Part shown: piece after piece, positions 1-64,000 of the stretch
Layout: every line of letters begins with the position of its first letter
Numbering within the stretch: position 1 is the stretch's first letter
NCBI GenBank assembly: GCA_028868855.1
Contig: JAGWTR010000001.1
Coordinates: 372,001 to 436,000, forward strand
Length of the DNA: 64,000 nt
Reading direction: 5' to 3'
Source of the DNA: Burkholderiales bacterium
GTDB lineage: Bacteria > Pseudomonadota > Gammaproteobacteria > Burkholderiales > Burkholderiaceae_C
Position numbers and translations under genes: made by a program
The notes under the pieces: generated by a model
Told to the model about the DNA's origin: nothing
Database searches by the model: none
The model's input: only the letters and a program-made list of their open reading frames with translations

Positions 1-192
1 CTGGACGCCTTGCTTCAGTTGCGCCGTGCACTGGAACGCAAGGATGTGCGCCTCGTGCTGTGCGAGGTCAATGATCAGGCGGTGAGTCTGATCCGCCGTG
101 CCGGCCACGGCGATACCTTTGGCGCGGCCAATATGGTGAGTGACCTGCCCACCGCCATGAATCGCGCGCGGCAGTTGCTGCATCAGGGCTGA
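1..192 (+). CDS. C-terminal end of a STAS-domain (SulP-type transporter) protein, 5' partial
   Basis: The gene enters from the left edge in frame 1, so only its last 63 codons are visible and no start can be given. The fragment looks like the end of a STAS domain: a helix rich in basic residues, then a beta strand (RLVLCEVNDQ), then a helix (AVSLIRRAG) and a short tail. In SulP anion transporters this cytoplasmic domain follows the membrane part and modulates transport. A stand-alone STAS protein is also possible because no membrane segment is in view. The last 10 bases overlap the end of the convergent CYTH/CHAD gene. Confidence 0.5.
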   Translation: MDALLQLRRALERKDVRLVLCEVNDQAVSLIRRAGHGDTFGAANMVSDLPTAMNRARQLLHQG

Positions 193-1226
193 GGCGGCGG
201 AGCGAACAAGGCGGCCAGCCCATCCAGACACAGCACGGTGGCGGCGGCCTGGCGTGCCAGTGTTGCCGGGTCCTGTGTGCGTCGCAATGTTGCAAGCAAG
301 GGCGGCAAGGTCTGATGGGTTGCATGCAGAAAATTCAGCCCTTGCCTCACCATCAGGTGATCCAGTCGGCGTAGTCGCCGCAGGCCGATATGCCATTGGC
401 GCACGACGGGGGTGGTGTTGGCGTGAGGTGGGGCGCTGGCCAACTCGCTCATGGCGCCCGTGATCTGCTCCAAGGCGTTTTCCAGGGCGTTGCGCCACGC
501 TTGGTCCAAGGTGGCGTTGGCCGGGGCGGCCTTCACTTGTCCTCGAGCGGTGTGAACTGACGGGGCTGCGCAATCGGCCGCTTGACGGGCCAGGTGGTCG
601 CCCCGATGGGCCTTGGTCTGCGTGTTCAGCCACAGTTGATGCCGTGCAACCCAAGCGCGCGCGGCCTCGATGACGGCCATGGGGTCGCCTTCCACCAGCT
701 CGATCTCGAGTTCGCGCACCGGCACGCTCAAGGAGCCCGCCAGGATGTGCCCCAGGTCCAGGGCCAATTCCACGATGCCTGCGTGCGCGGTGTTCGTGCC
801 CACGGCCACCCGGGCGGTTTCACGCCAGATGTCGGTGCGGTACAGCTCGGTCAGTGGCGTCTGGCGGCCTTGTGGATCGCTGTCCGGCTGCCAGCCCAGC
901 GCTTTGATCAGCGCATCGCGGGCCACGCCCTGGTGTAGGTTGAGGTCGACCCGAGCGGGGCCGCCCGAGGTCGGGGCGGTGGTCGGACGGTTGTCTTCCA
1001 GCCGCACCATGGTGTTGGAGCCGCCCGCTTTGAGCGTTTGCACCCAGACGTCGCCTTCCTTGCGCAGGCGCAAGGCCATGCGCGCGGTGCCCAGTTGGCG
1101 GTCGGGGGTGTCGAAGTAATGGGCCTGGAGGTGTTCGCGCCGGTGGCCAGGGATTTGCCCGATTTCATGGGCCACGGCGCCCAGCGAATCCGCCGGGATC
1201 TGAAATTTGAGTTCGATTTCCTGCAT
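183..1226 (-). CDS. CYTH domain protein with a shortened CHAD domain
   Basis: A 347-residue protein opening with MQEIELKFQIP, the ExExK-type start of the CYTH (triphosphate tunnel) fold, with further basic and acidic strand residues (LRLRKEG, TLKAGG, ELEIELVEGD) through about residue 200. These residues line the tunnel that binds triphosphate and metal ions in inorganic triphosphatases such as E. coli YgiF. From about residue 255 the C-terminal part has histidines and paired arginines (RQWHIGLRRLRRLDH) typical of the start of CHAD, a polyphosphate-binding helical domain. CHAD is normally about 200-250 residues; only about 95 follow here, so it appears truncated. Likely activity is hydrolysis of inorganic triphosphate; not certain. 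Confidence 0.8.
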   Translation of the reverse strand: MQEIELKFQIPADSLGAVAHEIGQIPGHRREHLQAHYFDTPDRQLGTARMALRLRKEGDVWVQTLKAGGSNTMVRLEDNRPTTAPTSGGPARVDLNLHQGVARDALIKALGWQPDSDPQGRQTPLTELYRTDIWRETARVAVGTNTAHAGIVELALDLGHILAGSLSVPVRELEIELVEGDPMAVIEAARAWVARHQLWLNTQTKAHRGDHLARQAADCAAPSVHTARGQVKAAPANATLDQAWRNALENALEQITGAMSELASAPPHANTTPVVRQWHIGLRRLRRLDHLMVRQGLNFLHATHQTLPPLLATLRRTQDPATLARQAAATVLCLDGLAALFAPPPQP

Positions 1227-1314
1227 AGACCCCGATTGTGGCGGTGCGAGGTATCTGGCCGGTGCTCTCTAGCCGATAAAATAGCCGGTTCGAATCCTTT
1301 GACTGGTGCCCACC

Positions 1315-1518
1315 ATGCCGCTTTTCTGGAAGCCTTACAAGTCCGACGTGACCCAGTTCATCGACAGCCTCAAGCTGCGCGACCCACAAATGGAAGAACG
1401 CCAGCGTCAAGGCCGTGCCCTGCTGTGGGACAAGGCCGTTGACCGCGCCGAGCAGCAGCAATTCAATGAGGCCCAAGTGCCCCAGCAAGCCTACGTCTAC
1501 CAGACGAAGGCCGATTGA
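1315..1518 (+). CDS. DUF3460 family small protein
   Basis: A 67-residue soluble protein starting MPLFWKPYKSDVTQFI, which I recognise as the DUF3460 family of Burkholderiales; its function is unknown. The chosen ATG is preferred over an in-frame GTG at 1306, because the family start is the MPxFxKPYxSDxTxFI stretch. It is rich in charged residues and Gln, with a conserved helix around residues 25-45 (MEERQRQGRALLWDK). It lies 38 nt upstream of scpA on the same strand and is probably co-transcribed with scpA and panBC. No catalytic motif is visible. Confidence 0.85.
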   Translation: MPLFWKPYKSDVTQFIDSLKLRDPQMEERQRQGRALLWDKAVDRAEQQQFNEAQVPQQAYVYQTKAD

Positions 1519-1556
1519 GCGCCACGGAACACGCTTGACCGCCACTGAAAGCCTGC

Positions 1557-2384
1557 GTGAGCGAACAAGTCCTGGATGAGCAGCACCTGCCTGCGGTCGT
1601 GGACCGCGTGGCGATGGCGCGCCTGTATGGCGAGCCGCTGTTCTCCATGCCGACGGACCTCTACATCCCTCCGGATGCACTGGAGGTCTTCTTGGAGACC
1701 TTTGAAGGCCCGCTCGACCTGCTGCTCTATCTGATCCGCAAGCAGAACTTCAACATCCTGGACATTCCGCTGGCCGACGTCACGCGCCAGTATCTGACCT
1801 ACGTCGACCAGATCCGCAAGCACAACCTGGAGCTTGCGTCCGAATACTTGCTGATGGCGGCCATGCTCATCGAGATCAAGTCTCGGATGCTGCTGCCCCC
1901 CAAGAAGTCCGACCATGGCGACGAGGTGGAAGACCCGCGTGCTGAACTGGTGCGTCGCCTGATCGAATATGAGCAGATGAAGCTGGCCGCAGCCAAGCTC
2001 AACAACATGCCTTTGCTCGGGCGCGACTTTTTGCGCGTGCAGGTGCACAACGACCCCAGTGTGCGTGTGCGGCACCCCGACGTCAGTGTGGTTGATTTGC
2101 GCGAGGCCTGGGCCGACATCCTCAAGCGCGCCAAGCTGCACACCCACCACACGATCACCCGCGAAGAGTTGTCGGTGCGCGAGCACATGGGCATCGTGCT
2201 GCGCACCTTGCAAGGCAAACGGTTTGTCGAGTTCGAGCACCTCTTTGACACCACGCGTGGCACGCCCGTGCTGGTGGTGACCTTCATCGCCATGCTTGAA
2301 TTGGCCAAGGAACGACTGCTGGAGATCACGCAGGCCGAGGCCTTTGCCCCTATTTACGTGCGTCTGTCCTACCTGCCGGCCTAG
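1557..2384 (+). CDS. scpA: Segregation and condensation protein A (ScpA)
   Basis: A 275-residue kleisin subunit of the SMC-ScpA-ScpB complex, which acts on the nucleoid in chromosome organisation and segregation. The hallmark is FEGPLDLLLYLIRKQ at about residues 49-63, followed by the helical stretch that binds SMC (LADVTRQYLTYV, EYLLMAAMLIEIKSRMLLP). The C-terminal winged-helix part (VVTFIAMLELAKERLLEITQ) is complete. The start is a GTG with no in-frame ATG before residue 20; the N-terminus is about 30 residues longer than the core, as is usual in betaproteobacteria. No scpB is in the window. The gene runs into panB with a gap of 33 nt. Confidence 0.93.
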   Translation: MSEQVLDEQHLPAVVDRVAMARLYGEPLFSMPTDLYIPPDALEVFLETFEGPLDLLLYLIRKQNFNILDIPLADVTRQYLTYVDQIRKHNLELASEYLLMAAMLIEIKSRMLLPPKKSDHGDEVEDPRAELVRRLIEYEQMKLAAAKLNNMPLLGRDFLRVQVHNDPSVRVRHPDVSVVDLREAWADILKRAKLHTHHTITREELSVREHMGIVLRTLQGKRFVEFEHLFDTTRGTPVLVVTFIAMLELAKERLLEITQAEAFAPIYVRLSYLPA

Positions 2385-2417
2385 AATCGTCCCACCTTGG
2401 CATTTGATCCGCGCGAT

Positions 2418-3251
2418 ATGAGTTCTGCGATCCCTCCCACCGCGTCCCCCCGCAAGCCGCTCAACCTGCATCGCTTGCGCGAGATGCACTCGCAGGGTGA
2501 AAAAATCACCATGCTGACCTGCTACGACGCCTCCATGGCTCGTGCGCTGGACGAGTGCGGCGTCGATTGCCTGTTGGTGGGGGACTCCCTGGGCATGGTG
2601 GTGCAGGGCGAGTCCAGCACCGTGCCCGTTGCGCTGGCGGACATGGTGTATCACACGCGTTGCGTGGTGCGCGGCAACCGCACGGCCTGGGTGGTGAGCG
2701 ACCTGCCCTTTGGCAGCTACCAGGAGGGGCGCGAGCAGGCCTTGCGCTCCAGCGTGGCCCTGATGCAGGCGGGCGCGCACATGGTCAAGCTCGAAGGTGG
2801 CGGCTGGACCGCTGAGACGGTGTATTTCCTGACCGAGCGCGGCATTCCCGTGTGCGCGCACCTGGGGCTCACGCCGCAAAGCGTGCACGCGCTGGGCGGC
2901 TATCGCATCCAAGGCCGCGACCAGGCGGGGGCTGACACCTTGCGCCGCCATGCGAGCGAACTGGCGCAGGCCGGCGCGGCCATGCTGGTGATCGAGTTGA
3001 CCCCCTCTGATGTGGCCGCCCAGGTGCAGCAAGACAACCCCGGCCTCATCACCATTGGCATTGGCGCCGGTCAGCGCACGGCCGGCCAAGTGCTGGTGCT
3101 GCAGGACATGCTCAACATCACGCGCGGCAAGCTGCCTCGTTTTGTGCGCAACTTCATGCTTGAAGGCGGCTCGATCGATGACGCCATCGGCCGCTATGTG
3201 TCGTCCGTCAAGGACGGCAGCTTCCCCGACGAAGCCATTCACGGCTATTGA
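2418..3251 (+). CDS. panB: 3-methyl-2-oxobutanoate hydroxymethyltransferase
   Basis: A 277-residue enzyme of pantothenate (vitamin B5) synthesis. It transfers a hydroxymethyl group from methylene-tetrahydrofolate to 2-oxoisovalerate, giving ketopantoate, in the cytosol. Family signatures are [14 protein letters not shown] near residues 33-46, [11 protein letters not shown] near 54-64 (magnesium binding), the KLEGG stretch and [15 protein letters not shown]. The ATG at 2418 gives the normal length; an upstream TTG at 2397 would add only seven residues. It is followed after 27 nt by panC, which is a common operon arrangement. Confidence 0.96.
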
Positions 3252-3278
3252 TTGCGCGGTCCCGCGACCGCCCGCCCC

Positions 3279-4172
3279 ATGAAAATCATCCACACGATTG
3301 ACCAGTTGCGTGCCGCCCTGGCCGCAGCGCCCGCCGCCCCAGTGTTTGTGCCGACCATGGGCAATTTGCATGAGGGCCACCTGGCCCTGATCCGCCAGGC
3401 GCGAGTGCTGGCCGACCAGGGCGGCGCAGATCGCAGCCCCGTGGTGGCAAGCATCTTCGTCAACCGCCTGCAGTTTGGCCCGAACGAGGACTTCGACCGC
3501 TACCCGCGCACCCTGGCGCGCGATGCCCAGTTGCTGGAGGGGGCCGGCTGCGACATCGTGTTTGCGCCCGACGAGGCCGAGTTGTACCCGGAGCCCCAGG
3601 GTTACACGCTCCACCCACCGGAGGCCATGGCCACCTTGCTGGAAGGCGAGTTCCGCCCGGGGTTTTTCACCGGTGTGTGCACGGTGGTGGCCAAGCTGTT
3701 CAACATCGTCCAGCCGCGCGCCGCCGTGTTTGGCAAGAAGGACTACCAGCAGCTGATGGTCATCAAAGGCATGGTGCGCCAGATGGCGCTGCCCATCGAG
3801 ATCCATGGCGGCGAGACGCTGCGCGCTGATGATGGTTTGGCGCTGTCGTCGCGCAATGGCTATTTGACCGCTGATGAACGTGCCGAGGCCGTGCAGTTGT
3901 CGCAGGCTTTGCAACAAGTGCGTGGCGCGCTGCTCGCTTGGCGTGCGGGGTCGGCCAGCGCCAGCGGGGTGGCCCCCAGCATCGCGGCGATAGAAACCAT
4001 GGCCAGCGAGGCCCTGCGCCAACGCGCTTGGCTGCCCGACTATGTCAGCGTGCGGCGTCAGCGCGATCTGTTGCCGCCCACGGCTGAACAAGCCGCAGGG
4101 GCCGAGCCTTTGGTGATTGTTGCGGCGGCCAAGCTCGGCAAGACGCGCCTGATCGACAACCTCGAAGTCTGA
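3279..4172 (+). CDS. panC: Pantothenate synthetase (pantoate-beta-alanine ligase)
   Basis: A 297-residue enzyme that joins pantoate and beta-alanine with ATP to form pantothenate, the last step of the pathway begun by panB just upstream. It shows the nucleotidyl-transferase fold signature [14 protein letters not shown] at about residues 25-38 (the HxGH ATP site), [34 protein letters not shown] for ATP and pantoate contact, and LSSRNGYL. The start is the ATG before [10 protein letters not shown]; a TTG nine codons upstream is in frame but lies against the panB stop. It ends 25 nt from the convergent helicase gene. Confidence 0.96.
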
Positions 4173-4197
4173 TCCCTCGGGCCCGTCTGGGCTGCCT

Positions 4198-6279
4198 TCA
4201 GAGCGTCTTCAAGAACTCAACGACGTCATCTTCCTTGCGGGTGCGCCTCATGGGGGGCAGGCTTTGCCAGATGCGCCGCCCGTAGGGACGCTCGATCAAG
4301 CGGGTGTCGCCGATCATCAGCACGCCCCGGTCGGTTTCACTGCGGATCAGACGTCCGGCACCTTGTTTGAGCGCGATGATGGCCTGCGGCACCTGGTGCT
4401 CCATGAAGGGGTTGCCGCCGTCGCGCTCCAGCAATTCCAGACGCTTGGCCAACACGGGGTCGTCGGGCGGGGCAAAGGGCAGCTTGTCGATCACGACCAG
4501 GGTCAGGGCGTCACCCTTGACGTCGATGCCTTCCCAGAAGCTGTGACTGCCCACCAGCACGGCATTGCCGGCACGACGGAAGTCATCGAGCAGTGTGGGG
4601 CGGGGCGCATCGCCCTGGCGCAGCACCGGGAAAGGGTCGGCCCCCTCTTCAAACAACTTTTTCAGGTGGTCGGCGGCGCGCTGCACAGCGCGCAGGCTGG
4701 TGCACAGCACAAAGGCGCGCCCGCGATTGGCACGGATCAGCGGCAGGGCGGCCTCGACCAGGGCTTCGGTATGGCGTGCGTCGCTAGGCTGGGGCAGGCC
4801 CTCGGGCACGTACAGCATGGCCTGAGTCGGGTAGTCGTACGGGCTGGACCAGGCCTGGCAGTGCGCGTCTTCCAGGCCCAGCGCCTCCGTGAAGTGTTTG
4901 AAGTCGTTCTTGACCGCGAGGGTGGCCGACGTGAAGACCCAGGCGCGGCGCGGGACAGTGCTTGCGTGCGGGTTTTCGTTGGACGCGTCGGCGTGCGTCG
5001 GGGTGGGGCCATCGGCTCCGATGGACTTCAGGGGAGCGTCCACCCACGGCGCTTCGTCCTGTGCCTGTGTGGCGGCGTCGGGCTCAAAGTCCTCGTCGAC
5101 CAGCCCCAGGCGCTGACGGCGAAACACATCGGCCACAGAAATGGGTGTGCGGTGCAGTTGCAAGCCGTGGCTGCCCACGTCGACCCAACACAGCTCGGCT
5201 TGGTTTGCGCGCTCGGGTGCACCCCAGGCGGCCAGGCGTTGCATCAGGGCGTGGGCGCGGCGTTGCAACTGGGCCAGGTCAGGGCTGCGATCGGCCTGTG
5301 ACTCCAGGGTGGAACGGACCTCGGCCAGCGCCTCGCGCAGCGTGAGCAAGGCAGCATGCAGCGGGTGGTCCGCGCCCAGTTGTGGCTCGGCCAGGCGCTG
5401 CTGCTGCGGGCCAAAACACAGGCGCAGATCACGTGTGGCGCGGTCCAGTGGGGACAGCACATTGGGCCAGTGCACTGCATCGCGCGCCTGGGCCTGGCCG
5501 GTGGCCAGTGCGTCGCGCAGCAGATCAAGCAATTGCGCGGTCGACACCGAGTCGCCAAAGAACAAGGTGGCGGTGTCGGGTAACTGGTGGGCTTCGTCGA
5601 AGATGATGGTCTGCGCATTGGGCAGCAACTCGGGCACGCCCTCTTCACGCAGCATCAGATCGGCAAAGAAGAGGTGGTGGTTGACCACGACCACATCGGC
5701 GTCCTGCGCTTCCCGGCGTGCCTTCATCACGAAGCAGTCGGCGTAGTGCTTGCACTCGCTGCCCAGGCAGTTCTCGCGGGTGGAAGTGACGCGTGCCCAG
5801 ATGGTGGCGTGCTCGGGCACCGTCGGGCATTCGGCCTTGTCGCCTGTGGGCGTCAGGTGAATGAAGCGGTTGACCAGGCCCAGGTCCTTGACCTCTTGGC
5901 GGCTGGACAGCAAGGTCGCGTCCTGATTGGCGAGCCCCAGGTGGTGCCAGCACAGGTAGTTGGCGCGCCCTTTGAGCAGGGCCACCTTGACGGGCACCGC
6001 CAGGGCGTCGCGCACGGCGGGCAGGTCGCGGTGAAAGAGCTGGTCCTGCAGGGCCTTGGTGCCCGTCGAGACGATCACCTTGCCACCTTCCAGCAGGGCC
6101 GGAACCAGGTAGGCGGCGGTCTTGCCCACGCCGGTGCCGGCTTCCAGCACCACCGTGCTGGCGTCTTGAATGGCCTGTGCCACAGCCTGCGCCATTTCGA
6201 TTTGCTCGTGGCGGACGTGGTAGCCCTCAAAGGCGCGGGCCAGTGGTCCGGAGGCAGAAAAAAGCGTCGGCAGGTCCAT
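4198..6279 (-). CDS. DinG/YoaA-type ATP-dependent DNA helicase
   Basis: About 693 residues of an XPD-like superfamily 2 helicase. Walker A is EAGTGVGKT at about residues 46-54, the DEAH box is in IIFDEAHQLPD, and the C-terminal helicase motifs include GSHSFWEGIDVKG and QGAGRLIRSETDRG. Between them are Cys residues (YLCWHH, AECPTV, NCLGSECKHYADCF) that fit the [4Fe-4S] cluster of the DinG/XPD family. It probably unwinds 5'-3' in DNA repair or at R-loops. The start is uncertain: in-frame ATGs lie at 6279 and 6324, and the frame stays open to 6414 through a 14-base homopolymer. I chose 6279 because it places about ten residues before the conserved GPLARAF. Confidence 0.88.
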   Translation of the reverse strand: MDLPTLFSASGPLARAFEGYHVRHEQIEMAQAVAQAIQDASTVVLEAGTGVGKTAAYLVPALLEGGKVIVSTGTKALQDQLFHRDLPAVRDALAVPVKVALLKGRANYLCWHHLGLANQDATLLSSRQEVKDLGLVNRFIHLTPTGDKAECPTVPEHATIWARVTSTRENCLGSECKHYADCFVMKARREAQDADVVVVNHHLFFADLMLREEGVPELLPNAQTIIFDEAHQLPDTATLFFGDSVSTAQLLDLLRDALATGQAQARDAVHWPNVLSPLDRATRDLRLCFGPQQQRLAEPQLGADHPLHAALLTLREALAEVRSTLESQADRSPDLAQLQRRAHALMQRLAAWGAPERANQAELCWVDVGSHGLQLHRTPISVADVFRRQRLGLVDEDFEPDAATQAQDEAPWVDAPLKSIGADGPTPTHADASNENPHASTVPRRAWVFTSATLAVKNDFKHFTEALGLEDAHCQAWSSPYDYPTQAMLYVPEGLPQPSDARHTEALVEAALPLIRANRGRAFVLCTSLRAVQRAADHLKKLFEEGADPFPVLRQGDAPRPTLLDDFRRAGNAVLVGSHSFWEGIDVKGDALTLVVIDKLPFAPPDDPVLAKRLELLERDGGNPFMEHQVPQAIIALKQGAGRLIRSETDRGVLMIGDTRLIERPYGRRIWQSLPPMRRTRKEDDVVEFLKTL

Positions 6280-6344
6280 GAATTGAGTCGCGGTGTCAGC
6301 GCCTATTGTCAGGCCTGTCGCCATCACCCGCTTGTCACCCTGTC

Positions 6345-6358
6345 GGGGGGGGGGGGGG
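6345..6358. repeat. 14-base G homopolymer upstream of the DinG-type gene
   Basis: An uninterrupted run of 14 G on the + strand (C on the coding strand of the helicase gene). It lies 20-70 nt before the two candidate start codons and inside the open frame that continues upstream of them, where it would encode prolines. Such tracts are prone to slipped-strand length change, and also to sequencing error. Confidence 0.9.
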
Positions 6359-6444
6359 CTGGCTAGAACTGACGTGAAATCGGTCAAGGTGGTGGTGATC
6401 CGCTGGGAGGTCAACGGTCATTCTTGGTGTGAAAAATCGCCCAG

Positions 6445-6483
6445 AAAAAAACCCGGCTCCATGTTTGACACGGGCCGGGTTTT
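6445..6483 (-). terminator. Intrinsic terminator after the TRAP permease gene
   Basis: A perfect 10-bp inverted repeat: 6448-6457 pairs with 6474-6483 (GCCGGGTTTT on the + strand), with a 16-nt loop. On the - strand the stem is followed by a run of seven T (complement of 6445-6451). It sits 16 nt beyond the stop of the TRAP permease gene and fits rho-independent termination of that unit. Confidence 0.8.
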
Positions 6484-6498
6484 GCGGGCAGTCGCGGT

Positions 6499-8649
6499 TT
6501 ATTGGGGCGGTAGACCGAACCACCCCTTGACGAAGGACAGTGCCGGGAAGTCACGCACCGCCAGTGGGCCGAAGGACACGATGGCCAGTCCGATGCTCAT
6601 CACCACCATGGGCAGGATCCAGCGCTCATAGCGGCGATAGAAGCCCTGTGTGCGAACCTCCTCATCGGCCAAGTCGATTTCGTCTTCACCAATCACCTGG
6701 CGGGTCAGGAGTTGGTTCAGTGCCACGGGCGGCAGCAGGTAGCCCAACTCGAAGGCCACCAGCACCATCATCCAGAAGTGCACGGGGTCAATGTGATTGG
6801 CGTACGCCACGGGAGCCAAGGTTCCCGACACCAAAACCACGGCGCCAAACGGGTCCATGATCATGCCCAGCAGCACCTTGGTGACCATCAGGAAGGCCAT
6901 GGCCGTCCAGTCGCTCGCAAACACCTTGGGTGCGTAGTTCATGACCTCCGAGCGCTCGATCACACCACCCATGGCCAAGGACAGGGTCATCAGGCTGAGC
7001 AGGGCGCCGATGTGGCCGAGGGTTTCGTTGGTCGCGTAGCGGATGGATTTTTCGACACCCTCCTGACGATGGCTGCTGTAGTCAGGCGTCAGTTCGGCCT
7101 TTCCTTTGTTGATGATCTTGTCGAAGATCAGGATGATCAGCAGCATCACCGGCATGATCGTGGGCGCGGTGATTTCGTTCAGTTTGGTGTCCAGCGCATA
7201 TTCATACAAGGCAATGATCACCACCACCACGGAAACATAGGGCAGGGTGGGGACGATGGCCCGCAAGGTGGCCGGAATCGCCACATTGAACGACTCGATG
7301 CTGGCGCGCTTGGTGCGCAGCATTTGCGAGGCCAGGAAGAACAGGGTGGACGTCAGCAAGAAGACAAAGAATCCCCAGTGGTAGAGCCCATTGGTGGTCA
7401 CTTGTTTGTTCAACGCGGCAATCAGCACCACGAGCAGGCAAGGGCGCAGAACCACACCCAGCGAGCCCGACATGGCCGTGGCGGCCAGGGCAAACTGGCG
7501 CGTGCCGCCCGAGGATCGCACCTCGTGATAGATGATGCCGCCCGCTGCGATCACGAAAATACCCGACGCGCCGGTATAGGCCGTGGGGACCGCCGCAGCC
7601 AGCAAAATGATGTAGGTCAGCAACTGTGGTGACAGACGCCACGGACGCAGCAAGTCCATGAACAGATCGACGATGCGGCTTTGCTTGAGCAGCATGCCCG
7701 CCCAGATGAACAGCCCCAGATTCAGGAAAATGCTGGGCAATTCCATCAACTGGTTGATGTAGATGGCCAGACCTGCTGGGTGGTCGTGCAGAAGGAAGTA
7801 CACACCAGCGATGGTGGCCATTTGCGCATACAGCGGGACCGACAGGAATGCCTGGCTCCAGGTGCCGTCCCCATCCTTTGATTTGACAGGCATCACCACG
7901 CGTTTCAGATTGATCAGCAGCAGGATCGAGAACAAAGCCATCCAGACGTAGTGAACCAGGGCGTGTTCAATCGGTACACCTGAATTGAGCAAGATGCGGT
8001 AGTAGCTGACGCATGAATACAGCAGCAGACCCGACGCAATGGCCTGAGAAACCGATTGCATCAGGTAGTCACGGGTATAGCGACCCGGACGGATGCCAAT
8101 GTGGTGAAAGCCCAGCGTGGTGGTGACGGCTGCAATGGACACCATCAGCAACAGGATCAGGGGGCGGTTGTCTGTGCCGACTTGGAACAAACCAAAGAAG
8201 CTGGTTTCAATGGCACGGTAAATCTTGACTTGCGAGGTTTGATGCTTCAAGACGCGGTTGTACAAATCGTGCTTGGACTTGCAGATCTCGATCGCCTGTT
8301 CCATCGACTTGCGCAGCACCGCAGGGTCTTCGGCAGCTTGTTCTCCGAACAAGTTGTCGATGTCATCATTGCTGCTCTTGTCCTTCGGGGCCGCCTGCTT
8401 TTTCAGCTCGGTTTCGATATTCTGGTTGGCATCGCAGGAGGGCTTGGTCGGCTCTGCGCGCAACATGAAGTACTGCACCTGAGACGACGGATCGCCAAAC
8501 ATGGTCTCCCCGAGTCGGAGCAGCTGACTGTGCACCATCTCTCCGGTGCCGATGATCAAGGTCAACAGGAGCAGCGAAAAGACGGGCAGGCTGAAAAACC
8601 ATTCTTGAAAGGTCCGGCCCAGGAGTTTTGGGGAAGTGGGAGTGTTCAT
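6499..8649 (-). CDS. TRAP transporter permease, fused small and large membrane subunits with an N-terminal loop insertion
   Basis: A 716-residue inner-membrane protein. The C-terminal 450 residues or so are a DctM-like large subunit of many membrane helices with VLRPCLLVVLIAALN, VPTAYTGASGIFVIAAGG, MIMDPFGAVVLVSGTLAPVAY and MMVLVAFELGYLLPPVALNQLL. The first 270 residues carry additional helices that could replace the separate DctQ subunit. Between the first helix (FSLLLLTLIIGTG) and the second lies a soluble stretch of about 130 residues, probably periplasmic, with two Cys (PSCDAN, EICKSKHD). The ATG at 8649 is used; nine upstream codons from an in-frame alternative look non-coding. It follows the binding-protein gene across a terminator-like hairpin. 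Confidence 0.8.
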   Translation of the reverse strand: MNTPTSPKLLGRTFQEWFFSLPVFSLLLLTLIIGTGEMVHSQLLRLGETMFGDPSSQVQYFMLRAEPTKPSCDANQNIETELKKQAAPKDKSSNDDIDNLFGEQAAEDPAVLRKSMEQAIEICKSKHDLYNRVLKHQTSQVKIYRAIETSFFGLFQVGTDNRPLILLLMVSIAAVTTTLGFHHIGIRPGRYTRDYLMQSVSQAIASGLLLYSCVSYYRILLNSGVPIEHALVHYVWMALFSILLLINLKRVVMPVKSKDGDGTWSQAFLSVPLYAQMATIAGVYFLLHDHPAGLAIYINQLMELPSIFLNLGLFIWAGMLLKQSRIVDLFMDLLRPWRLSPQLLTYIILLAAAVPTAYTGASGIFVIAAGGIIYHEVRSSGGTRQFALAATAMSGSLGVVLRPCLLVVLIAALNKQVTTNGLYHWGFFVFLLTSTLFFLASQMLRTKRASIESFNVAIPATLRAIVPTLPYVSVVVVIIALYEYALDTKLNEITAPTIMPVMLLIILIFDKIINKGKAELTPDYSSHRQEGVEKSIRYATNETLGHIGALLSLMTLSLAMGGVIERSEVMNYAPKVFASDWTAMAFLMVTKVLLGMIMDPFGAVVLVSGTLAPVAYANHIDPVHFWMMVLVAFELGYLLPPVALNQLLTRQVIGEDEIDLADEEVRTQGFYRRYERWILPMVVMSIGLAIVSFGPLAVRDFPALSFVKGWFGLPPQ

Positions 8650-8694
8650 GATCGCTCGGTTGGTGCAGCGCAGCAAAATGCCTGCACCAGTAGG

Positions 8695-8716
8695 AAAAAG
8701 GGGGCTGTGGGCCCCC
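8695..8716 (-). terminator. Terminator-like hairpin between binding protein and permease genes
   Basis: GGGGGC at 8700-8705 and GCCCCC at 8711-8716 form a 6-bp GC stem with a 5-nt loop. On the - strand it is followed by five T (complement of 8695-8699). It lies inside the presumed TRAP operon, just after the binding-protein gene, so partial termination would give more binding protein than permease. A second hairpin (8736-8741 with 8746-8751) precedes it. Confidence 0.65.
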
Positions 8717-8760
8717 GTTGGTCAGTGCTGAAGTTCAGGCCTTGCGGCCTGGCGCAAGAC

Positions 8761-9813
8761 TTACTTCCAGTCTTCCTCGGACTTGGTCGCGCATTCCGGA
8801 TCGGCCGGGTTGATGCTGCAGCGGACGCGTTTGATGATCCTCAGCCCTCGCTTGTCATACAGGCCCTTCTTGGCGATGTCGATGCGCGCCTCTCTGAACA
8901 TGAGGGTGTACTTGTAGGCATTTTCCGGACTCAGCTCCAGCCAGGTGGCCGGAGGAATGCTGGCGTCAGATTGCTTTACGAGTTGCAAGGCGCGGTCGAA
9001 CTGAGTTGCCCAATACACGCGCGACTGCTCACCAAAGCCTTCCGGAAACTTGGTCTTGTTCAGGATGACTTGGTAGGTCAGGATCAGCAGCGGGAAGCGC
9101 GTCATGGCGCCGTTTTTGCCAATGCCCTTGTACAACTCCAAGGGCTTATAGGCCAAGGATGGTGCGCCAACGAAGTCCACGGCGCCATTGTTGAACTTCG
9201 AGGCGAAGTTCATGATGTCGGCCGACACGGGTTGTCCACCAACTTTCTGGATCATCACGGCCTGGGCCTTGTCGTAGTCGAACGCGGCCATGCGCTTGCC
9301 GGCCAGGCCTTCCACGGTGCCCAGTTTGCGATCATTGATGACAGGATAAGTGGCGCCAAGTGGCACCACTCCGCCGACTTCAAAGTTGCCGTCCACCATC
9401 AGCTTGGATGCCTTGGGGTCCGAAAAGGTCTGGATCAGACGGCGCACCACTTCGTAGCTGGACGGCATGTCGATCTTGCCATCGCGCACGATGGTGGTGG
9501 CACCCAGGGAGTCGATCGATGCTGAAATTGAGTTGAACTGGCGTGTGCGCAGGGCGGTCGCGATCACTCCGTCGCATTGGCCCGTGCGGAAGTCTTCGGT
9601 GGCCACGCGTTCATCGGTGTAGCCTTTGAGCTCAATGGACACACCATGCTTCTGGGCCGCAATGACGTAATCCTTGGCCATGTTGAAGAGGTCGCCAGAG
9701 GTGCCCAGCAGGTCATAGACGCAAATCTTCTGAGCCGCCTGAGCCCCTGCTGTTGCGCCGAATGCCAACAATGCAGCAGCGCCAATCTTGCTCAAGGTTT
9801 TGACCATGTTCAT
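8761..9813 (-). CDS. Periplasmic solute-binding protein of the DUF6091 type (TRAP-associated)
   Basis: A 350-residue secreted protein. The first 26 residues form a signal peptide with a basic start (MVKTLSKIG), an Ala/Leu core and an AQA cleavage site. The mature part begins QKICVYDLLGTSGDLFNMAKDY and has the two-lobe binding-protein look (GQCDGVIATALRTRQF, GKRMAAFDYDKAQAVM, DFVGAPSLAYKPLELYKG). I recognise it as the putative solute-binding family DUF6091. The start has a good ribosome site, AGGAG six bases before the ATG. Its neighbours, a TRAP permease downstream and a lipoprotein upstream, make it the probable ligand-binding component of one transport system. The ligand is unknown. Confidence 0.75.
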   Translation of the reverse strand: MNMVKTLSKIGAAALLAFGATAGAQAAQKICVYDLLGTSGDLFNMAKDYVIAAQKHGVSIELKGYTDERVATEDFRTGQCDGVIATALRTRQFNSISASIDSLGATTIVRDGKIDMPSSYEVVRRLIQTFSDPKASKLMVDGNFEVGGVVPLGATYPVINDRKLGTVEGLAGKRMAAFDYDKAQAVMIQKVGGQPVSADIMNFASKFNNGAVDFVGAPSLAYKPLELYKGIGKNGAMTRFPLLILTYQVILNKTKFPEGFGEQSRVYWATQFDRALQLVKQSDASIPPATWLELSPENAYKYTLMFREARIDIAKKGLYDKRGLRIIKRVRCSINPADPECATKSEEDWK

Positions 9814-10024
9814 GGAGTCTCCTAGATACCGTGGAAATGAGGCTCTCGACGAGGGGCGCCGATGCCAATGGCAATTGATTTGTGGGAAGTCTGAATTTGA
9901 TCACGGCTGTGTGCGTAATCGTTAGATTTGTAACTATAGCCGCGCCATTGTCTCGGCAGTCACTCCCCTCCCACGCACACGGGGGAGGGTGGTTTCCCTA
10001 GTAAATTCACGCCGTTAAGCGATA

Positions 10025-11050
10025 TCAATCCAGGAATTTGTCGGCGTTGATGGCTTTTCCGGCCTTCTCGTCCCAGAACGTGCCCAGGCTGCTGACCGGT
10101 GTGCGTGAGCCCGTCGCCTGGGTCCACATGCGATCAGAGATGGTCATCATCTGGACTTCGGCAATGGCGTCAATCAGGCGGTAGTCCTTGTTGACTTTGA
10201 AGTCTTGAACCGAGACGAAGCGCTTGAGTGTGGAGCGGACGGTGGCGGTGTCGTCTGTCGATTGGGCGGACAGGGCTGCCATCACGTGAGCCAGGCGCAC
10301 ACCCTTGAGCTCGCCGATGGTCATGCTGTTGTCGAAGGTGCCCTTAATGTCCTTGCCGTCGCCACCACCGGGGATGAGGCTCCAGATGGCTGCGCGCAAA
10401 GCCTGGGGAGCGCCCCACCACTTGTCGTTGTTGAGGCAGGTCATGGCGAATTCAGCCTGAGGAGCAATGTCCGTGGGTACGCCAACGACTTGCTGAGCAC
10501 CCATGTCGTTTTGTACCGCTTGCAGGCCGGCAACCGAGCCCAGCAGGTAAACCATTTCGTCAAAATCGCGCTTGAACTTGGGGCAGGTGGTGCCGTACTT
10601 GAAGAAGTATTTTTGTTCCAGCTTGGTTCGCATGCGGTCAAAGGCCGCGTACTGGCGATGGGCCGAGGTGGCCATCAGACGCTTCTGGTTGATGCGGGCA
10701 TCTTGGGCTTCGTCGGATTGCTTTCCGTGGGAGGCGCGAATGTAGCGCAACTCTTCTTCGACGGCCTTCGCGTCTGAACACACACCGGCCGATTGCAGCA
10801 GGACGGTTTCCATCAAGGCGGGGTCACCATAGAAGTTGCGTGCAGCACCGACCAGTGGGCCGTTAACCAACGCGAAACTGCACCCCATGTCGACATCACC
10901 CATTTGCAGCACCGGCGGGGTGAAACCTTCTTCCAGGATGTTGAGGGTGATGCCGCTGGTCGCCGATTCCATCAAGGCGCATCCGCTCATGGTCAAGGTC
11001 GAGAGGGTCACCACGGAGGCGGTGAGGATTCGGGTGATCCGAGGAATCAT
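10025..11050 (-). CDS. Lipoprotein of the TRAP cluster (possible TatT-like partner)
   Basis: A 341-residue lipoprotein. The signal is MIPRITRILTASVV..., and the lipobox MSGC puts the acylated Cys at residue 24. The mature protein is helical, with a conserved-looking MGDVDMGCSFALVNGP near residue 50, further Cys residues (AGVCSD, TTCPKF, MTCLNN) and no membrane helix. It precedes the binding-protein gene by 211 nt on the same strand. Some TRAP systems use a helical periplasmic lipoprotein (TatT) that docks on the binding protein; the context and Ala/Leu-rich helical composition would fit, but the family assignment is inference. The ATG at 11050 was chosen because it begins the signal peptide. 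Confidence 0.6.
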   Translation of the reverse strand: MIPRITRILTASVVTLSTLTMSGCALMESATSGITLNILEEGFTPPVLQMGDVDMGCSFALVNGPLVGAARNFYGDPALMETVLLQSAGVCSDAKAVEEELRYIRASHGKQSDEAQDARINQKRLMATSAHRQYAAFDRMRTKLEQKYFFKYGTTCPKFKRDFDEMVYLLGSVAGLQAVQNDMGAQQVVGVPTDIAPQAEFAMTCLNNDKWWGAPQALRAAIWSLIPGGGDGKDIKGTFDNSMTIGELKGVRLAHVMAALSAQSTDDTATVRSTLKRFVSVQDFKVNKDYRLIDAIAEVQMMTISDRMWTQATGSRTPVSSLGTFWDEKAGKAINADKFLD

Positions 11051-11180
11051 TGAGGGGTCTCCAACTAGGGGTGTTTGAACGCGTGATGGCGCCAATTTGT
11101 CCACGAAATTCTAGCCCCGCAGTGACTGATACCGACGCCGTAAATCTTAGGGATGACCCCCGGGCACCTGTTCATTTGCG

Positions 11181-11207
11181 AAAAAAAAGCCCGCACGGAT
11201 GCGGGCT
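11181..11207 (-). terminator. Intrinsic terminator downstream of ettA
   Basis: GCCCGC at 11189-11194 and GCGGGC at 11201-11206 enclose a 6-nt loop. On the - strand the stem is followed by eight T (complement of 11181-11188). It lies 26 nt past the ettA stop codon and separates ettA from the TRAP lipoprotein gene. Confidence 0.88.
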
Positions 11208-11232
11208 CTGCTGGGTCGGATGGATGACCTGA

Positions 11233-12897
11233 TCAGCGGATGGGCTTGAAGCGCACACGCTTGGGCCGAGCGCCTTCTTCACCCAGGCGCTTTTTCTTGT
11301 CAGCTTCGTACTCTTGGTAGTTGCCGTCAAAGAAGAACCACTGGGAGTCACCTTCGCACGCCAGGATGTGGGTACAGATGCGATCCAGGAACCAGCGATC
11401 GTGGGAGATGATCATGGCACTGCCGGCAAATTCCAGCAGGGCGTCTTCCAGCGCGCGCAGGGTTTCGATGTCCAGGTCATTGGACGGTTCGTCTAGCATC
11501 AGTACGTTGCCGCCCTGGGCCAGGGTCTTGGCCAAGTGCAGACGGCCACGTTCCCCGCCGGACAGGTTGCCCACCAACTTCTGTTGGTCGTTGCCCTTGA
11601 AGTTGAAGCGCCCCAGGTAGGCGCGCGAGGGCATCACGAACTTGCCCACCACGATGTTGTCCAGGCCGCCAGAGACGTCCTGCCACACGGTGTTGTCGGC
11701 GGCCAGGCCTTCACGGCTTTGGTCGACGAAAGCCAGTTGGGCAGTCTTGCCGATCACGACCTCGCCACCGTCTGGCTGCTCGACCCCCTGGATCATGCGG
11801 AACAAGGTCGACTTGCCGGCGCCGTTGGGACCGATGATGCCGACGATGGCGCCCGCAGGGACCTTGAAGCTCAGGTTGTCGATCAGGCAGCGGTCGCCAA
11901 AGCTCTTGGTGACGTTCTTGAACTCGATGACTTCATTGCCCAGACGCTCGGCCACGGGGATGAAAATCTCGTTCGTTTCGTTGCGTTTTTGGTAGTCGAC
12001 GTCGCTCAACTCTTCGAAGCGGGCCAGACGCGCCTTGCTCTTGGCCTGACGGCCCTTGGTGTTCTTGCGCACCCACTCCAGCTCCTGCTTGAGCGCTTTG
12101 GCGCGGGCGTCCTCGGTCTTTTGTTCGGCTTCCAGGCGCTTTTCCTTGGCTTCCAGCCAGTCGGAATAGTTGCCCTTGTAGGGGTGGCCGGCGCCGCGGT
12201 CGAGTTCGAGGATCCACTCGGCGGCGTTGTCCAGGAAGTAGCGATCGTGGGTGATGGCCACGACGGTGCCGCTGTAGCGCTGAAGGAATTGCTCCAACCA
12301 GTCCACGGATTCGGCGTCCAAGTGGTTAGTGGGCTCGTCCAGCAGCAGCATGTCGGGCTTGGACAGCAGCAGGCGGCACAGAGCCACACGGCGCTTTTCG
12401 CCGCCGGAGAGGTTGCCGATGACGGCTTCCCAGGGGGGCAGGCGCAGGGCGTCGGCGGCCAGTTCGAGTTGCAGGTCGGTGTTCTCGGATCCGGCTGCAG
12501 CGATGATGGCCTCAAGCTGGCCTTGTTCAGCGGCCAGGGCATCGAAGTCGGCGTCGGGTTCGGCGTAGAGGGCATAGACCTCGTCCAGGCGCTTCTTGGC
12601 TGCCAATACGCCGCCAATGCCTTCTTCCACCGATTGACGCACGGTGTGCTCGGGGTTGAGTTGCGGTTCCTGAGGCAGATAGCCGATTTTGATGCCGGGC
12701 ATCGGGACGGCTTCGCCCTCGATGTCCTTGTCCACGCCGGCCATGATCTTGAGGAAGGTCGACTTACCGGACCCGTTTACGCCCAACACGCCAATCTTGG
12801 CGCCCGGGAAAAAACTCAGGGTGATGTCTTTGAGGATCTGCCGCTTCGGGGGAACGATCTTCCCGACGCGGTTCATTGTGAAAACGTACTGGGCCAT
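11233..12897 (-). CDS. ettA: Energy-dependent translational throttle protein EttA
   Basis: A 554-residue ABC-F protein with two nucleotide-binding domains and no membrane part. Domain one has Walker A GVNGSGKST at residues 39-47, signature NLSGGEKRRVALC and Walker B LLLDEPTNHLD. Domain two has GPNGAGKST, LSGGERGRLHLAKTL and LMLDEPSNDLD. The linker (about residues 245-320) is rich in basic residues. The length, the MAQYVFTMNRVGK start and the arm-sized insertion in domain one match EttA, which binds the ribosomal E site and gates entry into elongation according to ATP level. The ATG at 12897 was chosen on the family start; upstream codons are unlikely. Confidence 0.95.
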   Translation of the reverse strand: MAQYVFTMNRVGKIVPPKRQILKDITLSFFPGAKIGVLGVNGSGKSTFLKIMAGVDKDIEGEAVPMPGIKIGYLPQEPQLNPEHTVRQSVEEGIGGVLAAKKRLDEVYALYAEPDADFDALAAEQGQLEAIIAAAGSENTDLQLELAADALRLPPWEAVIGNLSGGEKRRVALCRLLLSKPDMLLLDEPTNHLDAESVDWLEQFLQRYSGTVVAITHDRYFLDNAAEWILELDRGAGHPYKGNYSDWLEAKEKRLEAEQKTEDARAKALKQELEWVRKNTKGRQAKSKARLARFEELSDVDYQKRNETNEIFIPVAERLGNEVIEFKNVTKSFGDRCLIDNLSFKVPAGAIVGIIGPNGAGKSTLFRMIQGVEQPDGGEVVIGKTAQLAFVDQSREGLAADNTVWQDVSGGLDNIVVGKFVMPSRAYLGRFNFKGNDQQKLVGNLSGGERGRLHLAKTLAQGGNVLMLDEPSNDLDIETLRALEDALLEFAGSAMIISHDRWFLDRICTHILACEGDSQWFFFDGNYQEYEADKKKRLGEEGARPKRVRFKPIR

Positions 12898-12988
12898 GAG
12901 GTGCTCGCTGTGCGAGATACTTTCGTCAAACCGCATAGCTTAAGGCAAGCCCGAGGTCGATGGGCGCGCCGGGGCCGGATTGCCTTTT

Positions 12989-13309
12989 TTAGCGCAGCAC
13001 TTTTAGTTGGGCGAGCCAGCCTGATACCGTTGTTTCGTCGGTGTCCAGGGCGACTTGCTTGCGTTTTCCGCTGGCGCCGCGAAGCAATTCAACTCGGGCA
13101 AGGGTCAGCCCCAGCTCATTGGCCAGCCATCGACGCAGCGCTTCATTGGCGGCGCCATCAACTGGTGGAGCGGCCAGGCGCACGCGCAGGGCTCCGTCGT
13201 GCCAGCCGACCACTTCCGTGCGTTTGGCGTTTGGAGAGATGCTCAGGTCGAGAACGGGGCGCTGATGGGGTGCGCGCCCTTGCATCGTCAGGCATGGCCA
13301 GGTGGGCAT
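12989..13309 (-). CDS. DUF167 (YggU) family protein
   Basis: A 106-residue soluble protein with the DUF167 core LDLSISPNAKRTEVVGWHDGALRVRLAAPPVDGAANEALRRWLANEL. The PxAxxxxV and PPVDGxAN elements are the family signatures. The function is unknown; these proteins adopt a small alpha/beta fold and often sit near cell-envelope or pyrroline-carboxylate genes. Here it is between ettA and the histone H1-like gene on the same strand. The N-terminal 20 residues (MPTWPCLTMQGRAPHQRP) are less certain, and the real start may be an internal codon. Confidence 0.82.
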   Translation of the reverse strand: MPTWPCLTMQGRAPHQRPVLDLSISPNAKRTEVVGWHDGALRVRLAAPPVDGAANEALRRWLANELGLTLARVELLRGASGKRKQVALDTDETTVSGWLAQLKVLR

Positions 13310-13329
13310 GGTTTGTCAGGCGGCGTGAA

Positions 13330-13351
13330 AAACCCGGCCGAAGCCGGGTTT
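13330..13351 (-). terminator. Intrinsic terminator after the histone H1-like gene
   Basis: AAACCCGGC at 13330-13338 pairs perfectly with GCCGGGTTT at 13343-13351 around a CGAA tetraloop. On the - strand the stem ends in a run of five T. It is 53 nt downstream of the stop of the lysine-rich protein gene. Confidence 0.82.
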
Positions 13352-13403
13352 GAAAGACCGGACGCAATAGGCGCGTCCTGCCGGTTCATCCTGGTGGGTG
13401 AAC

Positions 13404-13868
13404 TCAGGGCTTGTTGCCCGTCGGGAAGGGCCACGCGGCTTGAGGGCTCAACGTGGTCTTCGCTGCAGGCTTGGCAGAGGCCGGTTTTTTGGCCGCAGGG
13501 GCAGGCTTGGCAGGGGCAGGCTTTTTGGCTGCAGCCTTCTTGACCGCTGGCTTCTTGGCCGCAGGGGCAGCCTTCTTGACGGCGGCTTTTTTAGCCGGCG
13601 CTGCCTTTTTCACTGCCGCTTTTTTTGTGGGAGCGGCCTTCTTCACAGCAGCCTTCTTGGCCGGTGCAGCCTTCTTCACAGCAGCCTTCTTGGCCGGTGC
13701 AGCCTTCTTCACAGCAGCCTTTTTGGCCGGAGCGGCCTTCTTCACAGCAGCCTTCTTGGCCGGAACGGCCTTCTTCACGGCGGCCTTTTTGGCCGGTGCA
13801 GCCTTCTTCACAGCAGCCTTCTTGGCTGGGGCAGCTTTTTTAGGTGCCACTTTTTTCGCAGTTGCCAT
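13404..13868 (-). CDS. Histone H1-like lysine/alanine-rich DNA-binding protein
   Basis: A 154-residue, extremely basic, low-complexity protein. After MATAKKVAP come eight 11-residue units of the form KKAAPAKKAAV (residues 10-97), then irregular AAKKPA/KPAPA repeats and a short non-repetitive tail ending WPFPTGNKP. This is the composition of bacterial histone H1-like proteins of betaproteobacteria and Chlamydia HctB, and of AlgP-type C-termini. These proteins bind DNA non-specifically and condense the nucleoid. There is no folded domain. The ATG at 13868 has GGAGAT seven to eight bases upstream. The repeat number is likely variable between strains. Confidence 0.88.
   Translation of the reverse strand: MATAKKVAPKKAAPAKKAAVKKAAPAKKAAVKKAVPAKKAAVKKAAPAKKAAVKKAAPAKKAAVKKAAPAKKAAVKKAAPTKKAAVKKAAPAKKAAVKKAAPAAKKPAVKKAAAKKPAPAKPAPAAKKPASAKPAAKTTLSPQAAWPFPTGNKP
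13578..13841 (-). repeat. Eight 33-bp tandem repeats inside the histone H1-like gene
   Basis: The coding sequence for eight 11-residue units, 264 bp. Some adjacent units are identical or nearly identical at the DNA level (for example around 13640-13740), so the array can expand or contract by recombination or slippage without changing frame. Confidence 0.85.
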
Positions 13869-13924
13869 ACGGATCTCCTTGATCAAGTTGCAAAGACCAC
13901 GGCACCACTGGATGTGGTGCAGAG

Positions 13925-13970
13925 ATTCATCACCCAACGCCCCCTAGGATCTGAGCGCGGTGTGATGAAT
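13925..13970. other. 9-bp inverted repeat between nrdB and the histone H1-like gene
   Basis: ATTCATCAC at 13925-13933 and GTGATGAAT at 13962-13970 are perfect inverted repeats 28 nt apart. A second hairpin, GCACCAC/GTGGTGC (13902-13908 with 13914-13920), lies next to it. Both sit in the 135-bp gap before the histone gene start, so they may be a 5' UTR structure, a protein site or the end of the nrdB transcript. No T-run follows. Confidence 0.4.
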
Positions 13971-14003
13971 GGGGGACGTCGATGCAGTGCTTTGCTCAAG
14001 GGA

Positions 14004-15212
14004 TCAATCCCAGGACAGGGCACCGCCCGACTGATATTCAATGACTCGGGTTTCGAAAAAGTTACGTTCCTTCTTGAGGTCAATCATTTCGCTCATCCAG
14101 GGGAAGGGGTTCTCTTCGTTGGCGAAGAGTTCCTCCAGTCCGATCTGTGCGGCGCGGCGATTGGCGATATAGCGAAGGTAGCCCTTGAACATAGATGCAT
14201 TCATGCCCAGCACGCCACGTGGCATGGTGTCTTCTGCATATCGGTATTCAAGTTCGACAGCTTTAAGGAAAAGAGCTTTGATCTCGGCTTTGAACTCGGC
14301 TGTCCACAGGTGCGGGTTCTCCAGCTTGAGTTGATTGATCAGGTCAATGCCGAAGTTGCAGTGCATGGATTCGTCGCGCAGGATGTACTGGTACTGCTCG
14401 GCGGCACCGGTCATCTTGTTCTGGCGACCCAGGGCGAGGATCTGCGTGAAGCCGACGTAGAAGAACAGACCTTCCATCAGGCAGGCAAACACGATCAGCG
14501 ATTTGAGCAAGGTCTGATCGGTCTCGTGCGTGCCGGTGTGGAAGTGTGGATCGCTGATCGCTTCGATGAAGGGGATCAGGAATTCGTCCTTGTCGCGGAT
14601 CGATTGGACTTCGTTGTAGGCGTTGAAGATTTCGCTTTCATCCAGCCCCAGTGATTCAACGATGTACTGGTAGGCATGGGTGTGGATGGCTTCTTCAAAA
14701 GCTTGGCGCAACAGGAACTGGCGGCACTCGGGCGCGGTGATGTGGCGATAGGTGCCGAGCACGATGTTGTTGGCAGCCAGCGAGTCCGCGGTAACAAAGA
14801 AGCCGAGGTTGCGCTTGATGATGCGGCGCTCATCGTCAGTCAACCCATTGGGGTCTTTCCATAAGGCGATGTCGCGCGACATGTTCACCTCTTGGGGCAT
14901 CCAATGGTTGGAGCAAGTGGCCAGATATTTTTCCCAGGCCCACTTGTACTTGAACGGCACCAACTGGTTGACGTCGGTCTGGCCGTTGATGATGCGTTTG
15001 TCGGCAGCGTTGACGCGACGCGCGCTTGCCTTGGCGTTTGGCGCTGCTTGATTCACTGCCTGAGCGGTGGTCGGAACAGGTTGATTGAAGGATGCGGCTG
15101 TCACAGTTTGCAAAGGCGACGAAGTCACATCCCGTGCATCGCGATGCGATGAAGGAACTGAAGCGCCAGTGACTGAAGAGCTTGAAGGTGTGTCGTCTTC
15201 CCAGACCAACAT
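14004..15212 (-). CDS. nrdB: Class Ia ribonucleotide reductase, beta subunit
   Basis: A 402-residue radical-bearing subunit that supplies the tyrosyl radical and diiron centre for reduction of ribonucleoside diphosphates. Iron-ligand helices are visible as [15 protein letters not shown] and [16 protein letters not shown], with a further acidic ligand in the [11 protein letters not shown] helix. The first 70 residues or so (Ser/Thr/Pro/Ala-rich) are an extension before the conserved [22 protein letters not shown]. The ATG at 15212 was chosen because AGGAT lies eight to nine bases upstream; an ATG at 15221 has no good site. It lies downstream of nrdA on the same strand, separated by 181 nt. Confidence 0.95.
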
Positions 15213-15360
15213 GGTGTACATCCTATGGAGTTGGATTATGAAAGGGTGATGCAAAAAACACCAAGCACTTATTGACGTGACAGACGCATGTTTGTTGCGG
15301 GCATGCATCGAAGTGATGACGAAACATCACGGTTGGATCAATTAAGTGCAACGTGAGTCA

Positions 15361-15386
15361 AACAAGGCCTTGTTAAAGGCCTTGTT
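15361..15386 (-). terminator. Possible attenuator hairpin between nrdA and nrdB
   Basis: AACAAGGCC at 15361-15369 pairs with GGCCTTGTT at 15378-15386, an 8-nt loop. It is eight bases past the nrdA stop, but the U-run on the - strand is weak, so it may only slow transcription or protect the nrdA mRNA end. Confidence 0.4.
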
Positions 15387-15393
15387 CAATCAA

Positions 15394-18276
15394 TCACTGA
15401 CAGGCTTCGCAATCGGGGTTATCGATGGAGCAGAACTTGATGTCAGTGGCGGGTTCGTTGGCCTGCGGTGTGGCATTTGCTGGCGATGAACCGCTCATGT
15501 TGGACACCGAGTTGAGTTGTCCGCGTGACACGGTGGACTTCTCGGCGTGCGTGGCGCCAACGGTGCGGAGGTAGTAGGTGGTCTTCAAACCACGCAGCCA
15601 TGCGAGCTTGTAGGTTTCATCGAGTTTCTTGCCCGATGCGCCCGCCATGTAGATGTTCAGCGACTGTGCCTGGTCGATCCATTTCTGACGACGCGAGGCG
15701 GCTTCGACCAACCACACGGGTTCGACTTCGAAAGCCGTGGCGTAGAGGTCCTTGAGGTCCTCGGGCACGCGGTCGATGCGGCGCAGCGAGCCATCGAAGT
15801 GCTTGAGGTCCATGACCATGACGTCGTCCCACAGGCCCAGCTTTTTGAGGTCCCGCACCAGGTATTCGTTGACGATGGTGAACTCACCCGAGAGGTTGGA
15901 TTTGACCGACAGGTTGCCAAAGCAAGGTTCGATCGAGGCGTCCACGCCAACGATGTTGGAGATGGTGGCGGTGGGCGCGATGGCAACGCAGTTGGAATTG
16001 CGCATGCCATGTTTTTGGATGCGGGCGCGCAGTGCGTCCCAGGCCATGGTGTGCGACGAATCGACCTCGACATAACCCCCGCGTTGTTCGGCCAGCAGTT
16101 TGATGGAGTCGATGGGCAGGATGCCTCGGTCCCACAGCGAGCCGCGGTAACTGGAGTAGCGGCCGCGCTCTTCGGCCAGCAGGGTCGAGGCCCAGTAGGC
16201 GTAGTAGCAGACGGCTTCCATCGAGCGGTCGGCAAATTCGACGGCGGCCTCGCTAGCGTAAGGGGTGCGCAACTGGTACAGGCTGTCCTGAAAGCCCATG
16301 ATGCCCAGGCCGACGGGGCGGTGACGCAGGTTGGAGTCGCGTGCTTTCTTGACAGCGTAGTAGTTAATGTCAATCACGTTGTCGAGCATGCGCATGGCCG
16401 TGTTGACGGTCTTGCGCAGTTTCTCGTGGTCGATGGCACCATCCTTGATGTGCTGCGCCAGGTTGACCGAGCCCAGGTTGCACACGGCGATTTCGCCGCC
16501 ATTGGTGTTGAGGGTGATCTCGGTGCATAGGTTTGACGAGTGCACCACGCCCATGTGCTGCTGCGGCGAGCGCACGTTGCAAGGGTCCTTGAAGGTGATC
16601 CAGGGGTGGCCGGTCTCGAACAGCATCGAGAGCATCTTGCGCCACAGGTCCTTGGCTTCGACTTGCTTGAAGAGTTTGAGCTCGCCCTTGGCGGCCTTTT
16701 CTTCGTAGCGTGTGTAGGCTTCTTCAAAGGCTTTGCCGAACTTGTCGTGCAGGTCGGGGCAGGTGGCGGGCGAGAACAGCGTCCAGTGGCCGCCTTCCAT
16801 CACGCGGCGCATGAACAGGTCGGGGATCCAGTTGGCCGTGTTCATGTCGTGGGTGCGGCGGCGGTCGTCCCCGGTGTTCTTGCGCAGCTCCAGAAATTCT
16901 TCGATGTCCAGGTGCCATGTTTCAAGATAGGCACAGACGGCGCCCTTGCGCTTGCCGCCTTGGTTGACGGCCACAGCGGTGTCGTTGACCACTTTGAGGA
17001 ATGGGACCACGCCTTGCGACTTGCCGTTGGTGCCCTTGATGTGCGAGCCCAGGGCGCGCACAGGCGTCCAGTCGTTGCCCAAGCCGCCTGCATATTTAGA
17101 CAGAAGGGCGTTTTCCTTGATGGCTTCGTAGATGCCGTCGAGGTCGTCGGGCACGGTGGTCAGGTAGCAGCTGGACAGTTGCGAGCGACGCGTGCCAGCG
17201 TTGAACAGCGTGGGCGTGCTCGACATGAAATCGAAGCTGGACAGCACTTCATAGAATTCGATGGCACGGGCTTCGCGGTCGACTTCGTTGAGTGACAGGC
17301 CCATGGCCACGCGCATGAAGAAGGCTTGCGGCAGTTCGATGCGCTGGTCTTCAATGTGCAGGAAGTAGCGGTCGTACAGGGTTTGCAGACCCAGGTAGTC
17401 AAAGTTCAGGTCGCGCTCGAACTTGAGGGCGGCGCCCAGGCGGGCCAAGTCGAATTGCTGCAGCTTTTCGTCCAGCAGTTCGGCTTCCACGCCCTTCTTG
17501 ATGAAGGTGGGGAAGTACTCGGCATAGCGCGTGGCCATGTCGGCGTGGGTGGCTTCATCGCCCAGGATTTCGCGGCGGATGGTGTGCATCAGCAGGCGAG
17601 CGGTGGCGTGGGTGTAGCCCGGGTCGTGTTCGATGCGGGTGCGTGAAGCCAGGATGGCGGCTTTGTAGACTTCGTCCAGGGCGACGCCGTCGTACAGGTT
17701 GCGGTGGGTTTCGGCCAGGATGGGGGCGGCTTTGACGTCGGCGCCGAGACCGTCGCAGGCGGCTTCGATCAGGCCTTCAAGGCGGGCCAGGTCCAGGGGG
17801 ATGCGTTGACCACGGTCGATGACGGTCAGGGTGGCTTGGGCCACTTCGGGCGAGGCGGCTTTTTGCTGCGCGCGCTCTTGTGAGCGGCGTTCGCGGTAGA
17901 GCACATAGGCGCGGGCGATTTCGTGGTGACCGCCGCGCATCAGACCCAGTTCGACCTGATCTTGCACGTCTTCGATGTGGAAAGTGCCGCCACCGGGACG
18001 CGAACGCATGAGTGCGCGCACCACGTTTTCGGTCAGGCCATCGACAGTTTCGCGCACGCTGGCCGAGGCCGCGCCTTGCGTGCCGTGAATGGCCAGGAAA
18101 GCCTTCATCAAGGCCACGGCGATCTTGCTGGGTTCGAAGGAAACGACGGCGCCGTTGCGTCGAATGATCTGGTAGCCGGTGTAGGCCGATTGGCGCGGCG
18201 CGTTGAGCGTGTCGTGGCCGGTGTCGGGCAGGGCGTTGCTGCTGGATTGCTGGGCGCTGGAGGAGGTCGTTTGCAT
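15394..18276 (-). CDS. nrdA: Class Ia ribonucleotide reductase, alpha subunit with two ATP-cone-like domains
   Basis: A 960-residue catalytic subunit that reduces ribonucleoside diphosphates to deoxy forms with NrdB. Residues about 36-130 are an ATP-cone (YQIIRRNGAVVSFEPSKI ... YVLYRERR). A second cone-like segment follows at about 145-240 (LTVIDRGQRIPLDLARLEGLI ... TRIEHDPGYTHATARLL). The catalytic barrel shows SSCYLTTVPD, SSNLCTEITLNT and PTATISNIVGVDASIEP. The C-terminal tail ends NPDCEACQ, the Cys pair that is re-reduced by thioredoxin or glutaredoxin. Upstream lies a promoter with two NrdR-type boxes. Confidence 0.95.
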   Translation of the reverse strand: MQTTSSSAQQSSSNALPDTGHDTLNAPRQSAYTGYQIIRRNGAVVSFEPSKIAVALMKAFLAIHGTQGAASASVRETVDGLTENVVRALMRSRPGGGTFHIEDVQDQVELGLMRGGHHEIARAYVLYRERRSQERAQQKAASPEVAQATLTVIDRGQRIPLDLARLEGLIEAACDGLGADVKAAPILAETHRNLYDGVALDEVYKAAILASRTRIEHDPGYTHATARLLMHTIRREILGDEATHADMATRYAEYFPTFIKKGVEAELLDEKLQQFDLARLGAALKFERDLNFDYLGLQTLYDRYFLHIEDQRIELPQAFFMRVAMGLSLNEVDREARAIEFYEVLSSFDFMSSTPTLFNAGTRRSQLSSCYLTTVPDDLDGIYEAIKENALLSKYAGGLGNDWTPVRALGSHIKGTNGKSQGVVPFLKVVNDTAVAVNQGGKRKGAVCAYLETWHLDIEEFLELRKNTGDDRRRTHDMNTANWIPDLFMRRVMEGGHWTLFSPATCPDLHDKFGKAFEEAYTRYEEKAAKGELKLFKQVEAKDLWRKMLSMLFETGHPWITFKDPCNVRSPQQHMGVVHSSNLCTEITLNTNGGEIAVCNLGSVNLAQHIKDGAIDHEKLRKTVNTAMRMLDNVIDINYYAVKKARDSNLRHRPVGLGIMGFQDSLYQLRTPYASEAAVEFADRSMEAVCYYAYWASTLLAEERGRYSSYRGSLWDRGILPIDSIKLLAEQRGGYVEVDSSHTMAWDALRARIQKHGMRNSNCVAIAPTATISNIVGVDASIEPCFGNLSVKSNLSGEFTIVNEYLVRDLKKLGLWDDVMVMDLKHFDGSLRRIDRVPEDLKDLYATAFEVEPVWLVEAASRRQKWIDQAQSLNIYMAGASGKKLDETYKLAWLRGLKTTYYLRTVGATHAEKSTVSRGQLNSVSNMSGSSPANATPQANEPATDIKFCSIDNPDCEACQ

Positions 18277-18353
18277 GGAATTTCCTTCAAAATCAAAGCC
18301 TTTGCGGGCGCGGCCGAAAGGCTTATGTTTGGCGTGGGCGCCGAAAGCAGAAA

Positions 18354-18400
18354 ACGCTATATCTGGTGTTTTTCACTGCGTTTCGCACTACAGGTAGCGT
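18354..18400 (-). promoter_or_regulatory. Pair of NrdR-box-like sites upstream of nrdA
   Basis: The 16-mer at 18354-18369 (ACGCTATATCTGGTGT) matches 13 of 16 positions of the textbook NrdR box ACACTATATATTGTGT. A weaker 16-mer at 18385-18400 matches 10 of 16. Their starts are 31 bp apart, the three-turn spacing known for cooperative NrdR binding. They lie just downstream of the predicted start of transcription, a position suited to repression. Confidence 0.75.
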
Positions 18401-18409
18401 TCTGGTGCG

Positions 18410-18438
18410 ACTATAACGCTAAATTTGATCTCCCTCAA
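18410..18438 (-). promoter_or_regulatory. Predicted sigma-70 promoter of nrdA
   Basis: On the - strand TTGAGG (complement of 18433-18438) and TATAGT (complement of 18410-18415) are separated by 17 bp. They match 4/6 and 5/6 of the -35 and -10 consensus. Transcription would begin near 18402, at the edge of the distal NrdR-like box. Confidence 0.65.
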
Positions 18439-18493
18439 ACTCCGAGGATCAAATCAGGGAAAGTGCCGATCGGGCAGGTCCTGTAGGGACTCT

Positions 18494-19075
18494 TCAGGCC
18501 AGTGTGATAGTGCCTGGAAAGCAGGTGCGGTCCCAGCCCAGCAGGGATTGCAGAAGGGCCCAGTCGAAGGCTTTGCCGGGGTCCCGTTTGCGCCCGGGCG
18601 CCACGTGTTCGTGCCCGGCCATGTGGGTGATGTGGCAGGTCGTCCGGGCTTGTTGCAAGAGTGCTGCCAGCGCTTGATATTGGGCGGCCTCAAAGGGCTG
18701 GTCCTCTAGGCCTTCGAGTTCGATGCCGATGGAGTAGTCATTGCAGTTTTCGCGTCCTTGCCAGCACGATTGGCCGGCATGCCAGGCGCGGTCGTGGGTG
18801 GAAACAAATTGCAGCAACTCCCCGTCGCGGCGAATCACGAAGTGGGCCGAGACCTCGGCGCCGAGAATCTGCTCGAAATAGGGGTGGGCGGACCAGTCGA
18901 GTCGATTGGTGAAGAGCCGCTCGATCTCGTCTCCGCCATAGATGCCGGGAGGCAGGCTGATTGAATGGATGAGGGCCAGATCGACGATGGCACCCGGCGG
19001 GCGCGGCCCGAAATTGGGAGAGTCGATGCGGCGGGCTTGCGGGTGCCAGCCTTGGGGCCAGAGTTCGGAGCTCAT
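18494..19075 (-). CDS. ampD: 1,6-anhydro-N-acetylmuramyl-L-alanine amidase AmpD
   Basis: A 193-residue cytosolic zinc amidase that removes the peptide from anhydro-muropeptides during cell-wall recycling. Zinc and catalytic residues are visible as LIHSISLP (about residue 37), SIGIELEG, and the C-terminal GHEHVAPGRKRDPGKAFDW, where the last His/Asp of the site lie. Length and the W-P-x-G-W start (MSSELWPQGWHPQARR) fit AmpD rather than periplasmic AmiD. It follows pilR by six nt on the same strand, a common order in Comamonadaceae-type genomes. Loss of AmpD is classically linked to AmpC beta-lactamase induction, but no ampC or ampR is in view. Confidence 0.94.
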   Translation of the reverse strand: MSSELWPQGWHPQARRIDSPNFGPRPPGAIVDLALIHSISLPPGIYGGDEIERLFTNRLDWSAHPYFEQILGAEVSAHFVIRRDGELLQFVSTHDRAWHAGQSCWQGRENCNDYSIGIELEGLEDQPFEAAQYQALAALLQQARTTCHITHMAGHEHVAPGRKRDPGKAFDWALLQSLLGWDRTCFPGTITLA

Positions 19076-19081
19076 GGGGGG

Positions 19082-20665
19082 TTATTCGGCTTCAGGGTCG
19101 AAGCGTTCGCCCAGCACGATGTCGTGGTCGGTGACTTGCACGCCAAGGCGGGCCATGCGGTAGCGCATCTGGCGCAGTGACAGGCCCAGGCTGGCGCCGG
19201 CGGCGGTACGGTTGAGTCGATGCCGTTCCAGTGCCTGCACCAGAAGGTCGCGTTCGACCTGATCGAGGTGCGCCACCAAGTCGGTGGGGCCGGGCTTGGC
19301 AGGAGGGAGATTGGTGCTGGTCGCGCTGGTTGCTGCCACTGGAGTCTCACCCTCTGGTGAGGGGGGGGCGAGTAGCCCTGGCGGTGCGGTTGCCACAATG
19401 GAGGATGCGGGTAGTCCCAGGTCGGTGGCTTCGATCACCGAGTGGCCGCTCAATGTCACGGCGCGGTGCAGGATGTTTTCAAGCTCGCGGATATTGCCCG
19501 GAAAGGCGTGGCCGAGCAGGGTGGTCAGGGCCGATCGGCTCAATTGGGGCACCATGGCCAATGCGGATTCGGCGGCGATACGATTCAGGATTCGCTCACA
19601 CAGGTCGGGCAAATCTTCCAGGCGCTCGCGCAACGGCGGCAGTGGGATCTGGATGACGTTGAGGCGATAGAACAAATCCTGGCGGAAGCGTCCCGCAGCG
19701 ACCTCGGCGGCCAGATCCTTGTGCGTGGCGCTGACGATGCGCACATCCGCCGACACTTCGGCGACCGCGCCGACCGGGCGCACGGCGCGCTCCTGGATGA
19801 CGCGCAGTAGTTTGGTTTGCATGGACAGGGGGAGGTCGCCAATTTCGTCGAGGAACAGTGATCCACCATTGGCAGCCTGAAAGAAGCCTTCACGGTCTTC
19901 ATTTGCGCCGGTGAAGGCGCCTTTGCGGTAGCCGAAGAACTCCGCTTCGAGTAAATGTTCAGGAATGGCGCCGCAGTTGACGGCGATGAAGGGCTGGGCA
20001 GCGCGGCTGCTGACGTCGTGGATGGCGCGGGCCACCAATTCTTTACCGGTGCCCGATTCGCCCCAGATCAGCACAGGGGCCATGCTGCGTGCCACTTTGT
20101 CGATGAGGCTGCGCACATGCTGCAGGGATGCGGAGCGGCCCACCATGCGAGACAAGGCGGTGGCTTCGGGTCGGCGGGGCGGGCGTTGTGGCGCTGCGCC
20201 GATCACGCGCTCGCCGGGCACGGTGTGGTGCTCAGGGATATTGGCGCCGGGGTTGGATGGTGTTGCCTGTGACGCGATGGGTATGGCTGTATTGCGGCCC
20301 AAAGCGGACGACACCACGGCGCGGAACTGGCGCAGGTCGACAGGTTTGGTCAGGTAATCGTAAGCGCCGGCTTTGAGGGCTTCAACCGCGTTTTCAGCCG
20401 ACCCATAAGCCGTGATGACGATGGCTATTTCCCTGCGGCCGTGCGCTTCAATGCGGCGCAGCAAGTCCAGGCCGGTGCCGTCAGGTAGGCGCATGTCGGT
20501 GATGATGGCGCTGTAACTGCGGTCCTGGAGGTGTTGCCACGCATCCGCCACATTGCCTGCTGTCTCGACGTCATAGCCTTCGCGCAGCAAGGTCAGTTCG
20601 TAGAGCGTGCGCAGGTCTGGTTCGTCGTCAACGACCAGCAGGCTATAGGCAGTGGGAGAGGTCAT
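19082..20665 (-). CDS. pilR: Sigma-54-dependent response regulator, PilR type
   Basis: A 527-residue NtrC-family activator. Residues 1-120 are a receiver ([11 protein letters not shown], phospho-Asp in [16 protein letters not shown]). The AAA+ domain has Walker [16 protein letters not shown] and the sigma-54 contact loop [15 protein letters not shown], followed by Walker [14 protein letters not shown]. The C-terminus is a Fis-type helix-turn-helix ([23 protein letters not shown]). It overlaps the stop of the paired kinase gene by an ATG/stop junction. The PilS-PilR pair normally activates pilA from a sigma-54 promoter; pilA is not in the window, so the assignment rests on sequence style and the partner kinase. 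Confidence 0.85.
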
Positions 20666-22533
20666 GCAGGAAGGGGTGCTGGGCTGGGCTGATCGGCGGG
20701 CATCGTTACGAAAAATTCGTTGCGGTGGCGCACGGGGGCGGGGTGTTGACGGTAGTCGATGCTGGCCCCGTGTCGCTCGCACAGTTCACGACAAATATAC
20801 AGGCCAAGCCCAGTGCCGCGGCTGCGCGTCGACGAGAAGGGTTCGAACAGCGATCGCTCGGTGTCGGTGCTGATGAGTTCCCCGTCGCTGCGCACCGACA
20901 GCACCAGTTGCCCCGAGATCTCAGGGCTGCGGGTGGCCTGCCATTGCAGGTTCACCACGATGGCTCCGGCCAGGCCACTGTTATAGCGCAAGGCGTTGTC
21001 CAGCAGGTTGACCAGAACGCGGTGCAGGTGATCGGGCTCGAAGCGTACCCGGGGACCGGGGCGACTTGCCTCTGGGGAGCATCCGGACAAGTCGACGGTC
21101 AGGATGCTTTCGGGGCCTGACGGAAGGCCTTGTGTGCCACGCCAGTCCTGACAGATGGCCTGCACGGTTTCCATCAGATTTATGGCGGGGGCGGGAGGGC
21201 GCAAACCTGGGGCCACGGCCAGCACGTCGTCGATGATGTGTTTGAGGCGTCCCACGTTGTCGCTCACCATGTGGGTGAGTTTTTTCTGCGTCGGGGTGGT
21301 GGCGTCCTCGGCCAGCAGGGCGTTGGCTTGCGCGATGGCTGCCAGGGGGTTGCGGATTTCATGGGCGATGCCGGCGGACATGCGCCCCATCGCGGCGAGT
21401 TTGTCTTGTCGTTGGCGGGCCATCACGGTGCGCAGGTCTTCCAGGAACATGACGCAGACGTCTTCAATGGCTTTTCCATCGCGGCCTTGGGTAAAACGCA
21501 CGCGCAAGCGCAGGGCGCGGCGGGACTGATCGTCAAAACGCAGCTGCAATTCCTGACCGTCATCGGCACGGCTGGGGTTGGCGAAGGTCTGTTCGATCGC
21601 CTGCACGAGCGGCTCCCAGGCAGGTACGCCACGCAATTGAAAAGGGGGGGGCGGTGTGCTGCCTTGCACGGCCAGCAGACGGCGGGCGGCGGGGTTGGCG
21701 GTGCGAACGCTACCCAGGCGATCGGTCACCATGACGCCCTCGGCCATCTCTTCAATCACCAGCCGGTTGAGCTGGGCTTGCTGGCGGGCCAGTTCCAGGC
21801 TGCCTCGTGCGCTGCGTTCTTCGCGTGCCAGTCGTCCGGCCAGTTCGCTGGCCATCAAGGCAATGGCAAACAGGCCAAAACCAGCCAGACCAGCCTGGGT
21901 CATCAGGTTGGCCAGGGTGCCGGCCTCTGGCGATTGCACCCAGGCCGCTCCAAGCAAGTTCAGTGTGGCGGCCGCGGCCACCCCCAGCGACATGATGCGC
22001 GGCATCAAGGTGGCGGCCATCAGCACGGGCAGCGCCAGCAAGGCTTGGGAGTTGAAGCTGTTGCCGGTCAGGAAATGCAGGCAGGTAAACGCCACCAGGT
22101 CGACGCCGATGGTGGCGAGCGCTTGGCGATGCCCAAGTCGACGGTGATCTTCGTCCTTGGCGCGGCGCGGCGCAGGCAGCCACCACCAGATCAGTGTCAG
22201 GGCGCTGTAACCCAGGGTCAGTCCCAGCACCCACACCGAGGGCCGGGTACCCATCAGCCAGGCCCCCGACAGCAGTCCGATCAACAAGATGCCCAAGGCG
22301 GCACGTGCCGTCAGAAAAGCGCGGTAGATGCGAAAAAACGTGGATGATTTCCGTTCGTCGTGATCATCTTTGCCCGTGTGACTGGCGGGCGGCAGTTCCA
22401 CCGCTTGCATGTCGGCAGCGAGGGTGAGGTCTTCATTGCCCTGGCCCCCAAACCAGGAGCCTTGCGACTCGGGTTCACGCGGATGTCTGGTGGCGCCGGA
22501 TGGCGGCAGGGGGGGGCGGGGTGGACGTGACAT
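20662..22533 (-). CDS. pilS: Membrane sensor histidine kinase, PilS type
   Basis: About 623 residues. An N-terminal Pro/Gly-rich, charged cytoplasmic tail of about 65 residues is followed by six or so closely spaced membrane helices ([34 protein letters not shown] and others to about residue 230), then a PAS domain ([27 protein letters not shown]). HisKA has [21 protein letters not shown], the phospho-His, and the ATPase ends with [17 protein letters not shown]. This layout is that of PilS, which in Pseudomonas senses pilin in the membrane and phosphorylates PilR. Its start overlaps the stop of the PP0621-like gene, and its stop overlaps the pilR start. Confidence 0.85.
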
Positions 22534-22793
22534 CAGTGGGGTCGGGAACCTGCGCGGCGATGATCTTCGCTGCAAAAGTGCGCGAGCGCGCCTGACGGCG
22601 TGGTGGTTTCGATGGCGTCCTGAATGGGCAGGTGCACTCCGCAGTGCGCACACTCGACCATCGGTTGAGGCCCGGTGGAGCGGGGCGGCTCAGGGGACTT
22701 TGGCGTCTGAGGTGTTCGCGGCGGCAAGCGACGCCACGGTCCGGCATAGAAAAGCCAGACAATCAGCAAGGCCAGTAGCAGATACTTGGTCAT
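22533..22793 (-). CDS. PP0621 family small membrane-anchored zinc-ribbon-like protein
   Basis: An 86-residue protein: one membrane helix at residues 4-18 (YLLLALLIVWLFYAG), a Pro-rich linker, then CAHCGVHLPIQDAI ... AHFCSEDHRR, a Cys/His set that could bind zinc. This arrangement matches the PP0621 family, which is found next to pilS in many beta- and gammaproteobacteria; its function is not known. It overlaps pilS by one base and begins 18 nt after the cytochrome c assembly gene, so all appear co-transcribed. Confidence 0.82.
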   Translation of the reverse strand: MTKYLLLALLIVWLFYAGPWRRLPPRTPQTPKSPEPPRSTGPQPMVECAHCGVHLPIQDAIETTTPSGALAHFCSEDHRRAGSRPH

Positions 22794-22811
22794 GGGCCGG
22801 CGCGGCTTGAC

Positions 22812-23690
22812 TTAGCTGATGACGGGGCGGTGCAGAACCACCTCCATCACGAAACGTGAGCCCACATAAGCGAGCAGCAGCAGCGCGGAACCGGCGTACA
22901 GCCAGCGCACCGCCTGCCGACCCCGCCAGCCAAATTGCCGGCGCCCGATCAATAAGATTGCAAACACCAGCCAGGACAGCACGGAGAACACGCTTTTGTG
23001 ATCCCAGCGCCAGGGATGGGCGAACCAAGCACCCAGCAGCAAGGTCAGGGTCAGCATGGCAAAGCCCGCCGCCACAAAACGCAAGGTGAGGGATTCCAGG
23101 CGAAGCAGTGGTGCTCCAGACGGATGTGAGCCGCCCAGGGAAATGCCTTTTGGGGAGCCGGGGCGAGCACGCAATTGCCGTTCGGCGTGGCGCATCAGCG
23201 CGGCGTGCATCAGGGCCGCACCGATCAGGCCATATGACGCAAAACCCAGGATCCAGTGCAGTGGCGCCCAGGGTGAGTCACTGGTCGGGTGTTCTTGTCC
23301 GGGAAAGCTCCAGGCCAGGGTCACGGTGGCCGCCGCCAGGAGGGCCAGGATACGGCGCGTGATGGGAGACAGCCCCAGGCGACGACTTTCCAGAGCGTAG
23401 ACGGTCAGCACCAGCCAGGACGTCACCGACAGCGCCGGGGCAAAACCGAAGCGAGCTGCAGGCTGGGGGCTGTCCCAATTGAAGGTATCAAAGACGATGG
23501 AGACGGCGTGGGCTAACCAGCCAAAGGCCAGCAGGGCCCAGGTGGCACGTTCAGGAGCTGGTGGGTGATTAGGTGACTCTGCGGCGACCTCGGCGGGCGC
23601 AGTCCTGTCGGGCAGGACGCTGGCCAAGCCATAGGCCAGCACGGCCAAGGCGCTGGGCCACAGGGTCAAAGTGACGGGCGATAGAATCAT
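22812..23690 (-). CDS. Cytochrome c assembly / CcsA-like inner membrane protein
   Basis: A 292-residue protein with about eight membrane helices. Near the C-terminus is LLGAWFAHPWRWDHKSVFSVLSWLVFAILL, resembling the CcsA/CcmC-type conserved region with a Trp-rich loop and histidine, plus other helix histidines (HPTSDSPWAPLHWILGFASYGLI). Proteins of this kind (YpjD/CcsA-like) next to ffh are conserved in proteobacteria; a role in haem delivery for cytochrome c maturation is plausible but unproven. The ATG at 23690 begins the first membrane helix. It is divergent from ffh, with about 96 bp between. Confidence 0.82.
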   Translation of the reverse strand: MILSPVTLTLWPSALAVLAYGLASVLPDRTAPAEVAAESPNHPPAPERATWALLAFGWLAHAVSIVFDTFNWDSPQPAARFGFAPALSVTSWLVLTVYALESRRLGLSPITRRILALLAAATVTLAWSFPGQEHPTSDSPWAPLHWILGFASYGLIGAALMHAALMRHAERQLRARPGSPKGISLGGSHPSGAPLLRLESLTLRFVAAGFAMLTLTLLLGAWFAHPWRWDHKSVFSVLSWLVFAILLIGRRQFGWRGRQAVRWLYAGSALLLLAYVGSRFVMEVVLHRPVIS

Positions 23691-23786
23691 CCTCACAGTT
23701 TAAGGTCGCCCGGGTGTTTTTGCCCGGCCCGTACCGCCGGCCCGTACCTATGGCGCGACGCCGAGCCAACCGCACACACCCTTTTC

Positions 23787-25157
23787 ATGGCATCGAACCT
23801 TACCGAACGTCTGAGCCGCCTGGTTAAAACCATGCGCGGCCAGTCCCGCATCACCGAGACCAACGTGCAGGACATGCTGCGCGAAGTGCGCATGGCGCTG
23901 CTGGAGGCCGACGTGGCCTTGCCCGTGGTGCGCGACTTCATCGCCCGCGTCAAGGAGCGGGCACTGGGCCAGGATGTGATCGCATCGCTGACCCCGGGGC
24001 AGGTGCTGGTCAGCTTGGTGCAGAAAGAGTTGGCCGCCACCATGGGCGATGGCGTGGCCGACCTCAATCTGGCTACGCAACCGCCGGCCATCATCCTGAT
24101 GGCGGGTTTGCAGGGCGCCGGCAAGACAACGACCACGGCCAAGCTGGCCAAGCACCTGATCGACAAGCGCAAGAAGAAGGTGCTGACCGTTTCGGCCGAC
24201 GTCTACCGACCGGCCGCCATCGAGCAACTCAAGACGGTGACTGCGCAGGCCGGGGCGGAATGGTTTCCCTCGACGCCAGATCAAAAACCGCGCGACATCG
24301 TCACTGCCGCCATCGACCACGCCCGCCGTCATTTCTTTGATGTCCTGTTGGTTGACACCGCCGGCCGCCTGGCCATTGACGAAGCCTTGATGGCCGAGAT
24401 CCGCGAACTGCATGCCCTGTTGAACCCGATCGAAACCTTGTTCGTGGTCGATGCCATGCAAGGGCAGGACGCCATCAACACCGCCAAGGCGTTCAAAGAG
24501 GCCTTGCCGCTGACCGGTATCGTCCTGACCAAGTTGGACGGCGACTCGCGCGGCGGCGCGGCCTTGTCAGTTCGACAGATCACCGGGGTGCCCATCAAGT
24601 TCGCCGGTATCTCCGAGAAGATCGATGGCCTGGAAGTGTTTGACGCCGAGCGCCATGCCGGACGTGTACTGGGCATGGGCGACATCGTGGCCCTGGTCGA
24701 AGAAGTCCAAAAGGGTGTGGACATCGAGGCGGCGCAAAAGCTCGCCGAGAAGGTCAAGTCCGGCGAGGACTTCGACCTCAACGATTTTCTCTCGCAGATC
24801 AGCCAGATGAAAAAGATGGGTGGTCTGTCGGGTCTGATGGACAAGCTGCCCACCGAACTGGCCAGCAAGGCCGGCGGGGCTGACATGGACAAGGCCGAGC
24901 GCGACATGCGACGCATGGAAGGCATCATCAACTCGATGACGAAGCTGGAGCGCCGCAAGCCCGACCTCATCAAGGCCAGCCGCAAGCGCCGCATCGCGGC
25001 CGGGGCGGGTGTTCAGGTGCAGGACGTCAACCGAATGCTCAATCAGTTCGAGCAGATGCGCCTGATGATGCGCAAGATGAAGGGCGGCGGCCTGTTCAAA
25101 ATGATGAAACGCATGGGTGGCATGAAGGGCGGCATGCCGGGTTTTGGCGGGCGTTGA
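23787..25157 (+). CDS. ffh: Signal recognition particle protein (SRP54 homologue)
   Basis: A 456-residue SRP GTPase that recognises signal sequences on nascent membrane proteins and docks with FtsY. The N domain is residues 1-100 (MASNLTERLSRLVKTMRG). The G domain has GLQGAGKTTTTAKLAKHL near 107-124, DTAGRLAIDEALM, TKLDGDSRGGAALS and TGVPIKFAG. The methionine-rich M domain, from about 300, holds SGLMDKLPTELASK, the RNA-binding SRKRRIAAGAG stretch and a Met/Gly/Lys tail (MRLMMRKMKGGGLF). The partner ftsY is only 1 kb away on the opposite strand. Confidence 0.97.
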   Translation: MASNLTERLSRLVKTMRGQSRITETNVQDMLREVRMALLEADVALPVVRDFIARVKERALGQDVIASLTPGQVLVSLVQKELAATMGDGVADLNLATQPPAIILMAGLQGAGKTTTTAKLAKHLIDKRKKKVLTVSADVYRPAAIEQLKTVTAQAGAEWFPSTPDQKPRDIVTAAIDHARRHFFDVLLVDTAGRLAIDEALMAEIRELHALLNPIETLFVVDAMQGQDAINTAKAFKEALPLTGIVLTKLDGDSRGGAALSVRQITGVPIKFAGISEKIDGLEVFDAERHAGRVLGMGDIVALVEEVQKGVDIEAAQKLAEKVKSGEDFDLNDFLSQISQMKKMGGLSGLMDKLPTELASKAGGADMDKAERDMRRMEGIINSMTKLERRKPDLIKASRKRRIAAGAGVQVQDVNRMLNQFEQMRLMMRKMKGGGLFKMMKRMGGMKGGMPGFGGR

Positions 25158-25374
25158 CTCGCCAAACTGCTGGGGTGGCGCTTGGTCGGTATTGATACAT
25201 CTTGTCACCGAGATGGGCTCAATCCCGAATTGACCAGTGGGGGCGCCACGACTACTTTGTGACAGTGTGTTTCTCGGGGCGTTTCTGCCATTGAGAAACC
25301 TCGGCGATGTGCCGATGTAGACACCATGGCCCTGTCTGGGTGGATGGTCGAGTGGTTTTTGGTGGGTGGTTTCA

Positions 25375-26172
25375 ATGGAAAACGCGTGGTGGCCGGCTTT
25401 GCTGGCAATTGTGGTCTTTGGAGGCGCGGTGGCCGCCTGGATGGTGGTCAGGGCTCGCCGAGGAGCCCCCAAGGCATCGCGGTCGCGGACAGGCGGCACT
25501 GCCGTGGAGGCGGGCGATACCTTACAGGCGTGGGCCCCAACGGCCACTCGGGTGCTGACTCACTCGGAACGCGAGGCATATCACATTGTGCGCAAAGCCT
25601 TGCCCGACCACATGTTGTTGGCACAAGTGCCGCTGGCGCGTTTTCTGCGCGTGCCGACACGCAATTCCTACAACGAATGGCTGCGCCGGGTGGGCTCACT
25701 CTGCGCGGACATCGTCGTGTGTGACTCCACCTCACAGGTGCTGGCCGTGATTGAAGTACGCCAACCTGTGAAACAGGAAAAACCACGCACGGTGCGTCGA
25801 CACGAGCGCATGGACCGTGTCCTGAAAGCCGCCGGAATTCCTGTGCATGTATGGCTGGAAGGCTCGCTGCCAGGTGCCGCCGTCGCACGCGAAACCATCC
25901 TGGGCGGCGCCTTTGCCATGTCCAAGCGCCCGGTGGGCGTCAACAGCCGGACGCGCCGTAGCCTCGAAGCGGCGGCCGTGGTGGCCTCCATGCAGTCGGC
26001 CGGGCCCATGCGCGGAATGTCCGTGAATGAGGACGATCTGGACTTCAACATGGACGATTTCGCCGACGAAGCAAGCAGAGCGGATGCTGACCGCAAAGAC
26101 CCGCCACCGTCGACTTGGTTCGACGACATGGATTCAGCACCCGTCCCGCTGGACGAAGCGGTGCACCACTGA
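25375..26172 (+). CDS. DUF2726 domain protein with N-terminal membrane anchor
   Basis: A 265-residue protein. Residues about 5-25 are a single membrane helix (WPALLAIVVFGGAVAAWMVV), then a basic linker and a DUF2726 domain at about 65-190: LTHSEREAYHIVRKALPDH, VPLARFLRV, CADIVVCDSTSQVLAVIEV. DUF2726 has a nuclease-like (restriction-endonuclease-type) fold with an acidic residue and a beta strand similar to DxxxxxxxAVIEV seen here; activity is unproven. The last 50 residues are acidic. It lies between ffh and ftsY, converging on ftsY with a 5-nt gap. The 217 bp before it hold no gene I can support. Confidence 0.8.
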   Translation: MENAWWPALLAIVVFGGAVAAWMVVRARRGAPKASRSRTGGTAVEAGDTLQAWAPTATRVLTHSEREAYHIVRKALPDHMLLAQVPLARFLRVPTRNSYNEWLRRVGSLCADIVVCDSTSQVLAVIEVRQPVKQEKPRTVRRHERMDRVLKAAGIPVHVWLEGSLPGAAVARETILGGAFAMSKRPVGVNSRTRRSLEAAAVVASMQSAGPMRGMSVNEDDLDFNMDDFADEASRADADRKDPPPSTWFDDMDSAPVPLDEAVHH

Positions 26173-26177
26173 ACAGC

Positions 26178-27314
26178 TCAGGCCAATAAAGCCTGGGCAA
26201 ACTCCCGGGCGCTAAAGGTCTGCAGGTCTTCGAGCTTTTCACCCACGCCGATGAAGTACACCGGCACTGGACTGGTGCGGCCGCGCGACCATAAAGCGAT
26301 CGCAGCCAGCACACCCCCCTTGGCCGTGCCGTCCAGTTTGGTCACGATCAGTCCGGTCAACCCCAACGCCTCGTCAAAGGCCTTGACCTGGGCCAGGGCG
26401 TTCTGGCCAGTGTTGCCATCGACCACCAGCAGGACTTCATGTGGCGCGCCGTCCATGGCCTTGCCGATCACCCGCTTGATCTTGCGCAACTCGTCCATCA
26501 GATGCACCTGAGTGGCCAGGCGGCCGGCGGTGTCGGCTATGACGACGTCGCAGCCGCGTGAGCGGCCAGCTTGCACCGCGTCAAAGGTCACGGCGGCTGG
26601 ATCGCCGCCTTCCTGGCTGACGATGTCGACGCGGTTGCGATCGGCCCAAACCAGCAGTTGTTCACGCGCGGCGGCCCGGAAGGTGTCAGCAGCGGCCAGC
26701 AAAACGCGTTGGTTGGCGTCGGCGAGGTGACGTGTGAGTTTGCCAATCGTGGTGGTCTTGCCCGCGCCATTGACGCCAGTCACCATCATCACGGTGGGCG
26801 TGTGCTGACCGACAATTAATGGCTTTTCAAGTGGCGTCAGCAGGTCGGTGATGGACTCGATCAGCAGGTCTTTGACGCGGGCCGGGTCGGTGGCCTTGGC
26901 GTCCTTGACGCGACGCTTGAGGTCGTCGAGCAAATGGGCGGTCGCCGCCACCCCGGCATCGGCCATCAGCAGCGCGGCTTCAAGCTCCTCATACAGCGCA
27001 TCATCAATCTGCGTGCCGGTGAACACCTGGGCGATGCTGGATCCGGTTTTGCGCAGGCCAGATTTGAGTTTAAGCAACCAGGATCGACGTTCCGGGGCGG
27101 CAGCCACCGTCGGGGCAATCGACGGCTTGGATGCGGGCTCGGTGGCCGATGTCGGCGATGCCGCAGCCGATGCCAGCGCGACTGGCATGGTCGGTGGCGG
27201 CATCACGGGGGTCTCTGTGGGCGAGACCTCTGGCGTGGCTGGAAGCTCAGGCACCTGATCCTCTGGGGCAGGATTGACACCGAAGCCGAGTTTTTTCTTG
27301 ATGAAACTGAACAT
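26178..27314 (-). CDS. ftsY: SRP receptor FtsY
   Basis: A 378-residue SRP receptor GTPase. It opens with MFSFIKKKLGFG, an amphipathic membrane-targeting helix, followed by a Pro/Ala/Thr-rich acidic A region (to about residue 75) of low complexity. The NG domain then shows GVNGAGKTTTIGKLTRHLADANQRVLLAAADTFRAAAREQL, DTAGRLATQ, TKLDGTAKGG and FIGVGEKLEDLQ. It forms the twin-GTPase complex with Ffh at the membrane. The ATG at 27314 is chosen by the MFSF start; 24 further upstream codons are open but unlike the family. Confidence 0.96.
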   Translation of the reverse strand: MFSFIKKKLGFGVNPAPEDQVPELPATPEVSPTETPVMPPPTMPVALASAAASPTSATEPASKPSIAPTVAAAPERRSWLLKLKSGLRKTGSSIAQVFTGTQIDDALYEELEAALLMADAGVAATAHLLDDLKRRVKDAKATDPARVKDLLIESITDLLTPLEKPLIVGQHTPTVMMVTGVNGAGKTTTIGKLTRHLADANQRVLLAAADTFRAAAREQLLVWADRNRVDIVSQEGGDPAAVTFDAVQAGRSRGCDVVIADTAGRLATQVHLMDELRKIKRVIGKAMDGAPHEVLLVVDGNTGQNALAQVKAFDEALGLTGLIVTKLDGTAKGGVLAAIALWSRGRTSPVPVYFIGVGEKLEDLQTFSAREFAQALLA

Positions 27315-27414
27315 GGGTCGATTGTAGGGTGGGGCCGCCAGACCCACCGAGCTGGCTAAAATTGACGGTGAAAAGATCGATGGCATGAGCCCATCACAAG
27401 GACATCACTTGAAT

Positions 27415-27777
27415 ATGCGCAAAACTGGAGCCTCAGGCCTTGTGTATTCAACCGACAGTGGCCGCATGTGCCCAACTTGCCGCCTGCCCATCGCCGATTG
27501 CCACTGCAAGGCCGCTTCCAAGGCCGCGCCGCAGGGCGATGGCGTCGTGCGCGTCAGCCGCGAAACCAAGGGCCGAGGCGGCAAGACCACCACCGTGATC
27601 CGTGGCGTGACCCTGGACGCCCAAGCCCTGGCGGGGCTGGGCAAGCGCCTCAGAACCGCCTGTGGGGCCGGCGGCACCGCCAAGGACGGTGTGCTGGAAG
27701 TGCAGGGCGATCATTGCGACCGCGTGGTGGAGTGGCTCACAAAAGAGGGCTGGTTGGTCAAGCGGGCCGGAGGTTGA
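27415..27777 (+). CDS. SUI1/eIF1-like translation factor (YciH family)
   Basis: About 120 residues. The N-terminal part has CPTCRLPIADCHC, a CxxC...CxC set, and the SUI1 core follows: RGGKTTTVIRGVTLDAQALAGLGKRLRTACGAGGTAKDGVLEVQGDHCDRVVEWLTKEGW. In bacteria this eIF1 homologue is thought to influence start-codon fidelity at the ribosome. Start choice: the ATG at 27415 has its AGGA 12 bases upstream, while the TTG two codons before it (27409) has AGGA six bases upstream, so the TTG may be the real start. An ATG at 27385 is also in frame. Confidence 0.9.
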   Translation: MRKTGASGLVYSTDSGRMCPTCRLPIADCHCKAASKAAPQGDGVVRVSRETKGRGGKTTTVIRGVTLDAQALAGLGKRLRTACGAGGTAKDGVLEVQGDHCDRVVEWLTKEGWLVKRAGG

Positions 27778-27848
27778 CGATGGTTTCTACAATTGGGGTC
27801 TTATCCACCTGATCAAAGGCGCTGCAGGCGCCAGCGATTTCTCTTCAG

Positions 27849-28502
27849 ATGAAGCCTCCACGCCCCTCCTCGTTGCCGCATACAAGCGCGAAGGCTGCCC
27901 AGAAAGTGGCGGCCAGCGCTGCCCAGGAAGTGCGACTGATCGGTGGGCGTTGGAAGCGCACACCTTTGGCCGTGCCCGCCCTGCCGGGTTTGCGCCCCAC
28001 GCCCAGCCGAGTGCGAGAGACGTTGTTCAACTGGCTGGGACAAGACCTGAGCGGCTGGCGCGTGCTCGATGCCTTTGCCGGCAGTGGTGCCTTGGGCTTT
28101 GAGGCCGCCTCGCGCGGGGCTCAGTCTGTCTGCATGCTGGAGCGACATCCGGTGTTGGTGCAGTCCCTGCGTGCGATGCAAACCAAACTGAAGGCCACCG
28201 AGGTGCAGGTGGTCCAGACCGATGCGCTGGCCTGGATGCAGCGCTTGTCCGGCACAGCGCCGGCCTTTGACCTGGTGCTGCTGGATCCTCCGTTTGACGA
28301 CGACTTGTTTGCCGCGGCGCTGCAAGCCGCGCGTCACTGCGTGCCCGTGGGCGGCTGGATCTATCTGGAAGCACCCGAGGCGACCGATACTGTCCCCGAC
28401 TTGCGCCTGCACCGCCAAGGCCGGGCTGGTGCGGTGCACTATCACCTCTTTCAGCGCGTGGCCGGTGGGGACGACGTGTCGCGGCGGCCCGTGGCCGGCT
28501 AA
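27849..28502 (+). CDS. rsmD: 16S rRNA (guanine(966)-N(2))-methyltransferase RsmD
   Basis: A 217-residue SAM-dependent methyltransferase. The family start VRLIGGRWKRTPLAVPALPGLRPTPSRVRETLFNWL is at about residues 28-62. The SAM loop LDAFAGSGALGFEAASRGA is at about 72-90, with acidic LERHPV, and the catalytic DPPF tetrad is in LVLLDPPFDDD. The enzyme methylates G966 of 16S rRNA in the assembled 30S subunit. The N-terminal 27 residues are Ala/Ser-rich and may be overcalled. The coupling with coaD downstream (36-nt gap) is a common arrangement. Confidence 0.95.
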   Translation: MKPPRPSSLPHTSAKAAQKVAASAAQEVRLIGGRWKRTPLAVPALPGLRPTPSRVRETLFNWLGQDLSGWRVLDAFAGSGALGFEAASRGAQSVCMLERHPVLVQSLRAMQTKLKATEVQVVQTDALAWMQRLSGTAPAFDLVLLDPPFDDDLFAAALQAARHCVPVGGWIYLEAPEATDTVPDLRLHRQGRAGAVHYHLFQRVAGGDDVSRRPVAG

Positions 28503-28538
28503 ACTGGAGCCCTTCGTTACAGCTATCCGACCGCGCCG

Positions 28539-29051
28539 ATGACGTCATCCACGCCCCGCTCCGATGTCCTGACGGCCGTCTATCCAGGCACCTTTGATCC
28601 GATGACCTTGGGACATGCAGACCTGATGCGCCGTGCCGCACGCCTGTTTGGTCGCCTGATCGTGGCGGTGGCTGCGGGGCACCACAAGCGAACCATGTTC
28701 AATGTGGATGAGCGTTTGGCCATGGCCAAAGAGCTCGCCACCGACTATCCCAATGTGGAGGTGATCGCCTTTGACGGGTTGCTGCGCGACTTCGTGGTGA
28801 ACAACCATGGCAAGGTGGTGGTGCGGGGTCTGCGCGCGGTCAGCGACTTTGAATACGAATTTCAGATGGCGGGCATGAACCGCCAGTTGATGCCCGATGT
28901 CGAAACGGTGTTCCTGACGCCATCAGATCAATACCAGTTCGTGTCCGGCACCTTTGTGCGTGAAATCGCCATGCTTGGCGGGGATGTTTCCAAATTCGTC
29001 GCGCCCAGTGTGCTGGCGCGCTTGAAGGCCCGTGTGGCCTTGGCAGGTTGA
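28539..29051 (+). CDS. coaD: Phosphopantetheine adenylyltransferase
   Basis: A 170-residue enzyme that transfers AMP from ATP to 4'-phosphopantetheine in the fourth step of coenzyme A synthesis. It has the nucleotidyl-transferase signature [25 protein letters not shown] at about residues 13-37 (TxGH ATP site), [20 protein letters not shown], and the C-terminal [19 protein letters not shown]. Length and order with rsmD are typical. With panB and panC at the left of the window, several CoA-pathway genes occur here but not in one operon. The ferredoxin gene begins four bases after its stop. Confidence 0.97.
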
Positions 29052-29896
<845 letters not shown>

Positions 29897-29940
29897 GAGG
29901 TCCTCCTTGATTTATTGGCCGTGTTTTATTGATGGGCGAC

Positions 29941-30597
29941 TCAATCCGCTTTGGATGCCGGCGTTGGTGGTGACGCCGCCTGCGGCACCACAGCGGCGTG
30001 GCTTGGCTTTGGGGGCTTGGGGCGCTGAGGTTGGGCATGAACCAGGACCGTTGCCTTGGCCATGTCGCCGCGGATCAGCTCCTGGGCGGCACTCAGCGCC
30101 TTGTCGATGCAGTTGTCGATGGCCTCGCGCTCGGACTGCGGCGGTTTGCGCAACACGTAGGCGGCCACCTCTGTTTTGACACCGGGGTGGCCAATGCCCA
30201 ATCGCAGACGCCAATAATCGGGCGAGCCCAGTTGCGCGTGGATGTCGCGCAAGCCGTTGTGGCCGCCATGGCCGCCACCTTGCTTGAGCTTGACCTGACC
30301 GGGCATCAGGTCCAGGTCATCGTGAGCCACCAGGATTTCGTTGGGCAGGATTTTGAAAAAGCGCGCCAACGCTGCAACCGACTTGCCCGACACATTCATG
30401 TAAGTCTGGGGCTGAAGCAACCAGATCGGACCATCCGGCAAATTGGCGCGTGCGACAAAGCCGTGATAGGCGCGGTCAGCCACCAGGGCGACGCCAAGTT
30501 GACGTGCCAGGCTGTCGACCCACCAGAAACCGGCGTTGTGGCGGGTGTCCTCGTATTCAGGGCCGGGGTTGCCCAGGCCAACAAACAATCGAATCAT
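29941..30597 (-). CDS. pth: Peptidyl-tRNA hydrolase
   Basis: A 218-residue enzyme that frees tRNA from peptidyl-tRNA released by stalled ribosomes. The N-terminal signature is [29 protein letters not shown] (catalytic His in RHNAGF), followed by [19 protein letters not shown] (Asn), [31 protein letters not shown] (Asp and His), and the C-terminal VLRKP. A Pro/Lys/Ala-rich tail of about 35 residues follows the fold. The gene order prs-rplY-pth is the usual proteobacterial one. Confidence 0.97.
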
Positions 30598-30630
30598 GAT
30601 GGGTTGCGATTATGAAAGAGCCGGGCCAAA

Positions 30631-30656
30631 AGAAAAGCCCCGCTAAAGCGGGGCTT
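30631..30656 (-). terminator. Intrinsic terminator after rplY
   Basis: AAGCCCCGC at 30635-30643 pairs perfectly with GCGGGGCTT at 30648-30656 around a 4-nt loop. The - strand then runs TTTTCTTTT. It is 31 nt beyond the rplY stop and separates it from pth. Confidence 0.85.
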
Positions 30657-30687
30657 GACTGGCCGATTGTCCAGAAAGAGCAGAAGC

Positions 30688-31314
30688 TTACTTCTTGCCT
30701 TTGCCTTTGCCCTTGGCGGGTTCGGCGGCAGCCACCGGCGCGACGATGACTTCTTCAGCCACGGCGTCTACGACCGTCGCGATGGCGGGGTTCTTGCGGC
30801 CATGGGTCAGCACCTTGATGCCGGCGTCGAGCTTGATGTCGTCCAGGTGCAACGTTTGACCCTTGGTCAGCGCGCCCAGGTCCACGGTCAAATGCTCAGG
30901 CAGCTTTTCGGCCAGACATTCCACTTCCAGCATGCTCACCACGTGGTCGATCGTGCAGGCGTCAAGCTTGACGGCAGGCGATTCGGTTTCGTTGATGAAG
31001 TGCAGGGGGATCTTCTTGTGGATCTTGGTGGTGGCGTCAACGCGCTGGAAGTCCACGTGCAGCACTTGCTGCTTGTAGGGGTGCATCTGGTAATCGCGCA
31101 GCAGGACCTTTTGGACCTTGCCAGCCAGTTCCATCTCGAGGAGGGAGGAGTGGAAGGCTTCCTTGCGCATGGCGTGGTAAAGCGCGTTGTGATCGAGTTC
31201 GATCGTGGTGGCTTCGCCAGCACCGTAAACGATGCCGGGAACTTTGCCAGCGAAGCGCAGGCGGCGGCTCGCTCCGGTCCCCTGCAGGCTACGCTCAAAA
31301 GCGGTGAATTTCAT
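30688..31314 (-). CDS. rplY: 50S ribosomal protein L25 (CTC type)
   Basis: A 208-residue two-domain form of L25, which binds 5S rRNA. The N-terminal RNA-binding domain is residues 1-95 ([56 protein letters not shown]). The C-terminal CTC beta domain follows ([18 protein letters not shown] ... [22 protein letters not shown]), ending in an [12 protein letters not shown] lysine/glycine tail. The long form is usual in betaproteobacteria. It follows prs with a possible hairpin in the 94-bp gap (31336-31342 with 31351-31357). Confidence 0.96.
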
Positions 31315-31408
31315 GGATAACTCCAGGTTGGAATAAAGCGCCCGCGACCAGGCGCTTGAAAAATGACCGATTCAGACGCTTGCGCCCCGAGCCGGTCAGA
31401 GGCACGGA

Positions 31409-32371
31409 TCAGAAGTTGTTGTTCTGCTCCGAGAAAAGCGAGGTGACCGAGTCACCGTCGGAAATGCGGCGGATGGTTTCGGCGAACAGGAAGGCGGCCG
31501 AAAGTTGGCGAATCTTGGTGCAAGCCTTGCCGGCCTCGCTCAGAGGGATGGTGTTGGCGATCACGACTTCATCGAGTTGCGAGTTCTTGATGCGCTCGAT
31601 GGCCTGACCCGAAAACACCGGGTGCGTGCAATACGCGAACACGCTCTTGGCGCCGCGTTCCTTCAGGACTTCTGCGGCTTTGACCAGCGTGCCGGCCGTG
31701 TCGATCATGTCGTCCATGATCACGCAGTTGCGACCGTCGATGTCGCCGATGACGTGCATGACTTCAGACACATTGGCCTTGGGGCGGCGCTTGTCGATGA
31801 TGGCCAGATCGCAACCGAGTTGCTTGGCCAGGGCGCGAGCGCGCACCACGCCGCCAACGTCGGGCGAGACCACGACCAGGTTTTCGTAGCCCTTGGATTG
31901 CAGGTCGGACAGCAGGACGGGTGAGGCGTAGATGTTGTCGACCGGGATGTTGAAGAAGCCTTGGATCTGGTCGGCGTGCAGGTCCATGGTCAGCAGGCGG
32001 CTGACGCCCACGGCTTCCAGCATGTTGGCGACGACTCGGGCCGAGATGGCCACTCGGGTCGAGCGCGGGCGGCGGTCCTGGCGAGCGTAGCCGTAATAAG
32101 GAATGACGGCGGTAATGCGTTGGGCCGAAGCGCGCTTTAGTGCGTCGACCATGATGCACAGTTCCATCAGGTGATCGTTGGTCGGGGCGCAGGTGGACTG
32201 CACCACGAAGACTTCCCGACCGCGCACGTTTTGCTGGATTTCGACGGTGGTCTCGCCATCGGAGAAGCTGCCCACAGCGGCCTTCCCCAGTTCGGCACCG
32301 AGGTGGGTGGCGATTTCTTGGGCAAGCGCTGGATTGGAGTTGCCGGTGAACAGGACGGTGTCGGAGAGCAT
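31409..32371 (-). CDS. prs: Ribose-phosphate pyrophosphokinase
   Basis: A 320-residue enzyme making PRPP from ribose-5-phosphate and ATP, the precursor for nucleotides, His, Trp and NAD. Motifs: [19 protein letters not shown] at the start; [16 protein letters not shown]; the flexible catalytic loop [40 protein letters not shown]; and the PRPP-binding loop [14 protein letters not shown]. The start at 32371 gives the exact family length. It follows the tRNA-Gln gene on the same strand. Confidence 0.97.
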
Positions 32372-32534
32372 GGGCAGCAGACGGCTAAAAGTGCATCTTG
32401 CCCAATCGCCTCGGCTGGTTGATCAGGGTTTGATCAACGCTGCCAACTCGCCATTGCTCAGCAGCAACTAGTGGCAACAGGCAGAGGTGGCGGGCAATCT
32501 GCGTACGGCGAAACGTGCGGCGAAAGAAATTTTT

Positions 32535-32611
32535 TGGCAGGGGAAGAAGGATTCGAACCTTCGCATGTCGGAATCAAAATCCGATGCCTTAACCAACTTG
32601 GCGACTCCCCT
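32535..32611 (-). tRNA. tRNA-Gln (anticodon TTG)
   Basis: The 77-nt - strand segment folds as a full cloverleaf: acceptor AGGGGAG pairs with the 3' TTCCCCT, the anticodon loop contains TTTTGAT with anticodon TTG, the T-loop is GGTTCGAATCC, and the CCA end is encoded (complement of 32535-32537). It lies between ispE and prs on their strand, the standard betaproteobacterial arrangement. Confidence 0.96.
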
Positions 32612-32751
32612 ACACAGGATTCAGTATTTGTTTGTTCAACAACCACTGAAACCGCGTAACTGGTTTCTCTCAACAGAGAAGCCTCACATTATAGCCGTTT
32701 TTTTGCGACTGTGGTAACTATCGGTCCGTTTTTTCGTTGCTTGAGTGTCGG

Positions 32752-33654
32752 TTAATCGAGCACATCAAGCAGCGGGTGGCGAACCAGTACGCGACAGAGG
32801 CGACCGACCCATGCGGGATCATTCAGGCCGACATCAGCAGGGGCGAATGAGGCGGGCGTTGCGGGCGTGGCGGTGTGGTTTGTGGAGTCAACCGGAGGGT
32901 TGACCCAGGAAAACACCGCGCTGCCCGAGCCCGTCATTCGGCTGTTGCCGAAGTGGTTCTGCATGATCTCAAGCGCCTGACCGATCTGATTGCTAAAAAG
33001 CTCTGCGGGAGCTTGCAAATCATTGCGGCCGAAGCACTTTGGCTCTGCAAGAAAGAGCGAAATTATAGCAGCTTGTGTGGACCGGTTCAGGTGCGGGCTT
33101 GAAAAAATGGCGTGGGTGGGTACCGACACTGGCGCTTTCAGCACGGCGATCGGGGTGTTGATGACGTCCTCTGGCAGGATCAGGGGGGTGATCTGCTCGC
33201 CGATGCCTTCCACCCAGGCGTTGCGCCCGTTGACAAAGAAGGGAACATCGGCGCCCAGTTGCAGTGCCAGGGTGGCCAGGCGGTCGCGGCTCCAGTGCAG
33301 GCCCCACAGTTGATTGAGTGCCAGCAGCACCGTGGCCGCGTCGGAGCTTCCGCCGCCCATGCCGGCGCCTGATGGAATCCGTTTGTCAATGCTGATGTCG
33401 GCGCCGAGTCGGGTGCCACTTTCTGTTTGCAGGAGTCGCGCGGCTCGCAGGCAAAGGTCGTCGTCCGGCAGTGCGGGGCCGAGATCGTGGCGGTGAAGTT
33501 GGCCGTCCGAGCGGGTGTCAATATGCAAGGTGTCGGACCAGTCGATCAGCACGAACACCGATTGCAGAAGGTGATAGCCGTCCGGGCGACGCCCCGTGAT
33601 GTGCAGAAAGAGGTTGAGCTTGGCCGGGGCTGCCAGGTTGAGGAGGCTGGGCAT
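32752..33654 (-). CDS. ispE: 4-diphosphocytidyl-2-C-methyl-D-erythritol kinase
   Basis: A 300-residue GHMP kinase of the non-mevalonate isoprenoid pathway. The start is APAKLNLFLHITGRRPDGYHLLQSVFVLIDWSD (substrate site with the early Lys and the DGYH). The ATP loop is PSGAGMGGGSSDAATVLLALNQLWGL at about 93-118, and the C-terminal region has MTGSGSAVFSWV. It ends in a Val/Ala-rich tail. It follows lolB with a 14-nt gap. Confidence 0.96.
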   Translation of the reverse strand: MPSLLNLAAPAKLNLFLHITGRRPDGYHLLQSVFVLIDWSDTLHIDTRSDGQLHRHDLGPALPDDDLCLRAARLLQTESGTRLGADISIDKRIPSGAGMGGGSSDAATVLLALNQLWGLHWSRDRLATLALQLGADVPFFVNGRNAWVEGIGEQITPLILPEDVINTPIAVLKAPVSVPTHAIFSSPHLNRSTQAAIISLFLAEPKCFGRNDLQAPAELFSNQIGQALEIMQNHFGNSRMTGSGSAVFSWVNPPVDSTNHTATPATPASFAPADVGLNDPAWVGRLCRVLVRHPLLDVLD

Positions 33655-33668
33655 GATGTCGCGGTGCT

Positions 33669-34250
33669 TCAGCGATCCAGTCGCACGCGCATCGTGATGC
33701 CGCGTTGGTGCTGGGTGGCTGGGCGTTGGGCATTGAGTCGGCCGATCGCCACCTCTTGGGTGTCGATGTGCCAGCCACTCTGGTCAAACGATTGGTCGGT
33801 GGTCTGGGTCGCCAAGGGCAGCGCAGGGTCGGGCAGGCCACGAACCCAGTGCATCAAGGATGCCAGCGGGAGCCGTTCACCCAACACCTGTTCGCTCAGG
33901 TCTCCCAGGGTGGCAAAGTAGTGTTCGCCTTGAGTGTCACGCACCCACGCGCCCGCTTGGGTCCATCGCACCTGGGCGACTTGGCTGCCCATGGGGGTCA
34001 TCAGGTCTAGCTGGCCGGTGTTCTGGGTGCCGTTGAAAAAGAAGCCGAGGTTGATGCCCTTGGCGTCTTGATCCTGAAAGGCTTGCAGCTTGATGTTGAG
34101 CTGACCTTGCAGGGCCAAAGATAAAACAGGTGGCGAGGCCGCCGCGTCGGGTGCATCAGTCGAGGGTTCGGGCAGTCTGGCGGGCCCGCTGGCGCAAGCG
34201 CTCAGAAGGGCCGCTGACAACGAGGTGATCCAGGGGCGCTTGCTCGTCAC
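33669..34250 (-). CDS. lolB: Outer-membrane lipoprotein insertion factor LolB
   Basis: A 193-residue lipoprotein. The signal peptide ends in the lipobox LLSAC, with the acylated Cys at residue 19 after MTSKRPWITSLSAA. The mature part begins with a Pro-rich linker and has the LolB beta-barrel-like half fold (LALQGQLNIKLQAF, GINLGFFFNGTQNTGQLDLMTPMGSQVAQVRW). LolB receives lipoproteins from LolA and inserts them into the outer membrane. It overlaps the upstream TPR gene stop by an ATGA-type junction and precedes ispE, as in related genomes. Confidence 0.92.
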   Translation of the reverse strand: MTSKRPWITSLSAALLSACASGPARLPEPSTDAPDAAASPPVLSLALQGQLNIKLQAFQDQDAKGINLGFFFNGTQNTGQLDLMTPMGSQVAQVRWTQAGAWVRDTQGEHYFATLGDLSEQVLGERLPLASLMHWVRGLPDPALPLATQTTDQSFDQSGWHIDTQEVAIGRLNAQRPATQHQRGITMRVRLDR

Positions 34251-36100
34251 GGCTGAACTTGCAGACGTGTCAGGGTTTCAAGCAGGGCCTCGTTGTTGGT
34301 GTCAAGAGTCTGGGCTTTGCGCCACACGCGGCGGGCTTCGTCGCGTTCACCTTGCGCCCACAAGACCTCACCCAGGTGGGCGGCGATTTCGGCGTCGGGG
34401 CGCTCCTTGTAGGCGCCGCGCAGCAATGCCAGGGCTTCAGCGGGGTGGCCGCTGCGGAATTCCAGCCAACCCAGGCTGTCCGTGATGAAGGGGTCGCCGG
34501 GGCGCAGGCTTAGCGCTTTGGTGATGAGCGTCCGCGCTTCGTCCAGGCGAACATTCCGATCGGCCAGGCTGTAGCCCAGGGCGTTGTAGGCGTGGGCGTT
34601 GTCCGGCTTGAGTTCGATGGCTTTGCGCAGCTGCTGCTCCATCTCATCAAATTTGTGCAGGCGTTCAGCCAGCATGGCGCGGTCATAGAGCAGGTCGGGG
34701 TCTTGCGGAAAGCGCTCAGAGGCTTCGCTCAAGACTTTGTAGGCTTCGCCCCACTGCTTGAGGTCACGCAGCAATTGGGCTTCGGTCTGGTATTTGGCCA
34801 AAGCGTCGCGTGGTTCGGTTTCCGGCACGGCGCGGATGGCCGCACGGCCTTCGGCCAGCTTGCCCTGACGTGCCAGCAGGCGGGCGCGGTGGCTTTGCAC
34901 CAGCAGGTTGTCCTTCGGGTTTTCAAGGCGTTGCAGCCAGTCCAGGGCTTTTTGCCAATGGCCGCGCTGCTCTTCTGTTTGCGACATCAGCAAATAGCCT
35001 TGGTCAAGGCTGGTGTCCGAATCAGCCAGCGTCTGCTGCGCTTGCTCGGGTGTCGGTGATTCGCTAGTGACCAGAGTTTTGGCGGCTTTTGCGCGTTCTT
35101 CTTCTTTCAGTGCAATGAATTTTTTCAGTGCACCCTCGGCGAGGTCTGTTTGGCGCAATTCCAGCCGCACGGCGGCCAACGTTAGCCAGGAGCCCGCGTT
35201 GTTCGGTTGAGCCTCCACCAAGATTTCGAGTTGCTGTGCTGAATCGGTCATGCGCTGCGCACCGGCTAATTTGCGGGCATAGGCCAAACGCAGCAGAGGT
35301 GAGGCATCCGTTAGTTTGAGCTGCCGGCGTACTGTGTCTTCGGCCTGCGGTTCGCTGTCCATCAGGTTGAGCGCCAGCAGTCCGACCCCCAGACTTTTGG
35401 GCTGGATGGCCTCGGCCTTGCGGGAGGCCTCTAGCGCGCGTGCGGTGTCCTTGGCTGACAGCCAGCCTTCACCGCTGGCGACCCAGGCTTCGGCCAGCTG
35501 GGGTGTGCGCACCCGCCACGGCTGAGTGGCGTCATCAATGATCTGGGCGGCGATCTTGCGGTCAGGCAGCCGGGACAACGACCGTGGCAGGGCGGCAATG
35601 ATTTGCGGCTGTTGTGGCGTGGGACTGAGTTGGATCATGGTCCGCAGCGGGTCGACCAAATCGGTGGTGCGGCCCATGGCCAGCATGATGCGCACGACAG
35701 ACTCCGCCGCATCGCGTGACTGGGGTAGCGTCTGGCGCCAGGCTTTGGCCGCCGCCAGGGCGTCGTCACCGCTGCGGGCTTGCAGGGCGATTTCGACGGC
35801 GCGTTTGAACAGGTCGGGGTTGCGGTGCTTGCGTGCCAGTTCCAGATAGATCTGGTACGCCGCACCGGGGTTGCCCGATCGCGCCTGGATTTCGCTGACC
35901 AATACTTGGTAGAACAAGGCGCCATCCATGCGTGAGTTTTCCACGCTGGCCACCGCCGTTGATGCGTCGAGGCGGGCGTCGGACGCCTGGGCTGGAGGCG
36001 CGGCGCAGATCAGCAGCCCGGCCAGTCCCAGTGAGCAAGTCATGGCGTTCAGACGGTCGAGGCGTTTGTTGGCAAGCTTTGAAGCAGTCAGGGCTGGCAT
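34247..36100 (-). CDS. Tetratricopeptide-repeat protein (secreted or periplasmic)
   Basis: A 617-residue protein. Residues 1-40 carry a basic stretch and a hydrophobic core with an AQA-like cleavage site (MTCSLGLAGLLICAAPPAQA), so export is likely. The rest is helix pairs with TPR spacing, clear near the C-terminus (PDNAHAYNALGYSLADRNVRLDEARTLITKAL, GDPFITDSLGWLEFRSGHPAEALALLRGAY). Such proteins next to lolB are conserved in betaproteobacteria and probably scaffold envelope assembly. The partner is unknown. It is divergent from mutM. Confidence 0.85.
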   Translation of the reverse strand: MPALTASKLANKRLDRLNAMTCSLGLAGLLICAAPPAQASDARLDASTAVASVENSRMDGALFYQVLVSEIQARSGNPGAAYQIYLELARKHRNPDLFKRAVEIALQARSGDDALAAAKAWRQTLPQSRDAAESVVRIMLAMGRTTDLVDPLRTMIQLSPTPQQPQIIAALPRSLSRLPDRKIAAQIIDDATQPWRVRTPQLAEAWVASGEGWLSAKDTARALEASRKAEAIQPKSLGVGLLALNLMDSEPQAEDTVRRQLKLTDASPLLRLAYARKLAGAQRMTDSAQQLEILVEAQPNNAGSWLTLAAVRLELRQTDLAEGALKKFIALKEEERAKAAKTLVTSESPTPEQAQQTLADSDTSLDQGYLLMSQTEEQRGHWQKALDWLQRLENPKDNLLVQSHRARLLARQGKLAEGRAAIRAVPETEPRDALAKYQTEAQLLRDLKQWGEAYKVLSEASERFPQDPDLLYDRAMLAERLHKFDEMEQQLRKAIELKPDNAHAYNALGYSLADRNVRLDEARTLITKALSLRPGDPFITDSLGWLEFRSGHPAEALALLRGAYKERPDAEIAAHLGEVLWAQGERDEARRVWRKAQTLDTNNEALLETLTRLQVQP

Positions 36101-36155
36101 GTGGTCTCCGTGTGTACGGTCATTCTATTGATCGGCAGAGTCGATAATGCACACC

Positions 36156-36986
36156 ATGCCTGAATTGCCTGAGGTTGAAGTCACACGCCAGAGCTTTGCG
36201 TCACGCATTCTGGGTGCCAAGGTGCTGTCTTTGCGCATGGGCAAGCCACTGCGCTGGCCCTTGGGGTGCGATCCAGGACGCTTGGAAGGGGCTCGCGTTG
36301 GCGAGGTGTTGCGGCGCGGTAAATATTTGTGGCTGCCTCTGCTGTCCTCGCCTGAGCGCCGGGAGGGTTTACTGATCCATTTGGGTATGTCCGGCGCCTT
36401 GACGTTTGGCCAATCCTTGCCGCCAGCAGGGCCGCATGATCATTTTGAGCTGGATACCAGCCAAGGTTTGCTTCGGCTAACTGACCCACGTCGGTTTGGT
36501 GCGGTGGTGTGGGGCGAGTCCATGCAGAAAGGACTGCCTGCGCGCTTGTTGGCGAGCCTCGGCCTGGAACCCTTTGATGTGGCCATGACCGGCGCCTATT
36601 TGCATGAGCGTCTGCGAGGGCGGCGCGTGTCGATCAAACAGGCCTTGCTTGCCGGGGACATCGTGGTGGGCGCTGGCAATATTTACGCGTGTGAAGCCCT
36701 GTTCATGGCAGGCATTGATCCTCGCCTGGCGGCGGGGCGCCTCAGTCTTCGTCGGTGCGAGCGCCTGGTGTTGGCCATCCAGGATGTGTTGCGACAGGCC
36801 CTGGCGCTGGGGGGCTCCAGCCTGAAAGATTTCAAGGATGCCCATGGCGCCCAGGGATACTTTCAGCTCAGCACCCGAGTTTATGGCCGGGAGAGCGAGG
36901 CATGCCGGGTGTGTGCCACGCCGGTGCGTCGCATTACGCAGGGGCAGCGGTCAACGTTCTTTTGTCCGATTTGTCAGAAAAAGTAA
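36156..36986 (+). CDS. mutM: Formamidopyrimidine-DNA glycosylase (Fpg)
   Basis: A 276-residue base-excision repair enzyme that removes 8-oxoguanine and opened purines and cuts the backbone. The N-terminus is [14 protein letters not shown]; Pro2 is the nucleophile and Glu3 is catalytic, so the ATG at 36156 is right rather than the upstream ATG at 36147. Lys is in the GKPLRWPLG region and KYLWLPL, and the H2TH stretch has [19 protein letters not shown]. The C-terminal zinc finger is [25 protein letters not shown], with all four Cys present. Confidence 0.97.
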
Positions 36987-37052
36987 TCAGAGCGCCTTCT
37001 GGCTTGCATTTAGGGACGATTGCGCAGCAACCTTACTGCTAGGATGGTCCCT

Positions 37053-39080
37053 ATGATGCCTAACTTCGCCAGTAATCTGGACGCCCTGGGACAGTGGCGT
37101 GTCGCGACCGACGCCAAATTGGCCAATTTGGCACGTTTTGCCCGTGAGCAAGATTTGCTCAATGACGCTTCGGCCGAATGGTTTGAGGCCATGCGGCATC
37201 GCCTGTCGGGCGAGAAGCTCATGGTGGCGTTCGTGGCGGAGTTTTCTCGGGGCAAGTCCGAGCTGATCAACGCGATATTCTTCTCGGACAAGGGGCGGCG
37301 CATGATGCCGGCCTCGGCGGGGCGAACGACCATGTGCCCGGTGGAGTTGGGTTACGACGATCAGGATCCGGTGGGCCTGACGCTGCTGCCCATTGATACC
37401 CGTCTGGAAGCCGCTTCGCTGGCCGAGTTTCGCCGTCAGCCGCAGGCCTGGACGCACATCACACTGGACCTGAGTAATCCGGAGGGCATGGCGCAGGCGT
37501 TGGCCGAAGTCATGCGCACTCGCCTGGTTTCCAAGGATCAAGCCAAGCTGCTGGGTTTCTGGGCTGATGAGCGCCCCGAGGACAACCCGCCATTGCTTGA
37601 AAACGACCAGGTCGAGGTGCCCGAGTGGCGTCATGCCCGGATCAACCTACCCCACCCTTTGCTCAAGCGTGGTCTGGTCGTGCTGGATACCCCAGGCTTG
37701 AATGCGATTGGTACCGAGCCTGAACTCACGCTGGGCCTGCTGCCGCAGGCCCATGCGACCGTGTTCATCCTGGGCGCGGACACGGGGGTGACCAAGTCCG
37801 ATTTGAGCATCTGGCGTGACCACCTCAGCGGGCCGGCGCTTGCGCGCTTCGTGGCCTTGAACAAGATCGACGCTCTGGCCGATCCTTTGAGCACCCCGCA
37901 GCAGGTGGAAGGGGTGATCAGCCGCCAGTGCGAGAGCGTGGCACAGACGCTGGAAATTCCGCCTGAGCATGTGTTTCCGATTTCGGCCCGTCAGGCCTTG
38001 GCCGCGCGCCTGAATGGTGACGCGGCAGGGCTGCGCGCCAGCCGCCTGGAGGCCTTTGAAAACGCCTTGTCGGAGGGCTTGTTGCCCAAGCGCCGACAGA
38101 TGCTGGCCGATTCAGCCATTGATGGAGCCACTCAGTTTCGGCATCAGTTGGTGCGCCGTTTTGGCGAAATGCGCCGCCTGCACGCCGAGCAGTTGCTTGA
38201 GTTGCGCGGCCTGCGCGGCAAGAGCACGGGCAAGGTGCAGCTGATGTTGCAGCGCGTGCAAGCAGAGGCGACCGAGTTCGAACAATGCACCGCGCGATTG
38301 GCGGCCATGCGCAGTGTCCACGCCCGCATGCTGAGAGGCGCTTTGATCGATCTGTCGTCCGAGCGCGTGCGCCAGGAAGTCGACGTGCTGGGGCAGGTGC
38401 TGGGGGGGTCCTGGCTGCCGCTGGGCGCCAAAAAGGCTTTTGTGGAGTTGTGTTCGCGCTTGCGCTTGTTGATCGAGCAGGCTCAGCAGCGCAACGATGA
38501 AATCCATTCCATGCTGGTGGCATCGTTCGCCAAGCTCAATGCTGAATTTGGTTTCAGCTTGCTGGCAGAGTCCCAACTGGATGTGCGCAAGTACACCGAA
38601 GACCTGGTGCTGATTGAGCGCAATTACGTTCAGTACCTGGGTTTGAGTCAGGCTTTCCGTCTGGCCCAGCCGGGCTTTCAGGAGCAGTTCCGCCGAATGC
38701 TGGTCTCGCGTCTGCGCGTGGTGTTCGAGACCATTAGCAACGACATTGAGTTGTGGAACAAGACCGCTTCGGCGCAGGTCGATGGCCAGTTGCGCGAACG
38801 CCGTCGCAACTTCAAGCGTCGCTATGAGTCGCTGGATCGCATCCAGTCGGCCTCCAATGAGCTTGATGCCCGCTTGCAGGAGGTGCAAGGCCAGGATGAG
38901 CGGGTCCTGCAATTGCAAACGCGCCTGAATACCCTGGTCGATGAGTTGGTGGCGCAGGCTCAGTCAGAGGTCGGGCTCAATGGGCCTGCCGGGGCTTCGG
39001 GGGGCTATGCCGGCGCGCCTGAACTCAGCAAGATTTCGCTGGACCTGGCGGGGACAAATGAGGTCCCAGAAGGGGCATGA
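37053..39080 (+). CDS. Dynamin-like GTPase
   Basis: About 675 residues. The N-terminal GTPase region has a P-loop FVAEFSRGKSELINAIFF near residues 60-75, a switch-like Thr/Pro stretch (PASAGRTTMCPVEL), G3 VVLDTPGLNAIG and G4 ALNKIDAL. The C-terminal 400 residues are long helices and predicted coiled coils (LQRVQAEATEFEQCTARL, RERRRNFKRRYESLDRIQ). Bacterial dynamin-like proteins remodel membranes; the exact role of this one is unknown. The ATG at 37053 is chosen for AGG nine bases upstream; ATGs at 37044 and 37056 are alternatives. Its stop overlaps mutY. Confidence 0.83.
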   Translation: MMPNFASNLDALGQWRVATDAKLANLARFAREQDLLNDASAEWFEAMRHRLSGEKLMVAFVAEFSRGKSELINAIFFSDKGRRMMPASAGRTTMCPVELGYDDQDPVGLTLLPIDTRLEAASLAEFRRQPQAWTHITLDLSNPEGMAQALAEVMRTRLVSKDQAKLLGFWADERPEDNPPLLENDQVEVPEWRHARINLPHPLLKRGLVVLDTPGLNAIGTEPELTLGLLPQAHATVFILGADTGVTKSDLSIWRDHLSGPALARFVALNKIDALADPLSTPQQVEGVISRQCESVAQTLEIPPEHVFPISARQALAARLNGDAAGLRASRLEAFENALSEGLLPKRRQMLADSAIDGATQFRHQLVRRFGEMRRLHAEQLLELRGLRGKSTGKVQLMLQRVQAEATEFEQCTARLAAMRSVHARMLRGALIDLSSERVRQEVDVLGQVLGGSWLPLGAKKAFVELCSRLRLLIEQAQQRNDEIHSMLVASFAKLNAEFGFSLLAESQLDVRKYTEDLVLIERNYVQYLGLSQAFRLAQPGFQEQFRRMLVSRLRVVFETISNDIELWNKTASAQVDGQLRERRRNFKRRYESLDRIQSASNELDARLQEVQGQDERVLQLQTRLNTLVDELVAQAQSEVGLNGPAGASGGYAGAPELSKISLDLAGTNEVPEGA

Positions 39081-40207
39081 GGGGTCGAGCATCCAAGGCT
39101 GCATCGACTGATTCATCGCAGGACTTGCAACAACGGGCCACGGCGCTCACGCCTGAACTGGCCGAGCGTCTGGTGGCTTGGGAGCGCAAACAAGGACGGC
39201 ACCATTTGCCCTGGCAGGGCGTGCGCGATCCTTACCGCGTGTGGCTGTCAGAGATCATGCTGCAGCAGACCCAGGTCAGCACGGTGCTGGCTTATTTTGA
39301 TCGTTTTGTGTCGCGTTTTCCGGATGTGAAGGCGCTGGCCGAGGCGACGTTGGATGATGTGCTGGCCTTATGGAGCGGCTTGGGCTATTACAGCCGCGCT
39401 CGCAATTTGCATCGCTGCGCACAGGCGGTGATGGCCGAGCATGGCGGTCAGTTTCCGCCCTTGGCCACGGCGCTGCAAACTTTGCCGGGCATTGGGCGGT
39501 CCACTGCCGCAGCGATCGCGGCTTTCTGTTTTGACGAGCGCGCCACGATTCTCGACGGCAACGTCAAGCGTGTGCTGACTCGCGTCATGGCTTGGGGTGA
39601 GGACTTGGCGGTATCGGCCCATGAGCGGGCTTTATGGCTGGCCGCCGAGGCGGTGTTGCCGGCGCTGGCGGCCGATATGCCCGCCTACACGCAAGGTCTG
39701 ATGGACTTGGGGGCCACGGTGTGCACGCAGCGCAAGCCATCGTGCCTGGTGTGCCCATGGGTCGATTTGTGCCAGGCGCGGATGCAGGGGCAGCCCGAGG
39801 CCTACCCGGTCAAGACGCGCAAGCTCAAGCGCAGCCGGCGCGAAAGCTGGTGGTTGTGGCTGGAGCATGCCGATGCGGTGTGGCTGGTGCAGCGCCCGCA
39901 CACCGGAGTCTGGGCGGGTTTGTGGACCATGCCTTTGTTCGATTCCGAAGAGGCCTTGCTGGCGGCGGCGCAGGCCTTGAACGCGCCCACACCCGAGCCG
40001 CAGCCGCCCATTGATCATGTGCTGACCCATCTGGACTGGCGCTTGAATCCGCGTCGAGTGTTGTGGTCCCAGCCTCCCGCGACGACCGCCCTGAGTCAGG
40101 CGTGTGGCGTGGGGGCGGGCGGGCGGTGGGTGCCGCTGTCGGAGCTGTCTTCCTTGGGCTTGCCGGCACCATTGCGGCGTTTGCTGGACGCCCGACCCAT
40201 CATCTGA
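39077..40207 (+). CDS. mutY: A/G-specific adenine glycosylase
   Basis: A 376-residue DNA repair enzyme that removes adenine paired with 8-oxoguanine, partnering MutM nearby. The N-terminal catalytic part shows LPWQGVRDPYRVWLSEIMLQQTQV (catalytic Glu in SEIMLQQT), the HhH LPGIGRSTAAAIAAFCF and the Asp in TILDGNVKRVLTR. The [4Fe-4S] Cys set is CTQRKPSCLVCPWVDLC. The C-terminal NUDIX-like domain recognises 8-oxoG (WWLWLEHADAVWLVQRPHTGVWAGLW). The start overlaps the dynamin-like gene stop by four bases (ATGA). It converges on the xth gene with a 6-nt gap. Confidence 0.96.
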   Translation: MRGRASKAASTDSSQDLQQRATALTPELAERLVAWERKQGRHHLPWQGVRDPYRVWLSEIMLQQTQVSTVLAYFDRFVSRFPDVKALAEATLDDVLALWSGLGYYSRARNLHRCAQAVMAEHGGQFPPLATALQTLPGIGRSTAAAIAAFCFDERATILDGNVKRVLTRVMAWGEDLAVSAHERALWLAAEAVLPALAADMPAYTQGLMDLGATVCTQRKPSCLVCPWVDLCQARMQGQPEAYPVKTRKLKRSRRESWWLWLEHADAVWLVQRPHTGVWAGLWTMPLFDSEEALLAAAQALNAPTPEPQPPIDHVLTHLDWRLNPRRVLWSQPPATTALSQACGVGAGGRWVPLSELSSLGLPAPLRRLLDARPII

Positions 40208-40213
40208 TTGGGC

Positions 40214-40999
40214 TCAACCTTCTGACAAGGTGACGATCACCGGGGCGTGATCGCTGGGGCGTTCATTCTTGCGCGGAGCCTTGTCGATGGTGCAGGCGCT
40301 GACGCGGGGTTTGAGCGCTTTGCTGATCAGAATGTGGTCAATGCGCAGGCCCTGGTTCTTGCGAAAGGCCAGGTTGCGGTAGTCCCACCAGGTCCAGGGT
40401 TTGGGGGGTTGCTCAAACATCCGGAAGGCATCGCTCAGGCCCAGGTCCAGCAGTTGTTGGAAGTGTGCCCGCTCCTGAGGGGTGCAGTGGATCTGGCCAG
40501 CCCAGGCGATGGGGTCGTAGACGTCGGCGTCGGTCGGTGCGATGTTGAAGTCGCCCATCAGTACCAGTTGAGGGTGCGTGATCAGTTCCTGGCGAAGCCA
40601 TTCACGCAGGGCGTCCAGCCAGCGCATCTTGTAGACGAATTTGTCGCTGTCGGGCGCTTGACCATTGGGGAAGTAGGCGCCGACCACGCGCACATCGCCC
40701 AGGGTGGCGCTGTGCACCGTGGCGGCGATGACGCGGGCCTGGTCGTCGTCAAAACCGGGGATGTTTTTGACCTCGGCGCCGCTGCCTGTGCGACTGAGCA
40801 GGGCCACGCCGTTGTAGGTTTTTTGACCAAACCACTGGGCCTGATAGCCAGCGGTGGCCAGTTCGGCGTGCGGGAACTTGTCGTCGGTGAGTTTGGTCTC
40901 TTGCAGCACCAGTGCATCGACGGGGTGCGCGTTGAGCCAGTCGAGCAATTGCGGCAGGCGCACGGTCAGGGAGTTGACGTTCCAGGTGGCAAGTTGCAT
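40214..40999 (-). CDS. xth: Exodeoxyribonuclease III family (AP endonuclease)
   Basis: A 261-residue EEP-fold nuclease cleaving at abasic sites and trimming 3' ends in base-excision repair. Metal and catalytic residues are visible: N7 in ATWNVNSL, E34 in VLQETKL, the DFN motif in LVLMGDFNIAPTDADVYDP and SDHAPVIVTL at the C-terminus. This matches the shorter XthA form. The order mutM - GTPase gene - mutY then xth gathers three base-excision repair genes within 5 kb. Confidence 0.95.
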   Translation of the reverse strand: MQLATWNVNSLTVRLPQLLDWLNAHPVDALVLQETKLTDDKFPHAELATAGYQAQWFGQKTYNGVALLSRTGSGAEVKNIPGFDDDQARVIAATVHSATLGDVRVVGAYFPNGQAPDSDKFVYKMRWLDALREWLRQELITHPQLVLMGDFNIAPTDADVYDPIAWAGQIHCTPQERAHFQQLLDLGLSDAFRMFEQPPKPWTWWDYRNLAFRKNQGLRIDHILISKALKPRVSACTIDKAPRKNERPSDHAPVIVTLSEG

Positions 41000-41315
41000 G
41001 ACTTTTTTAGCACGTTGAATTCATTGATTTTTTGGCCTGAGTTTTGCTGACTTGCGCACCTGGCGACTCACTTGGCTACCCAAATAGTCCGTGCTTCACG
41101 AGGTGCTCATCTGGCCCCAACGGATGGCTGCATTATCTCGTCGGGAAGTGTCGATCATTCGGATGGCTTTTTTGCGACTGCTCAGAACTTCGGGGCATTG
41201 GCGCGCGCCGGGTCTTATGGTCAATGGCTGACCTGACGACAGAGTCAGTAAAAACGGTGTCAACAGGGTCGATTCACACCGGCCTGCGCTGCACGAGTTG
41301 AATGGGTCAGGATGC
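41000..41315. other. Intergenic region before the ars island
   Basis: About 316 bp between the xth start and the arsR promoter. One open frame of 85 codons (41044-41301) exists but has no ribosome site, no recognisable family and no conservation-like codon pattern, so I do not call it. I see no terminator, tRNA or repeat here. The interval marks the left edge of the arsenic/metal cluster. Confidence 0.5.
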
Positions 41316-41350
41316 TTGACATAATTTGATACTTCAATCATTATTGAAGA
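41316..41350 (+). promoter_or_regulatory. arsR promoter with overlapping palindromic operator
   Basis: TTGACA at 41316-41321 and CATTAT at 41339-41344, 17 bp apart, make a good -35 and a fair -10. A perfect palindrome, CTTCAAT (41332-41338) and ATTGAAG (41343-41349) around CATT, covers the -10. The predicted transcription start falls on or next to the arsR ATG at 41351, so the message would be leaderless. An ArsR operator overlapping the -10 is the classic layout. Confidence 0.75.
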
Positions 41351-41704
41351 ATGGAAGAGCAGGCCGTTGTCAAATCCCTTGCCGCACTGGCCCAGCCTGT
41401 GCGCTTGCGCGTTTTTCGTGCGCTGGTGGTGGCGGGTCCTCAGGGGCTCACCCCCGGTGATTTGGCCGCGCAATTGGAGGTGGCCGCCACCACACTGTCC
41501 TTCCACCTCAAAGAGTTGATGTACGCCGACCTGGTCAGCCAGGAGCGCGACGGTCGCCACCTGATTTATCGCGCGGCTTTTGATCACATGGATGGTTTGC
41601 TGGGCTATCTGACCGAGCACTGCTGCAAGGGGCAACCTTGCGCACCCACGCCGTCCACCCCGTCTGGTAAGCCCGCACGCAAGCGGGCTTGCACGACCTG
41701 CTGA
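41351..41704 (+). CDS. arsR: ArsR-family arsenic-responsive repressor
   Basis: A 117-residue winged-helix repressor. The helix-turn-helix is GLTPGDLAAQLEVAATTLSFHLKELMYADLV (residues 32-62). The C-terminus has a metalloid-type Cys group, EHCCKGQPC (C91, C92, C97), plus a late CTTC. This is the layout of ArsR proteins that bind As(III) near the C-terminus, as in Acidithiobacillus ferrooxidans, and not the CxC-in-helix type of the E. coli plasmid protein. A palindrome lies immediately before the start. The downstream gene begins 11 nt after the stop, so it should be autoregulated with the whole first unit. Confidence 0.92.
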   Translation: MEEQAVVKSLAALAQPVRLRVFRALVVAGPQGLTPGDLAAQLEVAATTLSFHLKELMYADLVSQERDGRHLIYRAAFDHMDGLLGYLTEHCCKGQPCAPTPSTPSGKPARKRACTTC

Positions 41705-41715
41705 AGGAGACCCCC

Positions 41716-42204
41716 ATGAAGCGCTTTCACGTCCACGTGCATGTCGATGACCTGGCCCGCAACATCGACTTCTATTCGAAGATGTTTGGCACCGCGCCGG
41801 CACGGGTTGAATCCGACTATGCCAAGTGGATGCTCGAAGCCCCGGCCGTCAACTTCGCGATCTCCACCCGCGGCCACGGCCACACCGGGGTGGACCACCT
41901 GGGCATCCAGGTCGACAACGCCGCCGACCTGCTGGCGCTGAAAACCCAGGCGCAGGCGGCGGACCTGTCTTTGATCGACGAAGGCGCCACCACCTGCTGC
42001 TACGCCCGCAGCGACAAGCACTGGGTGATCGACCCGCAAGGCCTGCCTTGGGAGCACTTCCAGACGCTGGGCACCATCCCGGTGTTCCGTGAAGAGGCGC
42101 CGGCCATACAGGCGCCCGCGCAGGCCAGCGCCTGCTGCACACCCAAGGTCAGTGGCAAGCCCATTGGCATCCCCGTCAAATCATCGCCCTCCAGTTGCTG
42201 CTGA
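41716..42204 (+). CDS. arsI: ArsI/CadI-family protein, probable organoarsenical C-As lyase
   Basis: A 162-residue vicinal-oxygen-chelate (glyoxalase-fold) protein: MKRFHVHVHVDDLARNIDFYSKMFGTAP, then GVDHLGIQVDNAADLLAL, then ATTCCYARSDKHWVIDPQGLPWEHFQTL. His near residue 5-9, H61 and E113 are the likely Fe(II) ligands, and the adjacent C94-C95 is the As(III)-binding pair known in ArsI. ArsI cleaves the carbon-arsenic bond of trivalent methyl- or aromatic arsenicals with oxygen. The related CadI proteins share the fold, so the substrate is inferred from context. The C-terminal tail has extra Cys pairs (ASACCTP, SSCC). Good GGAG seven bases before the ATG. Confidence 0.85.
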   Translation: MKRFHVHVHVDDLARNIDFYSKMFGTAPARVESDYAKWMLEAPAVNFAISTRGHGHTGVDHLGIQVDNAADLLALKTQAQAADLSLIDEGATTCCYARSDKHWVIDPQGLPWEHFQTLGTIPVFREEAPAIQAPAQASACCTPKVSGKPIGIPVKSSPSSCC

Positions 42205-42212
42205 GCCCCCAC

Positions 42213-42263
42213 ATGAGCACCCACGTTCTGATTCTGTGCACGCACAACTCGGCGCGCAGCTGA
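42213..42263 (+). pseudogene. 16-codon remnant of a thioredoxin-type arsenate reductase (arsC) start
   Basis: ATG at 42213 begins a 16-codon frame reading MSTHVLILCTHNSARS, then TGA at 42261. CTHNSAR is the C-x5-R phosphate-binding loop found at the very N-terminus of LMW-phosphatase-type arsenate reductases; nothing of the remaining 120 or so residues is present. The stop is followed at once by the ribosome site and start of acr3. It looks like the scar of a deletion that removed the rest of arsC. It might still be translated as a leader and couple translation of acr3. Confidence 0.8.
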
Positions 42264-42274
42264 GGACATCGACC

Positions 42275-43357
42275 ATGAACACCACCGTTGCCGCCATGGC
42301 ACCACTCAAGGCCGACCCGGCGCCCATGAGCGTCTTCGAGCGCTACCTGACCGTGTGGGTCTTTCTGTGCATCGTGGCCGGGATTGTGCTGGGCCAGGTG
42401 CTGCCTGAGGTCTTTCAAGCCATCGGCCACATGGAGGTCGCCAAGGTCAACCTGCCTGTGGGCCTGCTCATCTGGGTGATGATCATCCCCATGCTGATCA
42501 AGGTGGACTTTGGCAGCCTGTCCCAGGTCAAGCAGCACTGGCGGGGCATTGGCGTCACCCTGTTTGTCAACTGGGCCGTCAAGCCGTTTTCGATGGCGCT
42601 GCTGGGCTGGCTCTTCGTGCGCCACCTGTTTGCGCCTTACCTGCCTGCCGGGCAGCTCGACAGCTACATCGCCGGCCTGATCCTGCTGGCCGCCGCCCCC
42701 TGCACGGCCATGGTGTTCGTGTGGAGCCGCCTGACCGGCGGCAACCCCTTGTTCACGCTGTCGCAAGTGGCCTTGAACGACAGCATCATGGTGTTTGCCT
42801 TTGCCCCCATCGTGGCGCTGCTGCTGGGCCTGTCGTCCATCGTGGTGCCGTGGGACACCCTGGTGACCTCGGTGCTGCTCTACATCGTGATCCCCGTGGC
42901 CTTGGCTCAAATGCTGCGCGCGGCGCTGCTCCAACGTGGCCCGGCGGCTTTCGATGCCGCACTGGCCAAAATTGGCCCCTGGTCGATCACGGCCTTGCTG
43001 GCCACCCTGGTGCTGCTGTTTGCCTTTCAAGGTGAAGCCATCATCAAGCAGCCGCTGGTGATCGCCATGCTGGCGGTGCCCATCCTGATCCAGGTTTTCT
43101 TCAACTCGGCCCTGGCTTACTGGCTCAACCGCCGCGTGGGTGAATCGCATGAAGTGGCCTGCCCATCGGCCTTGATCGGCGCCAGCAACTTCTTCGAGCT
43201 GGCCGTGGCCGCGGCCATCAGCCTGTTCGGCTTTGAATCGGGCGCTGCCCTGGCCACCGTGGTGGGCGTGCTGATCGAGGTGCCCGTGATGCTGTTGGTG
43301 GTGCGTGTGGTCAACCAGAGCAAGGGCTGGTACGAACAAGGACAATGCAAGGCATGA
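42275..43357 (+). CDS. acr3: ACR3-family arsenite efflux permease
   Basis: A 360-residue inner-membrane protein with about ten helices. The conserved ACR3 Cys is in LILLAAAPCTAMVFVWS (C143), and the Glu is in GASNFFELAVAAAISLFG (E308). The N-terminal helix region is FERYLTVWVFLCIVAGIVLGQ. It expels As(III) or related oxyanions using the proton gradient, or ATP when coupled with ArsA. The ATG at 42275 is chosen because GAGGA lies nine bases upstream; the open frame extends far upstream but overlaps arsI and the arsC remnant. It ends in an ATGA overlap with arsC. Confidence 0.94.
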   Translation: MNTTVAAMAPLKADPAPMSVFERYLTVWVFLCIVAGIVLGQVLPEVFQAIGHMEVAKVNLPVGLLIWVMIIPMLIKVDFGSLSQVKQHWRGIGVTLFVNWAVKPFSMALLGWLFVRHLFAPYLPAGQLDSYIAGLILLAAAPCTAMVFVWSRLTGGNPLFTLSQVALNDSIMVFAFAPIVALLLGLSSIVVPWDTLVTSVLLYIVIPVALAQMLRAALLQRGPAAFDAALAKIGPWSITALLATLVLLFAFQGEAIIKQPLVIAMLAVPILIQVFFNSALAYWLNRRVGESHEVACPSALIGASNFFELAVAAAISLFGFESGAALATVVGVLIEVPVMLLVVRVVNQSKGWYEQGQCKA

Positions 43358-43779
43358 ACACCGTCACCATCTATCACAACCCCAAGTGCGGAACCTCCCG
43401 CAACACCCTGGCCTTGATCCGCCATGCCGGTATCGAGCCGCAGGTCATCCTCTATCTGGACACGCCCCCCACGCGCGATGAACTGGTGCAGCTGGTTGCC
43501 GCTTGCGGACTGCCCGTGCGTGAGGTCTTGCGCAACAAGGGCGACATCTATGAAGAACTCAAGCTGGACGACGCCAAGTGGACGGACGATGAGTTGCTGG
43601 ATTTCATGGTCGCGCACCCGATCCTGATCAACCGGCCCATCGTGGTCACCCCCCTGGGCACGCGCCTGTGCCGCCCCTCCGAGTTGGTGCTGGACATCCT
43701 GCCGCCAACCCAGCTGGGCCCCTTCACCAAGGAAGACGGTGAAGTGGTGATTGACGAGCAGGGCCGCCGACTTGCCTGA
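43354..43779 (+). CDS. arsC: Glutaredoxin-dependent arsenate reductase ArsC
   Basis: A 141-residue reductase converting arsenate to arsenite, which the adjacent ACR3 expels. The thioredoxin-like fold starts NTVTIYHNPKCGTSRNTLALI with catalytic C12 and the flanking Arg/His. EVLRNKGDIYEEL and NRPIVVTPLGTRLCRPSE give the Arg residues that bind the oxyanion. This is the glutaredoxin-linked type, unrelated to the remnant upstream of acr3. Its start overlaps the acr3 stop (ATGA), indicating translational coupling. The sigma factor start follows 11 nt after its stop. Confidence 0.94.
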   Translation: MNTVTIYHNPKCGTSRNTLALIRHAGIEPQVILYLDTPPTRDELVQLVAACGLPVREVLRNKGDIYEELKLDDAKWTDDELLDFMVAHPILINRPIVVTPLGTRLCRPSELVLDILPPTQLGPFTKEDGEVVIDEQGRRLA

Positions 43780-43789
43780 GCCCGCTGAC

Positions 43790-44335
43790 ATGCCGGTATC
43801 ACAGGAGCTGCCTTGCCTGATGAGGGCATGGCATGCGCACGAGCGGGAGTTGCGAGGCTGGCTGATCAAGCACGTCGAGGATCAGCACGCAGCGCAGGAC
43901 CTGCTGCAGGATGTGTTCATGAAAGCCTTGCGCCAAGGGAAGGGCTTTTGTGACATCGCCAATGCGCGCGCGTGGCTGTTTGAAGTCACGCGCAATGCGG
44001 TGACCGACCACCTGCGCCGCCGCCGGGCATGGGTTGAGTTGCCCGATGATTTGCCCGCCGCGCAAGACAGCCCCATGCCGGCGGTGGACAGCCTGGCTTC
44101 CTGCCTGCCCCGCGTGCTGGGCGAATTGAGCGACGAAGACCGCGATGCCATCACCGAATGTGACCTCAACGGCATGAGCCAGGAAGACTATGCCCGCAAG
44201 CTGGGTTTGAGTTTGCCCGGTGCCAAGTCACGCGTCCAGAGAGCCCGCAAGCGGCTGCGGGCGCAATTGACGCTGTCTTGCCAGGTGACCGTCGATCCGC
44301 AAGGCCAGGTTTGCTGTTTTGTGCCCCGCGCTTGA
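43790..44335 (+). CDS. ECF RNA polymerase sigma factor, SigZ-like, with Cys-rich tail
   Basis: A 181-residue ECF sigma factor. Region 2 is DQHAAQDLLQDVFMKALRQG ... ARAWLFEVTRNAVTDHLRRRR (residues 31-79). Region 4 is LGELSDEDRDAITECDLNGMSQEDYARKLGLSLPGAKSRVQRARKRLRA (about 110-158). After region 4 a short tail carries C164, C175 and C176, the pattern of SigZ-type sigma factors. No anti-sigma gene follows. It sits at the end of the arsR unit and directly before a motif shared by the next two units, so it probably transcribes them. An in-frame TTG at 43751 would overlap arsC; I use the ATG. Confidence 0.88.
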   Translation: MPVSQELPCLMRAWHAHERELRGWLIKHVEDQHAAQDLLQDVFMKALRQGKGFCDIANARAWLFEVTRNAVTDHLRRRRAWVELPDDLPAAQDSPMPAVDSLASCLPRVLGELSDEDRDAITECDLNGMSQEDYARKLGLSLPGAKSRVQRARKRLRAQLTLSCQVTVDPQGQVCCFVPRA

Positions 44336-44355
44336 CACCAGCGCGCGACGTACCT

Positions 44356-44385
44356 GCATCTTTTTGAAGGCAGTGGCGTCTTCTT
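44356..44385 (+). promoter_or_regulatory. Predicted ECF-sigma promoter, copy 1 (before the permease unit)
   Basis: GCATCTTTTTG at 44356-44366, then 9 nt, then GCGTCTTCTT at 44376-44385. Both blocks and the 9-nt spacer length are identical to the element at 48361-48390. The second block contains CGTC, a common ECF -10 core. It lies 21-50 nt after the sigma gene stop and 45 nt before the permease ATG. Confidence 0.8.
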
Positions 44386-44430
44386 GACCGACAGGCTTGA
44401 CCTGTCGCCCCAGAGGAACACACTGCCGCA

Positions 44431-45483
44431 ATGAACACCACCACCTCCCCCGCCGCCCAGACGACGCCCTTGCTTCGCTGGCTTCTCGGCCTGGCCTTGG
44501 TGGCGCCCGTGTGGTTCTGGGCTTATGGGCACCTCACCGACCTGGCCGACGCCGTTCTGAGCCTGACCGGCCTGACGCGCCAGACGGCCCTGGGTGAAGC
44601 CCTGCATTTCTTCTTTTACGACACGCCCAAGGTCTTGCTCTTGCTCACGGGCATCGTGTTTGTGATGGGCATCGTGCAAACCTTTTTTGCCCCCGAGCGC
44701 ACCCGCGCCTTGCTGGCGGGCAAGCGAACCGGTGTGGGCAATGTGCTGGCGGCCCTGCTGGGCATCGTCACCCCGTTTTGCTCCTGCTCGGCCGTGCCCT
44801 TGTTCATTGGTTTGCTTTCTGCGGGCGTGCCACTGGGCGTGACCTTCTCGTTCCTGATCTCGGCCCCCATGGTCAATGAAGTGGCCCTGACGCTCTTGTT
44901 CGGCATGTTTGGCTGGCAGGTGGCGGGGCTCTACCTGGGCATGGGCTTGCTGGTGGCCATCGTCTCGGGCCTGGTGATCGGCAAGCTGCGCATGGAAGGC
45001 CACCTGGAAGACTGGGTGCAGGCCATCGCCCGGGGTGACGCGGTGCATGTGCAGGCAGAGCGCCTGAACTGGGTACAACGCTTTGAAGCGGGCTGGAGCC
45101 ATGTGCGCGAGATCGTCGGCAAGGTCTGGCCCTATGTGATCGCGGGCATCGCACTGGGCGCGGGCATCCACGGCTATGTGCCCGAAGACTTCATGGCCTC
45201 GATCATGGGGCGTGAGGCCTGGTGGTCGGTGCCCGTGGCCGTGATCCTGGGTGTGCCCATGTACACCAATGCGGCCGGGATCATCCCCATCGTGGAAGCA
45301 CTGATCGGCAAGGGCGCCGCGCTGGGCACCGTGCTGGCTTTCATGATGAGCGTGATTGCCCTGTCTGCGCCTGAAATGATCATCTTGCGCAAGGCCCTCA
45401 AGCCACGCTTGATCGCGACCTTTGCCGGTATCGTGGCCTTTGGCATCTTGCTGGTCGGCTATGTGTTCAACCTCGTGCTGTAA
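44431..45483 (+). CDS. ArsP-like permease (DUF318 family)
   Basis: A 350-residue inner-membrane protein with eight or more helices. It contains TPFCSCSAVPLFIGLLSAGVPLGVTFSFLISAPMVNEVAL, with C117 and C119, the motif of ArsP/DUF318 permeases. The second half has VPMYTNAAGIIPIVEALIGKG and ALSAPEMIILRKALKP. ArsP proteins export trivalent organoarsenicals; other members are linked to copper or unknown substrates. In this cluster, next to an ArsI-like lyase, organoarsenical efflux is plausible. It opens the unit behind promoter motif copy 1, and is followed after 30 nt by a small thioredoxin-like gene. Confidence 0.85.
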   Translation: MNTTTSPAAQTTPLLRWLLGLALVAPVWFWAYGHLTDLADAVLSLTGLTRQTALGEALHFFFYDTPKVLLLLTGIVFVMGIVQTFFAPERTRALLAGKRTGVGNVLAALLGIVTPFCSCSAVPLFIGLLSAGVPLGVTFSFLISAPMVNEVALTLLFGMFGWQVAGLYLGMGLLVAIVSGLVIGKLRMEGHLEDWVQAIARGDAVHVQAERLNWVQRFEAGWSHVREIVGKVWPYVIAGIALGAGIHGYVPEDFMASIMGREAWWSVPVAVILGVPMYTNAAGIIPIVEALIGKGAALGTVLAFMMSVIALSAPEMIILRKALKPRLIATFAGIVAFGILLVGYVFNLVL

Positions 45484-45513
45484 AGCCATCTCCATTGATT
45501 CAAGGACACCATC

Positions 45514-45747
45514 ATGAAAGACATCAAGGTTCTGGGCTCGGGTTGTGCCAATTGCAAGACCACCATTGCGCTGATCGAACAAGTCGCTCAGGAAAAGGGC
45601 GTTGAGATCAAGATGGACAAGGTGCAGGACATGCAGGCCATCATCGGCTACGGCGTCATGTCCACCCCAGGTGTGGTGATGGATGGCAAGGTGGTGCATG
45701 CCGGTGGCGTGCCCAGTCGGGACAAGATTGCGCAGTGGTTGGCATGA
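45514..45747 (+). CDS. Small thioredoxin-fold protein (TM0996/redox-active disulfide family)
   Basis: A 77-residue single-domain protein: KDIKVLGSGCANCKTTIALIEQVA with C11 and C14 (CxxC), then YGVMSTPGVVMDGKVVHAGGVPSRDKIAQWL, where the cis-Pro loop (STPGV) completes the thioredoxin-like fold. These mini-thioredoxins commonly sit beside DUF318 permeases. It resembles the N-terminal domain of the ArsA fusion at 51066, so the two are paralogues. It may carry metalloid to the permease or reduce a disulfide. Its stop overlaps the start of the ATP-grasp-like gene (ATGA). Confidence 0.9.
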   Translation: MKDIKVLGSGCANCKTTIALIEQVAQEKGVEIKMDKVQDMQAIIGYGVMSTPGVVMDGKVVHAGGVPSRDKIAQWLA

Positions 45748-47039
45748 ATGCAGATCGCGAGCCCATGGGTGCGGCACCGCTGAGCACAGCCGAAGCGCTC
45801 AACCTGGGCTGCTACTGCCGCACACTCAACCCGGCGCGGCTTGAGCAGGAGTTGGAGGCCGACGTCAGTTTGGCTGGCTTGGCGCAGGACATCGCGCAAA
45901 CGCGCCCCCACCTGTTCTCGTCCACCGTGGTCTTTCTGACGCAGTCGGTCGCCGACCAGATGACCGCTGCGGTGCAGGCGCTGGAGCGTGTCATGGCCTT
46001 GCCCGCCTACCAGGCCCAGGCGCTGGCACGTGCACCGGCCATTGCCCAGCGTGCGTTTGGGCCCGTGGGCATGTTCATGGGCTATGACTTTCATCTCGGT
46101 GCGCAAGGGCCCAGGCTCATTGAAGTCAACACCAACGCGGGCGGCGCCTTGCTCAATGCCGCTTTGGCCCGCGCCCAGCAATCGTGCTGCGAAGCCATGA
46201 ACTGGGCTTTCAAGCCCGATCCCGCACTGGCCGAACTGGAGGACACCTTCTTTGCGATGTTCACCAGCGAATGGCAGCGGCAGCGCGGCGACCAGCCCAT
46301 GGGCTTGATCGCGATCGTGGACGACGCCCCCAACGAACAATACCTGGCGCCCGAGTTCGAGTTGTGCCGCCAGATGCTCAAGCGCCGTGGCTTGGATGCC
46401 CGCATCGTGGCACCTCAGGCGCTGCAATGGCAAGATGGCCAGTTGCTGACCGATGGCAGTGTGGTCGGCATGGTCTACAACCGCCTCACCGATTTCTATC
46501 TGGCTGAACCCGCCCACCAAGCGCTTCGACAGGCTTATGAAGCCGGGGCCGTGGTGATGACACCGCATCCACGTGCGCATGCCCTGCATGCCGAAAAGCG
46601 CAATTTGGTCGCCCTCAGTGACGCAGGTTTGTTGGCCTCATGGGGCGCCAGCGAATCGGACCGTGCGCTGCTCGGCACTGTGGTGTCGCCAACCATCATG
46701 GTCACGCCAGACAGCGCCGATGCCTTGTGGGCGCAGCGCCGCCAATGGTTCTTCAAACCCGAATCGGGCTACGGGGGCAAGGCCGTCTACCGAGGCGACA
46801 AGTTGACGCGCCGTGTCTGGGCCGATATCACCGCAGGGGGCTTTGTGGCCCAGGCCATGGTGCCGCCCAGTGAGCGACTGATCGAGGTGGACGGCGTACA
46901 GGCCGACCTCAAGTTCGATGTGCGTGCCTATGCTTACGCGGGCCAGGTGCAACTGCTGGCGGCACGCATGTACACCGGGCAGACCACCAACTTCCGCACG
47001 CCCGGCGGCGGGTTTGCGCCCGTGGTGGTCGTACCCTGA
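45744..47039 (+). CDS. ATP-grasp-like enzyme of unknown substrate
   Basis: A 431-residue soluble protein. An acidic strand is followed by YDFHLGAQGPRLIEVNTNAGG at about residue 115-135. From about 336 comes FFKPESGYGGKAVYRGDK, a lysine plus flexible Gly-rich loop as in ATP-grasp ligases. VDLKFDVRAYAY-like metal-site residues follow (DLKFDVRAYAYAGQVQLLAARMY), and the end is TNFRTPGGGFAPV (415-427). Such enzymes join a carboxylate to an amine or thiol with ATP, as in glutathione synthetase. Early Cys residues (GCYC) and SCC are present. Its place between a thioredoxin-like gene and a thiolase in an arsenic island is unexplained. I know no confirmed function. Confidence 0.65.
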   Translation: MNADREPMGAAPLSTAEALNLGCYCRTLNPARLEQELEADVSLAGLAQDIAQTRPHLFSSTVVFLTQSVADQMTAAVQALERVMALPAYQAQALARAPAIAQRAFGPVGMFMGYDFHLGAQGPRLIEVNTNAGGALLNAALARAQQSCCEAMNWAFKPDPALAELEDTFFAMFTSEWQRQRGDQPMGLIAIVDDAPNEQYLAPEFELCRQMLKRRGLDARIVAPQALQWQDGQLLTDGSVVGMVYNRLTDFYLAEPAHQALRQAYEAGAVVMTPHPRAHALHAEKRNLVALSDAGLLASWGASESDRALLGTVVSPTIMVTPDSADALWAQRRQWFFKPESGYGGKAVYRGDKLTRRVWADITAGGFVAQAMVPPSERLIEVDGVQADLKFDVRAYAYAGQVQLLAARMYTGQTTNFRTPGGGFAPVVVVP

Positions 47040-47165
47040 CACTGGACACCGCCGACTCTTTGGGCGAGCATGGCTTGCTGCATCGGGACACCCCGGCCTG
47101 GCGCGCTCGCCAGCACCCGCATTCACAGTGATCCATTTGCTGTTTGACCTACACAAGGAGTGAAC

Positions 47166-48350
47166 ATGAGCCAGCCTGAAGTCGTCATCTGCAACCCTGT
47201 CCGCACCGCCATCGGCACCTATGGTGGCAGCCTCAAAGACGTGTCTGCCCCTGATCTGGGCGCAGCCGTCATCCGCGAAAGCCTCAAACGCTCGGGCCTG
47301 CCCGCCGACCAGATCGAATCGCTCATCATGGGCAACGTCATTCAGGCGGGCGTGAAGATGAACCCTGCTCGGCAAGCGGGGATCGGCTCAGGGCTGCCCG
47401 TCGGGGTGCCTGCGATGACCGTGAACCGCGTGTGCGGCTCAGGCGCGCAGGCCATTGCCAGCGCCGCGCTGGAGATCTGGTCCGGCATGAGCCAGGTGGC
47501 CATCGCCGGGGGCATGGAAAACATGGACCGCGCGCCTTACCTGCTGCCGCAAGGCCGCTGGGGCGCGCGCATGGGCGATGCCACGCTGTTTGACAGCATG
47601 CTCTACGACGGCCTGAACGACGCCTTCAGCGGCAAGCATTCTGGCTGGCACACCGAGGACCTGGTGGCACTGAAGGCCATCAGCCGAGAGGATCAGGACA
47701 GTTGGGCCTTGCGCTCGCAGCAGCGCTTCTCGGCCGCCCAGGCTGAGGGCAAGTTCGACGCCGAAATCGTGACGATCGAAGTGCCGGGTCGCAAAGGCCC
47801 CACGCTCTTTGCCCGCGACGAACACAACCGCCCGGAGACCACGGCCGAATCGCTGGCCAAACTCAAGCCCGCCTTCCGCAAAGAGGGCACGATCACGGCG
47901 GGCAACGCGCCTGGCCTCAACACCGGGGCTGCGGCCATGATCGTGGCCGAGCGCCGCTGGGCCGAAAGCCATGGTTTGAAGCCCATGGCACGCCTGGTGA
48001 GTTACGGCGTGGGTGCGGTTGAACCGGGCATGTTTGGGTTGGGGCCCGTGCCGGCCGTGCGGCAGGCCCTGGCGCGCGCCAAGTGGACCGTGGGTGATGT
48101 GCAGCGCGTCGAGATCAACGAGGCCTTTGCGGCCATCGCCTTGGCATGCCTGCGCGAACTGGGCCTGCCCGAAGACATCGTGAACGTAGAAGGGGGTGCC
48201 ATTGCGCACGGCCACCCCATTGGCGCCTCTGGTGCGGTGCTGACCACGCGCTTGCTGCATTCAATGCAACGTGATGGGCTTCAGCGGGGCGTGGTGACCT
48301 TGTGCATCGGCGGTGGACAAGGCATTGCCCTGGCGCTTGAAATGATCTGA
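47166..48350 (+). CDS. Thiolase (acetyl-CoA C-acyltransferase family)
   Basis: A 394-residue thiolase with the complete catalytic set: C90 in VNRVCGSGAQAIASAA, NEAFAAIALA, H350 in AHGHPIGASGA and C380 in TLCIGGGQG. Length, the VRTAIGTYGGSL start and the GMENMDRAPYLL loop fit the acetyl-CoA acetyltransferase (biosynthetic/PhaA-AtoB) group. It has a strong ribosome site (AAGGAG, five bases before the ATG) and follows the ATP-grasp gene by 126 nt. No other fatty-acid or PHB gene is nearby, so its job in this unit is unclear. It is the last gene before promoter motif copy 2. Confidence 0.9.
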   Translation: MSQPEVVICNPVRTAIGTYGGSLKDVSAPDLGAAVIRESLKRSGLPADQIESLIMGNVIQAGVKMNPARQAGIGSGLPVGVPAMTVNRVCGSGAQAIASAALEIWSGMSQVAIAGGMENMDRAPYLLPQGRWGARMGDATLFDSMLYDGLNDAFSGKHSGWHTEDLVALKAISREDQDSWALRSQQRFSAAQAEGKFDAEIVTIEVPGRKGPTLFARDEHNRPETTAESLAKLKPAFRKEGTITAGNAPGLNTGAAAMIVAERRWAESHGLKPMARLVSYGVGAVEPGMFGLGPVPAVRQALARAKWTVGDVQRVEINEAFAAIALACLRELGLPEDIVNVEGGAIAHGHPIGASGAVLTTRLLHSMQRDGLQRGVVTLCIGGGQGIALALEMI

Positions 48351-48360
48351 TAGGTTTGGC

Positions 48361-48390
48361 GCATCTTTTTGCCATGACCTGCGTCTTCTT
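48361..48390 (+). promoter_or_regulatory. Predicted ECF-sigma promoter, copy 2 (before the small-protein/P-ATPase unit)
   Basis: GCATCTTTTTG at 48361-48371, 9 nt, GCGTCTTCTT at 48381-48390; same blocks and spacing as at 44356-44385, with an unrelated spacer sequence. It begins 11 nt after the thiolase stop and ends 30 nt before the ATG of a 65-residue protein. I take it as a start for the next transcription unit. Confidence 0.8.
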
Positions 48391-48420
48391 CAATGAGACC
48401 ACACTCAATGGAGCAAGATC

Positions 48421-48618
48421 ATGTGCATGGGATACGCCAAAGACATCGCAGCATGGGCTTGTCAAGGGGAGGTGAACCGACGCGAGGCGGCCTTGCTCGC
48501 TTGGGGCGAAACCTGGCTTGAACAAAGGCTTGATCCCGCCGAACAGGAGCCACAAGCAGGGCAACAGCAATGCAGCTCTCTCACTTTGCCTGGTTTGATG
48601 GCAAACCCGCCTGCGTGA
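48421..48618 (+). CDS. 65-residue unknown protein at the head of the P-ATPase unit
   Basis: Starts MCMGYAKDIAAWACQGEVNRREAALLAWGETWLEQRLDPA, then a Gln/Pro-rich tail with QQQCSS. Three Cys (residues 2, 14 and about 51), no membrane segment and no family that I recognise. Support for it being real: a GGAG site eight bases before the ATG, the predicted ECF promoter just upstream, and a helical N-terminal half with a normal amino-acid mix. It stops 24 nt before the P-type ATPase gene. A metal-binding or regulatory role would be speculation. Confidence 0.6.
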   Translation: MCMGYAKDIAAWACQGEVNRREAALLAWGETWLEQRLDPAEQEPQAGQQQCSSLTLPGLMANPPA

Positions 48619-48642
48619 GGCGGCTCATTTTCTGGGCCCCCG

Positions 48643-51000
48643 ATGGCTGAAAAACTCGCACTGCAGTTGGCGCTTGTGCTGCCCGGCGTGCCGGACGACC
48701 GAGATGCCTGCGTGCAGCGCCTGACCGATGTCCTGCAGGCGCAGGGGCTGGAGAAGGTGCACGTCACTCAGCAGGACGGCCAAGCTGTTCTGTGTTTGCA
48801 CTATGACCCGGCCAAGACGAGCCTGCGGCAGGTGCGAGACATGGCGATGGCCGCAGGCGCCCAACTCAGCGCGCGTTATCAGCATGAACTGATGCGCATT
48901 GATGGCATGGACTGCGCGACCTGTGCCGTGGTGATCGAACATGCCCTGCACCGCCTGGATGGCGTCATGGAGGCCTCAGTCAGCTACGCGGCTGAGCGGA
49001 TGCGACTGGAGTACGACACCGAGCGCGTCTCTCGCCAAGCCATCGTGCTGCGCCTCGAAGCCCTGGGCTATGCCGTGCGGGAGCCCGCGCACGAAGAAAC
49101 CTGGTTTGGCCACTACCGTGAGCTGATCGTGAGCACCTTGGCTGGAGCCTTGCTGCTGGCCGGTTGGCTGGTGGGCATGCGCTCTGATGCTCAGTGGGTT
49201 TCTGCCGGCTTGCTGGGCGCGTCGATGCTGCTGGGCGGCTACTACGCCATGCGCGATGCCTGGCAAAGCATTCGCGAGCGTGTGCTGGACATCGATGTGC
49301 TGATGATTGTGGCCGCTTGCGGGGCAGCGGCCCTGGGGCAATGGGCTGAAGGGGCCTTGCTACTCGTGCTGTTCAGCCTAGGCCACGCGCTGGAACACCT
49401 GGCCATGGACCGCGCCCGCCATGCCATCGAGGCCCTGGCCGACCTGGCCCCCAAGACGGCCCTGGTCCTGCGCGACGGCACCGAGCTGACGCTGCCGGTG
49501 GAGGATCTGCAACGCGGGGACCAGGTTCTGGTCAAACCGGGGCAGCGCATCGCGGCCGATGGCAAGGTGCTCGAAGGCAGATCGGCCGTCAACCAGGCGG
49601 CCATCACCGGTGAGTCGATGCCCGTGGACAAGGTGGCCGACTCCGTGGTGTTTGCAGGCACAGTCAACGGTGAAGGTTTGCTGCGTGTCGAGGTGACCAC
49701 GCTGGCCAAAGACAGCTCACTGGCGCGCATGGTGCAACTGGTGGCCGAAGCGCAGACTGAAAAATCACCGACCCAACGCTTCGTCTCCCGCTTCGAGAAG
49801 GTGTTTGTGCCCCTGGTGCTGATCGGTGTGGTCGCGCTCATCGTGATCCCACCCTTGCTGGGCATGCCCTTTGCCGAATCGTTCTACAGAGCGATGGCTG
49901 TGCTGGTGGCGGCCTCGCCTTGCGCCCTGGCCATTGCCACGCCCTCTGCTGTACTGGCTGGTGTGGCCCGGGCTGCGAGTGGGGGCGTGCTGATCAAGGG
50001 GGGCAGGCACCTGGAGAACCTGCGCACGCTGTCGGTCATGGCGTTTGACAAGACCGGCACCATCACCACGGGCCAGCCCAGCGTCACCGATGTGATCGCA
50101 CTGCAGGGCAGTGACGCTGATCTGCTGACCATGGCCGCCAGCGTTGAGCGTCGCAGCGGGCACCCGCTGGCCCAGGCGGTGGTACTGGCAGCGCAGTCGC
50201 GTCAGTTGGCATGGCCTGAGGCCAGCGATGTGCAGGCGGTCACGGGCAAGGGCATGCATGCCGTGGTGTCTTCCAGACAGGTGAGCATCGGGAACCTGCG
50301 GCTGTTCGAGCACGATGGTGTACCCGAAGCCGTTCGCCAGCAAGTACTGGGATTGGAGGCGCAAGGCAAGACCACCATGCTGGTGCGCGTTGAGGGTGCC
50401 TTCATGGGTTTGCTCGCCTTGGCGGACACGCCGCGCCCCGGCATGCGTGAGGTGTTCGCGCGGTTGGCGTCCTTGGGCATCGCCCAGACCGTCATGCTGA
50501 CGGGCGACAACGAGCCCGTCGCCAAGGCGGTGGCCGCATCGGTGGGCATCACTGATGTGCGTGCTGGCTTGCTGCCCGAGGACAAGCTCAAGGTCATTGA
50601 TGAGTTGATGCGTGAGCACAAACAAGTGGCCATGGTCGGGGACGGTGTGAACGATGCGCCTGCCATGGCCCGCGCCACCATCGGCATCGCCATGGGTGGT
50701 GCGGGTACCGATGTGGCCCTGGAAACCGCCGATGTGGCGCTGATGGGCGATGACCTGTCCAAGTTGCCGTTTGCCATCGCCCTGAGCCGCGCCTCCCACA
50801 CGATCATCCAGCAAAACCTGTGGGCCGCGTTTGGGGTCGTGGCGCTGCTCATACCGGCCACGCTGTTTGGATGGGCTAGCATGGGTGTCGCCGTGTTGAT
50901 TCATGAGGGTGCCACGGTATTGGTGGTGCTCAACGCCTTGCGCCTCTTGCGTTTTGTGGATGCAAGCGCTGGACTGGCTGAGCCAACTGGCGCGCAGTAA
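48643..51000 (+). CDS. P1B-type heavy-metal ATPase
   Basis: A 785-residue metal-pumping ATPase. Residues 1-78 look like a first HMA fold that has lost its CxxC. A second HMA at 80-150 keeps GMDCATC (C91, C94). The membrane metal site is AASPCALAIATPSA (C427), the phosphorylation Asp is D469 in DKTGTITTG, and MVGDGVNDAPAMA is the hinge. The last helix has LIHEGATVLVVLNALRLL (H754) in place of the DVGVT of ZntA, closer to the SPC/HEGG group (ZosA, CtpD-like). Substrate is a divalent metal; which one cannot be fixed. It is driven with the small protein and thioredoxin-ArsA genes. Confidence 0.92.
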   Translation: MAEKLALQLALVLPGVPDDRDACVQRLTDVLQAQGLEKVHVTQQDGQAVLCLHYDPAKTSLRQVRDMAMAAGAQLSARYQHELMRIDGMDCATCAVVIEHALHRLDGVMEASVSYAAERMRLEYDTERVSRQAIVLRLEALGYAVREPAHEETWFGHYRELIVSTLAGALLLAGWLVGMRSDAQWVSAGLLGASMLLGGYYAMRDAWQSIRERVLDIDVLMIVAACGAAALGQWAEGALLLVLFSLGHALEHLAMDRARHAIEALADLAPKTALVLRDGTELTLPVEDLQRGDQVLVKPGQRIAADGKVLEGRSAVNQAAITGESMPVDKVADSVVFAGTVNGEGLLRVEVTTLAKDSSLARMVQLVAEAQTEKSPTQRFVSRFEKVFVPLVLIGVVALIVIPPLLGMPFAESFYRAMAVLVAASPCALAIATPSAVLAGVARAASGGVLIKGGRHLENLRTLSVMAFDKTGTITTGQPSVTDVIALQGSDADLLTMAASVERRSGHPLAQAVVLAAQSRQLAWPEASDVQAVTGKGMHAVVSSRQVSIGNLRLFEHDGVPEAVRQQVLGLEAQGKTTMLVRVEGAFMGLLALADTPRPGMREVFARLASLGIAQTVMLTGDNEPVAKAVAASVGITDVRAGLLPEDKLKVIDELMREHKQVAMVGDGVNDAPAMARATIGIAMGGAGTDVALETADVALMGDDLSKLPFAIALSRASHTIIQQNLWAAFGVVALLIPATLFGWASMGVAVLIHEGATVLVVLNALRLLRFVDASAGLAEPTGAQ

Positions 51001-51065
51001 TTTCGCTGTCCGCGCAGTCACATCTGCGCGAGCGCTTTGAAGAAATCAAACCAAGGATCGTCGTC

Positions 51066-53075
51066 ATGGAAATCAAAGTTTTGGGTCTGGGCTGCAGTAA
51101 GTGCCACATCACCATCGAGATGATTGAGCGGGTGGCCAACGCCGCAGGCGTTGCGGTGGAGATCACCAAAATCGAGAACCCCGACGAGATCAAGCGCCTT
51201 GGGGTCAAGGCCACGCCAGCCGTCATGATTGGCGGCCAGATCGTGCACAGCGGCGGTTTGCCATCGCATGAAGAAGTGCAGGCCTGGCTCAAGCCCCAGC
51301 CTCAATTACAACCCCAACCCTTGGGCTTTCTGGAGCATCCGACCCGGCACCTGTTCTTCACGGGCAAAGGCGGCGTCGGCAAGACCTCGTTGTCCACTGC
51401 AACCGCGTTGACGCTGGCCGACGCGGGCAAGAAGGTGCTGCTGGTCAGCACGGACGCGGCATCGAACCTCGATGAAATGCTGGGCATCGCGTTGCGCAAC
51501 ACACCCACGCCCGTGCCGGGCGCACCGGGCTTGTCGGTGCTCAACATCGATCCGGATGTGGCCGCCGAGACCTACCGCCAGCGCGTCCTGGCGCAGATGG
51601 AGGCGCAAACCACCGAGGCCGAGCGGGCCACCGTGCGCGAGCAACTGTCAGGCGCCTGCACCACCGAGATCGCCTCGTTCGACGAGTTCTCGAACCTGCT
51701 GGCCGGGGGCGCCGCTGACTACGACCGCATCGTGTTTGACACGGCGCCCACGGGGCACACGCTGCGCCTGCTGAGCCTGCCCAAAGCCTGGAGCGGCTTC
51801 CTCAAGGACAACGACCGAGGCGCCTCCTGCCTGGGGCCGCATTCGGGCTTGAAGATGCAGGAAGTGCGCTTCAACGCCGCCCTCACGGCCTTATGTGACG
51901 CCGAGCTCACCACCATCGTGCTGGTGGCGCGCGCCGACCGCAGTGCGCTGGCCGAAGCCGCTCGCACCTCCGGTGAGTTGCGAATGCTGGGCTTGAACAA
52001 TCAGCAGTTGGTGATCAACGGCGTGTTCAAGGCCACCGATCCTAACGATGCTGTGGCACGGGCCATCGAGGCCTTGGGCCAACAAGCGCTGGACGCCATG
52101 CCCCAGGCCTTGCGGGCCTTGCCCCAAAGCACGGTGCCTTTGCGGGCCTTTGACACGGTCGGCTTGCCTGCCTTGCGCGCTTTGTTGACCGGCACGCCAC
52201 CCGCCAGTGGGCAGGGTAGGCCACTGCTTGATGAACCGCCTCTGTCCGCAGAGCACATCGACAAGCTGGTGGATGACCTCGCTGCTGCCGGCAAAGGCCT
52301 GATCATGGTGATGGGCAAAGGTGGCGTGGGCAAGACCACCATCGCAGCGGCGCTGGCTATCGGCCTGGTCAAACGTGGACACGCGGTTCACCTCAGCACC
52401 ACCGACCCGGCGGCCCACCTGGCCATGACGCTCGATGGCGAATTGCCGGGCCTGCAAGTCGGTCGCATCGACCCCAAGGCGGAGACGCAGCGTTACATCG
52501 ACAAGATCATGGCCGCACGCTCACCCGGTCTGGACGAGCAGGAAAAAGCCTTGCTGCTGGAGGATCTGCAGTCCCCCTGCACCGAAGAGGTGGCCGTGTT
52601 CCATGCGTTTTCTCGCACGGTGGCCGAGGCCCGCAGTGCCTTCGTGGTGCTGGACACGGCGCCCACCGGTCACTCACTGCTGCTGATGGATGCCACGGGC
52701 GCCTACCACCGCCAGATGACGCGCGAGTTTGAAGGCAAGGCCTCGGTGCATGTGGTCACGCCGCTGATGCGACTGCAAGACGCCAGCTACACCCGCATCA
52801 TCCTGGTCACCTTGCCCGAGGTGACGCCGGTGTCCCAAGCGGCCGCATTGCAGGACGACCTGCGTCGCGCCAAAATCGAACCGTATGCATGGGTGGTCAA
52901 CAAATCCATCCTGGCAGCTGGCACCCATGACCCCTTGCTGCAAGCGCGGCTGGATGGCGAGCGCAGGCAAATGGCCAGGCTGTCAGGTGGATTGGCTCAG
53001 CGGACGTTTGCCGTGCCATGGGTGGCTCAAGCGCCGGTGGGGCTGGCAGCGCTGTCGGTTTTGTTGGCCTCCTGA
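51066..53075 (+). CDS. Thioredoxin-fold domain fused to a complete ArsA arsenite-pump ATPase
   Basis: A 669-residue fusion. Residues 1-76 are a mini-thioredoxin domain (CxxC at C10-C13 in GLGCSKCH, cis-Pro in ATPAVM). A Gln/Pro linker follows (about 77-88), then two ArsA halves: first P-loop GKGGVGKTS at 100-108 with DTAPTGHTLRLL, second P-loop GKGGVGKTT at 417-425 with DTAPTGHSLLLMD. The three Cys of the known metalloid site are present: C198 (SGACTTE), C255 (GASCLGP) and C505 (SPCTEE). ArsA powers arsenite pumps, here probably ACR3. No arsD is present; the fused domain may take the place of that thioredoxin-fold chaperone. Confidence 0.92.
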   Translation: MEIKVLGLGCSKCHITIEMIERVANAAGVAVEITKIENPDEIKRLGVKATPAVMIGGQIVHSGGLPSHEEVQAWLKPQPQLQPQPLGFLEHPTRHLFFTGKGGVGKTSLSTATALTLADAGKKVLLVSTDAASNLDEMLGIALRNTPTPVPGAPGLSVLNIDPDVAAETYRQRVLAQMEAQTTEAERATVREQLSGACTTEIASFDEFSNLLAGGAADYDRIVFDTAPTGHTLRLLSLPKAWSGFLKDNDRGASCLGPHSGLKMQEVRFNAALTALCDAELTTIVLVARADRSALAEAARTSGELRMLGLNNQQLVINGVFKATDPNDAVARAIEALGQQALDAMPQALRALPQSTVPLRAFDTVGLPALRALLTGTPPASGQGRPLLDEPPLSAEHIDKLVDDLAAAGKGLIMVMGKGGVGKTTIAAALAIGLVKRGHAVHLSTTDPAAHLAMTLDGELPGLQVGRIDPKAETQRYIDKIMAARSPGLDEQEKALLLEDLQSPCTEEVAVFHAFSRTVAEARSAFVVLDTAPTGHSLLLMDATGAYHRQMTREFEGKASVHVVTPLMRLQDASYTRIILVTLPEVTPVSQAAALQDDLRRAKIEPYAWVVNKSILAAGTHDPLLQARLDGERRQMARLSGGLAQRTFAVPWVAQAPVGLAALSVLLAS

Positions 53076-53317
53076 AGACCAACGCGGTCCACCATGGTGG
53101 CGCTGACTTCGTTCAGGCCGAGCACTTCGACCGTCGCGCCTTCTCGGCCACGATGCACACCAGTGGCGAGGGCACAGCCTTGGTGATGTACGGCAGGCCA
53201 TAGATGATAAAAAAGGGGGCAATAGACATCCGCTTGAGTGCGGCCACTCGCCGCTGGCAAGACGCATTTTGTGGGTAAGCTGCAGGGTGATCAGAGAATA
53301 GATTGACTGTCATCGAG
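53076..53317. other. Intergenic region after the ars island
   Basis: 242 bp without a gene that I can support. The - strand holds open frames (53027-53260 and 53113-53406) with stretches such as GREGATVEVLGLNEV that could be the remains of a gene, but they overlap both neighbours and lack a start. No terminator with a T-run is evident after the ArsA fusion. Confidence 0.4.
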
Positions 53318-53872
53318 ATGCCCCCGTTCATCACCCCAGAAAGCACGTTAGACGGCCCCCGCGCCGCCACGTATGTGGTCGACACCAATGTCATCCTGGT
53401 GGCCAACGGCCAGCACCCCGGGGTGTCTGAGGCCTGCGTGCAGCGTTGTGCCCGTTGGCTGCAAGGCCTGATGGCATCAGGGCGGCTGGCGCTGGATGAA
53501 GGTTACGAGATCGTGCGCGAGTACCAGCACAACACCCGCAGCAGTGACGGCCAGGGCGTGGGGGATGAATTTTTGCGCTGGGTGTTGCTGCACCTGGATG
53601 ATCCGGTGCGCTGCGATCTGGTGCCACTGAAGGCGCATCCGCAGCGGGGCTACGAGGCTTTTCCCGACGATGCCAGGGTGTCTGGTTTTGACGCTGCTGA
53701 TCGCAAGTTCGTGGCGCTGGCCCGCGCTCACCCCGAGGCGCCGCCGATTTTGCAGGCCACTGATTCGAAGTGGCTCGACTGGGCGGCTCCCTTGGCTGAT
53801 CATGGGGTCACCGTCCAATTTTTGTGCGCCTCCGATGTGCACCAGTTTCATGTTCACAAGTTTGGTCAGTGA
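53318..53872 (+). CDS. PIN-domain protein (probable ribonuclease)
   Basis: A 184-residue protein. The first strand is YVVDTNVILVANG, with the first conserved acidic residue at D22. A second acidic site follows in LALDEGYEIVREYQH, and a third pair is in GFDAADRKFVALARAHP. These acidic residues in order are the PIN-nuclease active site, which cleaves single-stranded RNA. It is not preceded by a small antitoxin gene; instead the next gene, 9 nt downstream, is a ligase-like protein. An upstream TTG at 53303 is in frame; I use the ATG at 53318. Confidence 0.75.
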   Translation: MPPFITPESTLDGPRAATYVVDTNVILVANGQHPGVSEACVQRCARWLQGLMASGRLALDEGYEIVREYQHNTRSSDGQGVGDEFLRWVLLHLDDPVRCDLVPLKAHPQRGYEAFPDDARVSGFDAADRKFVALARAHPEAPPILQATDSKWLDWAAPLADHGVTVQFLCASDVHQFHVHKFGQ

Positions 53873-53881
53873 GTTCTTGGT

Positions 53882-54568
53882 ATGAGTGGTTTTTTTCGAT
53901 TTCCTCACACCCCGCACTTGGCCTGGCTGGCCACGGACGCTTCTCCTCGGGATGACAAAGTGCTGGCGCCCGACGAGGTGCGCGCCTTGCTGGATCACCC
54001 TGTGGTGGTCGAAGAAAAGCTTGACGGTGCCAATATGGGCATCTCCTTCAACACGGACGGTGTGCTGCATGTGCAGAACCGGGGGCAGTACCTGAACAAG
54101 CCTTATGGGGGGCAGTTCAGCCGCCTGGATGAGTGGCTGGTGATCCGCGAGGATGCGTTGTTCGACGCCCTGGGGGATCAGTTGATGCTGTTTGGTGAGT
54201 GGTGCGCGGCCCAGCATTCGCTGGACTATGACGCGTTGCCGGACTGGTTTCTCAGTTTTGATGTGTATGACCGGGCCGCCGGGCGCTTCTGGAGCACGCG
54301 CCGCCGCCATGAGCTGGCGCAGACCCTGGGCATGCGGGAAGTGCCGCGTGTGAGTCAGGGGCACACCACGCTGGCCGAATTGACGCAGTGGGTGTTGACG
54401 CACCGCAGCCATTACCGTGAGGGCACCCTGGAGGGCGTGGTGGTGCGCCACGAGGATGACGACTGGTTGCTCAATCGGGCCAAGCTGGTCAGGCCGGATT
54501 TTGTCCAGAGCATTGAAGAACATTGGCGCAGTCGGGCTTTGCAGTGGAATCGGGTGGCCTGGGAGTGA
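53882..54568 (+). CDS. RNA-ligase-family protein
   Basis: A 228-residue nucleotidyl-transferase of the RNA ligase superfamily. Motif I is VVEEKLDGANMGI (K46, the AMP-accepting Lys in KxDG), with RGQYLNKPYGGQF and LFGEWCAAQHSLDYDALPDWFLSFDVYDR as motifs II to III. Motif IV is EGVVVRHED (184-192) and motif V is AKLVRPDF (from 200). Motif V and a short C-terminal tail complete the catalytic domain; no extra domain is seen. It would seal RNA ends with ATP. Together with the PIN gene it suggests a cut-and-repair or RNA-healing pair. Confidence 0.82.
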   Translation: MSGFFRFPHTPHLAWLATDASPRDDKVLAPDEVRALLDHPVVVEEKLDGANMGISFNTDGVLHVQNRGQYLNKPYGGQFSRLDEWLVIREDALFDALGDQLMLFGEWCAAQHSLDYDALPDWFLSFDVYDRAAGRFWSTRRRHELAQTLGMREVPRVSQGHTTLAELTQWVLTHRSHYREGTLEGVVVRHEDDDWLLNRAKLVRPDFVQSIEEHWRSRALQWNRVAWE

Positions 54569-54591
54569 TGCCGCTCATGCCCACGCGCTGC

Positions 54592-55098
54592 TCAAGCGAT
54601 GGTGCTCAGTAGGACGGCCTGCAGAACAAAGCGCCGCTTGTCTGCTGACGTGGCTCCGCCGTCTAGAAGGTTGGAGAGCCTGGCCGTCGGGTGACCCTGG
54701 GACGCGATGCCGTCGTAGACCGGTACGCCGGCAGCCAGGGCGACTTGTTGCACCAGAGAAGGGTCCATGCCCTGGCATTCCACGGCATCGTACAGTCGGC
54801 CCAGCATGCGAGCGGTGTGCTGTACCTCCTGGGGTGTGCTGAGTTCCGACAGGCTCGGTCGGATGTGCGCGACATGTGCTCCCAACTCCATGGCGGCGCG
54901 GCGGAACAACGCGGCATCGCCGTCTTGGCCCCCGTCGGCTTCGGCCTTGCACAGCAGGCCGAGATTCTTCCCGCGCAACAGTGCTTGTGTCGCACCCGCC
55001 AGTGCGGCACGTTGCAGCGTGCGGGCGTGGGTTAGCACGGCCCCAACGTCTTCTGGCGACAACCTTTCAAGGGCCTGGATGCTGGGGTATTTCATCAT
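54592..55098 (-). CDS. Carbamoyltransferase N-terminal-domain-only protein
   Basis: About 168 residues. HARTLQRAALAGATQALLRGKNLGLLCKAEADGG ... ALFRRAAMELGAHVAHIRPSLSEL ... ARMLGRLYDAVECQGMDPSLVQQVALAAGVPVYDGIAS matches the order of elements in the carbamoyl-phosphate-binding half of ornithine/aspartate carbamoyltransferases. The STRTR-like catalytic loop is absent and there is no second domain, so it should not be an active enzyme. It may be a decayed gene or a stand-alone regulator. Start uncertain: ATG at 55098 or a GTG at 55131; the far upstream part looks non-coding. Confidence 0.6.
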   Translation of the reverse strand: MMKYPSIQALERLSPEDVGAVLTHARTLQRAALAGATQALLRGKNLGLLCKAEADGGQDGDAALFRRAAMELGAHVAHIRPSLSELSTPQEVQHTARMLGRLYDAVECQGMDPSLVQQVALAAGVPVYDGIASQGHPTARLSNLLDGGATSADKRRFVLQAVLLSTIA

Positions 55099-55339
55099 GG
55101 GTTGGGTGGGTGCATGAAACGGCTTGGGCACATAGTGACAAGCGTAATGAGGGGCCTTGCCTCGGCCTTGATGCCCGTCAACGCGGACCGCGCTGCTCCA
55201 TAGCGATACGCGCCAGATACAAACTGTTCACTCAGTGTTACCAAGCGATGCGTGCTGTTGACACTCCGTTATCCGGTGCTTTCTAGCCTTCAATGCATCA
55301 ACAAGGCAATACGCCAACAAGCACCCAGGAGACGAAGAC

Positions 55340-56128
55340 ATGCTGAACACCGCAACACCGATCACTGCCCCGACCTTGGTCCGCGCGATGGCGGCCAACG
55401 CTGCGCCAGTCTCGACGGTTGACACCACGGCCCACGAACGCGCAAGCCAGCACGTCGCCGACACGCTGAAGTTGCTCAGTGATCAACTGGCGTTGCAGCG
55501 CCGCGTCGCGCATGCCGGCGATGTGATTTACCAGGCTGGCGAACGATTCAGCCATCTCTACATCTTGAATGCAGGCTTCTTCAAGATCGTCAACCTGTCG
55601 CCCGACGGGCGTGAGCAGCTGGTCGGCCTCAAATTCCGCGGTGATTGGCTCGGCTTCGATGGCATTGCCAACGGACAGTACGCCTGCGATGCCGTCGCGA
55701 TGGACACTGGCGAAATCTGGTCGGTTCGCTACGACGCATTGCTCGCGGCCTGTGCCGTTCGGCCCCAGTTGCTGCAAGTGCTGCATGCCGCCATGAGCCG
55801 CGAGATCGCCCGAGACCGCGACTCGCTGATGTCGGTGTGCACACTGCCGGCCGATGCGCGCGTGGCCGACTTTCTGCGTTACTGGGCCGAGTCGCTGGCC
55901 AAACGCGGCCTGCGCGCCGATCAGATTACCTTGCGGATGACGCGTGCCGAGATCGGCAACTACCTTGGAATGACCCTCGAAACGGTGAGTCGGGCGCTGT
56001 CGAAACTGGTGCGCGAAGAGGTGATCGTCTTCCTGGACAAGGGGCGTCGCGAGGTGCACATCCCCGATGTCGGTGCGCTGTCGGTGTTTGTGCAGCGCTG
56101 CATTGCGCCAGCCGTGACCTTGCAGTGA
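55340..56128 (+). CDS. CRP/FNR-family transcriptional regulator
   Basis: A 262-residue regulator. The cyclic-nucleotide-type sensor barrel is residues about 60-170 (HAGDVIYQAGERFSHLYILNAGFFKIV, GREQLVGLKFRGDWLGFDGI). The helix-turn-helix is MTRAEIGNYLGMTLETVSRALSKLVREE (about 205-232), which matches the FNR-type ETVSR recognition helix and so predicts TTGAT-type sites. The N-terminal Cys set that holds the oxygen-sensing [4Fe-4S] cluster of FNR is missing, so the signal differs. It stands next to stress genes of a type often under FNR-like control. Divergent from the carbamoyltransferase-like gene. Confidence 0.87.
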   Translation: MLNTATPITAPTLVRAMAANAAPVSTVDTTAHERASQHVADTLKLLSDQLALQRRVAHAGDVIYQAGERFSHLYILNAGFFKIVNLSPDGREQLVGLKFRGDWLGFDGIANGQYACDAVAMDTGEIWSVRYDALLAACAVRPQLLQVLHAAMSREIARDRDSLMSVCTLPADARVADFLRYWAESLAKRGLRADQITLRMTRAEIGNYLGMTLETVSRALSKLVREEVIVFLDKGRREVHIPDVGALSVFVQRCIAPAVTLQ

Positions 56129-56146
56129 GCCGTCGCCAGGAGGCGG

Positions 56147-58213
56147 CTACGACTTGACGACCCTGGCGATCGTTCGGGCAAGTTCATCGCGGGTGTAGGG
56201 TTTGCGCAGCAGCTCCCAGCTTGGTGGCGAGTCACGGTCCGCGTCCAGCAACTCCGCCGAGAATCCCGACATCAACAAGATCCCCAGTGAGGCAACGCGC
56301 TCTTGTGCCTGCGCCGCCAGTTGTGTGCCGCTCAGGCCAGCGCCGAGCGCGATGTCGGTGAGCAGCAGGTCAAATTGGGTGTCGGGCGTGAGTGTGAGCA
56401 GTGCCTGCTCGGCGCTGGTGCAACTGGTGACCTTGCAGCCCAGCGTGTCGAGGAAGGTGCACACAATGGCGCGGACTTCGGCATCGTCTTCGACCAGCAG
56501 AACGCGCAGGCCTGGCGGCACGCAATCGCTGGTGTCGGCCGGCTCCGGCGCGTCCTGCGCATGCGCGACGCTGGGGATGTAGAGCGTGACGGTGGTGCCG
56601 CTGCCAGGCGTGCTGTTGATCGCGATCGCCCCCTTGGATTGCGTGACAAAGCCATGGACAGTGCTGAGTCCCAGCCCAGTCCCGCGTCCGGCATCCTTCG
56701 TCGTGAAAAATGGCTCGAAAACTCGCTCCTTCACTTCGTCGGACATGCCGGAGCCACTGTCGGTGATGGCGAGCGCGACGAAGCCGGCATCGTGCGCGGA
56801 GCCTTTGTCCGGTTCGCCACGCACGTCGTCGGGCAAGTTCGCGCACGGTTTGGCATGAAAGCGCAGGATGCCGCCTTCGGGCATGGCGTCGCGGGCATTG
56901 ATCGCGATGTTGAGCAGCGCCGATTCAAGCTGGCCGGGGTCGGCCAAGCAGGGTGGGCAGGGGGGGGCATCGACCTGGATGTGGATGTGTTGGTCGAGTG
57001 TGCGGCGCAGCATGTCGGACAGCGAGTCCAACAGCGCGTTGACGTCGACAGCGCTGGGCTGCAAGACCTGGCGGCGCGAGAACGCGAGCAGTTTTCCGGT
57101 GAGTTCGGCACCGCGCTTGCTGGCCCGTGCCGCTGCGCCAACCAATTGCATCGCATAACCGTCCTGCGCCAGTGTCGGCAAATCCTCCAGCACCTGTAGA
57201 TTGCCCTGGATGACCGTCAGCAGGTTGTTGAAGTCGTGCGCGATGCCGCCGGTCAATTGGCCAATGCTTTCCAGCCGCTGCGCATGGTTGAGCGCTTCCT
57301 CGGATTGTGCGCGCTGCAAGCTGGTCGCCAGCAGGTTCGACAGTGATTCGAGGAAACGCACTTCGTCATCGCCGAAGTATTTGTCTCGTGAGCGCACGGT
57401 CAAGGCACCGATGATGCGACCCCGATCAGACAGCGGAACCACGAGCTCCCTGTTCAGGCCGGCGTGCAGGACGGCTGGCGGCACGGTGAAGCGCTGTTCA
57501 AGGCGGTCATCATGAACCGTCACGGGGCATCCATTGGCCAGCACGAAACCGGGCGGGGAGTCGATGCGGTTGGGCACCAGGCTGCCGATGGCCTCACCTT
57601 CGAGCAGTCCGACACCACTGGCGACGCGAAAATTCAGACGGTTCGGCTCCAGCAGGAGCACGGTTGCCTGCTGCACCTGCAGCGCCTGCGCTGCCATGGA
57701 GGACACTTGGTCGAGCAGCACCTGCGGGTCGCGAGAATCAACCGCGAGGCGACTCAGCTGTGCCAGGTAGTCGCTGTAGCGTGCGCGCCGTAACGATTGC
57801 TTGACGCGTGGATAGACGCTGATGTCTCGGATGGCGGCCACGACCAGGGGCTCGCCCTGGCTTTGCAGGGGACTGAGCGCGATTTCGACCATGACCTTGC
57901 TGCCGTCGCGCCGCTGGGCGACCAGGTCCATTTGCGTGCCCATCGGCCTCACCTGTGGGTCACGGCCATAGGCCTGGCGATGCGAGGCATGGCGTGGGCG
58001 AATGTTGTCAGGCACGAGCGCATCAACGTTCAGGCCTAACAATTCTTCGTTCGTGTAGCCGAACAGGGTGCTTGCTGATGGATTGGCCATCACGATGATG
58101 CCCGCTGGATTGGTCACCAGCAGGGCATCGGGGTGGGCGGCAAACAGGGCGCGAAAGACGGTGCCCTCGTTCAGGCCCAAGGACGGCGGCGTGGGGCCGA
58201 GTGGCGGACTCAT
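56147..58213 (-). CDS. PAS-GAF hybrid sensor histidine kinase with C-terminal receiver
   Basis: A 688-residue cytosolic protein with no membrane helix. PAS at about 20-140 (FRALFAAHPDALLVTNPAGIIVMANPSASTLFGY). GAF at about 165-320 (LAVDSRDPQVLLDQVSSMAAQALQVQQATVLLLEP ... VPLSDRGRIIGALTVRSRD). HisKA with phospho-His in GQLTGGIAHDFNNLLTVIQGN. HATPase with GTGLGLSTVHGFV. The receiver at about 560-680 has LLTDIALGAGLSG with the phospho-Asp. It is encoded downstream of the response regulator gene on the same strand (13-nt gap), so they are a probable pair. Signal unknown. Confidence 0.88.
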   Translation of the reverse strand: MSPPLGPTPPSLGLNEGTVFRALFAAHPDALLVTNPAGIIVMANPSASTLFGYTNEELLGLNVDALVPDNIRPRHASHRQAYGRDPQVRPMGTQMDLVAQRRDGSKVMVEIALSPLQSQGEPLVVAAIRDISVYPRVKQSLRRARYSDYLAQLSRLAVDSRDPQVLLDQVSSMAAQALQVQQATVLLLEPNRLNFRVASGVGLLEGEAIGSLVPNRIDSPPGFVLANGCPVTVHDDRLEQRFTVPPAVLHAGLNRELVVPLSDRGRIIGALTVRSRDKYFGDDEVRFLESLSNLLATSLQRAQSEEALNHAQRLESIGQLTGGIAHDFNNLLTVIQGNLQVLEDLPTLAQDGYAMQLVGAAARASKRGAELTGKLLAFSRRQVLQPSAVDVNALLDSLSDMLRRTLDQHIHIQVDAPPCPPCLADPGQLESALLNIAINARDAMPEGGILRFHAKPCANLPDDVRGEPDKGSAHDAGFVALAITDSGSGMSDEVKERVFEPFFTTKDAGRGTGLGLSTVHGFVTQSKGAIAINSTPGSGTTVTLYIPSVAHAQDAPEPADTSDCVPPGLRVLLVEDDAEVRAIVCTFLDTLGCKVTSCTSAEQALLTLTPDTQFDLLLTDIALGAGLSGTQLAAQAQERVASLGILLMSGFSAELLDADRDSPPSWELLRKPYTRDELARTIARVVKS

Positions 58214-58226
58214 CGCGGTGCGTGCC

Positions 58227-58952
58227 TCAGGCGGGTGTGACCAGCGGCACGAGGATGTAGCCGGCACCACGGACCGACTTGATGATCTGCGGGTGGTCGG
58301 CGTCGACTTCCAGCTTCTTGCGCAAGCGCCCGATCTGGACGTCGATGGTGCGATCGAAAGGTCCGGCTTCCCGCCCACGCGTGCGCTCAAGCAGGAAATC
58401 GCGCGACAGCACACGGCCGGGGTGCTGAACAAAGGCGCACAGCAGGTCGAATTCACCGCTGGTCAGCGCCACGTCGTGCCCCTGCGGGTCGATGAGACGC
58501 CGCGCTGCGGTGTCCAGTTCCCAGCCGGCCAGGCGCAACTTGCTGCGGGTGCCGGTAAGGGTTGGGGTGGGGGCGTCGCTGGGCGCTGTGCGTCGCAGCA
58601 CGGCCTTGATGCGCGCCAACAATTCGCGCAGATCGAAGGGCTTGGTCACGTAGTCGTCGGCACCGATTTCCAGGCCGACGATCTTGTCCACGGAATCACC
58701 CAGGCCCGTCACGATGACGAGGCCGCAGTGCCAGTGTTCGCGCAGTTGGCGCGCGATCGACAAACCATCTTCGCCAGGCAGGCCCAGGTCCAGCAGCACG
58801 AGGGCCGGTGGATCGGCGGACATCAAGGCCATCAGGGCGCGGCCGTTGTGCACCTGCGTGACTCGATAACCGTGGCTCTGGAGGTAGTTCCCCAGCAGGA
58901 GGGTGATGTCGACTTCGTCGTCGAGGATGGCGATGTGGTGGGCGGAGTTCAC
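58227..58952 (-). CDS. OmpR-family response regulator
   Basis: A 241-residue two-domain regulator. The receiver (residues 1-120) has AILDDEVDITLLLGNYL, phospho-Asp in LVLLDLGLPGEDGL, TGLGD and YVTKPFD. The C-terminal winged helix has ALTSGEFDLLCAFVQHPGRVLSRDFLLE and TIDVQIGRLRKKLE ... IKSVRGAGYIL. The start is a GTG at 58952 (VNSAHHIAILDDE); the open frame runs 40 codons further but is unlike the family. It is paired with the hybrid kinase immediately downstream. Confidence 0.9.
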   Translation of the reverse strand: MNSAHHIAILDDEVDITLLLGNYLQSHGYRVTQVHNGRALMALMSADPPALVLLDLGLPGEDGLSIARQLREHWHCGLVIVTGLGDSVDKIVGLEIGADDYVTKPFDLRELLARIKAVLRRTAPSDAPTPTLTGTRSKLRLAGWELDTAARRLIDPQGHDVALTSGEFDLLCAFVQHPGRVLSRDFLLERTRGREAGPFDRTIDVQIGRLRKKLEVDADHPQIIKSVRGAGYILVPLVTPA

Positions 58953-59032
58953 TTGACGCGAGAACCCTGAAAAGCAACTGCGCCGGCCCCAACACCTGCC
59001 GAACGCTAGTCTGATGCGATGGGTGCAGCGTA

Positions 59033-59392
59033 TCAGCTTTTCGGACTTCTGTGCTCGGCCTCCGCTTGGCAATGAGTGCAGCGGATGGCCGTCGGTTGGG
59101 CGAGCAGGCGGCGCTCGTCAATTTTGACGCCGCAGTCCGCACACAGGCCATAGCTGCCGTCGTCGATGCGCTGTAGCGCGTGCGCGATCTCGCGCAATTC
59201 CGAGATGTCGCGTTCGACTTCGGCGCTGCCGATTTCCACCAGGGAGCGATTGTTGGCTTCATCTTTCCGATCGCTCACTCCGGTCATGGCGTCCTCGTCC
59301 CGGGCTTGTACGGCGGTGACTTCCTGTTCGAGCTGATGGGCACGTTGCTCCAGTTGCTGGCGCACGGTTTGAACGGTGGTGGGTGATGGCAT
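59033..59392 (-). CDS. DksA/TraR-family C4 zinc-finger protein
   Basis: A 119-residue protein: a coiled-coil pair (TVRQQLEQRAHQLEQEVTAVQARDE, LVEIGSAEVERDISELREIAHALQRID) then the zinc finger GLCADCGVKIDERRLLAQPTAIRCTHCQAEAE with four Cys in C-x2-C...C-x2-C. The DksA fold lets the coiled coil enter the RNA polymerase secondary channel and modulate initiation, with or without ppGpp. It is shorter than DksA (about 150) and belongs to the YbiI/TraR-like set. It sits in a stress-gene cluster. The frame upstream to 59644 overlaps the stress-protein gene and is discarded. Confidence 0.9.
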   Translation of the reverse strand: MPSPTTVQTVRQQLEQRAHQLEQEVTAVQARDEDAMTGVSDRKDEANNRSLVEIGSAEVERDISELREIAHALQRIDDGSYGLCADCGVKIDERRLLAQPTAIRCTHCQAEAEHRSPKS

Positions 59393-59430
59393 GGCTTGAC
59401 TCGGGTAGTGGAGAAAGTCCTGGCGAGCGC

Positions 59431-60282
59431 TCAGTGCGACATCAGCACCGGCACGGTCATTGATGTCAGCATACCGCGCGTGGCGCCACCCAGCATGCGT
59501 TCGTTCCAGCGGGCATGGCCGTAGGCGCCCATCACGATCAGGTCGGACTTCAGCTTGGCCGCGCGCGAGAGCATCGTGTCGGTGATGTTGATGTCGCTGG
59601 TTTCGACACAGACGTCGGCGGGGACGCCTTGCCACATCAACCACTGGTGCAAGGCATCCAGGCGGGTGTGCCAGGTCTGGTCACTGTTGGCGCGGGCCTT
59701 GTGCCAGTTGACGACCTGAACGCGCTTGGCCAGGCGAAGTAGCGGCAGGGCATCCGACAGGGCCCGCGCGGCCTCGCGGCTGTCGTCCCAGGCCACCATG
59801 GCGTGGGTGCCGATGCTGCCACCTGCAGCATTGCGGTAGGTGTGGGGAAGAATCAACGTTGGCCTCGCGCTGAAGAGAACGACCTGCTCGACGACATCCT
59901 GGGCCAGCTCGTGGCCGGTGGCGCCTGGGTCGGCCTGGCTCAGGATGGTGAGGTCGCTGCAATGGGCGTGCCTCACCAACGAAGTCGCCTTGTCTTCCTC
60001 GTCGATGACGGCTTCGAAAGACTTCAAGCCCGCCGTGCGGCACTCCTCGCGAAAACGCTGGGTCGCCTGCTCGGCCTGATCGCGCAGGGTGCGCCACGCC
60101 ACAGCGGCAAATTCGGTCAGTGAGATGGAGTCTTGCGGTGAGGCCGGCACATCCATGAACCCCGTGGGCGCCACGCCAGCGAGGTGGCAGTCCAGCTTCT
60201 TGGCGAGTCGGATGGCGACCTGGGTGCGAGCGGTGCAGTGCGGGTCGTGGTCGAGGTGGAGCAGCAGGCTTCGGTAGGTCAT
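59431..60282 (-). CDS. Universal stress protein, tandem UspA-like
   Basis: A 283-residue protein of two UspA-like halves. The first begins MTYRSLLLHLDHDPHCTARTQVAIRLAKKLDCHLAGVAPTG. The second ends DLIVMGAYGHARWNERMLGGATRGMLTSMTVPVLMSH, where GxxGx9G(T) is the ATP-binding signature of ATP-binding Usp proteins. Usp proteins accumulate under starvation, low oxygen or oxidative stress, and their biochemical role is not settled. The ATG at 60282 is at the family start; 16 further codons upstream are in frame but lie in the next gene's tail. Confidence 0.9.
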   Translation of the reverse strand: MTYRSLLLHLDHDPHCTARTQVAIRLAKKLDCHLAGVAPTGFMDVPASPQDSISLTEFAAVAWRTLRDQAEQATQRFREECRTAGLKSFEAVIDEEDKATSLVRHAHCSDLTILSQADPGATGHELAQDVVEQVVLFSARPTLILPHTYRNAAGGSIGTHAMVAWDDSREAARALSDALPLLRLAKRVQVVNWHKARANSDQTWHTRLDALHQWLMWQGVPADVCVETSDINITDTMLSRAAKLKSDLIVMGAYGHARWNERMLGGATRGMLTSMTVPVLMSH

Positions 60283-60307
60283 GGTGTTCTCCGATGTCGG
60301 TGCTGAC

Positions 60308-61294
60308 TCAGGGCACCAGAACGGCTGCACCCTGCAGTCGTCCTGCGCGCAGATCGGCCAGCGCTTCGTTGGCGCGCTCCAGCGGGTAGGTTGTGGTGGC
60401 GACCTGTAGGGGCACCCGGGCCGCGAAGCGAAGAAATTCTGCGGCGTCGGCGCGCGTCAGGTTGGCGACCGACATCAGCTGGCGTTCCTCCCACAGACAC
60501 TGGTAGGCGAAAGATGGGATGTCGCTCATGTGGATGCCGCCGCACACGACGCGGCCGCCTTTGCGCACAGCCTGTAAAGCGAGCGGCACCAGGGCGCCGA
60601 CGGGTGCGAAGATGATCGCGGCGTCCAGGGGCTCGGGGGGCGTTTCGCCGGAGGCACCCGCCCAGACCGCACCCAGCGAACGGGCGAACGCCTGTGCCTG
60701 CACATCACCGGGCCTGGTGAAAGCGTAGACGCGCCGACCCTCATGTTGCGCCACTTGGGCGATCAGGTGTGCGGCAGCGCCAAAGCCATAGAGGCCGAGG
60801 TTCATGGCATCGCTGCCGGCCATGCGCAGCGAGCGCCAACCGATCAACCCCGCGCACAGCAGGGGCGCGGTGTGAATTGGGTCCTGAGGCAAGGCCAGTG
60901 GCAAGCAGAACGCCGCGTCGGCCACCACGTGGGTGGCGAACCCGCCGTCACGGCCATGGCCGGTGAACAGGGGCTCGTCACACAGGTTCTCCCGGCCGAG
61001 GCGGCAGTAGGCACAGTGTCCACAGGTGTGTGCCAGCCAGGGCACGCCGACGCGTTCACCCAGGGTCAGCGTGCTGACACCCGGGCCGAGTCGATCGATG
61101 ATGCCGACGATCTCATGTCCGGGCACGATGGGGAGTCGCGGCAACCGCAACTCGCCGTCAACGACATGCAGATCGGTGCGGCACACCGCGCAGGCTTGCA
61201 CGCGAACGCGCACCTCCCCCGGGCCGGGTTGTGGGTCAGGGCGCTCCTCAAGCCTAAGCGCCTGGCCGGGCGCGTGCAGAACCATGGCGCGCAT
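60308..61294 (-). CDS. Zinc-dependent alcohol dehydrogenase family protein
   Basis: A 328-residue medium-chain dehydrogenase. The catalytic zinc Cys is in [14 protein letters not shown] (about residue 38), followed by PGHEIVGII. The structural zinc loop is [18 protein letters not shown]. The NAD-binding Rossmann part begins [32 protein letters not shown]. It has the shape of AdhP-like alcohol or aldehyde-reducing enzymes; the true substrate is not fixed. It lies in line with the stress protein and Hsp20 genes, a set often co-expressed under low oxygen. Confidence 0.88.
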
Positions 61295-61321
61295 GGTGGT
61301 GAAAAGGGGGCGAGTGCGGGG

Positions 61322-61741
61322 TCATTGAATCGTGATGGCGCGACTGGCGCTGCCTTCCAGCTTGGGCAGCGTGAGCTTGAGCACACCGTCCTCGAATTTG
61401 GCGGTGACGCCCTTGGAGTCGATGTCGTGTGCCAGCGAAAAGCCGCGTGATGCGCTGCCAAGGTAAGTCTCTTTCAGCAGTACGCGGCCACCCGATTTTT
61501 CTTCGGTTTCTTTCCTGACTTCGGCCGAGATGGAAACGAAATTGCCATCGACATTGACGTGGATGTCTTCCTTTTTCGCGCCCGGGATCTCGGCGCGAAC
61601 CTGATATTCCTTGTCGTGCTCGACCACGTCAAGGCGGATGTCGGCTGGCATGTTCTCTCCCGTGCGCATGGGCCTGGAAAAGCGGCGAAACATGTCGGGA
61701 AGGAGTTGATCTATCGGGTCGATGAGAGACAGAGGATTCAT
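61322..61741 (-). CDS. Hsp20/alpha-crystallin small heat-shock protein
   Basis: A 139-residue chaperone that binds unfolding proteins. It starts [21 protein letters not shown]. The alpha-crystallin domain at about 40-130 has [43 protein letters not shown] and the GVLKLTLPK near the end, with the last residues SRAITIQ holding an I-x-I tail that docks oligomers. Stress-cluster neighbours agree. The ATG at 61741 begins at the family start. The 142 bp up to the efflux gene hold no other gene. Confidence 0.93.
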
Positions 61742-61883
61742 GGTGCTTCTCCTGATCGGGCTGGTGAGGGGGGGTGCCACGTCGGCTCAACGCATGCGCA
61801 CCTGAGCCAACACAATCCAGTTTAGGAAGCTCGCTTTGGCCTGGTTTGCGTTTGGTCAATCGAACGAACGCCCCGCCTCGTGC

Positions 61884-63098
61884 CTACACTTTTCGAACCG
61901 TCACGCGGGCACCATCGTTGACCGTTGTGGGGGGGTAGATGACCACGGTCTCGCCGGACGCCAAGCCCTTTCTCACCCAGGCGTCCTGGTTGTTGCGTGC
62001 GCCGACCTGCACCGGGGTCAGGCGTGCGCGTCCCCCGTCGACGGTGAACACCGCCATGCCGCCCTGAAGGCCTTCGCCTTGCGGCAACGGGAACACCGCG
62101 CTCACGGGCACCCGCACTGCCTGCTCAGTGGTCATCGTCACGATGCGCACGCCGACGCGAAAACCGTCGCCGAGGGCTTGCCATTGCTCGGGCGGGCTGC
62201 TGATGTCGATCAGGACTTTCACCCTTTGCTCTTCGACGCCGAGCGCCGATACCTTGGTGAATGCCGACGGCTCCACCAGGCGCACACGGCCCTCCAGGAG
62301 GCCGGGGCCACCCCAGCGCTCAATCAATACGCGGCTGCCGGGGCGGGCTTGCAGGGCGTCGGTGGTCAGCAATTCAGCGACAACTTCTAGGTCTTTCGTA
62401 TCGCCCAGTTCCAGCAAGGGCGTTCCGAGCGCCACGGCGGTCTCGCTGCTCTGCACGACGCGCAGCACGCGGCCGGCGGTGGGCGATCGCAGCGCGAAGG
62501 CGCGTGACCCAAGTCGCTCGGGGCTGCGCACCGCCATGAGTGCGGCTTGCGCCTGTTCGACCTCGTGGCCGGCGATGTGGCGTTCTTGGGAGGCCGCCTC
62601 AAGCTCCTTCTGCGCCGCCATGACGGCCAGTCGGTCGATGTCGAGTTTGGTGGGCGAGACGAAGCCTTGCCCTGCGAGTTGTTCGCTGCGCTTCACCTCG
62701 TTCCTGGCCTGCTGCAAGGCGACCTTGGCACCTTCGACACGGGCGTTTGCGCGCTGCACCTGCGCCTGGGTGATTTCGACGCGCACCTGCTGCTCGCGCA
62801 GAGTACGCTCGTCAACGATGGGGGCGAGCACGGGGGTCAAGGTCGCGACGACGGCGTTGGCGTCCACGGCATCGCCTTCGCGCAGGGTGATGCGGGTCAG
62901 CAGCCCCGACAGGGGTGCCGAGACGACGTAGCGTTCGCGCAAGCGCGTTTTGCCCTCTTCATCGATGGTCGTCTCGAAGTGGCCTTGCGTCACCTTGGCG
63001 ACTTCCACCTCGATCGGCCGGGGCGCAAAGGCCCATGCCATCAATGCCACGGCGACGGTGGCGCCACCCCCCCAATAGATCCACGTCCGTTTTTTCAT
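61884..63098 (-). CDS. Membrane-fusion (HlyD/MacA-type) efflux adaptor
   Basis: A 404-residue periplasmic adaptor. An uncleaved anchor helix (WIYWGGGATVAVALMAWAF) is followed by a lipoyl-like region split by a coiled-coil hairpin (RVEITQAQVQRANARVEGAKVALQQARNEVKRSEQLAGQGFVSPTKLDIDRLAVMAAQKEL), barrel elements (LRSPTAGRVLRVVQSSETAV, EVVAELLTTDALQARPGSRV), and a membrane-proximal end with AVRVPVSAVFPLP. The next gene upstream on the strand, an ABC permease, ends one base before its start (stop TAG then ATG), so the two form an ABC-type exporter with a missing ATPase beyond the edge. Confidence 0.88.
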   Translation of the reverse strand: MKKRTWIYWGGGATVAVALMAWAFAPRPIEVEVAKVTQGHFETTIDEEGKTRLRERYVVSAPLSGLLTRITLREGDAVDANAVVATLTPVLAPIVDERTLREQQVRVEITQAQVQRANARVEGAKVALQQARNEVKRSEQLAGQGFVSPTKLDIDRLAVMAAQKELEAASQERHIAGHEVEQAQAALMAVRSPERLGSRAFALRSPTAGRVLRVVQSSETAVALGTPLLELGDTKDLEVVAELLTTDALQARPGSRVLIERWGGPGLLEGRVRLVEPSAFTKVSALGVEEQRVKVLIDISSPPEQWQALGDGFRVGVRIVTMTTEQAVRVPVSAVFPLPQGEGLQGGMAVFTVDGGRARLTPVQVGARNNQDAWVRKGLASGETVVIYPPTTVNDGARVTVRKV

Positions 63099-63099
63099 C

Positions 63100-64000
63100 C
63101 TAATCCCTTGTTTTCAAGGCGGCGACCATGTCGAGTTGGTCGATGCGTCGGCGCACCACGAAGGCGCTGGCCGCGCCAGCGGCCACCACGCACAAAGCGG
63201 ACCAGGCGTAGGTGCGTGCGCGGATCACCACCGGAAAGAAAAACTGGTCTGACTTGAGTAATTCCGTGATCAGGTGCGTCAGGCCCAGGCCGAGCACCAT
63301 GCCCAGCGGCAGCGCGATGGCGATGACGATGGCCAGTTCGCCCAGCAGCAGGCCCGAGACCTCGGCGCGGGTGAAGCCCAGCACCCGCAGGCTGGCCAGC
63401 TCCCAGGCGCGTTCGGCCAGCGCGATGCGCGCATTGTTGTAGACCACGCCCACCGCGATGATGCTGGCGAACACCGTGAGGACGGAGCTCATGATGCGCA
63501 CGTTGCGCGCGCTGATTTCTTCCATATTGCGCAGCATCGTGGCCTTGCTCCAGGCGCCGGCCACGCGGGGCAGGGCCTTGCTGGCTTCGAGCACCTTGAC
63601 TTCGCCGCCTCGCTCGACGGCCAGCGAGAAGCCGGTCGACACGTCGCCCTCGCCCAGGGCGCGGTTCAGCGCTCGGCGGTCCATGTAGGCGTTCAGGCCC
63701 ATCATCTCGCGCACCGTGGCGCTGACCTTCATCGGGAGCGTGCGTTCACGGCCTTCCAGCACCTCCACCTGCACGGTGTCTCCCACACGCAGCCCGAGCT
63801 TGTCGGCCAGACGATCCGTCAGCACCAGGCCGCGGCCGTCCAGCAGTGTTTCGCGCTGGGCGACGTCGATGATTCGGTAGAGGTCCGGGCGCGGCGCGTA
63901 ACCCCGGATCATGCTGCGCTCGCGGCGGTGGCCATGGATGAAGGTGACCGGCACGAAGCGTGAGGTCTCGACCATGGTCACGCCGGGCAGACGCGCCAGG
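63100..64000 (-). CDS. ABC transporter permease, FtsX/MacB-like, 5' partial
   Basis: The gene continues past the right edge (the first visible codons read L-A-R-L-P-G-V-T). About 300 codons are in view. A periplasmic core domain (DLYRIIDVAQRETLLDGRGLVLTDRLADKLGLRVGDTVQVEVLEG) is followed by three or four membrane helices (LTVFASIIAVGVVYNNARIALAERAWELASLRVLGFTRAEVSGLLLGELAIVIAIALPLG) with the FtsX-family ELASLRVLGFTRxEV loop that contacts the ATPase. This is the MacB/LolE-like permease class. It is translationally coupled to the membrane-fusion gene. Confidence 0.85.
   Translation of the reverse strand, partial: LARLPGVTMVETSRFVPVTFIHGHRRERSMIRGYAPRPDLYRIIDVAQRETLLDGRGLVLTDRLADKLGLRVGDTVQVEVLEGRERTLPMKVSATVREMMGLNAYMDRRALNRALGEGDVSTGFSLAVERGGEVKVLEASKALPRVAGAWSKATMLRNMEEISARNVRIMSSVLTVFASIIAVGVVYNNARIALAERAWELASLRVLGFTRAEVSGLLLGELAIVIAIALPLGMVLGLGLTHLITELLKSDQFFFPVVIRARTYAWSALCVVAAGAASAFVVRRRIDQLDMVAALKTRD

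What the first reader, a model, noticed from the sequence alone, without database searches (positions are those of the whole stretch)
43790..48390. ECF sigma factor with a private two-block promoter motif driving two adjacent metalloid-resistance units
An ECF sigma gene closes the arsR unit. Directly after it, at 44356-44385, is an 11-nt block, a 9-nt spacer and a 10-nt block. The same element recurs at 48361-48390, with all 21 block positions identical, the same spacer length and a different spacer sequence. Each copy stands 30-45 nt before the first gene of the next unit, and I saw no third copy while reading the window. The second block contains a CGTC core, as in many ECF -10 elements. The simple model is a cascade: As(III) releases ArsR, the arsR unit makes the sigma factor, and the sigma factor opens the permease/thioredoxin/ATP-grasp/thiolase unit and the small-protein/P-ATPase/thioredoxin-ArsA unit. 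I know of no described arsenic circuit of this form, though I could not search.
Basis: partly seen in the sequence, partly recalled or inferred. Interest (0 to 1): 0.92.

Follow-up and report, generated by a model that had tools for sequence, protein, structure and literature searches.

The report
Sigma-factor relay controlling arsenic-resistance genes
A little-studied bacterial sigma factor (SigZ), found here at the end of an arsenic-resistance operon, appears to switch on two neighbouring metal-resistance units through a special promoter, and the same pairing of sigma factor and promoter recurs in many Proteobacteria and on enterobacterial plasmids.

Summary
Both 30-nt elements are exact, and no third copy was found in the 3.40 Mb genome. 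The sigma gene belongs to the SigZ family of ECF sigma factors (TIGR02959).

The element is not private. In 80 SigZ loci fetched by protein alone, a relaxed form recurs at one spacing (73 hits at 12 nt, 1 each at 11 and 13, 0 in reversed DNA), and 48 of 55 tested permease genes have it 5' (0 reversed). Of 300 genomes of the order, 13 of 16 SigZ carriers have the strict motif against 1 of 284 others. Of 17 permease loci without SigZ, 16 lack it. A -10 variant lies between sigZ and arsD on enterobacterial plasmids.

Best model: SigZ reads this promoter. Here ArsR would control sigZ, and SigZ opens two operons. ArsR linkage is not conserved, while cysteines 105 and 164 are invariant (81/81, 27/27), so the sigma factor may itself sense metalloid. 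That step, and arsenic as signal, are inferred. My searches showed no description of this circuit.

The parts
41316..41344 (+). sigma-70-like promoter of the ars operon (TTGACA-17-CATTAT)
   Evidence: consensus scan; the only promoter-like hits in 41050-48700 are this and an overlapping one (2 found, 1.0 expected by shuffles)
41329..41352 (.). inverted repeat ATACTTCAAT/ATTGAAGAAT, probable ArsR operator
   Evidence: overlaps the promoter and the arsR start; ArsR binding inferred
41351..41704 (+). arsR repressor gene
   Evidence: NF033788, 62.1 bits vs cut-off 55
41716..42204 (+). arsI/cadI-type VOC metalloenzyme gene
   Evidence: NF041414, 128.5 vs 116
42275..43357 (+). acr3 arsenite efflux transporter gene (start codon chosen by eye)
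   Evidence: TIGR00832, 391.3 vs 282.8 (scanned as 42149-43357)
43354..43779 (+). arsC arsenate reductase gene
   Evidence: TIGR00014, 144.7 vs 106.05
43790..44335 (+). sigZ, ECF sigma factor gene with Cys 9, 54, 105, 124, 164, 175, 176
   Evidence: TIGR02959, 172.5 vs 168.65; Pfam region 2 and region 4; alignment A2
44356..44385 (+). SigZ promoter 1: -35 GCATCTTTT (44356-44364), N12, -10 CGTCTTC (44377-44383)
   Evidence: conserved in relatives
44431..45483 (+). permease gene, ArsP_1 family
   Evidence: PF03773, 254.2 bits
45514..45747 (+). thioredoxin-like gene, MTH895/ArsE family
   Evidence: TIGR00412, PF13192
45744..47039 (+). ATP-grasp-like protein gene (label by eye; no family hit)
   Evidence: 0 hits in NCBIfam and Pfam
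47166..48350 (+). thiolase gene, BktB-like
   Evidence: TIGR01930 above cut-off, PF00108/PF02803
48361..48390 (+). SigZ promoter 2: -35 GCATCTTTT (48361-48369), N12, -10 CGTCTTC (48382-48388)
   Evidence: same place in Acidovorax soli L056:7557
48421..48618 (+). 65-aa small protein gene
   Evidence: ORF; relatives at 60% in L056 and 42% in L099 among 80 loci
48643..51000 (+). heavy-metal P-type ATPase gene
   Evidence: TIGR01525, 615.6 vs 346.25
51066..53075 (+). thioredoxin-ArsA fusion gene
   Evidence: PF13192 and PF02374 (2 stretches)

Best explanation
The ECF sigma factor (SigZ family) directs RNA polymerase to the two-block element, which is its promoter (-35 GCATCTTTT, 12 nt, -10 CGTCTTC). 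In this genome sigZ is the last gene of an operon with a sigma-70-like promoter and a probable ArsR operator, so arsenite release of ArsR would raise SigZ, and SigZ would then open two operons: permease/thioredoxin/ATP-grasp/thiolase and small protein/P-ATPase/Trx-ArsA. Shown computationally: the motif, its two places in the genome, its tie to SigZ across genomes, its fixed spacing and its place 5' of the genes. Inferred: transcription from it, ArsR control, arsenic as signal, and a second control in which conserved cysteines (105 and 164 in every SigZ examined; 9, 54, usually 124 and often 175/176 added in this clade) let the sigma factor itself respond to a thiol-binding metalloid, since no anti-sigma gene was noticed beside it and many relatives lack a detected ars repressor upstream.
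For: Two exact copies, none else in the genome at 3 mismatches. Relaxed form: 73 hits at spacer 12 against 1 at 11, 1 at 13 and 0 at 8-10 and 14-16, 0 reversed. Relaxed motif within 260 nt 5' of 48 of 55 permease genes, 0 of 55 reversed. Strict motif in 13 of 16 SigZ genomes vs 1 of 284 without; backward control 1 of 300 (Fisher p 4e-19). Several sites lie on other contigs than sigZ or over 1 Mb away, hence in trans (G111, G256, G034, G291, G020). Permease without SigZ: motif in 1 of 17 loci held. In -35 variant GCGTC loci sigma residue 143 is S in 16 of 16, against 7 of 46 in GCATC loci, the strongest of the 181 positions compared. In 5 enterobacterial variants the blocks are invariant while the spacer changes. 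The predicted fold matches ECF sigma factors. Cysteine conservation. No sigma-70-like site between the ars promoter and 48700.
Against: No transcript data for this organism. ArsR linkage is seen in only 27 of 67 relatives (lower bound, only five ars genes queried). 16 of the 80 loci show no relaxed motif in the DNA held, and G033 has the motif with no SigZ found (draft genome). Two second-copy permeases in SigZ genomes have no motif (L166, L168). The residue-143 covariation is not significant once the tree is considered: 2 supported independent pairs, same direction in 1.8 of 2 on average and never opposite, sign test p 0.5. No terminator was found between sigZ and the permease, so read-through from the ars promoter could also serve unit 2, and a terminator-like stem at 48607-48623 stands between the small protein and the P-ATPase of unit 3 (7 such sites found, 5.5 expected by chance). 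Some regulon genes (thiolase, FmdE, TauE) are not classical arsenic genes. Cys 175/176 are more frequent in ars-linked SigZ (22 and 21 of 27) than in unlinked (13 of 37), the opposite of a simple self-sensing expectation for that pair, and position 124 is A or S in the five arsD-type enterobacterial SigZ read.
Confidence: 0.82

Rival explanations
1. The element is a binding site of another regulator (repressor or activator) of permease/thioredoxin operons, and SigZ is a bystander that travels with it.
For: G033 has the motif 5' of a permease with no SigZ found. Each block alone is short.
Against: Asymmetric blocks at ECF -35/-10 spacing with one prevailing length. SigZ presence predicts the motif, also at unlinked sites. 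Of 17 permease loci held from SigZ-free genomes, 16 lack it. The common -35 variant tracks residue 143 at the start of the last region 4 helix, though not significantly on the tree.
Confidence: 0.06
2. Pure ArsR cascade: SigZ protein is always active, and its amount, set by ArsR, is the only control.
For: Window operon order, sigma-70-like promoter plus inverted repeat 5' of arsR; similar order on the Ideonella plasmid and arsR-arsH-sigZ in enterobacteria.
Against: 37 of 67 relatives have none of the five queried ars genes within 6 kb upstream, and 29 of these keep the motif. 4 of those 37 instead have genes of a kinase/response-regulator group upstream (Pfam of the three L093 genes). Invariant cysteines. 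Published RPKM in BHI: sigma position 47, arsD 9, arsA 4.
Confidence: 0.35
3. On-board sensing: SigZ cysteines bind As(III) or another thiophilic species and switch the sigma factor, with ArsR or other regulators as an optional upper tier.
For: C105 and C164 in 81 of 81 and in 27 of 27 wider SigZ; C124 in 80 of 81; C9 and C54 both present in 73, both absent in 7, one alone in 1. Precedents CorE/CorE2 (PMC8999054) and OrbS, which combines Fur control with an on-board iron sensor (PMC9023288).
Against: The Cys pattern differs from CorE and OrbS. C105/C164 are also in distant SigZ with no motif in the DNA held (0 of 11), so they may be structural. C124 is replaced by A or S in the five arsD-type enterobacterial SigZ read.
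Confidence: 0.5
4. Units 2 and 3 are mainly transcribed by read-through from the ars promoter, and the element is minor.
For: Same strand throughout; no terminator-like site between 44335 and 44431.
Against: Motif kept where the target is unlinked to sigZ or to any detected ars gene. RPKM drop between sigma position and arsD in the plasmid data.
Confidence: 0.08

Closest known systems
SigZ family ECF sigma factors (TIGR02959; includes Bacillus subtilis by the control search)
   Same: Above the curated cut-off, ECF two-domain layout, C105 and C164 kept down to about 24% identity.
   Different: This clade adds Cys 9, 54, mostly 124 and often 175/176 and has a recurring promoter with metal(loid) gene targets; the B. 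subtilis protein itself was not examined, and the Priestia megaterium locus showed no motif in 12.5 kb.
CorE/CorE2 metal-dependent ECF sigma factors of Myxococcus (PMC8999054, passages read; PMC9023288, discussion)
   Same: ECF sigma without a noticed anti-sigma gene, conserved cysteines, metal-resistance targets.
   Different: CorE has a CXC in the linker and a C-terminal Cys-rich domain; SigZ has neither pattern.
OrbS of Burkholderia cenocepacia (PMC9023288, abstract and first part of the discussion read)
   Same: Two tiers: a metalloregulator (Fur) controls the sigma gene and C-terminal cysteines control the sigma protein.
   Different: OrbS is inhibited by Fe(II) and serves iron uptake; here activation by a metalloid is proposed, and the tier is ArsR.
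AoxRS/RpoN control of arsenite oxidase (PMC2848651, passages read)
   Same: An alternative sigma factor takes part in an arsenic response of a betaproteobacterium.
   Different: There it is sigma-54 with a two-component activator at a -12/-24 promoter; here an ECF sigma gene inside the ars operon.
ArsR-controlled ars operons
   Same: First unit of the window, and the arsRDABC cluster beside the plasmid copy L224.
   Different: Extra tier: an ECF sigma gene at the operon end with its own promoters for further operons. The plasmid gene is listed as a sig70-like sigma factor beside arsH/arsD/arsA in S. Infantis, without a regulon in the passages seen (PMC12504007).
CnrH (Cupriavidus ECF sigma, PDB 4cxf)
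   Same: ECF sigma factor for metal resistance (recalled); fold match.
   Different: CnrH is solved in complex with the cytosolic domain of CnrY (title), its anti-sigma (recalled); no anti-sigma gene was noticed beside sigZ.

Membership tests
ECF sigma factors | sigma regions 2 and 4 only, about 180 aa | tested here: met
   PF04542 and PF08281 above cut-off, 181 aa; fold search top hits are ECF sigma chains
SigZ (TIGR02959) | score over curated cut-off | tested here: met
   172.5 vs 168.65 bits; the related model NF007215 is not met (142.5 vs 212)
SigZ (TIGR02959) | Cys105 and Cys164 (feature found here, not a curated definition) | tested here: met
   81 of 81 and 27 of 27 wider hits
CorE-like (former ECF44) | CXC motif in the sigma2-sigma4 linker | tested here: not met
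   only seven columns of alignment A2 hold 8 or more Cys, and none is two away from C105; CXC as definition from PMC8999054
CorE-like (former ECF44) | C-terminal Cys-X4-Cys-X2-Cys-X-Cys type domain | tested here: not met
   C164-X10-C175-C176 instead; pattern from PMC9023288
OrbS-like | Cys-X2-Cys-X3-Cys-X5-Cys at the C-terminus | tested here: not met
Anti-sigma-controlled ECF groups | anti-sigma gene next to the sigma gene | tested here: inconclusive
   neighbours in the window are arsC and permease; among the gene clusters seen in 5 or more of 81 loci I recognised no anti-sigma, but not all were family-scanned
ArsR-repressed operon | ArsR binds its operator and is released by As(III) | not testable with these tools
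   only the inverted repeat and promoter overlap were seen

The most novel reading that the evidence does not exclude
A whole clade of SigZ-family ECF sigma factors is a metalloid-responsive sigma factor with an on-board cysteine sensor. It sits as an exchangeable relay below ArsR, below a kinase/response-regulator group, or alone, and through one conserved promoter it commands a mobile metal(loid)/thiol regulon (ArsP_1 permease, ArsE-type thioredoxin, arsDA, CDF and P-type exporters, thiolase, FmdE), including on more than a thousand enterobacterial plasmid records.
Probability: 0.45. Interest if true: 0.88.

Novelty: new variant of a known kind. Interest (0 to 1): 0.78.

Why it matters
My searches (listings, a few papers by passages) showed no promoter or regulon for SigZ. 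Here a promoter, a set of targets and a metal(loid) context come together, in a form that can be tested with two reporter fusions. It adds a sigma-factor tier to arsenic resistance, usually described as ArsR repression (recalled), and it puts a likely overlooked promoter in front of arsDA on many conjugative enterobacterial plasmids, where the sigma gene is annotated generically.

Tried and rejected
Chance repeat: rejected. Private, window-only motif: rejected. Motif bound to the permease gene rather than to SigZ: rejected by permeases in SigZ-free genomes. Residue-143 covariation as proof of contact: kept only as support, because the tree leaves 2 supported pairs. Reading cysteine distances from the predicted model: no coordinate file was laid. 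Anti-sigma partner: none noticed. Literature: searches, seen as listings (28, 57 and 80 list only part of their hits); read in passages or sections: PMC8999054, PMC9023288, PMC6286996, PMC12504007, PMC3022917, PMC2848651. The last two gave nothing on an ECF sigma factor of this kind. The ECF re-classification paper that I asked for by DOI and a review of metal-responsive ECF sigma factors are not held, so the ECF group number is not assigned and that review was not checked.

Rows dropped before counts: one search counted permease hits with at least 55% identity, E <= 1e-20, query start <= 60 and at least 150 nt of flank (55 loci); one search compared 62 loci (46 GCATC, 16 GCGTC), leaving out 2 with both forms, 1 GAATC and 16 with none; one search used 63 labelled rows (47 A including the GAATC locus, 16 G); one search looked at 30 held loci of the 47 permease matches; one search used 67 of 80 loci with 3 kb upstream and five ars queries only; one search used 27 of 30 wider SigZ hits (left out: L202, L207 with an inner stop, L210, the own genome). 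SigZ carriers in the 300-genome test are the 16 hits with at least 45% identity; three weaker hits (G070, G139, G152) were counted as non-carriers. The 80 loci are the best 80 of 474 confirmed.
Full report
Observation. The two elements are real and exact: GCATCTTTTTG, 9 nt, GCGTCTTCTT at 44356-44385 and 48361-48390. A search of the whole 3.40 Mb genome with up to 3 mismatches finds only these two and none in the backward control; a relaxed family pattern with up to 1 mismatch also finds only these, with 1 in the backward control. A looser pattern at up to 2 mismatches adds seven dissimilar sites, against 1 in the control.

The sigma gene. ORF 43790-44335 starts 11 nt after arsC and ends 20 nt before the first element. 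It is a two-domain ECF sigma factor and passes the SigZ model by a small margin (172.5 vs 168.65 bits). The genome has six Sigma70_r2 matches in all, so few other sigma factors compete. An AlphaFold model from 81 sequences has mean pLDDT 90.6 (pTM 0.48) and its best structural matches are ECF sigma chains.

The motif follows SigZ. I fetched the best 80 of 474 SigZ loci by protein alone. With the strict form, 54 sites in 46 of these loci (plus the two window copies) have the same spacing, 0 have one less and 1 has one more. With a relaxed form the counts in the 80 loci are 73 at 12 nt, 1 at 11, 1 at 13, 0 at 8-10 and 14-16, and 0 at any of these lengths in reversed DNA. 64 of the 80 loci have at least one relaxed motif. 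Of 55 permease genes with enough flank, 48 have it within 260 nt and 0 of 55 in reversed DNA. Of the seven misses, L064, L067, L109 and L110 have it farther upstream, before an earlier gene of the operon or ORF; L113 has it farther upstream and L078 has a weaker form; the best form in L084 scores no higher than chance sites.

Whole-genome association. Of 300 genomes of the order, 16 have a SigZ of at least 45% identity and 14 have the strict motif (backward control 1 genome). 13 genomes are in both sets, one motif genome (G033, a 92% complete draft) has no SigZ, and three SigZ genomes lack the strict form (G195, G217, G163). G217 and G163 carry GAATCC forms 5' of the permease. Fisher p is 4e-19; this treats genomes as independent, which they are not. 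In G111, G256, G034 and G291 the sites are on other contigs than sigZ and in G020 over 1 Mb away, so the relation works in trans. Of the 47 permease matches in these genomes I read 30 held loci. From genomes without SigZ, 16 of 17 lack the motif (three of the 17 are permeases of only 48-51% identity). From SigZ genomes, 9 of 13 have the relaxed motif 5' in the DNA held (in L187 about 1.1 kb away), L170 and L171 have near forms at the right place, and L166 and L168, second copies in their genomes, have none.

Promoter geometry and contact. GCATC, 16 nt, CGTC is the usual ECF -35/-10 layout (established knowledge, recalled). The -35 variant GCGTC is the only form in 16 loci, all with serine at sigma residue 143, at the start of the last region 4 helix; loci with only GCATC have S in 7 of 46 (strongest of the positions compared, uncorrected). 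The motif changed at least six times on the tree, but only two independent pairs are well supported; they go the same way in 1.8 of 2 on average and never the opposite way, and the sign test is not significant.

Targets. Over 72 strict sites the gene after the motif is the ArsP_1 permease in 40 (genes called by a simple script), and others start with the ArsE-type thioredoxin, FmdE, a second ArsP_1 type, TauE, a cation-diffusion exporter or the thiolase (families). OsmC and metallo-beta-lactamase-fold genes lie further along such operons. In Acidovorax soli (83% sigma identity) both promoters stand at the same two places with other spacers.

What lies above sigZ. In the window arsR is preceded by TTGACA-17-CATTAT, overlapped by an inverted repeat that reaches the start codon. 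An annotated Ideonella plasmid has an HTH gene, arsI, arsC, arsC, acr3, sigZ, the motif, then permease, thioredoxin and arsA. But of 67 loci with 3 kb of upstream DNA, 27 have a co-directional ars gene within 6 kb, 3 only on the other strand and 37 none of the five kinds queried; 22, 2 and 29 of these keep the motif. Four of the 37 have genes of a kinase/regulator group upstream; in L093 they are a phosphonate-binding-type protein, a histidine kinase and a sigma-54 activator, which recalls AioXSR (recalled, not tested). So the upper tier looks exchangeable, and ArsR is probably not the general signal.

Plasmids. tblastn finds a SigZ relative in 1,367 of 72,556 plasmid records, 1,050 of them Klebsiella and 1,140 predicted conjugative. 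One kind (48.6% identity; read in L222 and L231) has sigZ, the strict motif, a permease and a thioredoxin; the L222 permease is unannotated and 39% identical to the window's. The other has arsR-arsH-sigZ-arsD-arsA (arsA not annotated in L224). Between sigZ and arsD stands GCATCTTTT-N12-CGTTTACC; over five variants both blocks are invariant while the spacer varies. The junction query matches 1,253 plasmid records, 1,242 over at least 80% of its length and 1,010 at 99% identity or more, and 45 of 5,426 E. coli genomes, 17 on chromosomes; the element itself was read only in the stretches fetched. In published RNA-seq of a plasmid with this gene order in E. coli grown in BHI (PMC6286996, first part of section 7) arsR reads 21 RPKM, arsH 39, the hypothetical gene in the sigma position 47, arsD 9 and the two arsA pieces 4 and 4. 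That the hypothetical gene is the sigma gene, and that no arsenic was added, are my inferences. The drop fits a separate, silent promoter before arsD, but the study says that it did not map starts.

A possible sensor. In 81 SigZ proteins C105 and C164 are invariant, C124 is in 80, C9 in 74, C54 in 73, C175 in 44 and C176 in 42. C9 and C54 are both present in 73, both absent in 7 and differ in 1. In 27 wider SigZ relatives C105 and C164 are again in all; the 16 with at least 43% identity have C124 and mostly the others, while the 11 with at most 36% lack C9, C54 and C124; the motif is in the short DNA held of 4 of the 16 and 0 of the 11. The five arsD-type enterobacterial proteins keep all these cysteines except C124, which is A or S. 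So one pair marks the family and further cysteines mark the clade with this promoter. Precedents are CorE/CorE2 and OrbS (PMC8999054 passages; PMC9023288 abstract and first part of the discussion). SigZ fits neither Cys pattern, so I do not file it with them. Whether the cysteines meet in space, bind arsenic or matter is untested.

Verdict. Two points change: the circuit is widespread, and ArsR control is one of several upper tiers, with direct sensing by the sigma factor an open and testable possibility.

Noticed in passing
L224:9551-9584 and the same place in L225, L227, L228, L229: An invariant inverted repeat CCTCAGTGT...ACACTGAGG begins at the end of the -10 of the sigZ-arsD promoter in enterobacteria; it could be an operator or a 5' UTR hairpin.
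   Followed up: no
window 45744-47039: ATP-grasp-like protein (by eye) without any Pfam or NCBIfam match; its cluster has members in 8 of 81 SigZ loci.
   Followed up: partly
window 47166-48350; L070:10648; L151: A BktB-like thiolase belongs to this unit and stands directly under SigZ promoters in two other genomes, unexpected in a metal-resistance regulon.
   Followed up: partly
L093:6152-9893: Phosphonate-binding-type protein, histidine kinase and sigma-54 activator directly upstream of sigZ; genes of the same clusters upstream in L104, L132, L133.
   Followed up: partly
L090, L112, L127, L132, L134, L135: The permease start codon, as called by my script, lies only 4 nt after the 30-nt element, which would mean a very short or absent leader.
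   Followed up: no
window 48421-48618: 65-aa Cys-containing small protein as first gene of the second regulon unit, with relatives only in L056 and L099 among the 80 loci.
   Followed up: no
window 43790-44335 and alignment A2: Sigma cysteines 9 and 54 are lost together in 7 of 81 proteins, as if they formed a pair.
   Followed up: partly
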